The position numbers and the translations under genes are program-made. 64,000 nucleotides of DNA from positions 7,090,501-7,154,500 of the forward strand of contig CP126191.1 in the NCBI GenBank assembly GCA_030272155.1, read 5' to 3'. Source of the DNA: Tetradesmus obliquus. Lineage: Eukaryota > Chlorophyta > Chlorophyceae > Sphaeropleales > Scenedesmaceae. Under the pieces are notes generated by a model. The model saw nothing but the letters and a program-made list of their open reading frames with translations. It was not told where the DNA came from and made no database searches. Shown here piece after piece: positions 1 through 64,000 of this stretch (its first letter is position 1; the number at the start of each line of letters is the position of its first letter).

Positions 1-67
1 CAGCTGCTTGTGTGGACCATCAACCTGCTCACTACGTTGCATGTGTGCGTGTTGCCTGCCGCCGCAG

Positions 68-1233
68 AGCAAGAAGCGCCGGCGCAGCAGCTCAAAGCAC
101 AAGAAGGACAAGGCCAAGGACAAGAAGCGGCGCAAGGACAAGAAGCACAAGAAGCAGAAGGACAAAGACAAGGACAAAGATCAGAAGCGCAAGAAGCGCA
201 AGCAGGCGGCCAGCGAAGATGAGGAAGCAGGCGGCAAGGCGCGCGGCAAGCTGACACACACAGAGGTGCGGGGCGGGGCGGCAAGGGTGGGCCAGATGTT
301 TTGCGACGGGCGGCAGCACAGCTGGCATCGGTAGTGGGTCTTTTGGCATGTCTTTCCAGCGTTAATCATTGCTGACTGCTGTGCAATATCACTGCTGCGC
401 TGTGTTCGTCTTGCAGGACTTTGGCAAGTACGGCTACATCCGCGAGACTGATCAGAACGCCAAGCATGACGAGTTTGTGCTGTGGGCTGTGGAGGTGAAG
501 GGCGCCAACATCGAGCTGCTGGGGAAGACCGAGGAGAAGGAGCTGTTCAGGGAGTACATGGAGGACTTCAACACAGGCACACTGCCGCACAAGTGAGCTG
601 GGCGCAGGCTGTCAGCGGGAGGGGCAGGCGGGGTCGTGATGTGCGCAGTGCATGGGGCCGGGGGTCAACCAGGTTCAGCCACAGTATCAATGTAGCAATG
701 GAAGAGGCCAAGTGCCTTGCAAGAGGACGGTGGGAGGCGAGTGTCTTGCATGGGGTGCTGTCGCACACTGGGACCCAGCACTGCTCTGCATGTTGCGTTC
801 AGCTCATCAGCCGTGCCGCCTGCAGGTCGTACGCCACCACTTACACCTGCTTCCACCTGCTGCGCCCGCTCTGCTGCCCGCTTGCTGCTGCGCCCCTTGC
901 AGGAAGTACTACGACCTGGCCGCGTTTGAGCGCAGCGAGAAGATCAAGGCAGCAGGCGGCGGCAGCGGCGGCGGCAAGCCTGGCGGCGCTGCGTTTGACG
1001 CGCGCGCTGACGAGGAGGCGCTTAAGAAGCAGCGGCACGAGGAGCGGATGCGGCTGGCGGAGCAGCGGCAGCGCGAGGCCTACGCGCTGCTGAAGCACAC
1101 GGACCGCGCCAAGGACATGCGCGAGCAGGAGCTGCTGCGCGCGGAGATGAACCTGGCGTACAAGACGGGCGACAGGGCCAAGGCGGAGAAGATCTTCCAG
1201 CGGCTGCAGCCGGACGAGGAGAAGAAGAAGTAG
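68..1233 (+). CDS. SCI1-like (stigma/style cell-cycle inhibitor 1) nuclear protein, 5' partial
   Basis: Exons 68-265, 417-592 and 903-1233, all with GT-AG boundaries and matching phase. The gene enters the window after an acceptor at 61-67, so the start is missing. The first exon encodes a very basic Lys/Arg/Asp tract (SKKRRRSSSKHKK type), as expected of a nuclear or nucleolar protein. The second encodes the conserved core (DFGKYGYIRETD ... REYMEDFNTGTLPHK), which continues as KYYDLAAFE at the start of exon 3. This FGKYG...TLPHKKYYD block is the signature I associate with the SCI1 family. The rest of exon 3 is a charged helical tail (ALKKQRHEERMRLAEQ) ending in DEEKKK. In plants SCI1 is a nuclear protein that restrains cell proliferation; the same role in an alga is inference. 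Lysine-rich tails are common, so the assignment rests on the exon 2-3 core. Confidence 0.75.
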
Positions 1234-1237
1234 CAGG

Positions 1238-1239
<2 letters not shown>

Positions 1240-1284
<45 letters not shown>
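1240..1284 (+). repeat. (CAG)15 microsatellite in 3' UTR
   Basis: About 15 uninterrupted CAG units start six bases after the SCI1-like stop codon. They are on the coding strand and lie in the presumed 3' UTR. Confidence 0.9.
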
Positions 1285-1285
<1 letters not shown>

Positions 1286-1470
1286 GAAAGTTGGCGGTGT
1301 GGTACGGTGAATTGCTGGCGGTGGTGTCGTGCAGTCTCTGTGTTGCCTGTGCACCCATTCATGCGCCGTGGCTTATGGGGCTGTGGCTGCACTCACTCTG
1401 CTGGCAGGGAATCATCCAGCAGCACCTGTCCCACCAGCGCAGCACATGAGCAACATTGCTCCGTATTAGA

Positions 1471-1475
1471 TGTAA
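1471..1475 (+). terminator. Candidate TGTAA poly(A) signal of the SCI1-like gene
   Basis: TGTAA, the usual chlorophyte polyadenylation signal, lies about 240 bases after the stop. The five-base motif is weak evidence by itself. Confidence 0.35.
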
Positions 1476-1900
1476 GTGGCTATGTGTTCAGTAGCATGAA
1501 AGCAGCCCAAGTGCTTGGCACATTCCTGGTTGATGTAGTGTCAGGGCTGTAGCTGGTGTACCAATGCTGGCCAGTCTTGCACCAGGTGACAGCGTGGCGG
1601 TGACCTTGCTTGCGTTCTCCGATGTTTCTTGAACGTTGTATTGCGCTTGAAATGTCCAGCAGTATGCTTGGATGGTGCAAGGCTTGGGGGTTACTCTGCT
1701 GCAGTAGGGTTCTAGGTTCAGTTATGTGACCCAGCTCTTGCCACTTGATGTTGGGCCCACGATGCTGATCAGTAATCGAGCTGTTGATAATTCATTTGTT
1801 CGTCAGTTTACAGCAAGCTCTGATCATCACCAGTTGGCTGAAGGGCAGCAGCTCACTGCTGCTGGGGTCACCGTGCAGCCTGCCGCCCTGAGTGGGCAGG
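1476..1900. other. Gene-free interval upstream of the PEPC gene
   Basis: I see no coding signal here. It must hold the end of the SCI1-like transcript and the promoter and 5' UTR of the PEPC gene. No clear TATA box was found. Confidence 0.5.
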
Positions 1901-4900
1901 ATGACGGACAGCACAGATGACTACAACTTTCAGTCTTCAGAGATTTCTCTAGCCCCTCTGATCGAGGACTGCAACCTGCTTGGCTCGCTGCTCGATGATG
2001 CCCTCAAAAGCGAGGTCGGGACAGAATTGTTCAGCAAAGTAGAACGAGTCAGGGCTTTGGCGCAATGTGCTGCTCAGCTGGCAACCAAGCACGACGGGGT
2101 GAGCTCTTTTGGTTGGAGCTTGCCACGCTAGGGCTGTTTGCCTGTGCTCTTACGCCGGCCTCCGTGGGTCGCGATCGGTTGCTTGTGATGTTTATAACTA
2201 ACGTAAAAGTACAGGTAACTCGACGTGTAGCAGGTGACCCACACCGGCACACAACGTGACGAACAAGGCGTTTGTGGGTGGCTTGCAGGGCGCATCCAGG
2301 ATGCTATCGCAGCGCATGGCAGACGAACTGATGAACATGAGTTTGGACGAAGCCATGCCGCTCACACGTGCTCTTGGACACTACCTGGGCCTGACCAGCA
2401 TTGCAGAGCTGCATCATAGGCAGGTGGCAGCAGTAGCAGCAGCGCTAAGCTAACAGCAGCACTAGGCCAGCAGCTGCCGCAGCAGCAGCTAAAGAGAATC
2501 AGAATTTTGCTGGAGCCCTGAGCACGGCTAGGTACCTGGCAGCAGCTGAGCTCGTCGCATGCAGTGCGCTGCCTTCAGCAGTGACCAACTGCATATTCCA
2601 AAGCAAGATTCCACAGCTACAGGCACTGCATTGCTGTGCTTGCATTGCCCTACTCTTGCAGTCAGATATAGTGACCTGCTGCTGAGCATGTGCCTGGCAG
2701 CACGCCCGCACATTGGGTAATGGGTGATTGAACTACACACACCTGCATGTGTCCTGCAGGCTGCGGCGTGCGCGCCAGGAGGGCAAGAACCCCAAGTCCT
2801 GCGACGAGGTGTTTGAGCGGCTCATCACCGAGGGCACACACCCGGATGACCTGTACAACGAGGTCACACACCAGGTGCGGCTGCAGGGCTAGCAGCTGAC
2901 GCGCCAGGTTGTTGGCGTGGGCCTGGCAGACGTCATTATGACGTAACACATCAGCACAATGGTGTAGATATGCAGAGGGGCACAGTGCATCATGCTGCAT
3001 GCTGGTGTGACACAAATGCTTGCTTGACACCCAGCAGGCGACACAGTGGCAAGTAAGGTAGTTCCGTCTGCAACAGCCTGCCATGTCACCTCACGGGCAT
3101 CAGCACTTGCACGCACTTGGTGTGCTTGTATGCTGTTGTTGCTGGTGAACCACTGGTGCCGTCTCCTGCAAGCACAGCTGCCCAGTTTGCATTGCGTGAT
3201 CCCGCCTTCCAGCTGCACCTTATGGCCGCCTGAGCATTCAGCCACCCTGCTGCTGCGCGCAGTCTGTGGAGATTGTGCTGACAGCGCACCCCACACAGGT
3301 CAACAGGCGCACGCTGCAGTACAAGCACAGCAAGATCGCTGCGCTGCTGCAGCAGCATGACAGGTGCGCTCAGCATGGCAGCATGCGCAGCAGCAGCAGC
3401 AGCAGCAGCAGGGGTTGCTGTTGCATACTGCAGTGGTGACTTGTCATCCTCCCCTGGCTGAAGGTGGATGGCAGCAGTTGTGCAGTTTGAAAGTGCAGCT
3501 GGGAGGGCAGTATATGCACTCGCCCGCAAGAGCAGGCTCCATATCCTTCTGCCATTGCCGAGCAGCTGCGACCACTTGCAGGCTTGCCGCTCTGTCCAGC
3601 AGCTGCCTAATCATGTCTTAGTGCTTTATCTTATCCCTACCTGCAGGCCCGACCTGACTGCGGAGGAGCGCGACACAGTGCTGCAGGACCTGGTGCGCGA
3701 GATCACCGCGCTGTGGCAGACGGACGAGCTGCGCAGGGAGCGGCCCACACCCATTGACGGTGAGCAGCAATGTCAGCAGCAGGCTGGTGCGCTGGCGCAG
3801 CTGTAGGCAGCGATGCGAGCTGCTTGCAGTTGGCTTAGCTGACTAGCGCATTTGTGTGCTGTTGCTGAAGCCGCGTCAGTGTTGCTGCAGCATAGCGTGA
3901 TTGACAAAGGGCCATGCTTGCATTCATGCTTTGTGTATAGCGGCATTAGTTGGCTGCGTGTATCAACTGCAAGCTCATGAATCGCACACTGCCGCTGCTA
4001 CTGCTGCGCAGAGGCGCGTGGCGGGCTGCATGTTGTGGAGCAGTCCCTGTGGGCTGCTGTGCCCGCCTTCCTGCGCCGCCTGTCTGCTGCGCTCAAGAAG
4101 CACACAGGGCGCGAGCTGCCGCTGAACGCCACGCCCATCAAGTTCGGCTCCTGGATGGGCGGCGACCGGGACGGCAACCCCAACGTGACCGCCAAGACCA
4201 CACACCACGTGGTGGCCCTCAGCAGGTGAGGGGCAGCCCGGCAGCGGCAGGGCGGCAGGGCGGCACTGCTGGATCTGCTTTGCAGCGGTGGCGGGTGCAG
4301 GGCTTTTGGGGGGCAGCTGCACCAGCCATCTGCTGACCTTTCGGAAAGCAGCAGCTTGGGTGTGTACACAGCTGCAGTCATTCACATGCTGCTGCTGCTG
4401 CGTGCACTGCTGCTGCTGCAGGTGGATGGCTGCTGACCTGTACCTGCGTGAGGTGGACGTGCTGCGCTTTGAGGTGAGGGGCCTGTCTGCTCATGTCTTC
4501 AGTACCTTGAGACTGCACGGCTTCTTGTTGGTATAGTACTTGGCTGCACACTACGTGCCACAAAGTTTGCTGAAAAGTACATGACAGGGTGAGGCGTTGT
4601 CGTCACAGCAGCTGACCGTACCATCAAGATTGCAAACCCTTGCCGACGTGGCTACCACTAGCAGGCACCCTGCAGCACTAGCAGCACTCTGTATGCTGGC
4701 ACTGCCAGAGCGCAGAGCCTCGCTCACGTGCACCTGTTTGCTCCTGTCCCCACTGCTACTGCTGCCGCCACTCCTGCTGCAGCTGTCCATGAGCAACTGC
4801 AGCGACACGGTGTGGCAGATGGCGACGGAGATCATGGAGGACAACAGGGCGCGCGAGGACACGCAGGACGCGGCGGCACAGAAGCTGCACATGTTCACGC

Positions 4901-7217
4901 ACCCCAAGGATAGCGAGGCCAGCAAGCTGCCAGACGGTGCGCACTGCTGTAGTAACTCAGCATTATTGCCTTGGCTGCAACGACTGTGCATCACCTGCAA
5001 CGCTTACTCACGATGTTATGGGGCGGGCTGCGTCAGACGTGCACGCTTCTCAACCAACCCACATCTACCAGCTGCACAAGAGCCTGATGATCGCTGCTAA
5101 CGTGGGCTCTGCCCTTGCTTGGCCCAGGGGTAGCCCAGCAATGCATGCACGCCGCAACTTGTATCCAAGTATACAACCAAAACAGCTGTTTACACCCGCG
5201 CTGTGCTGCTGCAGGCATGGTGCTGGGCACGCGGCCGGGCGCTGCTGACGAGAGCGTGGCGCTGACCAGTGAGGCCAGCGTGCAGGTGCCGCACGAGCTG
5301 CCGGGGCAGGACCCCGAGGGCGGCAGCGAGGTCAACTTTGCGGTGGACGAGGATTCCAGCAGCGCGGCAGCCACGCCCCGCGGCGACCTCTCCACATCAT
5401 TCAGCGAGCAGGTGTCACTGGATGGCCAGCCGCACTCGCCACACGCGCAGGTGCCGGCGCTGGGGTCTCAGGTTGCTGCCGACGGCACGCCTGCTGCTAT
5501 GCGGTGGATTCCTGGGGAGGGCAGCGGGGCGGAGGGCCAGTCTGGCGTGGGGCTGGGCGGCAGCTGGCAGGACCTGCAGGCGCTGCGGCAGCAGAGCACG
5601 CGCCACAACGCGCTGCAGATGAACACGGTGAGCAGCACACCGCGTGGCTGGCAGGGCAGCTTATGTTTTTGCATGGCCTAGTGCCCTGCTCGTTGTCGTT
5701 TGAAGGCAGGTATTTCATGTCCCTGCCTGGAATGAGGGACATTCGGCGAGCCTGCAGTCAATGGTGCTGCCGTCATGTTGATGCATGCTGCTTCCTGAGT
5801 AGCAGTGTCGTGGTTTGCTGCTGCAGGCTGCGTCAGCGCGGCTGGCTGAGGTTGAGCCGCCAAGCGGTGCTGAGCGGCGGCGCTTCATGAGCCGCACCAC
5901 CACTGAGGCGCTCAAGGAGGCGCGCCAGCACCAGCGTAAGGGGGCCCACCCCTACAGGGTGGTGCTGGGAGAGGTGAGAGCAGGCACGGCTGTGCAGCTG
6001 CACTGGGCACAGCCATGCATTGTGTGGTGAGGTCGTGTGTGCGGTGGTATGCATGGATCGATGCGTCCAGTAACCGTCACAGCTGCCAGTACGCAGCATG
6101 CTGATGGCTGGCCTGATGTGAACACCAGGTGTTGCACTGCCCCCCATCTTACGCGTCATCGCCAGTGTCCCTGCACTGTTGCTCTCACGCTGTGCCGTCT
6201 GCCTACTGTCACAACTCTCGTGATGTCTGCGGCATGCATGAATCTGCCGTGCAGGTGCGCCGCAAGCTGATGAACACGCGCAGCCGCATGGAGGAGATGC
6301 TGCAGGGCAACCTGGACGGCATCATCGCAGCTGAGGGCAGCGACGAGTGGTACGCCAGCGAGGAGGAGCTGGCGCAGCCGCTGCTGGCAGTTTACTGGTG
6401 AGGGAGGGGCGCTGCGCTGCATCAAGCCAAATGGATGAACGGATCAGTTGCAGCCTGCGGCAGCTGCTGCAATCAAGTGCAGGGCAAGCATGTAGATCAG
6501 CTGCCTGCAGGACTCGACGACGCAAGCTTGCAGGAACAGCCTGCACCTGCTGCTGCAACACCACTATTCCCTGAATGTGTGTGATACCTTACAGCTGCAC
6601 ACGCTGGCACACCTGCTGCCTCCTGCCCACACCGCCACACGTCCAACATTGCTACTGCTGCTGCTGCCCCACAACCTTCCCTCTAACACTGCCAGGTCCC
6701 TGTGGGAGTGTGGCGGCGGCACCATCGCGGACGGGCGGCTGCTGGACCTCATCCGTCGCGTGTACAGCTTTGGCATGTCGCTGCTCAAGCTGGACCTGCG
6801 CCAGGAGAGCACGCGGCACGCGGAGACGCTGGACGCCATCACCACCTACCTGGGCTATGGCAGCTACAAGGCCTGGGACGAGGACACCAAGTGCGAGTGG
6901 ATCACGCGCGAGCTGGAGACGCGCCGCCCACTCATCCCGCTCAACATGCCCATGACCGACGAGGTGCGTGGCGCAGCCTGCCAGCCGGCGGCCAGCAGCA
7001 ACAATGTGCAGAGCAGGCAGCCGTGGCGTGCTGGGAACAGGATAAGGAACAGCACGGGTCTCACGGGGTGCAGCGGCCAGGATGGTGTCGTTGGATGCTG
7101 GAACTGTGCATAAGGTTATACGTACAGGCAGGCAGGCTGGCAGGAGCAGCAGCTGTTGTTGTTGATGCGTGTTACTGCATCGTGGCTGCGGCCGCATCTC
7201 CTGTGTACGCAACTCAC

Positions 7218-7289
<72 letters not shown>

Positions 7290-10053
7290 TGCTGCCGCAG
7301 GTGCGCGAGGTGCTGGACACGTTCCGCGTTGCTGCGCGGCTGGGCACCAGCAGCCTGGCCGCGTACGTGATCAGCATGAGCCGGGCGGCCAGCGACGTGC
7401 TGGCAGTGGAGCTGCTGCAGAAGGAGGCGCGCCTCATGGTGAGCGGGGGGTGGCTGTACTGGAGACTGCTGCTACTTCAAGCTGGGTTCTACGCAAACTA
7501 GTAGATTGGGTGGCGAGTTAAGCTGCACGCGGTTGATCATGCAGGGCAGCATGGTGCCTGCACCAGCCGCTGCTTGTGCATCTGCCTGCTCATGCACACG
7601 CTCAACTAATGCGTCTGCTGCTGCTGCTTTCTGCTCTAGGTTGCTGCGGAGACGGGCAAGGTGCCGGACCACACCAACAGCCTGCGCGTGGTGCCGCTGT
7701 TTGAGACGCTGGATGACCTGGACGCCAGCGGTGAGGTCATGGCGCGCCTCTTCAGCAACCGCTGGTACCGCGCACACCTGCGCAGCGTGCACGACAACCA
7801 CCAGGAGGTCATGCTTGGCTACAGCGACAGCGGCAAGGACGCGGGACGCCTCGCAGCAAACTGGGCGCTGTACAGGTGGGTGCGGGGCAGCTGCAGCGTG
7901 CGGCGTGGTGCAGGGGCTGTGCATGCATGGCGGCAGCTTGCAGGAAGTTGCTGCTTGCAGGAACGCAGGTGACTGCAACAGCATAACGGCAGCAACAGCT
8001 GTCAGGCGAGCTGTGCTCTGCGTTGTGCTTGCCGCATGACAACAGCTGTGCTCATGCTACTTGCCCGACCCTGTTTTCTGCGTGTGCAGGGCTCAGGGCA
8101 GCCTGGTGCGCATCAGCAAGAGCTGCGGCGTGAAGCTCAACCTGTTCCACGGCCGCGGCGGCACTGTGGGGCGTGGCGGCGGCCCCACCTACCTGGCCAT
8201 CCAGAGCCAGGCGCCAGGCAGCGTGGAGGGCATGTTCCGCATCACAGAGCAGGGCGAGATGGTGCAGGTGAGGGGCTGGTGAGAGCAGCAGGCAGGCCTC
8301 AACAGGCGCCCGGGCTGATGTCACAGCAGGCAGCCAACCGCAACACTACTTGCAGGAAAGTGATTGCTGCAGTGTGTTTGCTGCTGCACGCAGCTGGTCC
8401 CATGGGCAGCGCGCTGCGCAGCTTGCAGCTCCAGCACAGCGCAGGAGGTATTATGCAGTAAAGGCACAGCGCACAGTTTGCGCTCAACACCTCTGCAACC
8501 AGCACCACCTGCCCCAGCGTGCTCGCTGCTTCATCCTCCTTCCCTTGCTGCTGCTGTGCCGCTCCTGCTGTGCGCGCGCAGGCCAAGTTTGGCATCCCCG
8601 TGGTGGCTGCCAACCAGCTGGAGATCTACACCACCGCGGTGCTGCTGGCCAGCATGAAGCCGCCCAGCAACCCGCGCGAGGAGGCCTGGGTGGCCAACAT
8701 GGACGCGCTGGGCGACCTGTCCTGCAACGCATACAGGTGCGCACTGCACCTGCAAGCCGTGACACCTATCCTGCTTCGCTGCGCAGCGGTGCGTACTGAC
8801 TGCTGCAGTTTGTTGTGTGCTTGATGCATGCACACCAGCATGATGAGCATCGGAGGTTGTGGTGGACTGCTGCCAGCACAAGCCGGCAGCTGCGCGGTTG
8901 CTGGTGGCGAAGCCTCAACATGTCTTGCACCCGCTGTCTGCTGGTGCCAGGTCCATCGTGTTTGAGCACCCGCACTTCATCAGCTACTTCACTGCGGCCA
9001 CGCCCGAGAGCGAGCTGGGCAACCTCAACATAGGCAGCAGGCCGGCGCGCCGCAAGACGGGCGCGAGCGTGCACAACCTGCGAGCCATCCCCTGGATCTT
9101 TGCCTGGACGCAGGTGGGCGGCTGAGGCGGCTGGCGCAGCGTCAACGAGCTGTGCTGGCAGCTTCAGCAAATTGGCAGGCACCTTTGCATGGCTCTGGTC
9201 TGTGCAGGAGCACATGCTGCAATCAGGGGTTAGAGCAAGCATGAGAGATAAAAACATGCTGCTTCGTTTGGTTGATGAGACCATGACCTGACTGCCTATC
9301 TTGCTGGCCACTGTGCTGCGCTGCAGACGCGCCTAATCCTGCCCAGCTGGCTGGGAGTGGGCGACGCCCTCAACCAGCTCATTCGCGATGTGAGTGGACA
9401 GCCGCCGCCACAGCGCAGCGACCATGCTGTGTGGCTAAGCAAACCAGGCGACAGCAGCAATAGCGGCAACAACCCGGGGCTTTAGCTGGCATGCCTCTTC
9501 ATCTCATCTTGCCAGAACACTGCCTGTGTACCTCCACAGCATGCTGTGCCCTGCAAACCTCATGCTTTGCTGCCCGCCCGTTTCATACCATGCTTCTGGT
9601 ACCACATAGCACACACATAGCACACATCACGCTGCATGACGCGCTGCTGCTGCCGCGCAGGGCAAAAAGAGTGAGCTGCAGAAGATGTACGAGGAGTGGC
9701 CCTTCTTTGCTGCCACCATCGACCTCATCGAGATGATCCTGGCCAAGGCCGACATGCGCATCAGCGGGCTGTATGATGACGTGCTGGTGGACGACACGCA
9801 GGGCAAGAAGCTGGGCAGCGAGCTGCGCCAGAAGTTCACCGACACCGTGCGCGCCATCTGCGAGGTGTGGAAGGGGGTGTAGCGGTGGTTGAGGTGCAGT
9901 GTTTTGGCGGGGGGGGGGGGGGGGGGCAACGAAGGGTGACCTGTAACACTAAATCGGGAATGTGCGCAGAAGTGCGCGCAGGTTCAGCCTTACCCAGACA
10001 TGCTCAAACATGTCCTGCATGTGTTGGTGGCTCGTAGGTTAAATTTTGTCAAC

Positions 10054-10110
<57 letters not shown>

Positions 10111-10571
10111 GTGACTGGGCACTCACGGCTGCTGGAGACCAACCCCTCGCTGCGCTGCCTGATTGAGATGAGGAACCCCAACATCGACCCCATCAACATC
10201 CTGCAGGTGAGAGGAGGGAGGGGATGGGGTGCTGCAGCCGACAGCGGTCAAGGCCAGAGTGGCTGGAAGCAGGTAGAGGCAGTGGCTGGGGTGCTCCTGC
10301 AGCTGTGCAGCTGTGCTGCAGCATAATGCGTCTGGCCGTTGAATGTCTTGGCAGTGTTTAGATAAAGGTTCTGTGTAATCTGCAGCTACTGTTGTTGACG
10401 ACCGTGGCTGTCGCTGATGCAAGGGTATTGCTTGCTTGCTGTGCGGCTGTTGCAATGCTGCAGGTGGAGATCCTGCGCCGGGCCCGCGCTGACCCCAGGA
10501 ACCCTCGCCTGCGCGAGGCGCTGCTCATCACCATCAACGGTATTGCAGCAGGCATGCGCAACACCGGCTAA
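1901..10571 (+). CDS. PPC2: Bacterial-type phosphoenolpyruvate carboxylase (BTPC), 21 exons
   Basis: Carboxylates phosphoenolpyruvate to oxaloacetate (anaplerosis). Exons: 1901-2098, 2289-2419, 2760-2874, 3263-3363, 3647-3759, 4012-4225, 4422-4473, 4783-4936, 5215-5627, 5827-5973, 6255-6397, 6696-6963, 7301-7438, 7640-7875, 8090-8267, 8582-8736, 8951-9113, 9327-9389, 9661-9864, 10111-10206, 10464-10571. The product is 1,129 residues and every junction keeps phase. Catalytic blocks are intact: VLTAHPTQ (near residue 155), GGDRDGNP (near 270), [11 protein letters not shown] and [14 protein letters not shown]. Two traits mark the bacterial-type class: the C-terminus is RNTG (plant-type ends QNTG), and an acidic, Ser/Gly-rich disordered insert of about 150 residues (about 360-530) interrupts the domain. 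The N-terminal phosphorylation motif of plant-type PEPC is absent. In Chlamydomonas and castor bean such subunits join plant-type PEPC in large class-2 complexes. The symbol follows Chlamydomonas. The start is the ATG after an in-frame GTG at 1892. Confidence 0.93.
7219..7288 (+). repeat. (CTG)23 microsatellite in a PEPC intron
   Basis: About 23 CTG units end 13 bases before the acceptor of exon 13, where the polypyrimidine tract should be. The antisense strand reads as polyglutamine or polyalanine, which has no coding meaning. Confidence 0.9.
9909..9926 (+). repeat. Homopolymer of 18 G in a PEPC intron
   Basis: Eighteen consecutive G lie about 45 bases after the donor of exon 19. The tract could form a G-quadruplex in DNA or pre-mRNA. 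Long homopolymers are also error-prone in sequencing, so the exact length is uncertain. Confidence 0.8.
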
Positions 10572-11544
10572 GGCAGCTGCCGGAGCTGGTAGCAGGGAGA
10601 TGTTGTTGCAAGCAGGGGTGGGATGTGGCTCAATGTCTGGCGCAGTGTATGGGCGGTTTCAACAGTTTGTACTTCTCTAGACGCGGACAGGATGCAGCGA
10701 CTGTAGTGCACTGGACTTGCAGCACAGTGCCTGCAATTCTTTACACACAGTATGTGGCTATTCCAAACTGTGTTTACATGCCAATGCAAGCTTTTTACAG
10801 TATGTGGCTGTGCACAGCTGACCATGAACAGCTGTACTGTGTTGCACACAACGATGGTACCTGCACCCCAGAATGTGGTGTGTTGCGTGCAGAGCGCAAT
10901 CAAACTGTCACGATGAGCATTTTCTGGTTGAACAGAGGGTTGTTTTACTTGCCGCTATTGCATGTGGGTCATGTGAACTCTGGCGAAGGGACTGGTACCT
11001 TGGACGTCAGCGCTTCACTTGCAGCGAGTGACTGCACAAGTGGCTTTGAACCAAAGATGCTTAATTGCGTCGTGATAAGGTCATCAGATCGTGAGAAATT
11101 CGCGCATATCGCTTTAGTCAGCCAACAGGATTGCGTATCAGTCTGCCCTGGCTGCCAGAAATGACGATTGTCCGACTCACGGCTTCTCGTCCAACGATAA
11201 GTTCCACTAACAAAGATCAGCACATCAAGTGCAATTCACGCAATTCTGCATAGCATCGCAGGGCAGCTGTTTGGCAGACAGCGGCGGGTACTAAAGCGGT
11301 TTGAATTGACCCTTTAGACTGCAGAGAGGCGTTCGGTAGGAGCTGCCGGCTTGTATCCCACTCAAGGTGAAAGCCTGATTGAGTCCGTGCTTGTATTGTT
11401 GCTGCAAGCGCCCGCAGAGTCCGTAGACGTCGCAGTTGCGGGTCATCAGGCTGTACAGTCGGTGGGCCTGGCTGCTCGCGCCGTCAGTGGTTGAGGCTGC
11501 CGTTTATTACGTTCCCTCGTGGTTTAATTTTGCAGGTTGTTCTG
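10572..11544. other. Intergenic: PEPC 3' UTR and expansin A upstream region
   Basis: There is a long open frame at 10625-11164 (+), but its composition and lack of recognisable motifs give no support for a gene. A consensus acceptor (TTTAATTTTGCAG) ends nine bases before the expansin A start, suggesting a 5' UTR intron. Confidence 0.5.
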
Positions 11545-13844
11545 ATGGCGACAATGGCCCGCACCGCTGCCCTGGCCCTGTTGGCACTCATGCTGCTGGC
11601 TGGCAGTTCATCTGTCAGCGCCTGGAAGAGGGGCAGGGCCACCTTCTACGGCAATGAGCCATGGTACTGGAGCATCCACCACGGCAGTGAGTGGCACGTT
11701 TTGAAGAAAAACCAGCAGCAGCAGCAGCAGCAACGTCAAGCAGTCGTATAGTGTCGTGTAGTCATTGTCGACTCAGCATCAGCCTTGGCAGCACATATGC
11801 GCCTGTGCATGCAACGGTGCTTGCCTTTGGGTTGCTTTGCTATGGTAGCATGATCAAAGTAGGACAACAAACCATGTTCTCACCGCTTCTTGCTACCTGC
11901 TTCTGCTGCTGCTGTCGTGCCTGCAGGCTGTGGGCACAACTACCAGTGGCCTGACCAGGGCACGGGCTGGGACGTTGCTGCCATGAACGATGGCAACCCC
12001 GAGTACAGGGGCAGCTGTGGTGTCTGCTACGAGATCAAGTGCGAAAGCTCGTCAGTGCGCGACGGTTATGGTGAGTCATGCAGGGCTGCTGTTGCTGCTG
12101 CAGCAGCACCTGCAGGATAGGTGAAGCTGCAACACAGAGCCTCATCATGTCGTGGTGCTTCAGCCGCTGTTTCTGTAACAGCATCAACAGTCTCTTTTTG
12201 GACTCAGCTACTGGTCCATGCTACCATATCTTTTCCTGCAGCCGGTGGCATGCTTGCAGAGGAGTTACTGTTTGACTGTGACACAAGTGCCTACATGTAA
12301 CCAAATTGCCGTAACCCTCTCACACACAAAGGTCTGCTCCACCTGCTGCCGCAGGTGAGAACATCGACAGGAATGGCGTCTGCAAGGACACCAGCAAGTC
12401 TGTCATCGTGAAGATCACCGACACGTGCCCCTGCAACTACCCAAACAACTACTTCAGTGAGTGGCTGCTGCCAGCATGCCAAACAGGCTGCACAGGCTAG
12501 CGCTTTCCTAGTGCTGCACTGCAGCTCCGCATGAAGCGCCACACAGTCCTTCATGTGCTTTGGCCCACAAAATATAAAGTTGTGAAGTAATATTGAGGCA
12601 TGACGTGCGATATGCTGCCTCAGCCGCATATTGAAGTTCTGCCTGAAGCTGAAGAGCGAGAAGCACCCGGTGCAGCAGGCATGACTCAATTGTCGAACTT
12701 GCCTTCGGCTTGTTGGATGCTGATGCAGAGGACGCTGCTGCCGTGCTGCTGCTCTCCTTTTGCAGGCAACAAGCGCTGGTGCTGCGGTGACATGGTGAGT
12801 CAACGCCTGCAGTCCTGCAACATGCAGAGGCTTCCTGTGCAGCCAACATCGGCCACACACGACTGTTCATCTGACGTGCAAGCTACAAAGAGGACATAGA
12901 GACATGAGGACAGACAGACATGAGAATGTTTGCGCCAGCTGCTGCCCTGTCCCTGCTGTCTGTGTACAGGAATGCGGCATGCTCAGATAGCAGTGCATGT
13001 TGCACAAGCGTGTTGCCATGCTTCAGGTTGCAGCTTCATCATTGTGTTTCGGTTGCTGGTTGGCAGTCATCACCACACACACCTCCTAGCCGCTCACCGT
13101 CCGTGCTGTCTGCTGCGTCAATTTGCGCACCATCGTGCATCCCACCGCGCAGGACCACTTTGACATGTCAGTGTGGGCGTTCCAGAAGCTGACCGACATG
13201 AAGTGGGGCGTCATCCCCATCCAGTACCAGCGCGTGGACTGCAGCAAGCAGCCGGACAACAAGGCCTACCTCAACTACGACCAGATGTTCCCTGGAGAGT
13301 TCCCGCCCAAGTGGCAGGCTGGTGACAGGGACATTGACTGGTACAAGTTTTTCCCCAAGGGTGGCTACATGAACTCGCATGCGGGTGATGGCTCCTACAT
13401 GGTGAGCACGCTTGCATGCTGCTCCTGCATTGTGCAAGTATTGTCAGCATCATACCTCCAACAGCTGACTGAGCGATATACACATAACGTAGGCAGCAAA
13501 ACTGTCAGCATGGTGTGCAGTGGTTGACCCTGCTGACTATGGCTACTAGTTGGCTTGCCAGATGCTGCAACACCATGGCACATCCAGTGCTCGCACTTGG
13601 TGTGTAGTGGTGCATTTCTATTGGCGTTCCAATGTCATTCAGTAAGTTGTGACGTCGCCACGGCACAGGCTGCGCCTGTGCCTTCTGCCGTTGGCATGTG
13701 TCATGAGTTCAGGCAATATTGACAACCCTGCGTGCATGCCGCCCTGCCCCGCACTTGCAGGTCAGCACTGATGACTTCCTGCGCAAGATCGGCAGGTCTG
13801 GTGGCGGTGGTGGCGGCAGCTCTGCGCAGTACGGCAAGAAGTGA
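11545..13844 (+). CDS. Expansin-like secreted protein, tandem copy A
   Basis: Exons 11545-11686, 11927-12070, 12355-12456, 12766-12794, 13153-13401 and 13761-13844, all GT-AG with phase kept; 249 residues. The N-terminus is a signal peptide (hydrophobic LALLALMLLAGSSSVSA). The mature protein begins with RATFYGNEPWYW and has the cysteine pattern of the double-psi beta-barrel (GH45-like) domain of expansins: SCGHNYQW, GSCGVCYEIKC, TDTCPC, RWCCGD, the HFDMS motif (HFD carries the catalytic-type Asp) and RVDC. Expansins loosen walls without hydrolysis. The C-terminal CBM63 domain of plant expansins is not visible; instead about 80 other residues follow, ending in a Gly-rich tail. It is the first of three head-to-tail paralogs. 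A barwin-like or EG45-like protein is the alternative name for this fold. Confidence 0.82.
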
Positions 13845-16512
13845 TTGTGTGTGGCTTAGTGTGGTTCGAGACGTGTAGAAACCCAACATGATGTTGTTCA
13901 TGCAGACAGCTGAGCAGGTCCGGCACTTGCTGCCTCTGCTGGTCTTTGTATAGGTGTTGATGCTGAGGTAAATTGTTCGCACAGGTGTCACTGTTTTGTG
14001 CGGCACCCTGCAGCAGGCTGTCCACAGATAGTTTTGCCAGGACGATCTGTCTGGTGTTGACGCAAAGTGACGTGTGCGATATGGAGGGTCTTGCTGTTGG
14101 CTAGTGTAAGCAGGCAGTCTTCATCGCCATACTGGTGCTATGGTACAATTGTGTGAAGTGTGAGCGTGTGCTGCTGCAGTGAGGCGGCTAGCTGCGGTTC
14201 TTGCCTACTTATGGCAGTGAGCGCACAATGTCTGTACCTGCAGTGCACGTGCTTGTGTACAGGTGTGCTATTGGGTGGCAGCGTTTAGTCAATTTTTCAA
14301 TAGCGTATGCAGCAGCTGTTTGACAGAGTTTGCAGCGTGGCCGCGGTGCCAGTGCTCGTTGATCCTTTCAGGACATAGAGCCTTGTGAAGTGCTGTGCAT
14401 GCCATGTAGGACATGCAGGATGCGCATGGTTATTCCCCGTTTGGCAGGGACAGGCGTGTTTGCGACAGATATGGCTGTGTCCTACTTGCTGGTGCCGCCA
14501 TGTGATTTGGTTTGCCTGCTGCGCAGATCAGTGTTGATAAGTGCGACGGTGGCTCCAATCTTCAGGCAGCCAGTATATCATCAGCACTGCGCTGATGGCT
14601 TCGGCATCATTGACAGCAGTTATGTTGCCCGCAGCACAAAATGACAGGTCACCAGCAGCTCTACATGCATGTTATGTGGCTGCTGGTTCTTTTAGCAGCA
14701 TGCTTATATATGAGCAGCATTTGGGATTTGTGAGTTACCAGCTTCAAGTCCTGTGGACGGACCGGTTGCCAGCCCCACGGCATGCCTCAAGAGTCGCGTG
14801 CAATCCATGATGGTAGTCCAGTGCGCACAGAGGGCCGTGCTGCAGCATGCAGTGTGTGGGTGGTGTTGCCCACGCCAGCTGGCAGCAAGGGCACACCCCA
14901 CAAGCAGCAGACTTATGCGTGCTGCACAGCAGTTCTGGCGCCCTAACATGCATGCGGGGCAGGTGCGGCAACAGCTGTTTGCCTGCAGCCAGCTTGCAGG
15001 ACACGCATTCATATGCGTCTGTTGTTGCGGCAAGATCGTTATTCTTCGTCATGATCATGGTCAGTATGTACATCCTGCTTCTGTCTGGGAATGTTCAAGC
15101 TGCACATGGTGCAGCACAGGCGGCTCGAGCTTCCTGTGCTGCACATTGCAGCGAGTGACCTCGATTGAGCCAGTGGAAGGAGGGTGATCAGCAGCGCTGC
15201 CTGCACCACTTTGTTTATTTCTGGCTGCTGCAATTGTGCTGCAGCCAGGCCCTGTGTCTGTGGCCTTCTACCTCATCGTTGGCTGGATATGCCTATTCAA
15301 GTATCCAGCCTTTCCAGCACAGCTTACAGAGCATAGCTCCATAGGTGGATTTGTTCTGTTTGGGTGGCCTATGGCCATGCGCCGTGACATCAGCAAGCTA
15401 TCCTGGCATGTTGGCATGTGCCACACGCTGCAGTGCTCTGTGTATGTATTTTCTGTGAGAGGGCCACTTGGGCATATATACAGACAGGCCAAGGCTGTGT
15501 GCATGCTGCTGGCAGCTAATTTGCTGCTGCAGTAGCTGTCGGTTTCCTTTGCCTGGCAGCATGCTGCATGGCCTCCCGCTGTGCATCTTGATGCCAGACA
15601 GCATGTGTTTCAACGTACTCGACCACATCTGGGCAGTTTGTCAAGCATTATTAATGATATAAATTGAACAGCGTGGTGCTGCATGTACAACATGCACGTA
15701 TGTGAATTATATATGTAACAGGACATGCATAACCGTTTCATGGCACCCACCACGAGTCCACAGTGTGCAGACAACTTCTTTTTTGTAGCAGGGATACGTT
15801 TCACAGCATAGGCTCGACGGAGTATGCACGAAGGCTCTGCAACTGATCAGTCCACAAGCGCCAGATGTGATTCAATTAGTGTGAGAAAACGGGCGTGCCG
15901 CGACCTCTTCAGTCGCAAGACTTAGCGTCTGAGATTTCTACCTGTGTCATATTTGAAATATATAATTCTGCAAATAGCTGGCGTCAAGATAGCTAATCAC
16001 ACGATCTGCAGGGTACCCTTCGCAGCAAATCGACAACCTTGGATGTCTCGCTCTTCGCACTCGCTGCTGGTCAGACAGGCGGTGTGACAGTGACTAAGAG
16101 GCGCTTACCCTGCTGGGGTATTTAAACGCGCTTGGCTGCTAGGCTTGATACCTTTTACTCCTAGAGCCGTTGGCACCCATCAGTTTGATCACAGCTTCGG
16201 CACGTCTGTTTGCCGTTCTGCTCGATCAGCTGCAACTGCTCAGCCTCAGGACCGCCAAACACAACAGACGTTAGGTTGGTTGCTGATTAGCTTGTTGAGC
16301 ACTGCATTGCGGTTCGGGTGCCAGGGCAGCGTCTGAAACCGTCGGTCTTACATCGTCAACGCCAAGCCGCACCGCCAAGTTGCATCATCTAACTATCATC
16401 ACTGTGCCCTGCTCCTGGCCACAGCTATATCTTAAAATACATTTTGTTCTCTGTGCTGCGTGCTGCAGGTCTTCAGGCTGCCACCGGTCCCTCTCCCAGT
16501 CTCTACCGCAAG
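13845..16512. other. Intergenic spacer between expansin A and B
   Basis: 2.7 kb without a supported gene. A TGTAA lies at 14105-14109, a possible poly(A) signal of copy A. The part after about 15640 is AT-richer and probably promoter. A splice acceptor (GTGCTGCAG, ending near 16469) precedes the copy B start, suggesting a 5' UTR intron as in copies A and C. Confidence 0.5.
16119..16126 (+). promoter_or_regulatory. TATA-like box upstream of expansin B
   Basis: TATTTAAA lies about 390 bases before the ATG in an AT-rich stretch. A leader with one 5' UTR intron would fit this distance. The evidence is only motif and position. Confidence 0.35.
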
Positions 16513-18304
16513 ATGGCTGCACTCACCCTCCTGCAGCTGGCCCTGCTGCTGCTAGCCACTGCCACCAGCAACGTCAGTGCCTGGAGGTGCGCATACCTTG
16601 GTTTTGATCGGCTACCACAGCAGAGGCTTGCAGCAGGACTGGGGCAAGGTGCCTGACCGCAAACAGCCATCACCAACCATGACCAGGATTCAGACAATCA
16701 AGCAGTGGGGAGTACTGCATATGCTGCGCACTGTGCTCAAGTTGCAGTAGCAAATTCAAAAGCCTTGACATGCTCGAAGGGCAGCACCCACTGCTAGCCA
16801 CCCTGCTGACTTTATGTATGTCGTGTGTGCTGCTTGCGCAGGCAGGGCAGGGCCACCTTTTACGGCAACGAGCCATGGTACTGGAGCATCCATCACGGCA
16901 GTGAGTGACAACTTGCTGCAACGCCACCAACTGACAGCATGGAGAGAGGAGGCAGCTGCAGCATGCACTTGCATGTAGCTGTATTCTGCATCACCTGCTA
17001 TGATTCTGCAGCAACGTCTGCCTGGTCAGCAGCTAGCACTCCAGTGCAACGCCTAGATAACTGTGTGGACGCAGCCTGCCATCATACCTCTTGTAACAGG
17101 CTAACTTGCCTGACCTTTAGCCTGCGCTTGCTGCTACAGGCTGCGGTTACGGCTACCAGTGGCCCGACCAGAACACTGGCTGGGACATCGCTGCGCTGAG
17201 CGACCAGCACCCTGAGTACAGGGGCAGCTGCGGTGGCTGCTACGAGATCAAGTGCCAGTCATCTGACATCAAGGACGGCTATGGTGAGTGCAAGCTTGCT
17301 GATCAGCAGATATGGGTAATGCAGCCAGCACTGCTTCAATTCATCGCATGCATCGGCACCTGAACATGGCGGAGAATGTGCATGTGTGATGCCCTCGTGT
17401 TTATCAGTCGCCAAGCAACGTTTTATGACAGCAATGTAGCCAGCACCACACCAGCACCAACACCTCACGGCTGCCCCTAAACACCGCCTGTCCAATGCTG
17501 CTCCTGCTCCTATGCCTGCCCCTGCAGGCCAGAACCTTAACAGGAACGGCGCCTGCAGGGACGGTAGCTCCTCCGTCATTGTGAGGACCACAGACACCTG
17601 CCCCTGCCAGTACCAGAACAACTACTACTCCAACAAGCGCTGGTGCTGCGGTGACATTGTGAGTGGGGTGCCTGCCACGCGGCGCTTGATGGGGTGGTTA
17701 GTGTGCTACAAAGCGAAGGCAGCAGGCAGCACGAGGCTTGGATGTGCAATGGTCTGGCACGGCTGCCAGCACTGCATGGCAGCGCTGCCAGCACGATTGT
17801 CGTCTGGTGTGTGGCAGTCTGCTAGCTTGTGGTAGACACTGGTGTTCTCTTGAGGGTGTTTGTGCTGGCCTGCTTACTCATATAACCTGCTCCTATTCCA
17901 CCGGCGTCTTACACTTTCTCACACGAGTACCTGCGCCTGTGCCACACCGTTTTCATCCCACCCCGCAGGACCATTTTGACATGTCGGTGTGGGCCTTCCA
18001 GAAGCTGACCGACATGAAGTGGGGCGTCATCCCCATCCAGTACCGCCGCGTGGACTGCGGCCAGCAGCCTGACAACAAGGCCTACCTCAACTACGACCAG
18101 ATGTTCCCCGGAGAGTTCCCACCCAAGAGCCAGGCGGGAAACAGGGGCGACTTTGACTGGTACAAGTACTTCCCCAAGGGCGGCTACCTCAACAGCAAGG
18201 CTGGTGATGGCAGTGGCATGGTGTCTGTTGACGAGTTCCTGCGCATGACAGGCAGGGGAGGCTCGCGCGGCGGCAACAGCCAGGCTCAGTTTGGCAAGAA
18301 GTAA
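16513..18304 (+). CDS. Expansin-like secreted protein, tandem copy B
   Basis: Exons 16513-16586, 16842-16900, 17140-17283, 17528-17658 and 17969-18304; 247 residues. Signal peptide (ALTLLQLALLLLATATS), then the same double-psi beta-barrel pattern as copy A: RATFYGNEPWYW, SCGYGYQW, GSCGGCYEIKC, TDTCPC, RWCCGD, HFDMS, RVDC. SCGYG is the closest of the three to the plant expansin GACGYG motif. The intron map differs from its neighbours. An extra intron splits the codon after the signal peptide (AWR/QGR), while the introns before NKRWCCGD and before VSVDEF are absent. No CBM63 domain is seen. The C-terminus is short and polar (GNSQAQFGKK). Secretion to the wall is inferred from the signal peptide and family. 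Confidence 0.82.
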
Positions 18305-20500
18305 AGCTGCTAGCTGTGTGTTCTGCTGCGTGGCGTAGTCGTTGCTGGACAGCTTTGCCTTGCTGCCTGGCAGCTGTGGTGTATGAGGCTACTGTCATGC
18401 CATGCCAGCGGAAGCAAGTGGGTCATCCTTACAAACAACACTTTAACAATCCTGCATAGGGGGCTGAATGCCGAGGGTGTGTGCGGGTGTGTAGGTGTGT
18501 ACATTGGCTGCTCACCTTTTGAGTATCATGTAGGTTGTCGAGTAGCGGCAGTGTAGTAGCAATTGCAGAGAGCAGGTGTACTCACATGAAACGACGCCCT
18601 CTGGAATCCTGTGTGTATCACCATTGTAGAGTCGTAATGTGTTTGGTAGAGCTGTACAGAGCAGCAATTGACCAGGGTTTACTTGCAGAACAGGTTGTGT
18701 GCTGAAACTGGAAGAATGCATGTGTTGGTTGGCGACAACTATCCTGAAGAAGCAGTGTGGTTTCTGGGGTGCCAGGAGTTTTGAAACACGCCTCACATGC
18801 ATGTGTGGTGTGGCAGCCCATGGCATGCACCAATAACAAACTCAATGAGCTCCCCAAGGGTGTGGTGGCTGCCAAGTGGCCCAGGGCGGCTTACAACACA
18901 TGTACATGGTACACTTGGATGCAGCAGCTTTTTGATCCTCTTTTGCATGGTTTCTCATTGTTGGTAGTCTTGAGCAGGAGGTGCTAGTTGTGTGTGCCTT
19001 TGGTTGATGGCGGCATCTGTGGAGGCCTCTCAGATGCTACCATGTGCATTGAGGGAACATTTCAGGACCCTTCCTGCCCCACTTCTGTTGCCGCTGTCTG
19101 GTATGTGTGTTGCAGCCTTCGGCTTGCCGGAGAAACACTGGTCCCGTTTTATATTAGTGACCGCTGCAGCAGTGTACTGCGTGGGTGGAGTGGCTGTGAG
19201 TGCTGGTCAAGCCAGCTGGAGCAAGTGCTGTGCCATGCCGCGACCCTGATGCTGTCCTGCACGCTGTTGCATCCTGGTGTGCTGAAGTGCTGCGCAGCTG
19301 AGAGGGTGAGTGCCGCTGATTGAGCCCTGTGTTTGGCTGAGAGTGTGCGCTGACTACATTGGCGGAGCTGCGCTATTGCGCAGAAGCTCTGATGCTCTCA
19401 ATTTATGCAGCAGAATTGGAACCGGAGAGATGCTGCAGCAGAGGTATATATCGACAACATATTGTCCTCCTGCTCATTGCATTGCAGCATTGTGCATGCA
19501 AGGAGCAAGTGGGCCATGGGGCAAACTCCTTACAGCGAGTGGCACTCTTTGTGGAGCGGCGTGCTACTGAGCAACATGCAGCACTGATTGCATGTATAGG
19601 AGGTAGTACTATGGTCACATGAGCTGTCCTGCTGTGTAACAATGGCAATATAACCTGTATAATTCATTGCAACAGCAGATGCGTGCGAATAGTTGTAGCT
19701 GCTGAGGTACAGCAGATCTGCCACACATACAGCACTCTGCAAGCTGGCAATAAACGGGTGACAAGGCAATAGCAGCTGCTGAATGTACAAGTAGCAGTGC
19801 TGAGGGTGCTGTTGTTCAGCGCCCAAGCCTGCTGTCATACTGCAGTTGCAGATGGCGCCAGCTTGGCAGTGGCACTTTTGTGTACTGCCAGCCTAGGCTG
19901 ACGCAACAGCAGCTGCTGACCAGTCACGTGCTGTTGTATGATACACTTGCACACTGTTTGCTCTTCAATCGCTCTGCAGACGTTGCCTCTTACCTTTAGT
20001 GACCCTGGCAGGGCGGGTCTGACATACAGAGGAGCTAGTGAGACAGCAGCGACATAATGGGCTTTGCGTCTGCAAGCTGACGCAGGAGGGCAGGTTAATC
20101 AGCCAAATACTATCAGTATTAAGCCTTTTCCAGCAACGTAGATGTCTGTAGCTTGGTTGACCGGATCTGTGCGGGATGTCCAATGCGGTCCCTACCTCGG
20201 CCATCGGCATCGGTGAAACCGCCAGGCAGGGAGATCTGCGGGCGCGTGCCGCCAAGGAGCTGATAGGAGCTGCCGAACACCACCTACGGCACGTTGAGCT
20301 GCATAGCAGATGTAGGTAAGCTACGGCTTAGACAGTGACAGCGACTGCGCGGTCGCAACAGGTTCCAGGAACAGGAGAGCAGGTAGGAATCCGGCAGTTA
20401 CACAACTCACGGCTGTAATGCATGCTCCGGAGGCTCATCGCTCCCTTAATTACCCCCATTGAAAAACCTTTCTTTGCAGGGCACGTCCAGGCGTCACAGC
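18305..20500. other. Intergenic spacer between expansin B and C
   Basis: No supported gene. An acceptor-like CTTTGCAG ends about 21 bases before the copy C ATG, consistent with a 5' UTR intron as proposed for the other copies. Confidence 0.5.
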
Positions 20501-22542
20501 ATGGTTCCAATGAGCCCCACGTGCACCACCCTCCTGGCACTCCTGGTGTTGCTGGCAAGCAGTTCAAGTGTCAGCGCCTGGAAGAAGGGCAGGGCCACCT
20601 TCTACGGCAATGAGCCATGGTACTGGAGCATCCACCATGGCAGTGAGTAGGCATTGGGTGTGATGGGATGATAGCTCTACGATCTGGCCACAGCAGATCA
20701 ACCATGTCCAATGCAGTGGTCAGCTAGCAGCCCTTCCTGCAAATGCTGACATGAACAATTGACAGCACCCAATGTCATACACTAAGCTCGAATGCTGCTC
20801 TTGGGCTGCTGTGGGCCTGGGATGAACCCATTGACTGTTGAACGTGCGCTCTGGCTGCTGCTGCTGTGCTTTCCTGCAGGCTGTGGCAAGGGCTACCAGT
20901 GGCCTGACCAGGGCCAGGGCTGGGACATTGCTGCACTGAGTGATGCGCATCCCGAGTACAAGGGCAGCTGCGGCGCCTGCTACGAGATCAAATGCGACAG
21001 CACAAGCGTGCGCGATGGATACGGTGAGGGGCGGCAGCTATGCCACAGCTGTGTGCGCTTGATCCCTGCAGTCCAGGTGCACAGGTTCAGCATGGTGCTG
21101 TCCCAGCTAAGAGTGCTGTGGTATAACACAGGCACCAGCTAATGATGATGCTGTACACTCTAGCCCAGTACGCTGCTGGGCTTAACAGCATCGGCTGAAC
21201 AGCAGCTGATGTAGAACAGTAATGCCAGGCTGGTGAGGTGGGGTGCCAGCCTCTTTGCTGCGGGGAACCAGTTGCTTCACTGCTTCAAGGAGGAGATCAA
21301 GCAGCATGTGACAAGTTTGGCTGAGGGGGTGGTGCTGGTGTTGTTGCAGGCGAGAACATCGACAGGAACGGTGCATGCAAGGACACCAGCAAGTCGGTGA
21401 TCGTCAAAACCACGGATACCTGCCCCTGCAACTACCCCAACAACTACTTCAGTGAGTGGCAACTGCTTACAAGGATAGGCGTTTGCTGTCTGCCCTACAA
21501 ACTTTGAATGAGTGTGGGACCACTTGTGTTGGCGCAAGGACGGCACAGTATGGAATGGCTTTGTGGCAAGCCTTATGTAGTTGGTGCAGAATGCCGAGTC
21601 CCACAGCATGCATGTGGCTTGAGCCTCAGTGCCGCGTCTGCAGGAACCTCTCCTGCTTCATGGCTGTTGCACCAGGCATGCTTGCTAACCTATTATAACA
21701 ACAATGTTTTAGCTAGATAGATGGCTGCCATCTATCTTGGCTGCTGGTTATCTCGTCGTGCGCAAAGCGCTTGTGTCAAAAACGCCTGACGTATAATGCT
21801 GCTGCCGTCGGCGCTGCATATCTGTGCTGTGCAGGCAACAAGCGCTGGTGCTGTGGTGACATGGTGAGCTGGCCGCCTGGGATCATCTCAATTTGATGTT
21901 GCCATGACACAACTCCTGTTGCATAACTCCTCGCTACCAGGCTGTGGCCCAGTAGTTTCTTGCACCACAGCAACGGCTGCAGGCGCCACAGCATGCTGGC
22001 CAGGCAGCTTCTGAGTCAGACTAAGCTGCATGCGCTAGCTGCAGCGCAGCGCAGCCTCGCACATCCTTTGCACCAGTTGTTGCATTGCATAAGCACAGCC
22101 GCGTATGTTCATCAACAGGCAACTGTACGTGCCTGCACCTTACACCCGACAGCAGTTGTCTGCCTATCGTGCCGCCTGCAAGTCTGTCTAGACGAGGTTG
22201 CCTGGTCTCACCCTGCCGTGTCAACAAAACTGCAACCCGCAGGATCACTTGGACGTGTCCGTATGGGCCTTCCAGAAGCTCACCGACATGAAGTACGGCG
22301 TGATCCCCATCCAGTACCAGCGCGTGGACTGCGGCAAGCAGCCGGACAACAAGGCCTGGCTGGACTACAGCCAGATGTTCCCCGGGGAGTTCCCACCTAA
22401 GAGCCAGGCAGGCAGCAGGGGCGACTTTGACTGGAAGAAGTACTTCCCCAATGGAGGCTACATGAACTCAAGGGCAGGTGACGGCTCAGACAAGGTGTCT
22501 GTGGACGAGTACCTGCGCAGGGCCAGGGGCGGCTCATCCTCC

Positions 22543-22584
<42 letters not shown>

Positions 22585-22683
22585 TCCAATTCTTGGGGCG
22601 GGAGCAGTAGCAGCAGCAACAGCAACAGTGGTTCGGGTGGTTGGGGCGGCTGGCGCTTTTTTGGCGGAATTTTTGGAAGGTAA
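20501..22683 (+). CDS. Expansin-like secreted protein, tandem copy C with Ser-rich tail
   Basis: Exons 20501-20642, 20880-21023, 21350-21451, 21835-21863 and 22243-22683; 285 residues. Signal peptide (LLALLVLLASSSSVSA), then RATFYGNEPWYW, SCGKGYQW, GSCGACYEIKC, TDTCPC, RWCCGD and RVDC. Exon sizes 142, 144, 102 and 29 match copy A exactly, but the last intron of A is missing. Two differences stand out. The HFD motif reads HLD (the aspartate is kept, the aromatic residue lost). After the core, the protein runs into a tract of about 18 serines (an AGC/TCC run near 22536-22590) and a Gly/Trp-rich end (GGWGGWRFFGG). The tail may be a flexible, possibly glycosylated linker to the wall; that is inference. 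Confidence 0.82.
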
Positions 22684-22850
22684 TGCTCTGCATGTGGTTG
22701 CGGCACTGTCCTTTGCAATTGTTTTGGCAATGCTCGGTAAGAGAGCGATGACGTGGTGTGCACATGCACCCGCATCGCTACAAACGCCCATGCGCGCGAG
22801 AGCTGTTTGCACGCCCAGCGCCAAGTTGGCGCTACGTTTGGGTCCTGTTT

Positions 22851-22855
22851 TGTAA
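22851..22855 (+). terminator. Candidate TGTAA poly(A) signal of expansin C
   Basis: TGTAA lies about 170 bases after the stop codon, in a T-rich context. Confidence 0.4.
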
Positions 22856-23315
22856 GGCGCATTCAGTTTTGTTTAGTTTCTTTGAAAGTGCTTGAAGCTT
22901 GGAATGCCTGGTGTGCTGCCACACGGTACATGTGCTTGCCAACTTGGTGTAGGTTGCAAGTCAGGGCTCACATCTTGTGCTCGATAGTAGGATGCTGTCG
23001 GCTGGCAAGCACTCATTTTGTGCATTCTCATGCGGGTTCAAGCAGCATTGACAGGCCACTTATGTTTTTTACCCACCTCTGCAACGCCCCTACAGCGCTA
23101 GCCGGACCAAATCCTTGCCAAAAGTTGCTTCCAGCATGCACTGCAGTCGCAGCAACTCGCAGCCGCCCTGTCCTTCCACTGGCAGCATGCCAGCCTGAAG
23201 GAGGAAAGCGGATTGATGTGGCTCACTGTGACAGCTGGCTTGTTGTTGTTGTTGGGCCAGCCATGGCAATAAACGGTTTTCACAGTCATCATGTTTTGTT
23301 CTGTGTGACAAGAGC

Positions 23316-23335
23316 TGCCTAGGAGGTCCTAGGCA
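23316..23335. repeat. Perfect 9-bp inverted repeat with 2-base centre
   Basis: TGCCTAGGA, then GG, then TCCTAGGCA. The arms pair fully. Its role is unknown; it may be a cruciform or dimeric-protein site, or chance. Confidence 0.5.
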
Positions 23336-24419
23336 CAGGAAGCACAACCGTGGGGACGCTCATGCAGGTGGAGGCAGTAGCGCATGCCATAGGGCGCACT
23401 TGGAATGACGCGCGTGCTGGCACCCGTAGTTGCAGTTCAGCAGCGTTGCGTAGCATCTTGCTGGTGTCGTTGTTCTGGATGTGCATAGGCTGATGTTCTG
23501 ACAGGACCTGCAGCGGCCTCTGCTGCTGGCAAGAATAAGTATGGTGTGAGGCGAGGCAACCACTGGCCTGCCTGCTCTGTAGCCTGTCGATGTGTGCCGC
23601 ATGGGTTGTGTGTTAAGAGCAGATGTACAGAGCTAACACAGACTGCATTTCAGGGTGGAAAGTGGCAAAGGTAGCGCCTAGCAGTGCTGCAGCAAGGCTG
23701 CCTACGCAGATATGTACATATTGGCACACTTGTGACGGCCGCCTGCGTTGGTGGCGAACAGGTGGCAGGAGGAGACTGCTCGGCATAAGCTGCTCGCTGT
23801 TGCAAGCAGCCAGGCTGAACTATAGCGTCAATCGCAATAGCAAGTTGCTGCATTTTACAGTGTCATGATAGCACTTGCAGAGTGCTGCCAGGCATGGTTG
23901 GTGTCTGAACAGTGTTGCAGCTGAGATTGGCATGACCCGTCCGCACCCAGGCATGTGTTGAGGCGGCTGAGTCTGTACTGACATGTCTGAGTCAGGCAGG
24001 GAGCCGCTCCCTTGCACGGTGCAACAGAGGTTTGCAACCACTGCAGTGGTTCAAGCGTGCAATATGTGTTGACAATGCGGTGGAGATCTAGACGGGTGAA
24101 TGGCAAGCGTGGTCACTGGCAGTTAGTGAGAGGCACTTTACCTGTGCAGCATGCAATTAGAGGCTGACACAACCGTGTTGTATCACTGACGGAATGCTAT
24201 CGACAGAGAGATTACAGTCGTTTACGTAGGTTGCTGTCATGCGTAAGTTGCTTGGAATGAAAGGGACCTTCCTAAGCCTGCACAGTTGGCAGGAGATAGA
24301 AATTATCGGAGGACACTATCCTGTATCTGGTTCAATAATATGCTATACCTCCGCCGCTTTGAAGCAAAGAAATTCCCGTACCAGTTGTCATAACAATGAC
24401 TGCTGATCAGCAGTGCCTA

Positions 24420-24431
24420 CCTTATATAAGG
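24420..24431. promoter_or_regulatory. Palindrome CCTTATATAAGG, possible orphan TATA element
   Basis: A 12-bp perfect palindrome containing TATATAA, followed eight bases later by a donor-like CAG/GTAAGA. No reading frame that I trust lies downstream, so a non-coding transcript or chance are both possible. Confidence 0.25.
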
Positions 24432-24486
24432 AGCTGCAGGTAAGACAGCTTGAAAAGAGTTGAGATCAACGCTAAAAATTCTTGAC

Positions 24487-24515
24487 TCATCATGTTACCC
24501 ATCAAGCCATAGCAT
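24487..24515. repeat. Dispersed 29-bp repeat, copy 1
   Basis: The 29 bases are identical to 51277-51305. The flanks (TCATCATG before, AGCATNAAC after) are also partly alike. It is not a tRNA and encodes nothing visible. Confidence 0.75.
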
Positions 24516-25721
24516 CAACATGTTCTTGACTGTTGCAGACATGTACCTGCTGCACAAATTGCACAAACAGTGTGCATAGCAGAGGCCACCTCATGCCAAA
24601 CAATCTCCCATAGCGTCACATTATTTCAGCTGATGACTCAGCTGCAGCAGCACTGCTTCTAAACACATTGGTAAGCAGAACTCACCACCATTCCACAGAG
24701 TTGCTTCATCAAGCATGTTCAACTTGGAAGTCAATACCAACCCACTGCCAGTGCTGCGGGGACCCTTCTAGGCAGCACATGCTGCATATCAACCCGTACA
24801 GGCCCAACCGAGGGCAGCACTGCTGCTGCCCAGACCAGCCTGCACTGCTCATCCACCTGCTGCCGCGCAGCACAGGACTAATGACGCGCCCGCCACGCTG
24901 CTGCTGTGGCATTCTCCCCACTCAGCACCAGGCGGTGTCGCGTGCTGTTAATCACCCAACTCCCCACGGGCGTACAAGAAACATACTATGTAAATGGAAA
25001 AGGCCATGTATGTACGTTGCAAGCTGGAGCGTGCACGAGAACCCATGACACACATTTCGCAGCTGTAGCAACAGGGTCAGGCCAGGCCCAAGAAGGCTGC
25101 GGTATGGCGAGAATATGGCGCGCAGCCTAAAATTGCCAATACCAAAACATGAACCGAGTAGTCTGAACAGAAGCTGCTGCTGTCGAAACCAACCCCACAC
25201 TGACACGGAGGAATGGGAGCAGACACCACACAAGCTGTGGAGGGTCACAGGGAACCTCCATGGCTGACCGCTACGTAGCTGGAGTCCTCGCCACAGCTAC
25301 ACTGTGCATGCTTGCAACGCCAGTGTGCCCGGCCTTGTTCAGTGCACAACACACACAAACAGCAACACACACAACACTCCCTTCCGTGATGCTCTTTCGA
25401 CAGGAAAGCCAGCCAGTGCACACGATCGCCGTGTCAGGATCACGTAATGCTGCTGTATGCCTGAGCTGAGATCATCTCGACTGCCACTGCACCACACAAA
25501 CACACTGCTCCCTACCCCGGCCAGCAGCGAACACCGGCTCAGAACAGCAGACCTACACAAACAATACCGCTTTCATCACTTCTCTGCCACATGCACGTGC
25601 TCCTCCTCCGGCAACCAACCGCACTCCACCAAGGAAAGAACACGACTCGAGCACTCAAAAGAATATCCCTGTAGCAGGCCGATTCTGGCACTGCTCTTCC
25701 TCGCACTGATGGCACTGCTGC

Positions 25722-28700
25722 CTACTCCCCCTTGGCCCCGGCCTCCACACCTTCCACCAGCGCATCCACCGCGCTGTCGCTGAACACATAGAACAGGCGC
25801 GGGGAGGTCATGGCGATGCCGTTGAAGTCGCACGCGCCAGCCACGGTGTACGCGCCAGCATTGGGGAAGCACAGGAAGTCGCTGTTGCGCAGCAGCGGCA
25901 GCTGCACGTCCTTGTACACGCAGTCGGCGCTGTCGCAGGTGGGGCCCCAGATGGTGCTGGTGAACACGGGCACGCTGCCAACAATGGCTGGCAGCTCGGG
26001 CGAGCGCAGCACCAGGTACTCCGGGTTCTGGCCGTCATACCTGCACAGAAGAAAATCAGAGCACGCAGCACATGCGTCAGCCACCAGCCAGCATCTGCAT
26101 GCCTTGCAGGAAACATGGACAGACAGTACACCATGCGTGCTAGAGCTTGTTTGCGTACATTGATACGTACATAGACAGACCGACATGCTGCCGCCTCTTC
26201 CAACTGGCCATTCACGAGACAAGCCCCTGACACTCAGACCCTCCCTGCCACAGCCGCACGCCACTCACAGGATGCAGTTGAAGCTGCCGTACAGCCCGTC
26301 GGTGATCCAGTAGTCCTTCTTGATGCCGCCGCTGCCGTCGGGGCGGTCACGCACGCCGTACACGGGAGTCAGCAGTGTCGCAGCTGTCTCCGCAAAGTAG
26401 CGGCCAGGCTCGGCGATGACCTGCACCCCGCTCTCAGGAGGGAAGTGGGCGGCCAGGGCGCCGTTGATGGTGGTGGCGATGTCGCCAAACATGACGTTGC
26501 CGCAGCTGTCAAAGTGGCCGGTGAAGCCACCTCCGATGTCCAGCAGCTGCATGCTGAAGCCCAGGCTGTTGCCCAGGTCAAAGATCTGCGCAGCAGCAGC
26601 AGTTGGCAGCGGCAGCATGGGTCAGCCTGATGCCAAGACGCGCCTCAGCTTGCAACATGCATGGCTGCAAGGCAGGCACCTTCAGCTCCACCAGCGCTCA
26701 AACGTCAGCACGCACAATCAGCAACCACACGCTACCTGTCTGTCCGCACTGACCCAACTCACACAGCAATTATCGCCCAACAGTGCCAACCAGCAGCCTC
26801 CCGCCACCCACCTCGCGCGCCTTCTCGATGGCTGAGCTGTACGCGGCCAGGTTCTTGCAGGCGGAGCCTACATGGAAGGACACGCCCACCACGTCCAGGC
26901 CCAGGCGCTGCGCCGTGGCCAGCAGCTTGGGCGCCTCCTCGGGGTTGGCGCCGTACTTGAGCCCCAGCGGCACACGCGCCTCGGGGTCGTCCGCGCGGAT
27001 GCGCAGCACGCACTTGAAGCCCGGGAAGAAGTTGGCAATCTTGACCAGCTCGCTCTCCGTGTCAAAGGTGGTGAGCCCCACGCCGTGCTCGCGCGCGTAG
27101 CGGATGTCGCAGGGGCGCTTGCAGGGGTGCGCGAAGATGATGCGGCTGGGCGACACGCCCAGGTCCAGCACCTGCTGCACCTCCCCCAGGCTGGCGCAGT
27201 CAAAGCCCGCGCCCAGCGCTGCCAGCAGGCGCACCACGCCGGGGTCGGGGTTGCACTTGATGGCGTAGAAGGGCACCACGCGCGGCATGGCTGCGCACCA
27301 GGCCTGCAGCGCAGGAGGAGTAAAGAGAAAACAGGGGCAGAACGCGTGAGCGGAAGCGTGGCATACCATGCCGACAAATGCGCAGGTGGGTGGCCAGACA
27401 GCAGCATGCATTACAACAACAGCATGCATGCAAAGACTCCAGCATTCATGCACATGTTAATATACTAGACTAGCATCACGACAACAGTCGCTTTGTGCAG
27501 CCAACTAATCAGCAGGTGCCCCTGCTGGATTTACAACAGCATTTCCACACTTATAGAGTGTGCGATGTGGACGTGTGAGAATGGATTACCAGGCCCATTG
27601 TGAGTGCAGAAGTGAGAGAGCAGGAGCAGGTGGCTGAGGATGCTGCGGTGTGTTGGGTGTGCCGCAGATGACGCGCCTCCAGCCCAGATCGCCGCCTTCA
27701 TGCCTCACTCCATGTGCCGTGGCCGGCTGGCGGGGCAATGCTGATGTGATGGGGCTGCTGCCCCCAGCAGGTGACTGGAGCATGTGATGCAACAGGTCAT
27801 TGAAGACGCAGTGTGCACATGTCCAGCACACAGGCTGGGTGGCGGATCGCTGCAGAGAGCACAAACACCTCATGGCGAGGTCGTGAGGCTGGAGCGGGTG
27901 CTTGCAGGAAGCTTCCTTCAGGCAGCGGCGGCTCCCAGGCGAGCTGACGGCTGATTGTTCTGCAGCAGGCGCGTTTGATGGGGCACAAAGTGCAACGGTC
28001 AGAGGCCGGAATAGGGGGCAGACAGGGCAACCTGCCCTGCTCCCATGTTCCCTGGATGTGCTTGAAATCTTGCTTGCAGCAGCATGCTGCTGCAAAGAGA
28101 AGTGACAGCAGCATAGCCGCTGGGGTGTGGGCCAAAAGAAACGTTTGTGTTTGCAAGTGGCGAGCACTCCACCTGCTTATAGTGGCTTGCACAACCCTTG
28201 GCAGGAGCGGGAGGCACCCCTACCATACCCACACCCACTGACCCCACACCTTGAACAGGCGCACGACGTTGGCCAGGTCCACCACGTAGAAGGTGTCATC
28301 CAGCTGATGCTGCGTGATGAGCTGTGAAGCTACACCCTTGACGCCCTCAGGGCCGCCTGCATCAGCACCGCAGCATGAACAACGCAGCAACAGTGAGGCA
28401 GCATCCACAACGCTAGCACCTTTCCATGCGAAGCTGCTACTAGTGCAGAGCGTCAGATGCGTATGAACACGGCGTCACCCTTAAAGCAGGCAGCATATCA
28501 CAGCACATGCACAGTCCCCACCAGCGGCAAATTAAACCAACACCAAGGAGCACTCACCATGAGAGACGCGCTGCACCTTCAGGTCCATCAGCACAGCAGC
28601 TGCTGCAGGCTTCTTCACTGCTGCCAGGTGCCATGAGCCACGCACTTTGGCCATGGTAGCAACATCAGGCACCTTTGGCGCTGCCTGCTCAGCAAGCTTG

Positions 28701-29011
28701 AGGCCGCACCCGCCAGAAGCAGCCTGCGGGACACGCAGAAGCAAGGTGAGGCAAAAAGCAGAAAGCAAGCGCCTCACTGCAGCTGCTCTGCCAGTCTAAC
28801 AGCATAAGCTGCTGCTGCCACCAGACAAACAAACGATCACAGTAGTGGTGGCACTGTCCCAGCGTCCGTTGCAGTCACTTACGGAGGGGGACTTCAGCTG
28901 CTCCAAGATGCAAGCCCTTGGGCTGCCCAGCATGTAATCGAAAGCGTCAGCCTCGCTGCACCGGCGCTCAAGGCTGGAGCAGGGCATGAGAAGAGACACT
29001 GATGAGCTCAT
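25722..29011 (-). CDS. ODC1: Ornithine decarboxylase
   Basis: Converts L-ornithine to putrescine with pyridoxal phosphate, the first step of polyamine synthesis. Exons on the minus strand: 29011-28883, 28723-28558, 28356-28250, 27303-26812, 26585-26269 and 26040-25722; 509 residues, all phases consistent. Group IV (alanine-racemase fold) decarboxylase signatures are present: YAIKCNPD with the PLP lysine near residue 150, FAHPCKRP, SFHVGSAC, the glycine-rich LDIGGGF near 316, AEPGRY, and WGPTCDSAD, whose cysteine (near 439) is the active-site Cys from the partner subunit. Arginine decarboxylase of the same family is less likely because of the WGPTCD and DIGGGF contexts and the length. The first 100 residues (Cys/Ser and Ala/Lys-rich) are a poorly conserved extension. 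The start ATG is the first in frame before MSSSVSLL. Confidence 0.93.
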
Positions 29012-29198
29012 CCTGTCTTCTAACGTCTGCGCGCAATAAGCAAAACAGCCAGTCCAACCAGAGAACATAGGTCAGCGAGAGCGTGACGCAAGGACGCGGC
29101 AGGAGTCGGGAGCCTGCTGGACAGAAACTAGGTAAACGAAATCTTATGATCGTAGGTATCAGAAGCATCAAAGCTGTTCCGCAGCGCCTGCCAGCTGT

Positions 29199-29390
29199 AT
29201 GGCTGCTGCCAACGCAAAGGAGCCCCCCGTGGCTGGCGTGCCTGACCACCTGTCTGACCTGCTGCTAGTCTTAAACCGCGTGCAATGCTTGGAAACATCA
29301 GAAGCGCTGTTGCGCTGCTCGCAAGAAGCCCTCAGCACAACTGCAGCCTGCTTCCACCCACAACCCGCTGCCCCGGCTGCTCTGGGGTAG
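29199..29390 (+). CDS. Possible small protein, 63 residues, divergent from ODC
   Basis: Single-exon frame starting 187 bases from the ODC start on the opposite strand. The ATG has a good context and the protein (MAAANAKEPPVAG, VPDHLSDLLLVLN) has an amphipathic central helix with two cysteines. I recognise no family. It could be a real small gene sharing a bidirectional promoter with ODC, a first exon, or chance. Confidence 0.28.
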   Translation: MAAANAKEPPVAGVPDHLSDLLLVLNRVQCLETSEALLRCSQEALSTTAACFHPQPAAPAALG

Positions 29391-30753
29391 TGCACTGACT
29401 AGCTGCGCACACACCTGACTCCACGTATACGTTCCTAGTGGAGGGATGCTAGCTCAAGCTGCAGTCTCCTGCCCAGATGAGAGCCCAGAACTTAACGCCG
29501 TGAGGCGTGCTAAAGAAAGTGGATGTGTTATCGTCAATTGATGGCATTTGTCATAGTTGAGGATATGCAGAAGCAGACGTGACGGGGCGCTTATGAAGGC
29601 GCAGGCTGCAACCCAAAAGGGTAGGCTGGGGTACAAGAACGATGATCATCTCGAGCTTCCGTGAAAGCATATGCGGCTGGTGAACCGAAATAATACCTAC
29701 TCGATTTTAAAAAAGCATGTCGAGCAGCTGCAGGATCAGGCAACGGCACTGGTACTGCTTGCAGGACAGGCCCAACTTTACGGAAGTAGGTGGCCTTTAT
29801 TGGAAAGTCACCAACACGGCGCTACAAAGCTAGAAAAAGACTGATATAAGTCAATGCAGGCAATCTGTATCCTTCTTGTGTCGTTTGCATCACGTGTCAC
29901 ACCATCAGTGCGTTGATCCAGCTCATGAGAAGTGTGGGGTGTACCCTGCAGGCAGCTGCCTGGCATGAAATGCCAGCTTCTGGCCAGGACGTGCTGTGGG
30001 TGAGCTAGTGACTTCCTGTCACAATCAAATGCAGCGTGAGGTACATTTGAAAAGCTTTCCTTGCTTCACGGCGCAAAATGACGTGCAAAAGTCTGCAGGG
30101 GGTCTGCCAGGCCGCCGGCGGCGCCTGGCGCCAGGCATCATGGAAATGATTTCCCGGCGGCCCACCACTGGGTGCTGAGTGACAGTCAGTGACTTACACT
30201 GTGAGGGTCGACATCATAGCGTCAACGCCTGCATTGCTGAGGCGCAAATACAGTCTGCCAGTGCATATCACGAGGCAAGCAGGACATGCAGGCCCTGACA
30301 CTCAGCATATATGGAGCACTTGCAAGTGCCAATCGGCACCTGACATCATTGTCATTGGACTCTGCTCCTTGTCATCATCACATACACCACGTTTGGCACC
30401 ATTTGCATGAGCAAACCGGACCCATCCAAGGATGCCAACAATTCTATTGAGAACTACTTTTGGCTGAGCAGGTAGTCCGCTGGGTGCGGAATGCAGTTGA
30501 ATGCAACCACTCCCAACATGTGTACACATGGTCGGCATTTTGGACTGCGCGAGTGCCAAAGCAGATGTCGCTGGCCAACCCTGCTGGGGACGCCTACCTG
30601 ACCTTCAAGCAGATGTGTGATAGGCTCAACATCACAGCAATATACATCTATACAAGCTCATATTTCATGCGAGAACGCAATCATTAGCAATGCTCGTCAA
30701 TAATGTTACTCACACCGCCCAGACTGGTCAATCCCCGCCAAGGCATGGCACGC
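29391..30753. other. Intergenic region without recognised gene
   Basis: No coding signal that I can support. A minus-strand TGTAA (bases 30194-30198) lies about 560 bases past the stop of the HEAT-repeat gene and could be its poly(A) signal. Confidence 0.45.
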
Positions 30754-33700
30754 TCAGTCAGCATCACAATCATGAAGCTGATCAGCTTCTGCTGGCCTCA
30801 CCAGCAGCTCCATCACCAGCGGCATCTGCTGCTCAGCAAACATTCCCACTAGCTGCTCTGCTGCTGCTTGCGCCACAGCTTCCCAGCCGTACGGCACCGG
30901 CTGCTGCTGCAGACACTGCTGCCTGCACTGCTCATGAACAGCCTGCTCATAGTCGTGCATTAGCAGCACAACAATCGGCTGCAGCTGGCGCTCACTCAAC
31001 TGGCATATGTGGCCTGCGGTGCTGCTGTGTGCACTCCAGCTGCCTGCTGCCAGTCCCAGCCCAGCAGCCTGCTGCTGCACCTGCACCATTTCCCTGCCGC
31101 TCTGCATCGACAGCTGTGCACCTATGTGTGCTAGGCCAGCAGTTGGTTGCTGCTCGTAGTCTGCCAGTCGCTGCTGCAGCTGTGCACATGCCTGCTGAAC
31201 CTTGGCAGCAGCCTGCAAGGATGCCACAAAACACACGACACAGCATCAATGACCCCTGCTGTGGCTCTAGGTAAAAGCGACAAAAGGCGACAGCAACTCT
31301 GACAACTACATGGAACACACATGCTCACAGCGCTGCAGTAGTAACTTCATCGCATGTCTTGACAGAGCTTGACCGTGGCAACGCTACACAGCTGACTGCC
31401 GCTCGAAAGCATCTGCGAGCAGGCCAAACATGGTGGCAAGCTGCAAGCTCACCTGCAGCCCGCCGCTGTGCAGCTCCTGCAGGCCAATGCCCAGCACCAG
31501 CTGCAGCACTGCATCCTGCACCTGCCGCTGGTCTATTGCAGCAGCAAGCTGTGCTGTCGGGCTGGCTGTGGCGTCCACACTGCCAGGCATGAGTGCCAGG
31601 TCAGTGCTGCCTTCACCGGCCCAGCCTCCAGGGGAGGCGGGGCGCAGCACTGCCAGCTGCTGCCCCTGCTGCTGCTCAGCGGCAGCAGCACCTGTGCCTG
31701 CGGTGGCTGCTGCTGTCTCCGATGGCAAGGGCACAAACAGATCGTTGTGCCTGACGTGTGTCCACTGCTCAGGCTGGCTGTCTGAGCTGCACGCATCACC
31801 TGCTGCACTGTGAGGCCCCATGCCTGTGATGGCAAATGGTGAGGCTGCTGCGCCTCGCCCACCCAGCAGCCTGCTAGGGGAAGCAGCAGCTTCAGTGTGC
31901 TGCAAACCAGGACAACAGGCAGCGCGTGACACGCAACATCTGGTTTGTTCCATGCCGTGTGGTGCTAGCTGTCCTGCTGCACCAATCAGTCCCACGCGGC
32001 ACATGCATGTCCATACAACAACCCAGTGACAATGCTGTCGGTGCATGTACCAGTGCAGAAACATGGCAGGAATACCCCAAACAGCAAACATGCACTTATC
32101 CCATGCTCACCTGGCCTCTGAACTTCTTGGCGAGGGTGTCCAGCTTCAGCGCCAGCGACAGCAGCAGGGCCGTGTCATCACTCGCATCCAGCATCTGCTG
32201 CAAGCGCCCAGAAGGAGCCGCAGCAACCACAGCCTCTGATACACCCACAGCTGCGTCACCAGCAGTGCCTGGGCCTGCTGCTGCTGCTGCTGCTGCTGCA
32301 CCAGCGCCAGCACCCTGTTGTGACGAGTGCAGGTGGCTGCTCAATGGGTGCAGCACAACACTGTTTGCTGCTGCGCGGCCATCCTGCGCAAACGCTGCTG
32401 CACTGCTTTCTATGAAGTCAAGGGCTGGCTGCCGCTGTACACCTGCTAGTGCAGAGTCACCTGCTGCTGTGCTGCTGGCATACGCAACGTCCTGCGGCTG
32501 GATTGCCTCCTCAACCGTGCTGATGCTGTTGGCTGTTGCCGTGCTCCAGTTGGGAGACCCAGGTCCTGTGAATGCCAGCCTGGCCAGCCACGGGTTGCTG
32601 GGCACCGCGCCAGTGGGAGTGCCAACCCTGCCAGCGTCAAGATCAGCAGCCGCTGTGCCCACTTCTGCGCTGGTAGCTGCCTCCTCACACGATGCCGCAG
32701 CAGCGACAGCAGCAGCTGCAGCTGCAGCAGCGGTGGCAGCTGCAGCAACTTCGGGTGAGCAGGCTGACTCCTCCTCACTGGCTTCGCTTGTGCAGCCTGA
32801 GTCCAACAGCTGTAGCAGCGGCGTCCTTGCGCGCAGGCTGCCCCTGTTGCCGCTGCTGCTGATGTGCTCTGCTGGCTCTGGCAGCCCTGGATCTGGCAGT
32901 ACCGCTGTGGCTGTACAGGCTGCTGCTACTGCGGCTGCTGCATCACTGGCTGAGGTTGAGCCCGCGCTGCGGTCACCCACGTTGCCAGCTAAGGCAGCAG
33001 GCTCCCCAGGGTTCACTGCTGCTGCTGCTGCTGCTGGTGCTGCAATGTCTGCTCGCTGCGCTTGCAGTGAGGCCATGGCTGCCTCCAGCTGCGCAGCTGT
33101 GCTTGTGTCGCCTGTGCCAGCCTGCTGGATGCGCTGTGATATCTGCTTGATCCACTCCCTGGTAGATGTGGCTGCAGCATCGCCCTGCTCCGCAGGCAGG
33201 GCAGCTGAGCTTGCTGCATCTTCCAGGCTTGGTGCCACCGCCGCCGCAAAACCAGGGTTGGCAAGAGCACTGCCGCTGCCGACACCAGGCAATTGACTGA
33301 TGCTTGCCTCCGGACTGCATACTGAACTTGCACCAGTTGCGCTGATGGCTCTGCTACCTCTCTGTGACTGCTGCCTGCTGCTGGCAGCACTGCTGCCAAG
33401 GCTCTGCAGGGTGCTGCGCAGGCTCTGCAGCTTCAGCAACGCCTTCTCCACTTGCGCCAGGCCAGGCGAGCCACCCCCTGAGCTGGACAAGCTGTGCTGC
33501 GCCGCCTGCAGGGCATCCGCTGCAGGTTCAACTGCCAGCTGTGTAGAGATCGCTGCTGTGCCTGCTGCTGCCAGGTCACCTTCAGCCTGATACAGTTCGT
33601 TAAGCTGCAGTGACATGCTGGGTGCTGCAACAGCAGGCGCGTCAGCATCGCAGCAGCTTTGCTGCTGCTGTCCATATACTGCAGTGTGTTGCTGCATGTC

Positions 33701-36700
33701 TGGTGGCGCATCTGCTTCTGCACCCGCTGCAGCAGCCTGCTCTGCTGCACAGGTGGCTGATGAGAGCTGCTTCAAGGAGGCCAACAGTTGGTAGCTGTGC
33801 TCTGTGCTGGCTGCCATGTCCTGCTCCTGCTGCTGCAACTCAACACAATCGTGCTGCTGCTGGTTGAGCTGGGCGCTGCCGACAAAGAAAGCACCTCCTG
33901 CGCTGCAGCTCACAATAGCGTCACTTGTCTCTGTCGGCTGCCCTGCCGTTTCTACTGCTCTTGGCCCCCTGCTGTCCTCTGACAGCAGCCGCAGGGAGTC
34001 AAGCAGCTGGTAGCTCTCTGTTATTGTGTCAGGCGACGCGACAACCTCATGCTGCTGCTGTTGCTGGGCCTCCCGCTGCTGGTGGCCTGCCTCTGAGCCT
34101 GGGCTGCTGAGCAGGTCTGCCAGGCTTGCAGCTTCATAGCCAGCTGCGGCGCCTCCAGCAGCAGCGGCAGCAGCAGGCACAGCACCACCAAGAGACACCT
34201 CCTGTGCGCCATCCTCACTTCTGCCATCCACAGCAGCGCCACCTGCACTGCTGCCCCTCCCTCCGCCACTGGTCTGGCGGCTGAGGGTCTCCAGCAGGCC
34301 CTGCACACGCGCCCCGACATTGCGCAGCACTTCCAGGCTGCTGCCATGGTCGCGGGCACTCCTGCTGCTCTGCCTGCTGCAGGACCTGTCAGCCGACTTG
34401 AAGCTGCGCCTGCTGGGGCTGGCGCTGTATGGTGGAGGGCTAGCAGTGTCGCTGAAGGCGACGTCATGCGCAGCTGCAGGTGACTGCACTGCAGCGCCTG
34501 CTGCGGCTGCTGGGGTGCCTGTTGCCAGCTCCAGGTGCTCTGTGCTGGGCAGCTGCCACCGCTGCCGCGCCCTGCGTGCTTGCTGCCCATCAGCGCTCAC
34601 GCTGAAGACGCTTACACTGCCGTCCTCATCTTGCTGCTGCCCTGGCATTGCCGCAGGAGTCGGGGCTGCGCCAGCTGCTTCAGGGTGGCCTGCAGCTGCC
34701 AGCAGGCAAGCAGGGGTGAGGCCAGGCTGTGCACTGGTGTCCACCTCGCCGGCTGCTGCAGCTACAACTGCCTGGCTGCGTTCTGCTGCAGCAGCATTTA
34801 CTTCCGCCTCTGCTGCTGCACCTGCAGCGGCAGCCGCGTGCATCCTTTGTGGGATGCAGTCCTCTGGAAGCAAGGCACAGCTGTGCTCCGCAGCTGCACT
34901 TCGTGCTGGACTTGATGCACGAGCATCGTGTTCTGTTACTGCTGTCCGCAGCAATCGCGCATCAGTGTGCGATACGTGTGCAGGGCCATAACTCTGCTGC
35001 TGCTGCTGCCGCTGCAGCTGCTCATGCTGTTGCTGCTGCTCCCACAGCTGCTGCTGAGCCTGTTGCTGCAGGTGCGGCTGCGGCCACCATGCCTGCTGCT
35101 GTGCACCACCTCCAAGGGGCACACCTGCGCCCCCAGGTGCTGCACCTGCCATGCTGTCCAGCGGGCCTCCACCTGCTGCTGCTGCTGCAGCAGCAGCTGC
35201 AGCCAGCATAGCTTCTGTGCCTGCTGCTGCAAACGCTGCTGCACCCGCTGCATCTGCTCTCAGAGGCGAGGCCAGGGGGCTGCCTGACACAATGCCCAGC
35301 TCCACCCTGCCGTGCACATGGTGGTTCACATCCAGCCGCGCCGCACCCATGCCAGCAGCACCTGCTGCCAGCATCGCCAGCCCGTGCTGCTGCTGGTTTT
35401 GGTCCATCATCTGCAGCGCATCGCTTGGGTAGAACGGCCCGGTGCCTGCCGCTGAGTGGGGTGAGCCGGGCACGCCCCCGGCCATGCCAAAGGGGCGCGC
35501 GTACACGCCTGACAGCGGCGACTGCACTGTGTAGGTCTGGTGCGCTGGGCCACATGTCTCGCAGGTCTGGGAGGCTGCGTCGGCAGATGCCTGCAACCTG
35601 CACAGACACAACAGCAGCATTGCCGTTGTGTTGACAGGCATTCGGCAAAGAAGCTTATGAACACAGCAAAGCGAACCACATGCACACAAGCAGCCTCATG
35701 CAGAGCCAGTGGCTGCGCTTAGCAAGCTTTGCAGGCAAACCACGATGTTGCCGGTTTCATGCATAGCTTGTACGCTGATTCACCCATGCGGGCTGCCACA
35801 ATCTGCCTTGCCGCCAGCTGCGTCAAAGTCCAGCTGCCGCCGTGCTGGGCTCTGGTCAGCGCCTGCCTCGCGTGCAGCGTCGCCCTGGCTGTGCGCAAGC
35901 TGCGGGGACGCTGGGGTTGGCGTGGGCCGCCGCGGCGGTGATGGCGGTGCAAACACTTGGATGCCGTAGTCCAGCACTGCACCGGCTGGCACCGCTGGCC
36001 GTGCAAACCTGCACTGTTTGGCGCTGCAGAGCAAGCAACAATGTCCAATGGTGAGACAGTGGTGTGAGCTGTGTTTTGTAAGCAGGTGCTGTTGCTCAAG
36101 ACTTGTTGCTGTCACATCTCTGGCAGTGCAATGATGTCTTCACTTTGGCACACTGGCTGCCACAGGTCTGTCACTGCATTTGTCGCAGAGCCTACCTGTC
36201 ACTGCGTGAGCCAGGTGTCTGCCGGAGTAGCACACTGCCAGGTTGCCGTGTCCGCTCCTTTGCAGTGCTGCCTTTGCCGCTGCGCCTGCCGCTGCCACTA
36301 AACCCGCCGCCACCAGCGGCGGATGGTGTGCCTGGCGCAGCCGGAGCAGCTGCTTCTGCCGGCTTTGGAGGGTCTGGCAGTGCAGAGAACTTCGCCAGGG
36401 CTGCAGCTGCAGCTGTCCTTACGGCAGCAATCTTGTCATATCTAGCGTCTTCCAGCACCTGCAGGCAGTGCACATCAGGACTGCTGGTGTAACATGCGTT
36501 GCCTTCCAGCATCATCATTACTGGTACAGTCTGCACACGTCATAAAGAAGACCGCCAGGCTACGAGTCTTGTGCATGCAGAGATCCAGTCAAGCATCACA
36601 TGGTGCTGGGCACACCCTCTCAACAGCCTCACCTGTACTGCTTGTGGCTTGCGCATCACCAGCACCCGCAGCGCGGGTGTGGTGTGCAGCAGCCGGCGCT

Positions 36701-38471
36701 CCGGCTCACCAGCAGCTTCTGCATCCTCGTCAGCTGCAGCAAGCCCCATCACACATGCCGCTAGCACTGCCAGTGTTTGCACAGAGTCTCGCCGCACCTG
36801 CACATGTCACAAGTTGAGCAGCAAGCACATGCTGGCAGCTTAGTACGCCAGCTGAGGCATCAGCTCCTGCCACAGTTTGATGATATTTGCGCAGCAGTGC
36901 GTGCTTGCTGTTGATGAGGCACCTCTCCACAGGGCTTGTGCCCTACAGGCTGCCAGGCGTGGAAGCAAAGCAGCAGTGCCTCTGGCTTAGCTGCAGATGC
37001 CTCTACTTCCTGCTGTGACGCACCTGCCACACGTCCTTTGCAACTGCGCCTTTGAGGCACAGCAGCAGCACGCGTTTGATGCAGTCTTTGCCTGCACCTG
37101 CACCCAGCACGTCCAAGCACGTGCACACAGGCAGCAGCACGCCTGGCACGCGCTGTGCAAGGGTACCTGCGGCATGGCAGGCACAGCAACCAGGGTATTG
37201 CCGCACTTGTCACATGCATCATGTACAACAGCTCTTACTCTGGTTGTCGATGGCACTGCTGCTATGCTATTCAGGATCGATGGTGAAGTTTCCGCTGTCC
37301 AGGTCTGTACATTGTAGTCGACTTTGCTTGCGCAGTGGAGAGAACAGCCTGCCCAGAACTGTCATGCGACTAGCTGTGCTGCAGCTGCTTTTGCATTCAG
37401 GACATGGTGAAGCACAGGTGCTGCATGCACTCACCCATGCTTAGCAGCTGCACCATGAGCTCCAGGCTCATACGCATGGCCTCCACTGCGTGCTCCAGCT
37501 GCTGTGCGTATGCTTTGAGCACCTCCAGCAGCGCCAGCAGCACTTCGCTGCCAGCAGCAACACGCGCCTGCTCAGGGTCCCTGGCGGTTGGCAGAACAAC
37601 AGCAGCAGCGTCAACAGCCAACACAAGCCTTGCACTACTGGCATCTGAGTTGCCTTACGTCAACTGCTGGCAACTAAGCAGTCAGCTGCTGCATCACGCA
37701 CGCTTAAGTGAACACTACCTGCTAGGAATTTGTGCTGTGTGATGTGCCTGACCCACATACCTATATGTGCTCCTGATGACAGGAAACAACAGCACCTCGC
37801 AGAGCGTGCCTGCTGTGTCAACGTTTCCGCCAGACCGCCTGTGGGTGACGGCATAACTGCCTTCAGACGGCTCATGCAGCAGCTTTGCTAAGCAGCTGGC
37901 CAAAAGAGCGGCCAGAGCGCTGATGCAGTTTGCATCATTGCGGTTCTTGGCCAACACTTTGAACCCCTGCATAACACAACGCAGTGCCAGTGTGCTGTTA
38001 CACGTCACCAGGATGGCTATGCGCGCATGCTGCTGCTTGTGCAGGTCTAAGATGCTGGGCTGTGCGCATGCGCTGCCGGCACACTCTTAGATTTCACGGA
38101 CATCGCTGGCTTACCTGCTTTGTCAAGAAGGGCAGCAGCGCGGGCAGCTGTGCCTTGGTGGTGCACTTGAGGATGCAGTATTCTGCTAGCTGCAGCCGGA
38201 GCTTCACAGCATTCCTGGAGCATGTGTCCAGACCTGCAGGTGGTGTGTTGTGTCAAGGTGCTGTGTGCAGTTGCAGCAACTTTGACAGCTAAAAGGGGCA
38301 CCTGACGTTCCCACCTGACAGCAGCTCCTGCAATGCACTCTTAACGTGCCCCCCGCTCTTCAGCTCCTGCTGCAACAGCAGTCGAGCACCTCCCACTGAT
38401 TGTTGCTCAAGATCTCGACATTCTAACCCAGCTAGCTCAAATCGGAGGCGCTGTCTGGTTGCTTGCTCCAT
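30754..38471 (-). CDS. Large HEAT-repeat protein (TORTIFOLIA1/SPIRAL2-like N-terminus) with long low-complexity region
   Basis: Minus-strand exons 38471-38315, 38233-38115, 37966-37761, 37580-37435, 37166-37024, 36797-36633, 36458-36196, 36008-35784, 35597-32111, 31899-31453 and 31212-30754; all phases agree; about 1,938 residues. Residues 1-400 are helical repeats of the HEAT/TOG type (LPALLPFLTKQ, VLLALLEVLKAY, VRRDSVQTLAVLAACV, RYDKIAAVRTAAAAAL). The last resembles the RFDKxKPVRDxxxEAL motif of TORTIFOLIA1/SPIRAL2, which binds microtubules. A single exon of 3.5 kb then encodes about 1,160 residues rich in Ala, Gln and Ser. The last 150 residues (QLSERQLQPIVVLLMH) are again helical. If the TOR1 link holds, it is a microtubule plus-end or lattice factor; otherwise it is a HEAT protein of unknown role. 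The start is the first ATG of exon 1. Confidence 0.72.
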
Positions 38472-38774
38472 GCTGCAGTACTACTGTGCTGCCCTGCTCG
38501 CCCACGAGTTATGCTTGCGTTCACTCATCAAGCACAAATAATCAAGCAGTTCGAAGTTATCTGTCCTCGTTGTTCTCGAGTCGAGTCATGAAATACAGGT
38601 TGTGGTTGCCAGGCGTATTCAACAACTCGAATTTGTCGAAGGCTCGCCAAACACTCCGAAAATAAAATTGTGCATGATACCACGGTGCAATTGATTTGCC
38701 AACACCTTACGCACTGCACCGCAGTGCGATGCTTTTTGAATCAAACCCCAACAGAACCGCATGACCGACTTGAA
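38472..38774. other. Short spacer between sorting nexin stop and HEAT gene start
   Basis: 303 bases, AT-richer than its neighbours. It must hold the sorting nexin 3' end and the HEAT gene promoter and leader. No motif was recognised. Confidence 0.5.
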
Positions 38775-41700
38775 TCAGGCAACAGACGCCTGGTGCATGG
38801 CCCGCACCGTTCCCTTGATCTCGGGGAACATGGCTACAAGCACGGTCTCTACTAAGGTCAGCCCCAGGTGGTACATCAACGTCTTGCTCTGCATCATGCC
38901 ATGGATGTCCCCCAAGCACTTCATGTAGGCGTTCTTGCCCAGCAGTGCCAGCAGCGGGGACGGCACAGTAGACGCAATCAGCCGCTGCCGCAGCTGCTCA
39001 GCCACCTCGTCGCAGTCTGCAGGTGGCGTCCAATCCAGGAAGTGCTCCGCGGTGATGGGCGGGCCCTTCGGCGGTACACTGCCCGCGGCTGCTGCGGCTG
39101 CGCGGGCAAACCACACGCCTCCAGGCCACAGCTGCGCCTGCAGGCGGATGAGGTGTCTGCTGATGCTGTCTTCAGACAAGCCGTTGGCCAGCTTTGTCTG
39201 CAGGAACTCGTCGATGGTGCCGCCAGCCACCAGTGACAGCAGCTGCCGCACCAACGTTATCACTGGCCGCCGCACAAAGCCTTGGTTCTGCAGCTCAAAA
39301 GCGCAGCTGACCACCTCATACAGAGGCACAATGAGGCCCGTGCTGTCTTGCACGCAGTCCTGCCAGTCTGCTGCATCCTCCTGCCATTGCTGGCAGTCGC
39401 TGGTGGCGGCTGGGCTTGCCGGCTGCGCGTTGACAGCCCTGCTGAACTCACCAGCGCTGGACTTGCTGCTGCTGCTGCCCTGCTGCGGCGCCTTCGTGCC
39501 TGGCACTCCACGATCCACGGCTGGAGCACTGCCATGTGCCTCTTGCTGCTGAACATGCTGCAGCCGCCGCCCCTCTTGCGAAGCTGCAGCGTGAGCACCA
39601 GCAGCCTGAGCACCACCAGGGGGCACAGATGCGCTGAGCGCAGCATGCAACAGCCCCTGCTGTGCTGGCCCAAAGCCTACACGGTCAGATCTACCTACTG
39701 CTGCTGGCCTAGCACTAGTATGTATGGCGTCTAAAACTGCGCTGCTTGCTGCTGCTGACCTGGCTGGCCTGGGCTGCTCAGCCTCCAGCACACCAGAGGC
39801 AGCCGGCTTGCTGCCGATGCCCAGCGCGTCGCCAGTGTTGACAGCAGCTCTTCTCACAGCAGCCGCTGCTGCTGCTGCCGCCGCCACACCAAGCTGGCTG
39901 TTGCTGACTGGCATGCTGGTGCTCCGGCTGGTACCGGCTCCACTTGCCGCATGGTGCACAGCTGCCACTGCTGTGGTGCGCGTAGCGCTCCCTGCTGCCA
40001 CTGCTGCCGCAGGATGCAAGCAGCTTTCACTGCATCCCAACAGCTGCTGCTGCCCGTCTACCCCACTGGCAGAGCGTGCTGCGTCCGACTCCTGCTTGCT
40101 AAGCTGCCGTGGCGTTCCGGCTGTGCGCTCAAAGGTTGCGCCCTCCACCACAAGGGAGTGCTCCGGCAACATCTTGTTGGGCACAGGCGGTGAGCTGGGC
40201 ATCATGAGCACTGCTATGGCCTGCTGCTGACTGAAGCTGGTGTCTACGCTGTCAACTGCCTGGAGCAGCTGAGGAGGTTGAACTGTCTGTGCTTGCTGTG
40301 CTACATGCGCCGCCCAATCCTGCTGGCTATGTGCTGTGGCGGGGACCAGAATATGTGCACAATTTCTGCTGCCGCTGCTGCTGCCGCTGCTCTGACCACC
40401 GTTGTGCTGAGGGGGTGCCACAGCTGCAACAACGCTAGCATGCTGCAGCACAGCGTGCGTTGTCTGCGTCATTGCTGTGCTGTGGTCCTGCTGCTGCATC
40501 GCACAGGCTTGGCCCATGGCCAGAACACCCTGCTGTACGGTGTGTGCTTGCTGCGGCTCGCAGGACAAGTAATCGCTGCTATGTGCATTCATTGACATTC
40601 CGTGACTTGTCCTCGTCCCTGCCTCAGCCCTCGTGCCAGCCGCTGCTGGCCTGTTCTCTGACAGATACATCTGAGCTGAAGGATTGCTGCTTGAGGTACC
40701 TGCGCTACTGCTACCCTGAAGCTCCGCACTGGGGCGTCCACTTATGCTGCCGCTGCCGCTGCTGCGGCCTACGCTACTGCCGCACACCCTGCCAGTACCC
40801 TGTTCTGACGCTGCCTGGTGCTGCGGCTGCGAGGTGCAACTGCTGCTGCAGCAGCTCCCGTCGCTGACCTGCTGTGAGGGATTGTACCCGCCACCTACGC
40901 CCCGCCAGCTGTGCAGGCCAGCTGCGTCGTCCGAGCGTGAGCGGTGTGCCGACACGTCCACGTCAGCCGCAGGCTTGATGCCCTGCCGCTCATCCGCTGC
41001 TGCGGCCATGCTGTACAGCTCGCTCTGCTGCTCAAGGAACTGCGCGAGCTCCGGGTGGCTGCGCAGGAAGCTGCTGCACAGCAGCGCCTGCAGGTAGCAG
41101 TCCAGCTCGTCCCGCCGCTTCATGACAAAGGGAGCGTCTCGCGCTGTCAGCAGCCGCTTTGGTGGCAGGCTACAGGGCAGCTCCTTGTAATGTGGGGCGT
41201 CCTTGAGGCGCTTGTGCAGCGCTTCAAAGTGCCGGTACCTGCAGGCCCGCAGCACATGTCAGCTTTCAGCGAACCAGGCACTGTCTGCACTTTGTGACAT
41301 GCGCCCTCATGCTGTCATGCATGCTGGATGGACGCATCAGTCAACCAGATGTTGCCACTGCACCGTGGCGCAGCCATGGCTGCTAATTGTAAAGCACCAC
41401 ACGCAGTCCAGGGCGGCTGTGCAGCCCAAAACATCAGTGCCCACCTGCGCGTGACGGTCCACTCGCCCCTGTTGTCAGCCACACGCACTTTGTACACGAT
41501 GCAGTCCTTGCTGTCCAGGCTGAGCATCTCTGCACTGACAACCTGCGCCCGCAGCTTGCCGTGCGGCCGCGCCAGCAGCGCAGCCGCTGCCGCTGCAGCA
41601 CCTGGCTGGCTACAGCCTGGCGACCACGGCGCTCTGCTCAGACCGCACAGTGCTGCAACCACAGGTGAGCGCGCGCTGCTGCTGCTGTTGCCGCTGCTGG

Positions 41701-44419
41701 CCACTGCTGGTCTCCCAAACATGCTGCCACTGGCCCCCTCACTGCTGCCCCAAGCTCCGGTAAAGCCCCCCGTGCTCATCGCCCTTGCTGCAGCAGCTGC
41801 TGCGGCGATTCTGTAGCCAGCCATGGGGTCTGGGCTGCTGCTGAGCTCCGCTGCACTCGCGCAGCTGCGCGGCGAGTCTGCGCCCACGGATGACGAGGGC
41901 GGGCTGCTGCCCATCACAGCAGCCATGCTGACTCTGCCAGCACCCGGCCTGCAAACAAGTCACAAGCCCACTTTTGTAGCGGACCAGAACTACGATGCAT
42001 GCCAAGCAGTTATGCCCACGCATGCACCCGCAGCTGACGTTGCTGAAAGCTATGCACGCTGCTGCCACCTGCAAAGTACCAGTGTTGTCCAGTAGCCTGC
42101 TGACGAGAACTAGCGCTGCTCACCTGCGGCGTAGTGACAGCTGCTGTGCTGCTGCCTTGACAGCCCCCATGCTGCCAAGCAGCGCCTGTGAAGCCTGCTG
42201 GCCTGCTGGCTGCATTGCTGAGGCGCCATGCCTGATGGGGCTGCTGCTTGGGGAGTCCCTCCACCTGCTGAATGTCTTGGCCATTGCAGAGCTGCCACTT
42301 GGCCAGACAGTTGCAGCTGCTGCTCCTGCTGCTGCCACTGCTGCTCTGCCAGGAGACTTGTTGCCTGCAGCATCCTTCACGTCCCCTAGGCTTCTGCTGC
42401 GCTTCATGAAGGATGCAGCACTGGCCTGCAGGAAAGTCACGGTGACTCATTGGTTCTGTTGAGTGTGCTCAGCACTGCCACACACAATGCCTTGGAAGAA
42501 CATTGGTTTGAAGATAGTGCCACGCCTGAACAGCTGTTGTGCAGCAGCCACACAGCTACATCGGCAGCACAATCCACTCACCCGTGCCAAGCCCTCTGGC
42601 ACCACAGTGGCCGCATTCAGCAGTGATTTCCGGGAGTTGTGCTCGCTCTTGTGCCTGCAAGGCAGACGCACCATACCATGTCACCATGCCTGTAAACACA
42701 CCATGTAATTTCACCAACCGCCTGGTTGCACCATACAAGCGCAGCATGATGTGGTTACTGCTGAGTGCTGCTGTCGCCAGCTTGAACCGACTTGCGTGCA
42801 CGTAACTCACTGGTTGCCGTGATCCTGCTCAGCTCTGCTGCTGTGGGCACCCTTCTGCTCAAACTCTGCTGCTGCACAAGCCATCTCCTGAGTGATGACC
42901 CGCTGGTTGGCGCCGCCGGCCATGACACTGAGCAGCAGCTGCAGCAGCAGGCGCAGCACAAACAAACTGTTGAGTTTCTAAACCAAAGCACCATGGTCAG
43001 CACTCACAGTTAGCAGCCCAGCTGGACAGCTGCAGGCGGGCACCGCTGGTGGCTGGCTTGCTGCTGTGCCATCCGCTGCTGCTTACCTTGTTGATGCTGT
43101 ACGGTGCCAGGGATGCCAGCGTGCTGCGCAGCAGGCACGTCGCAAACAGCTCCCGCAGCATCGCCCGCATCATGGGGCACGCCCTGTCCTCTGGCGGCAT
43201 GATGTGCACCACCACAGCCTCGGACAGGCGCTTGCAAGCCTGGTACTGCCCATCTGGGGTGCTGAAAGCAGGGTGCAGCAAGTGCTGTTTGTTCAGCACG
43301 TTCCTGATTGCTGCATCAGCCTCTGCTGCTGGCAGCGCTCTCAGGGCTGCTGGGCCCAGAGTGTCAGCTGCTGTGCGATACAGCTGCAAAGTTGAGCACA
43401 GTGCCGATGAGCAGTCCCTACAGGCATAGAAATGACAAAGAAAGTACATCATGCGGTTGAGTTTAGTGTATCAACAGCTTGCTGGGCGAGTCATTGTGGT
43501 GCGTCAGCTGCTAGGTGCAAGCATGGTTTGACACGTTGGTTGTGACGTGGTGTGTGCACTTGCTGTTCGTATCATTGCTTGTATGCTTCAGCTTCCCTGC
43601 TAAACTTGGCCCATAACATGTGCCGTACCTGATCAGCAGTGAGGTCCAGTCAAGCCGCTTGGCCCGCCTGCTGGCCTGCCCAAATGCGTGGTTCAACTGC
43701 CAGCGTACTTCAGCTGGAAACTCCCGGTCTGGAGACAGTTGACCAAACCACGCATCATAAATGAACTGCAGGGCAGCAAGCAAATGCATGGTTGGTGACG
43801 TCATTCGTTTTAACAGCGGCACCACGCCCTCGCTGCTGCTACTGCGGCTGCAACTGCTTGCACAGCTACACGGCGCTTGGCAAAAACACTTGCAGCTGGC
43901 CAGACGAGCACCAATAAATAGGCGCTGCTGCCCTTTGGCACGCATATACATGGCTGGCCGTGGCATAGCACATACCTCCTGTATGATGCTGTTGCACAGC
44001 TTGTCCCATGCTGATGCCACCAGCTCGCTGCCTACAAGCTTTCTCCATGCATCACGGTCCCTGTGCTGCCTTGGGCCCTTTGGGGTGCCTGGCTGCTTGG
44101 AGACCTTCTCCCTGCTCTGCTCATATGCGTCAGCTGCCGCTGCTGCTGCGTGTTCGCTGCTGCCACTGCTCGGAGGTGGCCATGCCAGCCGGCTGCGCAC
44201 ATCCAGGTGCGCTGCCAGCAGCCGCAGCCCGACCACCACTGCGACTGCCACAACCCAGCGCGCTGTTTGACTGCTGCACCCTGTATAGCAGTTTAGTTGG
44301 CAGAGAAGCAGCATGTCCGTGAGATGCATGTGGCTAATGTGCGGAGGCTGACAGTTTGACCATCCTGACAGATCCAGTGAAGCTGTGACCTTGATGATGA
44401 TCGCAATGGCTGCCTCCAT
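38775..44419 (-). CDS. Sorting nexin with PXA, PX and Nexin_C domains
   Basis: Minus-strand exons 44419-43976, 43765-43629, 43417-43087, 42938-42811, 42654-42582, 42425-42124, 41948-41445 and 41238-38775; 1,460 residues, phases consistent. Order: a hydrophobic segment near residues 52-70 (WVVAVAVVVGLRLLAA), probably a membrane anchor; PXA domain about 149-305 (FIYDAWFGQLSPDREFP, CKRLSEAVVVHIMPPED); a Ser/Ala linker; PX domain about 590-705 (EWTVTRRYRHFEALHKRLK, PPKRLL), which binds phosphoinositides; a Gln/Ser/Ala-rich stretch of over 500 residues; and a Nexin_C domain about 1240-1455 (PLYEVVSCAFELQNQGFV, LYHLG-type end). No RGS domain is seen, so it is the plant/fungal arrangement rather than animal SNX13/14/25. 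It is expected at endosomal or ER-contact membranes. The first 45 residues and the exact start are uncertain. Confidence 0.87.
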
Positions 44420-45102
44420 GTGTGCTGAAAGCCCCTACATGTTGCATAATCCTTATAACTAGCAAGTCTCACTCGCAGCATTGTAAAGTAGGTTACTTGC
44501 TATGCTGTCAGGGGCAGTACAGCAGCATGTGCTATGCTACATGGACATTCACATGCTGCTCGCCTTCATGAGCTTCTGCAACAGTTTGACTCACATTCAA
44601 GGACCCCAGCCACCAGACAGCAGCACAGCAACAGCTTCAGCAATCGAAAGGCAGCCCGGGAATCGCATGCAGCGACTCCGCAAGCAACCGCTGCTCTAGA
44701 CAGCATCGAGTTTGGGGTTTCATATGGTCAGGTATATTGTTTTTTTATGCGTGCATAGTCCTGGCAGCAATTAGGAGTCCGAATCTCAGGCAGTACTATA
44801 CAGCACCACGGGCTCAAGGTCTGTCCCTTCAAAACAAAGACTCTCTGCAGCAACCAAGCACACATCAAAGCCGTTACAGCATCAGTCTACTGGCTGAGGT
44901 TCACGGGTTGAAGCGCACCAGGAGTGACAACCTTGATTGACGTGAAAGTTGTCTATATCGGAGCTGACGACTCATCATGAACACCAAGGCTCTTGGCATG
45001 TTTCAAGCCATCTAAGTTGTGTGTACTGACCATCACCCGCACCTTTCGGAAACTCGCGACTCTCTTGACCTGATATGTGAGACAGCTCACGTAGAACGCA
45101 GC
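44420..45102. other. Divergent interval between sorting nexin and SERBP1-like gene
   Basis: About 680 bases between two start codons on opposite strands, so it is probably a two-way promoter region. A minus-strand frame at 45237-44953 overlaps the SERBP1-like exon and has no recognisable motif. Confidence 0.45.
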
Positions 45103-46429
45103 ATGGAAGACAAGCTTGACGAACATAAGCTGAAGGTCAGCCATCACGCCAATGACCACAAGGCCAAACTGGTAAGGTGGCCTTTTCTGTCCCGCTTCCT
45201 CTCGATCCTGGTCGTGCAGCAGTCTAAGAGCCTTCAAATGCGTTTGGGTGCCAGTGAAATTTGTTTTTAATTGTGAGTGCGCGCTTGCGATGCATAATTC
45301 TTGCAGGAGTCCAAGTCAGCAAGGATGGAGAGACACAGCGGTGAGGGTCCTACTGTCATCTGCGAACACACCTTATTGTACTAGTTTTGGTCTTTTGATG
45401 TTGTGTAGCTTACTGTCGGAAGGGCTTGGCTGTCCAAAGTACACGTGCCCAAACACAGATCCAAGGCTTCCGGAAATGCAGAAGTTGGTGCACACGCAGC
45501 GTGCCTCAAAACAACTTGATGCAGTAGGAACAAGAGTTTTGTGACATCAGTGTGCATTGGCTCACGTCGTGCCAGTGCTCCCTGTTGGACAGCTTAGCAG
45601 CAGCACGTATCAATGCTGCAGCAGCAACACATATCAATGCTGCTGCTGCAATCCATCATGCAGCTCAGCTTAACAAGGACGTCCTGCAGCCAGCTACAAC
45701 CAGTCACAACCGGACCAGCAGCACCGCCACCACAATGACAGTGCTAGCCGCATAACAGCAGTGGCACCCTTGATTAAGGCTTGCCCATCGCAACATCCTC
45801 AGTGCTGCTGAGACCACATCACCACGAATGCACTTTTGACAGGCCCCTGTTACACGGCCGACTGTCGCTGCAAGGTTGCCGCTATAGTTTACGACATACA
45901 CATGGGCCACAGCATTTGCAGGTGTTTTGCTGCACTCCCGGTTGACTTACTGCGCATGGCACTGGCATTGTCCTAATGCAGGCACCGGCCACCCCATCAA
46001 AGAGCAGGCAAAGAAGGGAGGCGGCGGTGGTGGCAATTGGGGCAGGTGGGCATAGCAGTAGCAGGTGGCTTGATGCAGTGTCTGCTGTCTGCTGGCTGCA
46101 TCCATTTGTTGGAGGACACGGCTGCGCCTGACAGCAGCGTAGCCCCACATGTCACTCGGGGTGGTGCTTGCAACACTGTCTGCCGGGACTTGATTTTGAG
46201 CGTCATCACAGTGCAAGCCCTTTAACCTGTTCTCAAGCCATGATGGGTCATTATTAGCTTCAAAACCAGCCATCAAGGGTCAAGCTACCCAACTGCAGTC
46301 GCATTAGCAGTGTTGTAGCGGCTCAAGCTGTGTACCATGGTACGGCTCTTTGACTGCTGCTGTTGCCGCTGCTGCTGTCATTGCTGCAGCTACAAGGACG
46401 ACATTGAAGAGGCTAAGGCTGAGTTGTAG
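45103..46429 (+). CDS. Small SERBP1/Stm1/HABP4-like protein, 68 residues, 4 exons
   Basis: Exons 45103-45171, 45307-45340, 45982-46045 and 46390-46429, each with GT-AG ends (donors GTAAGG, GTGAGG, GTGGGC) and matching phases 0, 1 and 2. Every exon is under 70 bases. The protein starts MEDKLDEHKLKV and contains SARMERHSGTG, then a lysine-glycine stretch followed by NWGSYKDDIEEAKAEL. The pattern 'RHSGTG ... KKGG ... NWG ... DEI' is the core of the HABP4/PAI-RBP1 (SERBP1) and Stm1 family, which binds RNA and clamps idle 80S ribosomes. The protein is far shorter than SERBP1 (about 400) or Stm1 (about 270), like the short forms I know from fungi and plants. A ribosome-dormancy or RNA-binding role is inference. 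TGTAA at 46699-46703 could end the transcript. An additional 5' coding exon cannot be excluded. Confidence 0.62.
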
Positions 46430-48644
46430 GAAGCAGCAGCATGTGTTAGGTGGATGAGGGCATAACAAGCACAGGAGACCAGGATGCGTTGTATGCAGCC
46501 GGTGGCAGGCGCCATGCAGTTGCCGCCGTGTCCTATGCAGCCTTTACATGTGCCTGATGCTTACTGTGAGGTGTTGTGACTGTTGTGACAGTGACTATTG
46601 GGCGTTTTGTAGTGAGTGCTGCGGCCTGTGGATGCTATGGTGCAGATGGCTTGCTCACCCTGCTCTGGCCGAGAAACACCAAGTCAGGCTTGGTTCAATG
46701 TAAATCAGCATGTGCATGGGTGCTTGCATGTAGAGGTAGAGCTGGTTGTAGTGCTGAACATGTACACTATGACCATGGATGTCAGCCCCTGCACGCAGTA
46801 GGATTGCTGCTCTGCAGTGCGGTTTTTGCCCAACCACCAATCTTGTGAATGTTGACCAATGCTACAAGTGAATTGCTGCCTTCTAAAAGGTTGTTAGGGT
46901 CGGTGTGGTTTTTCCCTGTCCACATTGCTGCCTGTCACAGGCATGTAACGGTTACATGACACTGGACCGCACGAGATCATGCGGTACATCTGTTGTCCCG
47001 TTGCATGATGCTTGGTGTGGCAGCTTTGTGCTTCTACATGCGTCTGCTGTCACACTGTCACAGCACTCCAGCTGGCCCAGGACAATGGCTGACACCTGTT
47101 TTCCCTCTTGTCAGCTAAATTGAGTTCAGCTTTCTGTTGCGCTGTGTGTGCAGCAACGTGTATGGCGGTTATGTAATTGGTACGCTTTACATCTCCTTCC
47201 TGCGTGGACTGCATCCGTAACTCGACCGATGTGTGCTGCACTGACGGCTGTGACCAAACAAAAATGCGGTGGCCGAGAACTTGGAAACCTTGGAGGCAGT
47301 GAACTGCAGTTACACCGCGCGCCGACTGATGTCACTGATGTCCCAATACATTCATACTGCAAACCCCGTTGGGGTTTCACCAACAAGCGCGTGCCGCCAT
47401 CAGGCATGCGCAATACCATGTGCACGCCCTCACGTCCGCAAACGACAGAACCTGTTAATGATAACAGGCACCGTGCAGTGACTGCCAACGCACAAGCTTG
47501 CATGCCGTGTTGTGCGCGAAGTCACAATGCTGTGCAATGCCTGTGCACGTGCAAAAACACAGCAGGACGCTTACATGCAAGATGAAAACCCTCTATCCAC
47601 AGCAGCTGGTGGTTTGCCTGATCTGCTGCAGGACGACCCCATTATTGTGCTGCCACTGGCTCGCAGAGAGTCCATGATGCACGACCAGCCTTGCGCTGGT
47701 GGATGCTGCACAACGCACTGGCCGCGGCAGCCTCATACTATGTAGTACAAAAGACCCGGCAACACCAGTGTCACAGCAATTCAGCAAAACACAAAGTGCA
47801 GCAACAGCTGTCAAAGAGAGGAAATGTTCCAAACAGAAGTCCAGCAGCCTTCACCATGCACTGAAATCCCACAGCATGATGCAGGCTGCTCACTGACTCC
47901 AGCAAACATATAGAGGTAGCAGTATCACTGGACAGTGGTACTGGACGGCATTATATTCTTGGCTGTCAACACCTTTGAAGCGTGCAGCCTGCACAACACC
48001 ACTCTGTGCTGAGCGAGTACAAATGATATACCCCTTTGCGCCCTTCTGTCGCGCTTGCCTGCTGCAAAGTGCCGCACATGTTGCTGTTGAACTATGCACA
48101 TGCCAAGGCATGCAAGCAACAGCAGGGCACCAGCCTCAACGCATTGGCCGGCAAGCAGCAAAGGTGTCTCTGACAGCGGCTGTGGCAGCACACACAGGCA
48201 TGCCAGCACAAGCTGATTGCGTGAGCACAGTGTGCCCCAGCCTTGCAGGAACACAAACAGCTGTGCGGAAGTTCAGCACACAGGTGTGGTCTGTTGACAT
48301 GCGTGTTGCGATGGCAGCTCACACGTGTCATGTGACGAAGTTGTGGCCCATCATACAGAGATGCCAAATCACTTGACACTGCACTGCTCCTGGGCTAGTC
48401 CACGAGACTGTTCAGCCCGAGGGGGAAGTGCGCAACACCTGGCTTTGCCGGCTGACACGTGCAGAACACGAGCAGCTGCTCTTTCTGCTGTGGGGTGCAC
48501 ATAAGCCGTGTATACGTCGTTAACACGTCTGGAGCTGCAGGGTTTGCACAAGCTATGACCGGCAGCACTCTCAACAACACACGGACATTCGCCACCACGG
48601 GGCGCCAAAGGTCCGCAGATACAGCATCAGCAGCACCTGCTGCT
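46430..48644. other. Intergenic region without recognised gene
   Basis: Contains the SERBP1-like 3' UTR with its candidate TGTAA (46699-46703) and, to the right, the presumed 3' UTR of the minus-strand SNARE gene. No other coding signal was supported, but very short exons could be missed here. Confidence 0.4.
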
Positions 48645-49961
48645 TCATCGCCAGAAGAACAGCCTCCCCAGCCGCCGCAGCTTGTTGAGCACAAACACCA
48701 GCAGGCAGATGCCGACTATGAACAGCACCACATACAGCATGAGGTTGCTGCGCGACTGCTTGTAGGCTATGTTCAATCGCCGCATGGCTTGCCGCAGCTT
48801 CAGCTTGGCCTTCTCCATCGCTTCCTCCTGCGCAGCAAGCCGGTGCATGCACGGATTGTTGGAGCGATTGGGCTAGTGTTGGAGAGAAAACAAGCTGAGG
48901 AGGCTGCAGGGAGCAAAGATGCTGACACTTGCAAGGTCGCCTGGAGGGTGATGGCACTGCAACCCAGATGGCGCTGCCAAAGTGATGGCGCTGCACACAT
49001 GATGGCGGAGCATAGTTAGCTAAGCTGCAAGCACAGAGCAATTCTGTAGCCGGCTAAGGCTGCCGCTTGCTGCTCACCAGCCCTTCCATAGCTGTACCGG
49101 TTAGTTTGGTTTCCTCCTCAATGGCCAGTGCCATCTGCACGTTCACAAACACAACATCACTTTGCATGAGGAACAGGTGACATGGTGCTACTGTAGCCCA
49201 GCGCAACCACTGCACACTTCAACTCCAGCCAAACAGCATGCATAGTGTGCCACTAACACCTACTAACAGAGCAACGCCCAGCAAGAACAAATCCGAGAAC
49301 TACAAGCGATCGCCAATGAACCACAAGCAAAGCAAGCAAGCAAGCAAGCAGTACCATGTCTAATCTGCTGTTAGGCATGCACAAACAGTGGCCTTGTCTG
49401 CCTGCCTGCCTGCCTGCCTGCATGTGTCCAGTGCCCAGCTGCACCGCAAGCTCTGGCCCAACCAGAAACATGCAGCTGCTGCCCAGACCTTTGCATTACC
49501 AGTCTTGGGCCACAAGCAGTCGCAGCTTGGCCTGTCAGCAGGCAAGCCTTACACATGTGCGACTGCACTTTGCCGTGAGAGCGGCATGCCTCCCAGTGTG
49601 ACGCTTTGAAAACGCTGCTGCCTCACCTGTTTGAGCTTTGCAACATCACCACGAAGTCCAGTTATCTGTTCATCAGCATCAAACTTCTCTATGCTGATTT
49701 GCAGGTGATCCTGGCGAGGGCGAGCAGACAACCCTCCCCTGCAAGCCATGCACAGAGCCTTCAGGGGCAAAAGCTGTGCGCTGCATGTGAGCTGCCTGCT
49801 GGGCTTGGCCCGCCAACTAGATGTTACGTTGCTTCAGCTTCAAATGAGTTACACTTAGATGCCAAGGTACTCTTCAGTAGCAGAATTGTGCACAACAGGA
49901 ACTGCATGGGATGTGCGCGTGTGCGCCCTTACCTGGATGTGTACCCGCCCCCACCATCCAT
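48645..49961 (-). CDS. Bet1-like Qc-SNARE, 126 residues, 4 exons
   Basis: Minus-strand exons 49961-49933, 49738-49627, 49134-49078 and 48827-48645, all GT-AG with consistent phase. The protein begins MDGGGGYTSR, followed by a polar linker, then a SNARE heptad helix (EQITGLRGDVAKLKQ, AIEEETKLTG, KLKLRQAMRRLNIAYKQS), a C-terminal transmembrane segment (LMLYVVLFIVGICLLVFVL) and a short basic end (NKLRRLGRLFFWR). Length, tail anchor and spacing match Bet1, the Qc-SNARE of ER-Golgi traffic: from the LR of LRGDV to the membrane segment it aligns without gaps to my memory of animal Bet1. At the position of the central zero-layer glutamine the sequence has threonine. Sft1 or another short Qc-SNARE is an alternative. 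The next gene starts on the other strand 512 bases away. Confidence 0.68.
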
Positions 49962-50473
49962 GGCACACCCTGAAGACTTGATCCACTGCTTGTTTGTACG
50001 AGCAACTGCAAGCGGAAGAGATGTCAGCACAGTAGAGCTGCTGGTTCCTGCTGCTGTTCAGTTGCTGCTGTTCAGTTGCTGCTGCTGCTGCTGGTCCGTG
50101 GCAACAGAAGGAGAAAGGCAATGCTCTGATAGTAAATTGAGTGCAGCAACAAACAAATCGGTTGTGAATACCAGCCACAAGACAGCTGAACGCGAACGAA
50201 CAATGTACTGCAGATTACAGACAGCTCATAGTCCGAGCGAGGACAATCGGTCAACAAAGGCACAGTGGAGTTAGCAAGCATTTGCAATAGTCCTGCGTGC
50301 TTTCAACCTTGTCGTCTGTACCAGATGCACTGGGTCCTCACCATGCCCTCAACCCAGTGTGACAAGTGACCGCAAGTGCGCTTACAAGGCAACACTGTTC
50401 CGGGGCCAACAAGCATAAGAAGTCGGTTAACTATACTTCATCCTTACTTGTGAGCTTTGCCCACCTCAGCAGG
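49962..50473. promoter_or_regulatory. Divergent promoter interval between SNARE and small TM-protein genes
   Basis: Start codons on opposite strands are 512 bases apart, so both promoters must lie here if both models are right. No TATA box was seen. Confidence 0.4.
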
Positions 50474-51481
50474 ATGCTGCAGTCTGTCCAGCACTCTAGT
50501 TTTGTGCAGCACCACAGCAGCAGCATGAGAGTGCTGCTGCCAGGGAAAGTGCCATGCAGCTGCAGAACAGCAGCAATTGTATCAGGTATCAACCAAAGAA
50601 GTAGAATTTATAGTAACCAGCAGCGCGACGTAGGGTGCTCAGACCTGTACAACATGACAGAAGCCATTAACGCGCAAAGTCAACTGGACCAGACACCTCA
50701 AGGCACCGCCTTGCCTACAAGAAGCAATGCAGCTGATCAATGCCATACACCAAGTGAAGTAAGCCAAATGTGGACAACGAGCAATGCTTGTTTGCAGCTT
50801 TCAACTGTGCTTGCTTTGGGTACAATAGAGACCAGGTGCCAGCCTGGAAGATCAGCGGGCATGGCAGCTACCTCCAGAAGCAGCTGAGACGCCATTGAGA
50901 TGTACGTTTATTTCGACCAAGTACTGAATGGCAACGTGCTGGTTTGTCGCTTGCGCAGCATTGACTAGCATTGACGGAGATCCATTGCTGCTGCTGCTGC
51001 TGCTGCTGTATGTGTTCTGCATGCAGGCGTCACAGCCAGTTAGCACCATAGAGGACGCGCCCACAGCAACTTCCAATGCCCAGAGAGGCGTGGGTTACTA
51101 TGCCGGCATGGTAACCACCGATCTCAAAGTCGATAACAACGCGTCTGGCTCAGACATGCTGAAGCGCAGCCTGCAGCTGGCAGGTAGGCTGCGACAGTCC
51201 TGCAGGCAGCGCCAGGTCACAGAAGAACATGTGCAGAACTAGCGGTGCCTGACTGCTTGAGTTGACATTATCATCATCATCATGTTACCCATCAAGCCAT
51301 AGCATGAACGCCATGAGTTGACATTAATATGGTCAAGTGACTAGACTAACTGCTTTGCGTGCGGAGCAGTGTCCACAAGGGAGTTGCCATAAGCTTGTGT
51401 TTTCTGTTTTCTGCAGGCGGTGTTGCTGGGGTTCTGATGCTGCTGACATACCTTTTCCTGGCGTCAAACAACCTGGTGTGA
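50474..51481 (+). CDS. Small single-TM protein, possibly plastid-targeted, 168 residues
   Basis: Exons 50474-50758, 51027-51183 and 51417-51481 with donors GTAAGC and GTAGGC, CAG acceptors and matching phases. The N-terminus (MLQSVQHSSFVQ, then LLPGKVPCSCRTAA) is rich in Ser, Ala, Arg and hydroxylated residues, like a chloroplast transit peptide. The conserved-looking part is in exons 2-3 (RGVGYYAGMVTTDLKV, DMLKRSLQLAG), followed by one hydrophobic segment (GVAGVLMLLTYLFLASN) just before the stop. I do not recognise the family. Exon 1 is the least certain, since part of it (50590-50758) could instead be intron. Plastid targeting is inference. Confidence 0.5.
51277..51305. repeat. Dispersed 29-bp repeat, copy 2
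   Basis: Identical to 24487-24515. It lies in the second intron of the small TM-protein gene. A 12-base GAGTTGACATTA flanks this copy on both sides (near 51259 and 51313), as a direct repeat. Confidence 0.75.
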
Positions 51482-53483
51482 TGGCACTAAAACGGCAACA
51501 GCAGTATAAGCATGATGCGCCGTTGTGAAGCATGCTGTTATCTCAGGCGGTCTGTGTCAGTCTGTTTATCCATTGCCAATGTCGTGCTGGTCGTATCACT
51601 GCATGGCTGGCTGTTCTGTCACAGAGCTCGCGGCATGCTTCACGCCTGCTGTCCCAGCATGCTTGGCTGCTTGCACTTGCATGATGTGGAGCACAGCTTG
51701 ACGGGTGCGGCATGCACAGCTCGCTTCACCCATCATGGCAGCCATAGCAATCCTTCATCAGCTGCAAGCCGCTGCTATGTGAGCAGTTTGTTGACGAGGT
51801 GATGGCATCAAAGCATAGATACCATCTACTGTACTAGCGCTGGGGTGCTGCTGCAAGTCTGAGGAGCTGGTGTGCAGGCAAGCTTGCGTAAAGGGTTGTA
51901 CCAAACCTGGGACCTGACAGACAATGGCAAGAGCCAGCACTGGTGCCTGTCATTGGCCCCCCAACGGGCGAGGTGACTTGTGTAAGCAAAATGTGGGGAG
52001 CTGTGTTGGCCACCTCAATGTTCAACATTTGATGCATCGTTATTCGATGCCTGCTCAGCAGATGTGGAAGCAGTGCTGGCAGGGATTGCCATTTCCACAT
52101 CTGCAAAGTACACCCCAGAAATTTGAGGTCTGTTTCCCATGAAGCCAGTGCCACTACGTACAGTGTATGCGTTACCGCAGACATGGCAGGAAAGGCTGAA
52201 TATGGCAAGGCAAGGCAAGGCTGACGCAGCCTACAGTAGGCTCCAATGCTGACGAATGTCGACTTGTTGACAGTAACACAGTGCGAGTTGACGACGCTGA
52301 TATTGCTGAAATCCGTCATGCGCTCTGCCGCGTGACGATCGGCCAGCAGGAACAGCAGTAGCTATGCACCCACTGGGCCAGCTGCTGACCTGTCATGCAT
52401 GGCTGACCATGGCATGCCAGCACCAGTGACAGCTTGTGAAGCCTGCCAGGCCACAGCAATCTAAGTACCGTAGATCGTGCAACACTGGTCCTTGCAGCAA
52501 TGCTGCTCCCTGGTACAGCCGAGATCTGTGCGCCACGACACACCGCGTGCTCGCAGTACAGTTGTTGTCATCTAGCACTACTAATCTGAACAATTTGCGG
52601 CGATACTGAAATATCGTGTGCCTGTGTTGTTGTTTTTGCCATTAAATACTAAATTTTGTGCTGCAAAGCCGTATTGGTCCTCTAAGCCAGGGCCTGGGGT
52701 TGCGGTTATTGCGACCGCACTTTGACTGTCTTACCTCGGCCCTGTCACGCCTTGAGACCGCCGGGGATTTGTTTTCATTACCTGTGACTTTGTTAGAACG
52801 CTGTTCAGGGCATGTTAGAGATGTCGGGGCTGTGAGCAACGTTTTTTTAGCCTGCGGAGGAGCACGCTGCTGGGATATGAGACTGTTTTGGGATTGATTT
52901 ATATGTGCACAATAGGATATGCTACCCGTACCTGGGCAGCGGCTCGCTCGTGGCTTGTATACGGGTGGACCAGACCCAGGTGAGCTTAAGCAGCAGCTAT
53001 CAAGCGACAGGCAGGCAGCGCGCTTACTTTGAGTTTCAATGTAGCTTTCCATGTTAATGAATTAGTGTCTACCAAGGAACAGCCTGCTGGACATGCAGTC
53101 AGTAGCCCAGCGACAGCAGCTTGGCTGGCAATCTAAACTCAATACTTGAAACCAGCTAAATCCTTTCATTGCTTTAGATGTAATCAGCGGTCGCTGCTGC
53201 CGCAGCTGTTGGTTTCAAATGAGAGCAGCAGCTATGATGTCGCCGCCTCGAAGCAGGGTGCAAAGCCTTTTAGCAAGTACTTGCAGTTGTTCTTGGAGCT
53301 TTGTGGGCCGTGCCGCAGCATTGCAGCGCTGGTAGGTCGAGTTCAACAGCGAATACAGCATGAGGCTCTTTGCAGGCAACAGCCTGCTTCACAGGCTCAA
53401 CAAGGCCCTCGAAGATGACATTGATTGGCTATCTGAGCTCGCGAATCCCTTTTGCTGCGCGCTTTTCGCAGTTAACTGGCTCC
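51482..53483. other. Interval upstream of the HECT fusion gene
   Basis: 2 kb without a supported coding exon. A TGTAA at 51981-51985 may end the TM-protein transcript. The region after about 52620 may be promoter and leader of the HECT gene. An in-frame ATG at 53415 would add 23 residues to that gene. Confidence 0.45.
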
Positions 53484-56400
53484 ATGGGGCAAGGGAGCAG
53501 CAGCACAAGAAGTAGACCCTTTGACGACGAAGGCTACATCGTCCCAGCAGGTAATGCAGCAGGCGTGGCCATTCTGCTCAGGCGGTTGATGAGCTGCACA
53601 GCATGCCAGCGCAAGCAGCATGCGCGATGTGTATGCAGCACAGCAGGGCTGGACTGACCTACGCTGGTACTGCTGCCTGCAAATTGACTGCTTTGCAGGT
53701 GCAGCTGAATCAAGGCAGTCAGCGTCATCTAGGACTACGAGTAGTCAGCCAGGAACCCCGGCAGCAGTAGCATCAGCAGAATCAGGGCAGAGTCAGAGTA
53801 GCAGCAGCACAGCAACCCCCAGCAGTGGTGGTCAACAGGTGAGCACGGGGTGCTGTTGACTGCAGCAGGGACTGTTCTGACTGTGCTATTTACAAATGAC
53901 TGTTCCTGTTGAGCCAGCACTTCCGGGGCTTCAGTTGACTTCTTCGGCTCACTTTGTGTGTGCCTGCTTGCAGACCCCGGCAATGGCTCAGGCTGCAGCG
54001 CAGCAGCCTGCAGCAGCAGCACCTGCAGCCCCAAGGACAGTACCTGTACATAAAAGTACTGCCATCATCCCAGGATGGTCACGGCCGCTGTCTTCGCAGC
54101 AGCTCACCATAGAATGCCAAAAAATCACGCAGCCCAGCAGGACGGCGTCAGCAAAGGAGTGCTATGGTGTGATGGAGCTGGAGGTCATGAAGTTCGTTGC
54201 CTACTGCGGCGGTCTGACCATCAAGCTGCGAGTTGATGACCTGCAGCATGGGCAGGTTGACAGGTGAGGATCCAGCACTGCTCTCAAGCAGCAGGAGCAC
54301 CCAAAAAGCATTGTTGACTGTGACCTGGCGCTGTCACCAACTCAGCTGCAAAAGCTCACAGCTGTTCTGTTTCCACTGTTCAACTCAAAGCCTGAGCTCA
54401 CATACTTCCGTGTCTGCAACTGCCTTTGTTGCCTGCAGCGTGACCTGGGGCCTTGCCGCAATGCGTCCGTGCCACGCTCTGGCAAACAGCAGTGCAGCTG
54501 GCAGCGGTGGCAGCAGCTCACCAGATCGACGGGCAGGCACTCCTACTGGCAGCCGTAGCGGGAGCAGCGCAGGGTCCAATGCTATGAACAAGGCACACCC
54601 AACCACTCCTGTGACTGTGCAAAACCCTTCACAGAAGCCGCTGTATGCCATCTGCACCACAGCAACTGTGGCCCGCGTGACCAAGGGAGACGTGTTGTCA
54701 ATGGACCTAAGCCCCAAGGAGGATGGCCAGCCAGTCATCATGGTGACGCTCAGCCACAACGACAGCGTGCTGCTGCGGGCGGCGCTGCCCTGTGCCAGCA
54801 TTGCAGCGCTGCAGATGTACCCTTTTGTGACCGTGCTGGTGGGTGGCTGCGCCCAGTACTCACCTTATGCCATTACCCGAGCCTGAAACCTTATGTATAT
54901 TTTGAAGCCATAACCCAAGCTATTGCAGTTGCCATGCGTATGTAGTCTGAGCATGCTAGGACGCGTGCTTCAATACATCATAGCCTGCAGTTGCTTTGGC
55001 TTTCTTGTTCAGCATGTAAGTGCAACCGTGTTCACCTAGCCTTACACCTGCTGTGCTGCTGCTGCTGTTGATGCTGCACTGTCCCTTCTGCATGCTCCTT
55101 CCTTGCAGTCTGGCATGGTTGTGTCGCTGCATGAGGCGCTGACCCCAAGCCCGCTGTTCACCTGGTACTCGCCAACATCAGCAACAGCGGACATCCAGAT
55201 GGCAGACCTGGACACGTGCGTCAAGTACAACACTGCTGCCAACACCATCAGCAGCGGTGTCTCGGAGTTCCACGGTTCCACCACCTTCACTGGTGGCCGC
55301 CACAGGTGGACAGTGCAGCTGGACAACATGGGGCAGCTGCCGGGGCACATCTTTGTAGGTTTGGTCAATTCGGAACCCAACCAAGCCCCCAGCAGCAGCA
55401 TACTGGCATCAGCACTGCCTGCCGCAATCAGCAGTCGCATGCTAGCCATCCCGGGATCCCCACTGGCAGCCCAGCCTGCAGCTGCAGGTGGTGTGCCAGT
55501 GTCGCCTGCTGCAGCAGCAGCAGTCTCGGCAGCTGCTAGCCCTGCTGGCACTTCAGCAGCAGCTGCTGCTGCAGGCATTGCAGCGTTGGGCCAACTGGGG
55601 CCAGCTGGGCCTCAGCAGCGCAGGTGGGGTGTGTGGGTGAAGCTGCCAGGGGCGCCGTCAGCTGGGGCTGCACCTGCTCAGGCCACCGCAGCTGTGCCGC
55701 CCAAGCTGGGAGATGTGCAGTTTGTGGAGTCTGTCAACAATCACTGCTGCATCACGGTTGACCTAGACCTGATAGGAGGCTACGCCAAGTTCTTCAGGAA
55801 CGGCCACCTGCTGGGCCAGGCCTTCACAGGCTTGACAGCTCCTATCAGCCCTGCATTGGCATTCCTGCAGGTGAGGAACAACACACGTAATGTTAATACA
55901 CGTTGTGACTAAGCCAGCTAGAGCGATGTTGCCTTGAGAAAGCAGCAGATATGCATGCATTGTGGTGCCACGACAACAGCAATGCAATGTCTGTATTGCG
56001 TTACTGCTGAGGCAATGGGTCGGCTTTGTTGTCAGCTGGGGTGGGCCTGACTGCTGACCTGGCTGCACTGCTGCTGCATGCAGGGCACCAACCAGCACCT
56101 ACAAGCTGGTCTAGTGAACATCACCAAGCTGCAGCAACTGGACCTGGAGTGGAACCCTGAAGCGTGCAGCGGGGACCTGCGAGTCACTGGGCGTGTGGTG
56201 CAGAAGGTGTCAGAAGTGTTTGGTGACTACAGCACAGTGCTGTGCAACCAGGGGTTCATCAGCGGGGTGCACCTGTGGCTGATCAAGGTCAACAACCTGT
56301 CAGAGCCAGACAGCATCTTCATCGGAGTGTGCAGGGGCTGCATGCCACTGGACCAGGACCCCCAGGTGTGTACTGGTGGCTCTTGGGGTTGCCCAGATTG

Positions 56401-59400
56401 CACTTCATGAGCTGCCAAGGAGATGCCAAACAACAGGCTAGGGATTAGCAGCACATGTCTTCCTAAGCAACCATGTCGGCTACGATGCAGCTTGTCGGCG
56501 CCAGTCACGCGGATGCGTGACACTTTTCTTCGCTGCCATGCTTGCTGTGTGCACTGCAGGACCTGCGTGACCGCACCTACTACCTCAGCAACGGCGTCAT
56601 CCGGGTGGGCGGCCGCCGCGTGGCAACAAACGCAGCTGCCTTCACAAAGGGCGACATTGTGGGTGTGGTGCTGGATGCGGACCAGGGGGAGATTGTCTTC
56701 CTGCGCAACGGCATTGAGCAGGGACGAGCACGTGGCATCCGTGGCCGCCTGTACCCCTTCGTGTCCTTTGACAGCGAGCAGGACCAGATCACACTGCTGG
56801 GTAAGCTGTGTCAAGCCGGCAGGTGCTGAGTTTGCTGCTGGGCACATGGTGGCGGATGCTCAGGCTGACATGAGGATTAGTGGTGTGGAGGGCCGGTGCT
56901 GCTTCTTTTGTACATGCTGTGCACACATTTTTCTGGTGTTTCTTGCTGCTGACTCGTCTGTGCCTTTGACTTGCAGGCTCTTACACGCTGCCATTGAATC
57001 GCACTCCCCGCACCCTGGCGGACATGGAGTGGGACACCGTTGGCCGCAGTGGTGACATCGAGCTGTCCAGCAACTGCCTAACAGCCACCAAGACCTCCAG
57101 TGCCAGCCCATCTACTGTCAGGGGCACCATTCTGTACAACGACACAGGTGTACATGAGTTCCACGTGATCCTGGACAGCTTGGGACCTGATGGCATCTGG
57201 GTGGGTGTGGCCAGCCCTGACATGGACCCAACCAAGTGCGTAGGCGACGTTGGCTGCGGGTGGGCCCTGCACAGTGATGGCGACAGGCGATTCAACGGAC
57301 GGGAAGAGGAGTTCACAGGTGTGTGGTGCTGGCTGTGTTTTATGCACTTTGCAATATATGTGCGCCACCAGGTTGTACAGCACAAGCTTACCAACACGTG
57401 CTGGCTTTCTGCATAACACTGTGCTGGCATCACAGCGACACACAAAGTTGCTGTTGCTGCTATCCTGTCATACATATGTCTGGTTTGCTGCTGCTGCTGT
57501 TGCTGCTGCTTCACAAACAACAAACATCACATCATATTCCTCATTGGCTACAGGCATGCAGCTGTACTGATATGTTGCAAAACATTTGTTGCATGCAGGT
57601 GCCTTCAAAAACGGCGATGTGCTGACAGTTGCCATGGACCTGGCCAACGGCATCCTGCGCTTCAGCCGCAACGGCATCCACATGGGTGACGCATTCACCG
57701 GGGTGAAGGGGCCGCTGGTGGCAGTGGTGACTCAGGCCAGTGAGGAGAGCAAGGTCACAATCCAGAACAGGCCGACAGTGCTTAACATGGGCGAGTACAC
57801 GGGCGAGCTGAGGTGCGTGCAGGCTGCAAGAAGCCAGCCAGTACCAGATGTAGTGACAGCATGCTGACTGTTGTTCTGCTGTATTTATCTGTGCAGCGGA
57901 GGCTGTGCAGTTATGTGGAACTCAGCCACCAGTCTCTTTGGGTATGTGTCATGTTGCTGCTTCCTAGTGCTGAACATGCTGTTGCTGACTCTTCTGCTGC
58001 TGCTCCCGCTGGCTCTCCTGCTGCCAGGTGGGATGAGGTGCGTGCTGGCAGGGACCTGCACGTCATCGACGGCCTCACAGTCACCAAGATGTCCAACGAG
58101 GGCGGTGACTACGCCACGGTCCTGGGCACCCTGTGCGTTGCCAGCGGCCAGCACACCTGGAACGTGTACATCAACCACGTGGAGGACAGCAACCTGTTCA
58201 TTGGTGTGACTGTGGGCGGCCATGACCTCAACGCAGACCCACAGGAGATGAAGAGCCGCACATACTACCTCAGCAACGGCACCATTCGTGTTGCTGGCAA
58301 GCTGGTGACACGCTGCGCCGAGCCATATGCTGAGGGTGATCTTGTGACTGTGCAGCTTGACATGGAGCAGCACCACATCTCCTTCTACAAGAATGGCATG
58401 CTGCAGGGCGCCGGAGACGGCCTCCCAGGTGAGAGCAGTGCCTGTGGTTTCGGTGATAACGACAGCTGTAACCAGATGAGCCGCCACATTACCAACTGCT
58501 TGTGCGCCTTTCAGCTACAGTTCAGCAGAGTGATAGCCAAGCTGCCAGCCATCCTCCTACTGGAGGGATCATCACTGCATGTGTTCTGCTTCCCTTGCGC
58601 TGCAGAGGAGGTGTGGCCTTATGTGTCGCTGGACAACATCATGGACAGCATCACCCTGCACAGCAGCAACATGTTCCTGGACCTGGCGCACAGCCTCAAG
58701 TGGAATGGCCAGAAGTGCTGCCAGTGGATTCAAATCAGTGAAGATGGCACCACAGCCAGCCTCAAGCCACATGCGCAATTCGACTCCTTCTTGGGACAGG
58801 CAACGGTGCTGGGGCTGCGGGAGTACAGCCGCACAGAGGTGCACAGCTGGGTCGTGCGCCTGGAGCAGGTGGGTTGCCCTTGTGTGCAGGCACTTGCACA
58901 GCCGTGGCTGTCCAAGCTTTGTTCTGCAGAAGCTGCAAGCTGCTTGGTTTTAATGTTCAGCAGGCAGGCAGGCAGCATAATCTGCAACATTGACTCACAC
59001 CTCATCACGTCATGATCACCAACTCACACCTGGCCTGCTCCTGCCCTGTGACTGCCTGTGCCTTGCAGCCGCCCAACACAAACATTGCCAACTTCCTGGT
59101 GGGTGTGGCACCGGCCTCCATGGACCTCAACCACAGCATTGGGCAAGAGGGCTGCGGCATTGGCCTGGACTACTACGGCTACATCTACATCAACGGCAAG
59201 TACTTTCATGTCAGCAACCTTGCCAACTGGCAGCAGGTCGCCAAGCCCTGCCGCGGCTCCACTGCGCGCCACAAGGGCAAGGCTGGGCCCATGTTCAGGT
59301 TCCACGAGGGCAAGTGTGAGATCACCCTCACGCTGGACCTCAAGGAGGGAACCCTGCGCTTTAGCAGCGGTGGCCACAGCATTGGAACACTGGCCAATGT

Positions 59401-62400
59401 CAAGGGCCCAATGCACGCAGCGCTGACCCTCACCAGCACCAAGCAGGCAGCACAGATTGCAGCAGGTGAGCCTGGTGGGCTTTGATGGCTGTTCTGTGCT
59501 GGCACTGCTTGGTTGTCCCTTCGCGCAGCTCTTTCCTGTGCTGAGAAGCTGGTGTCATATATAATGTGCTACATGTCAGATATGGTTGTGTTCTGCATTT
59601 TCCTCCAACACTGCCAAGCATAGAACGGTGCACGAACCCTGAACATGCTGATGTCTGCATATTTTCCTGTTAGGTCCCATTGGCAAGACAGAGCACACTG
59701 CTGAGGAGCTGGTCAACATCCTGAAGGCCAAGGGCCACCTTGGCAACCAGCGCGCAGAGGCAGCAATGTTGGTTGTGCCACGCGACCTGTTTGTGCCGCG
59801 CGACCGGCACCGTGAGGCCTTCCGGGACCAGAAGGTGACCGTGCGCATGCCAGATGGCTCCACGCTCATCATGCCCAACCCCAGCTTTGTGGCAATGGCC
59901 CTGGAGAAGCTGGACCTGCAGCCGGGCAGCAGCTTCCTGGATGTGGGCTGCGGCAGTGCCTACGTGACTGCTGTGGCAGCCTGCATGATTGGCCCGACTG
60001 GCACGGTGCATGGCATCGAGTGCCTGTCCAGCCGCCTGGAGAACGGCCGCAACAACCTGCGCCTGCTGAAGGAGCGCCTGCCACCCGAGCACGTAGTGAA
60101 GAACCTGGCTGTTGCAGGCTCAGTGCAGGCTGCCATCAACAATGTACACCTGTCATTGACCAACGTGCTCATCCCTGAGTGCACGGATGGCATGCTGTAC
60201 GATGCCCTGTACTGCGACAACTCCCTGTCAGAGGAGGATCTGCCAGCATTCCTGTCGCTGCTGAAGCCCAATGGGCGCATGGTGGTAGTGATTGAGGAGG
60301 ATGTGCTGCTGATCGCGCGGAGCAGCACCGACGCGCACGACTACAAGCGGGAGAGCCTCACCAAGATCACAGGCGACTTTGGCGAGCTGGAAGATCCCAC
60401 ACCCTGGGAGGTGCAGGAGGCGGTGCAACGGATCAAGCAGCGGGAGCTGGAGAAGGGCCTGGCAAAGGCAAAGGTGCGCAGCACAGAATACGCAGCATCA
60501 GGACAGTGTGGGCGTAGCTGCTGGAGTGCAGCACAGTGTACAGCTGCAGCTGCCAGGCTCTGTTGGCCTGTCTACTGTGACTAGCGTTGCAGCTATTGCC
60601 AGTGCTGGAAGCATGCCAATGCTCTGCTGATCGTGCTTTGCAACTGGCTTGAATTTAACTGACATGAAGGTAATCTGTGTGTAACCTGTATGCTGAACAC
60701 ACAGGGGGAGGTTGGCAACCTGCGCAGCAATGAGCTGCTGGACCTGCAGAGTCGCATGGGGGCAGCAATGCAGCGGATTGCAGAGCTGGAGACGGCCCTG
60801 CAGCGCAGCAACGGAACAGCAGGCAGCAGGCCGGCTGGCAACGATGATACCCGGGCTGTGATCAGGGACAACAAGTTCAGGCGTACACCGCGCATCTCAC
60901 CACACAACAGCGCACGCAGCCCTGGCTCGGACCCCAGCGCATTTGCAGGCAGCGCGTCAGACAATGTCAAGATGCGCACTCGCCAGGTGAGATGTGCACA
61001 CTGGCTACGGCTGCGTGCAATGGTGTGCTGCAGCAGTTTCGCTAACTGTGTGGACGTGCATGCTTTCAAGGCATCCTCCAGCTGCACATCAGCTGCTGGG
61101 CCGTCTCCAGCTCTGCAGTCCGCTGCATGCCCAATGTATGTGAACCTCAATCAATTCTGCTCATTCAGTTCTGTTGTTGACATCTGTGGCACAAACTGAA
61201 TACGCTGGCCTTGCCATGCTGCTGTGGCCAATCCTGCAGGTGCTGGATGACTCTGAGGAGCCTTTGATCCGCTCAGAGAAGCTTGCTTTAGAGGAGAAGC
61301 TGAGCTGTGGCAGCGGCAAGATTGGCACATTACTACAGGCACCAAGCAGCTGCGCAGACGTCATGCAGGCGTTGGGCGTGCAAACGCTGACAGTGGCGCA
61401 AGTTGCCAGCGTGACAGCTGGTGTGCAGCCGCAGCAGCGTGCTGGCTTCCAGTTGTTTCAGGGCAGCTTCCGTGGCACACGCGTGTCTGCCTGGCGGCTG
61501 ACCATCAACCAGCCCATCAACACGCTGGAGGTGCACAGGGCTTACTCCAGGTTCTGTGCCGCACACCCCAACGTGTGTGCAGTCATGGGCATCTGCCTTG
61601 AGCCGCTGGACACAGCAGAGCCCATGGATGAGGATGGCTGCGGCAGCCCCACACGCGCAGCAGCCCAGCAGCAGCAGCAATGGCAGCAGCAGCCCCTGCA
61701 GGAGGTAGAGGAGGCTGGCTGCCACCTCTGGGTGCTTGAAGAGCACCATGGCAGCCAGACCCTTGCAGCACGCGTGGAGCAGGGCCTCATCAGCTGGCAG
61801 CACTGCCTGTCCATCGCACAGGATGTAGGTTCTGCTCTAGCCTACCTGCAGTCGCTCAAGCGCATCTGCCCCATCACGGCTGATGCGGGTGCTGAGGTGC
61901 TGGACAGCAATGCCCTGGCAGCTCCGCTGTCTCCACTGGCAGTGGCGCAGATGCTGGTGTTGGACAATGTGCAGGTCAGCACTGCAGCGACGGCCAAGAT
62001 TAGCTTGGTGCCAGCGTTGCTGACGCAGCTGGAGTTTGCCCTGTGTGTCGCGCCTGACACACAGCGGGTGGCAGAGGTCAGCTCATTGCTGCTGCCCTAC
62101 ATCCACCCAACTTCCATGTTCAACAGCATCAGCAGCGCCGGCACACAGCAGGCAACTGGGCAGGCCTTTGACGGGCTGTACAGTTATGGTACTGTGCTCT
62201 TGCAGTTACTGACTGAGCGCAGCGCCCCAGGCCTGCTGGGGACGGTGCAGGCAGCTATTCAGCAGCGGAGCTTAAGCAATCTGGTGCCACGCACGCCAGG
62301 TGCAGGCCCGGACAGCGAACAGCTGGCAGCAGACTTTGCAGCACTAGCATTGCGCTGCTGTGGCTGCCAGCAGCAGCAACATCAGCAGTCGATAGCAGCA

Positions 62401-64000
62401 GCTTGGCCTGCAGACCAGCAGCAGCAACAGCAGCAGCAGCAGTCATTGTCGTTAGATCTGCATGTGCTACCGGCGCTGCAGCAGCTGCAGCGCAAGCTGG
62501 AGGCGTTAGGCACATCTGCCATGTCCTGGGAGCAGGTCGAGGAGCTGCTGATGATGCCCCTGCAGCCCAGCACCAGCAGCAGTGATCCCACCACGCGGCG
62601 CTGGGTGCGGCAGGACTTCAAGATGCGGCGCAAGTTGTTCCTTGAGGAGGTAGCAAAGATGGCAGTTGAGGGACCAATCCACAAGATCGAGGTCCGCCGC
62701 TCTCGCTGCTTCAAGGACAGCGTGGCTACGTTCAGTGGCAAGGTGAGACGACTGTATGTGCTACAGTCGGCCCACAGCTTACTGCGGAAGTGCGTCTGCA
62801 ACTTAGCTACTTATGTTCGGCATCTGGCAGATAGCAGCTCTGCCTCTGCCTGAAAGTACAACCAGCCATTTGATACACATCGCGGCTGCAGCCAAGGCGC
62901 TGACGCATCCTGCTTGTGCTGCATCTGCTCTGTTGCTGCTCCATGTAGGGCCAGAATGTCTGGCGGCAGCCGCTCAAGGTCACCTTCATTGGTGAGGCAG
63001 GCATGGACAGCGGTGGTGTGACGCGCGAGTGGTTCAGCAGCATATGCGCTGCGCTGCGCCGTGGCAGCCTGGACCTGTTCTGGGCTGGTGGCCCCATTCG
63101 CAACCAGCTGTACATCAACCCGCTGTCCAACAGCGCAAGCCACCTGAAGCGCTTCCACTTTGTGGGGATGCTGATGGCCAAGGCGCTGCTGGAAACTGCT
63201 GCGCGTGGCAAGGAGCTGGGCCCTGTGGTGCTCAACCTCAGCTTCTGTGAGCCATTCTGGAAGCTGCTGCTGGGCATCCCACTGGGGTTGATGGACCTGC
63301 AGGCACTGGACCCCACCGAGTTCAGGAGCCTCATGCAGATCCTGCAGCTGGACATTGATGGGTGAGTGGCAGGCACAGTGGCTGGCACACCAGCCCACTT
63401 GATCAGCGGCAGTTGTCGCTGCTCAGCTGCACCTCTTGTTATGTTTTATGCACTCAGGTAATGATGCTGGCGACAAGCAGCCTGCTGCTGGTCACCCAGC
63501 TTTACTGAAGTGGCAGTGGATACACAGCAGCTGACATTGACACTGGCCTTTCCCCCTGCTTGCCCTGTTGCTGCCTGCAGGCTCATCTTTGAGAACTTCA
63601 CCTGGAATTTCCAGCACACGCAGCGCGGCAACGGCGCCAAGGATGAGCCAGAGATTCCCGCGCTGCCCAGTGGCGCCAGCCCCTTCAGCGGCGACAGCAG
63701 CTCGCGCGTTGACGCCAGCATTGCACTCAAGCCTGGCGGCAACCACGTCAAGGTCACCAACACCAACAAGCGTGAGTACGTGCTGCTCAAGGCCCAGAAG
63801 ATGCTGTGGGGCACCGTGGAGGCGCAGATGAGTGCAGTGATCGACGCATTCCACAGCCTGGTGCCGCGCGAGCTGGTGGAGAAGTACGGCTTCTCACCCC
63901 TGGAGATGCAGATGCTGGTGTGCGGCGAGCAGAACATTGACATTGCTGATCTGCGCCAGCACTGCAAGTACGAGGACGGCTACACCGGCAAGGAGCCGCA
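53484..64000 (+). CDS. Giant SPRY(x6)-PCMT-pseudokinase-HECT E3 ubiquitin ligase, 3' partial
   Basis: Seventeen exons with phase kept throughout: 53484-53550, 53699-53838, 53974-54263, 54439-54838, 55109-55870, 56084-56365, 56560-56800, 56977-57318, 57599-57812, 58028-58428, 58606-58868, 59069-59465, 59674-60473, 60705-60986, 61240-62742, 62949-63361 and 63581 to the edge; about 2,405 residues so far. Ser-rich N-terminus; six SPRY-like units (about 90-1266; markers such as RTYYLSNG, ILRFSRNGIHMG, HTWNVYINHV); PCMT methyltransferase domain (about 1267-1533; FLDVGCGSAYVTA, GPTGTVHGIE); coiled-coil linker (about 1534-1627); kinase-like fold lacking the catalytic Lys, HRD and DFG (about 1697-2010; LWVLEEHHGSQTL, YSYGTVLLQLLTER); HECT N-lobe (from about 2085; GEAGMDSGGVTREWF, LVCGEQNIDI, EDGYTG). 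The C-lobe with the catalytic Cys lies past 64000. MGQGSS at the chosen start fits N-myristoylation; ATG 53415 is the alternative. Confidence 0.85.
57897..57941 (+). other. Candidate 45-nt in-frame cassette exon in the HECT fusion gene
   Basis: Between exons ending at 57812 and starting at 58028 lies a stretch with an acceptor (GTGCAG) and donor (GG/GTATGT). Its length, 45, and its phase let it join both neighbours without frameshift, adding 15 residues (GGCAVMWNSATSLF type) to the fifth SPRY unit. Other units have no equivalent insertion, so skipping looks like the default. Confidence 0.35.

Follow-up and report, generated by a model that had tools for sequence, protein, structure and literature searches.

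A predicted single-chain HECT ubiquitin ligase with SPRY units and a PCMTD-like domain in the green alga Tetradesmus obliquus

The window analysed here is a stretch of 64,000 nucleotides from Tetradesmus obliquus, and its last part carries a gene that continues beyond the window edge (Table 1; all positions in window numbering). The hand-built model of this gene comprises 18 exons encoding 2519 amino acids in one frame, from a start at about 53484 to the stop codon at 64297-64299, which exon 18 reaches after crossing position 64000. An earlier note on this DNA had counted 17 exons in one frame; the single frame stands, whereas the number of exons in our model is 18, including one of 45 nt at 57897-57941. 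All 17 introns have GT-AG borders and consistent phases, no stop precedes the last of the 2519 codons, and the third-position GC content of exons 14-18 lies between 0.72 and 0.86. The peptide opens with MGQGSSS, which we take to be an N-myristoylation-like motif, and the start codon is unsettled because a second in-frame ATG lies upstream at 53415. A gene ending at the window edge, or deprived of the HECT cysteine, could be discarded, the sequence past 64000 holding both the cysteine and the stop. Scans of the 64-kb window with Rfam and ARAGORN gave no matches.

Table 1. Features of the gene, in window numbering
Feature	Position	Strand	Remarks
Gene, exons 1-18	53484..64000, exon 18 and stop on to 64299	+	exon model, 2519 aa
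Exon 1	53484..53550	+	begins MGQGSSS
Ser/Ala/Gln-rich N-terminus, exons 2-4 with introns	53699..54838	+	a strongly diverged SPRY unit 1 may be present, judged by eye; not matched by Pfam
Weak SPRY unit 2, exon 5 and start of exon 6	55109..56137	+	16.1 bits, under cut-off of 26.3
SPRY unit 3	56138..57014	+	39.7 bits, over cut-off
SPRY unit 4	57015..57801	+	46.1 bits, over cut-off
SPRY unit 5, including 45-nt exon 10 at 57897-57941	57802..58691	+	34.8 bits, over cut-off
Weak SPRY unit 6	58692..59465	+	14.5 bits, under cut-off
Exon 14, PCMT domain	59674..60473	+	Pfam match 59700-60143; best PDB match PCMTD1
Intron 14	60474..60704	+	acceptor -5.7, the poorest among the 17; donor 6.4; TGTAA at 60680
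Exon 15, 94-aa linker	60705..60986	+	phase 0 on both sides
Exon 16, kinase-like segment and poly-Q runs	61240..62742	+	end-to-end alignment 61420-62376; local alignment 61720-61860
HECT domain, exons 17-18 with intron 63362-63580	62949..64000	+	catalytic Cys codon 64194-64196 and stop 64297-64299, both past the window

The SPRY-like units described in the earlier note were confirmed by Pfam, which matched the SPRY family within residues 1-1282 (E = 9.4e-38). Three of the units (3 to 5) are clear, scoring above the Pfam cut-off of 26.3 bits, and two (2 and 6) are weak and stay below it, with the borders of all units being set by eye.

Behind this array the PCMT domain that had been proposed to follow in frame was recovered with Pfam PF01135 at 77.1 bits (cut-off 20.3; E = 2.1e-21). 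The exon encoding it matched 14 sequences of the PDB, and the best of these was PCMTD1, in agreement with the parallel to PCMTD1 that had been drawn before. The scores, which are those of pairwise matches and not of a tree, were 50.2 bits for PCMTD1, 44.8 for the best of the others (4o29) and 29.8 for 1i1n, and PCMTD1 and 2pbf were the only two of the 14 in which the best stretch ran past residue 200. Both the algal domain and PCMTD1 contain HGIE followed by YC. Most of the length matched by Pfam and NCBIfam lies in the first, AdoMet-binding half of the domain, where the stretch DVGCGSAY keeps most of the AdoMet motif. We compared the domain with 30 prokaryotic PCMT-family sequences, one per locus from 30 loci and including lower-scoring PCMT-like proteins. 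In the AdoMet motif the alga has an alanine in place of the third glycine, which is present in all 30; of the 69 positions at which 75% or more of these sequences agree, 27 are identical in the algal domain. No SOCS family appeared among the Pfam matches of exons 14-15 at E up to 1, a search that a short diverged box could escape.

The substrate loop of the PCMT/PIMT repair enzyme is QTIS(Q/A)P. Its counterpart in the algal domain reads LIMPNP, with the final proline kept; within the prokaryotic set the serine is conserved in 24 of 30 sequences and the last proline in 29 of 30. Against the NCBIfam PIMT equivalog TIGR00080 the domain scored 76 bits, over residues 6-132 only, and did not reach the cut-off of 159.05. 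The algal domain hence resembles the canonical enzyme in its AdoMet-binding half but differs from it in an altered substrate loop and in a score far under the family cut-off. The same genome has a separate, canonical PCMT gene, with exons carrying QTISAPHMHA and IHVGAA, and comparison by eye places IHVGAA opposite LYCDNS in the fusion.

These observations bear on the reading advanced in the earlier note, according to which the PCMT domain would bind isoaspartyl (aged) proteins for direct ubiquitination by the HECT domain. Such a ligase is compatible with the presence of the PCMT fold, with a HECT domain that is near complete (see below) and with the fact that the nearest solved relative, PCMTD1, works with a ubiquitin ligase. 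However, two stretches differ from the canonical enzyme (LIMPNP for QTIS(Q/A)P and, by eye, LYCDNS for IHVGAA), the PIMT score falls well short of the family cut-off, a canonical PCMT gene exists elsewhere in the genome, and PCMTD1 itself is reported to lack isoaspartyl activity (PMC10798966). The claim that the domain reads isoaspartate is thus unsupported, and we regard direct ubiquitination of isoaspartyl proteins as rather improbable. We are more doubtful still of a dual enzyme, in which the PCMT domain would methylate another substrate and this methylation would mark or time ubiquitination. The retention of most of the AdoMet motif and of the acidic residue of HGIE would suit it, but the glycine-to-alanine change in that motif and the loss of the known substrate loop would not, and the consulted parts of the literature on PCMTD and HECT proteins yielded no precedent.

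The region between the PCMT and HECT domains is dominated by exon 16, for which a degenerate kinase fold had been suggested. When searched with hmmsearch, a kinase profile built without exon 16 gave 14.8 bits, the best of 2000 shuffles reaching 8.6. Alignment to the kinase profile with hhalign yielded 93.9% in end-to-end mode (best of 100 shuffles, 0.7%) and, over 47 columns only, 94.1% in local mode (best of 100 shuffles, 5.7%). The kinase-like signal also exceeded that of all 96 real open reading frames used for comparison, which were trimmed to 600 residues apiece and come from a set of 98 from which the two containing exon 16 had been removed. The single hmmsearch pieces scored -3.1, 7.8 and 5.1 bits, the three being collinear. 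Active protein kinases are marked by the lysine of VAIK and the aspartates of HRD and DFG, and the strings HRD, DFG, VAIK and VAVK are absent from exon 16. Besides its own locus, exon 16 matched in this genome a fragment of 60 aa on C4 and, weakly, three other places (E between 0.025 and 0.22), one of which (C12:734478, E = 0.032) falls on a kinase match at C12:734388-734627. An alternative is that exon 16 encodes a low-complexity linker whose resemblance to a kinase is due to chance. This would agree with the lack of Pfam matches (limits of E 1 for the whole exon and E 10 for four pieces of it) and of PDB matches at E up to 10, with the poly-Q runs, with the shortness of the local match and with a fold predicted by AlphaFold2 from the single sequence that was uninformative (pLDDT 39). 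Chance resemblance is nevertheless hard to reconcile with profile scores exceeding every shuffle (all 2000 with hmmsearch and all 100 in either mode of hhalign) and all the real reading frames, nor does it account for the collinearity of the pieces, and we consider it unlikely. The kinase proposal therefore holds as far as the profile matches go, all of them above the shuffles, but not at the level of Pfam, and its strongest part is confined to the 47 columns; the segment is probably a pseudokinase.

The C-terminus, once completed beyond the window, contains the HECT domain that had been anticipated, and nearly all of it: Pfam PF00632 matched profile positions 3-303 of 306, comprising the N- and C-lobe (E = 5.8e-70). 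The catalytic cysteine, for which the sequence past 64000 had to be inspected, is intact. In the continuation of exon 18 the stretch LPAAHTCFRQLDLP is aligned with the NEDD4L segment that holds TCF (E = 1.3e-40), and Cys2486 stands within HTCFRQLDLP, opposite HTCFNRLDLP in NEDD4L. The best PDB matches of the domain were NEDD4L (1.7e-52) and HUWE1 (4.7e-50). The algal protein thus shares with HECT ligases of the NEDD4/HUWE1 type both lobes and the active-site TCF motif, but differs from them in that Pfam, at E up to 1 with the whole protein searched in pieces, found no C2, WW, UBA or WWE domain. NEDD4 membership was excluded on the basis of the missing C2 and WW matches, and HERC membership because the same search found no RCC1 repeats. 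HERC1 joins SPRY and HECT in one chain, and its SPRY entry is matched weakly by algal units 3-5 (E = 0.0033), but it differs in the RCC1 repeats and, to our knowledge, has neither a PCMT nor a kinase-like segment. In a survey of plant HECT genes, those falling outside six subfamilies ('Others') numbered one in Chlamydomonas, two in Ostreococcus and two in Micromonas (Marin 2013, PMC3712016). The algal protein is like these in that Pfam detects none of the subfamily-marking Arm, IQ, UBA and ubiquitin domains (PMC3712016), and a term search of the same survey found SPRY, PCMT, methyltransferase and kinase unmentioned.

The weakest link of the joined-protein model is the acceptor of intron 14, which lies between the PCMT domain and the remainder. 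This raises the prospect of two genes, one encoding SPRY units and PCMT and ending in or near intron 14, the other encoding linker, kinase-like segment and HECT and starting in exon 15 or 16, with the joined protein being an artefact of the model. The score of that acceptor (-5.7, the poorest of the 17), the TGTAA at 60680, the stop met at 60582-60584 when exon 14 is read through and the in-frame ATG codons of exon 15 would all fit such a division. On the other side, the gap, at 231 bp, could hardly accommodate a terminator and a promoter; the donor of exon 14 is fair (6.4); an alternative in-frame acceptor, just before 60750 and 45 nt downstream, scores 4.1; and TGTAA occurs in 3 of the 17 introns. 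Moreover, exon 15 is in phase 0 on either side, and therefore the frame survives its skipping, both introns joining in phase 0 with or without it. We give the division into two genes a poor chance, and presume that one mature transcript would extend across the gene.

Neither a duplicate nor a relative of the same architecture emerged from our searches. A second gene copy in this genome was excluded, as the protein of exon 14 had, at E up to 0.001, no match other than itself. Scans of viral contigs yielded no relative with this architecture, and a scan of genome contigs, made with the PCMT exon only, returned one bacterial PCMT and none of that architecture.

Placing these results beside what is known of PCMTD proteins offers a way to interpret the gene. 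The function of PCMTD molecules was called not known before the work in which, in the consulted parts, PCMTD1 is described as binding AdoMet and CUL5/ELOB/ELOC without apparent isoaspartyl methyltransferase activity, and PCMTD2 is put forward as a substrate receptor for CUL5 (PMC10798966). The PCMTD2 clients named in those parts are receptor tails, with a requirement for isoaspartate unmentioned there (PMC10798966). The algal protein is like PCMTD1 and PCMTD2 in tying a PCMT-like domain to a ubiquitin ligase, and in neither case is canonical isoaspartyl activity expected. The difference is that the animal proteins, according to the same consulted parts, use a SOCS box to recruit a cullin-RING ligase (PMC10798966), whereas the algal chain carries a HECT domain of its own. 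The sequence comparisons support a HECT ligase with a built-in PCMTD-like receptor. More specifically, we propose, with about an even chance of being right, that the gene encodes, in a single chain, an E3 ubiquitin ligase of the HECT type with a recognition half consisting of the SPRY array and of the PCMTD-like PCMT domain acting as a receptor. In such a protein ubiquitin would most likely pass from a charged E2 to Cys2486 and from there to substrates held by the SPRY units, the PCMT domain or both. Binding of AdoMet or AdoHcy has probably been retained by the PCMT domain, which, by analogy with PCMTD1/2 and CUL5, would probably serve as a binding or sensing module rather than as an isoaspartyl repair enzyme, while the pseudokinase would probably be a scaffold or switch linking the recognition half with the HECT domain.

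A bolder version, which we hold to be decidedly unlikely, is a checkpoint within one chain: the AdoMet-bound PCMT domain would recognise isoaspartyl or otherwise altered proteins, or report the AdoMet level, the pseudokinase would relay this state and the molecule's own HECT domain would ubiquitinate the client. If this is true, the PCMTD route would have been invented independently here, and without a cullin.

Returning to the ligase with a PCMTD-like receptor, the presence of PCMT and HECT in one chain adds a domain combination of which no description was found in the open-licence literature searched, which is no proof of its absence from print. Provided that the ligase exists as one protein, it may do in one piece what animals accomplish with a multi-protein complex, and as a single chain it would be simpler to assay than the CUL5 complex. 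The direct fusion of a PCMTD-like domain with a ubiquitin ligase in a distant lineage would then provide independent evidence for a role of this fold in ubiquitination.

By the sequence features that we tested, the gene product is a HECT ligase. Exons 17-18 encode a single HECT domain (Pfam, E 5.8e-70, profile positions 3-303 of 306), which matched NEDD4L (E 1.3e-40 for exon 18, 1.7e-52 for exons 17-18), followed at some distance by HUWE1 (4.7e-50) and UBE3A (3.6e-37, both for exons 17-18). The earlier note had considered loss of the HECT cysteine beyond the window edge, past which exon 18 extends; because Cys2486 is found there, and LPAAHTCFRQLDLP in the algal domain aligns with LPRAHTCFNRLDLP of NEDD4L, the catalytic residue is retained.

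The exon model was built by hand from open frames and splice sites in the 104.66-Mb genome (17 contigs, of which C1 carries the window at 7090501-7154500). The single frame described in the earlier note held, whereas its count of seventeen exons rises to 18 with an exon of 45 nucleotides; all 17 introns are GT-AG, their phases are consistent and there are no internal stops. Including the sequence beyond the window, the coding length is 7560 nt (2519 aa). The start codon is not certain, two candidate starts lying in the same frame. The downstream one gives an N-myristoylation-like N-terminus, MGQGSSS; the N-terminus from the upstream one is hydrophobic with Arg and could be an organelle signal.

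Features of the gene (window numbering)
Feature	Exon or intron	Position	Remark
Upstream in-frame ATG		53415	candidate start
Start of first exon	exon 1	53484	candidate start
Exons with the motif shared by SPRY units 3 and 5	exons 7 and 11	56560-56800, 58028-58428	by eye
45-nt exon		57897-57941	
TGTAA	intron 14	60680	
Alternative acceptor	exon 15	immediately before 60750	in frame
Poly-glutamine runs	exon 16	61666-61692, 62368-62442	
Codon of Cys2486	exon 18	64194-64196	beyond window
Stop codon	exon 18	64297-64299	beyond window

Whether this model describes one gene or two turns largely on intron 14, behind the PCMT exon. Its acceptor, at -5.7 the lowest among the 17 introns, and a TGTAA, an algal polyadenylation signal (present in 3 of 17 introns and absent from 7262 exon bases), count against one gene; the third-position GC of exons 14-18 (0.72-0.86), the lengths of the introns at both critical joints (231 and 253 bp), the consistent intron phases and a frame intact whether exon 15, a 94-aa linker, is included or skipped count toward it. 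An alternative in-frame acceptor scores 4.1, and its use would drop 15 residues. Weighing these features, we consider one protein, not two genes, highly probable.

Exon 14 was identified as PCMT (77.1 bits; Pfam cut-off 20.3). In the PDB, 14 sequences matched with E no higher than 0.01; PCMTD1 was the top one (E 2.7e-12, best stretch 10-222), and 2pbf (10-213) was the only other whose best stretch extends beyond residue 132. For the hypothesis of the earlier note that this domain reads isoaspartate we obtained no positive evidence: the NCBI PIMT model, covering residues 6-132, scored 76 bits where its cut-off is 159.05, and the Ser of the QTIS(Q/A)P loop, present in 24 of 30 prokaryotic PCMT-family sequences, is Pro in the alga. 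Gaps beside this loop are placed uncertainly, the algal sequence reading LIMPNP without TIS whatever the register. The loop Pro (29/30) is retained, whereas in the AdoMet motif Ala replaces the third Gly (30/30). Of the 69 positions that at least 75% of the 30 sequences have in common, 27 are identical in the alga. A separate PCMT gene in the same genome has exons with QTISAPHMHA and IHVGAA. Taking together the PIMT score, the loop and AdoMet-motif comparison and this separate gene, AdoMet binding is plausible and canonical isoaspartyl catalysis is not expected. A further PCMT-like gene at C1:4575682 (minus strand, about 5200-2800 in locus numbering), apparently divided among several short exons, has NISAPHM and LDVGCGCGF stretches and is similar to the PCMT domain of the window around the RREAW/HREAF stretch.

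Exon 16 matched no Pfam family at E up to 1 (four pieces of it, none at E up to 10) and no PDB entry at E up to 10; it lacks HRD, DFG, VAIK and VAVK strings, its predicted structure was uninformative, and NCBIfam gave one kinase match below threshold (E 0.042; 12.4 bits, cut-off 460). Against a kinase profile from an iterated search of the open frames of 30 same-genome loci found with PF07714, exon 16 left out, it scored 14.8 bits (top of 2000 shuffles, 8.6); among 98 other open frames, the two that contain it gave 14.8 and 14.4 bits, and the next 7.5. End-to-end hhalign gave 93.9% over 230 columns (100 shuffles up to 0.7%, five other segments of the protein up to 0.2%), and local alignment 94.1% over just 47 columns (query 101-147; 100 shuffles up to 5.7%, 96 real frames up to 6.5%). 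The hmmsearch pieces follow kinase order, none being strong singly: an HPN motif at -3.1 bits, a stretch from the hinge to helix E at 7.8 and one around helix F at 5.1. One of three weak genome matches of the exon (C12:734478-734741) overlaps a kinase match (C12:734388-734627). The segment is likely a pseudokinase. The exon also carries runs of poly-glutamine, each 3 to 9 residues long.

SPRY was the sole Pfam family in residues 1-1282 (E 9.4e-38, 3 stretches). Of six units with borders set by eye, three exceeded the cut-off of 26.3 bits (39.7, 46.1 and 34.8), two were weak (16.1 and 14.5) and one had no match to the Pfam profile. Units 3 and 5 have in common the long motif RTYYLSNGxIRVxG, and the sequence suggests that a pair of units was duplicated internally.

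In genome searches run exon by exon, so that all counts are lower bounds, the exon-14 protein matched nothing besides itself at E up to 0.001; the PCMT-family search gave five more matches at three places, HECT 26 matches (nine places by our grouping) and SPRY 7, three of them within the gene under study, and exon 16 matched itself, a 60-aa fragment on contig C4 and the three weak places. The isolated C4 fragment (C4:386611-386805; 81% identical to residues 1924-1979 of exon 16, 86% over 179 bp of DNA) sits between kinase matches C4:382225 and C4:390799 and looks like a partial duplication.

Six plant HECT subfamilies are described, most of them recognisable by Arm, IQ, UBA or ubiquitin domains, while some few green-algal genes stay unplaced; a term search of that survey gave no mention of SPRY, PCMT, methyltransferase or kinase (Marin 2013, PMC3712016). 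The HECT ligase itself is of a known kind; for its recognition half, and for this domain combination, we could not find a description in the portions of the literature searched. The best precedent for the mechanism is PCMTD1/2, the animal PCMT-like proteins serving the CUL5 ligase: PCMTD1 is reported to bind both AdoMet and CUL5/ELOB/ELOC while showing no apparent isoaspartyl methyltransferase activity, and PCMTD2 is described as a substrate receptor for CUL5 (PMC10798966). That this activity went undetected in one study is also reported elsewhere (PMC11514484). In the alga, a PCMTD-type domain and a HECT ligase apparently stand in one chain. On this precedent and this joining, we infer, beyond the domain homologies, a scheme in which the SPRY units and the PCMT domain would choose clients, the pseudokinase may be a spacer or switch, and the HECT domain would transfer ubiquitin.
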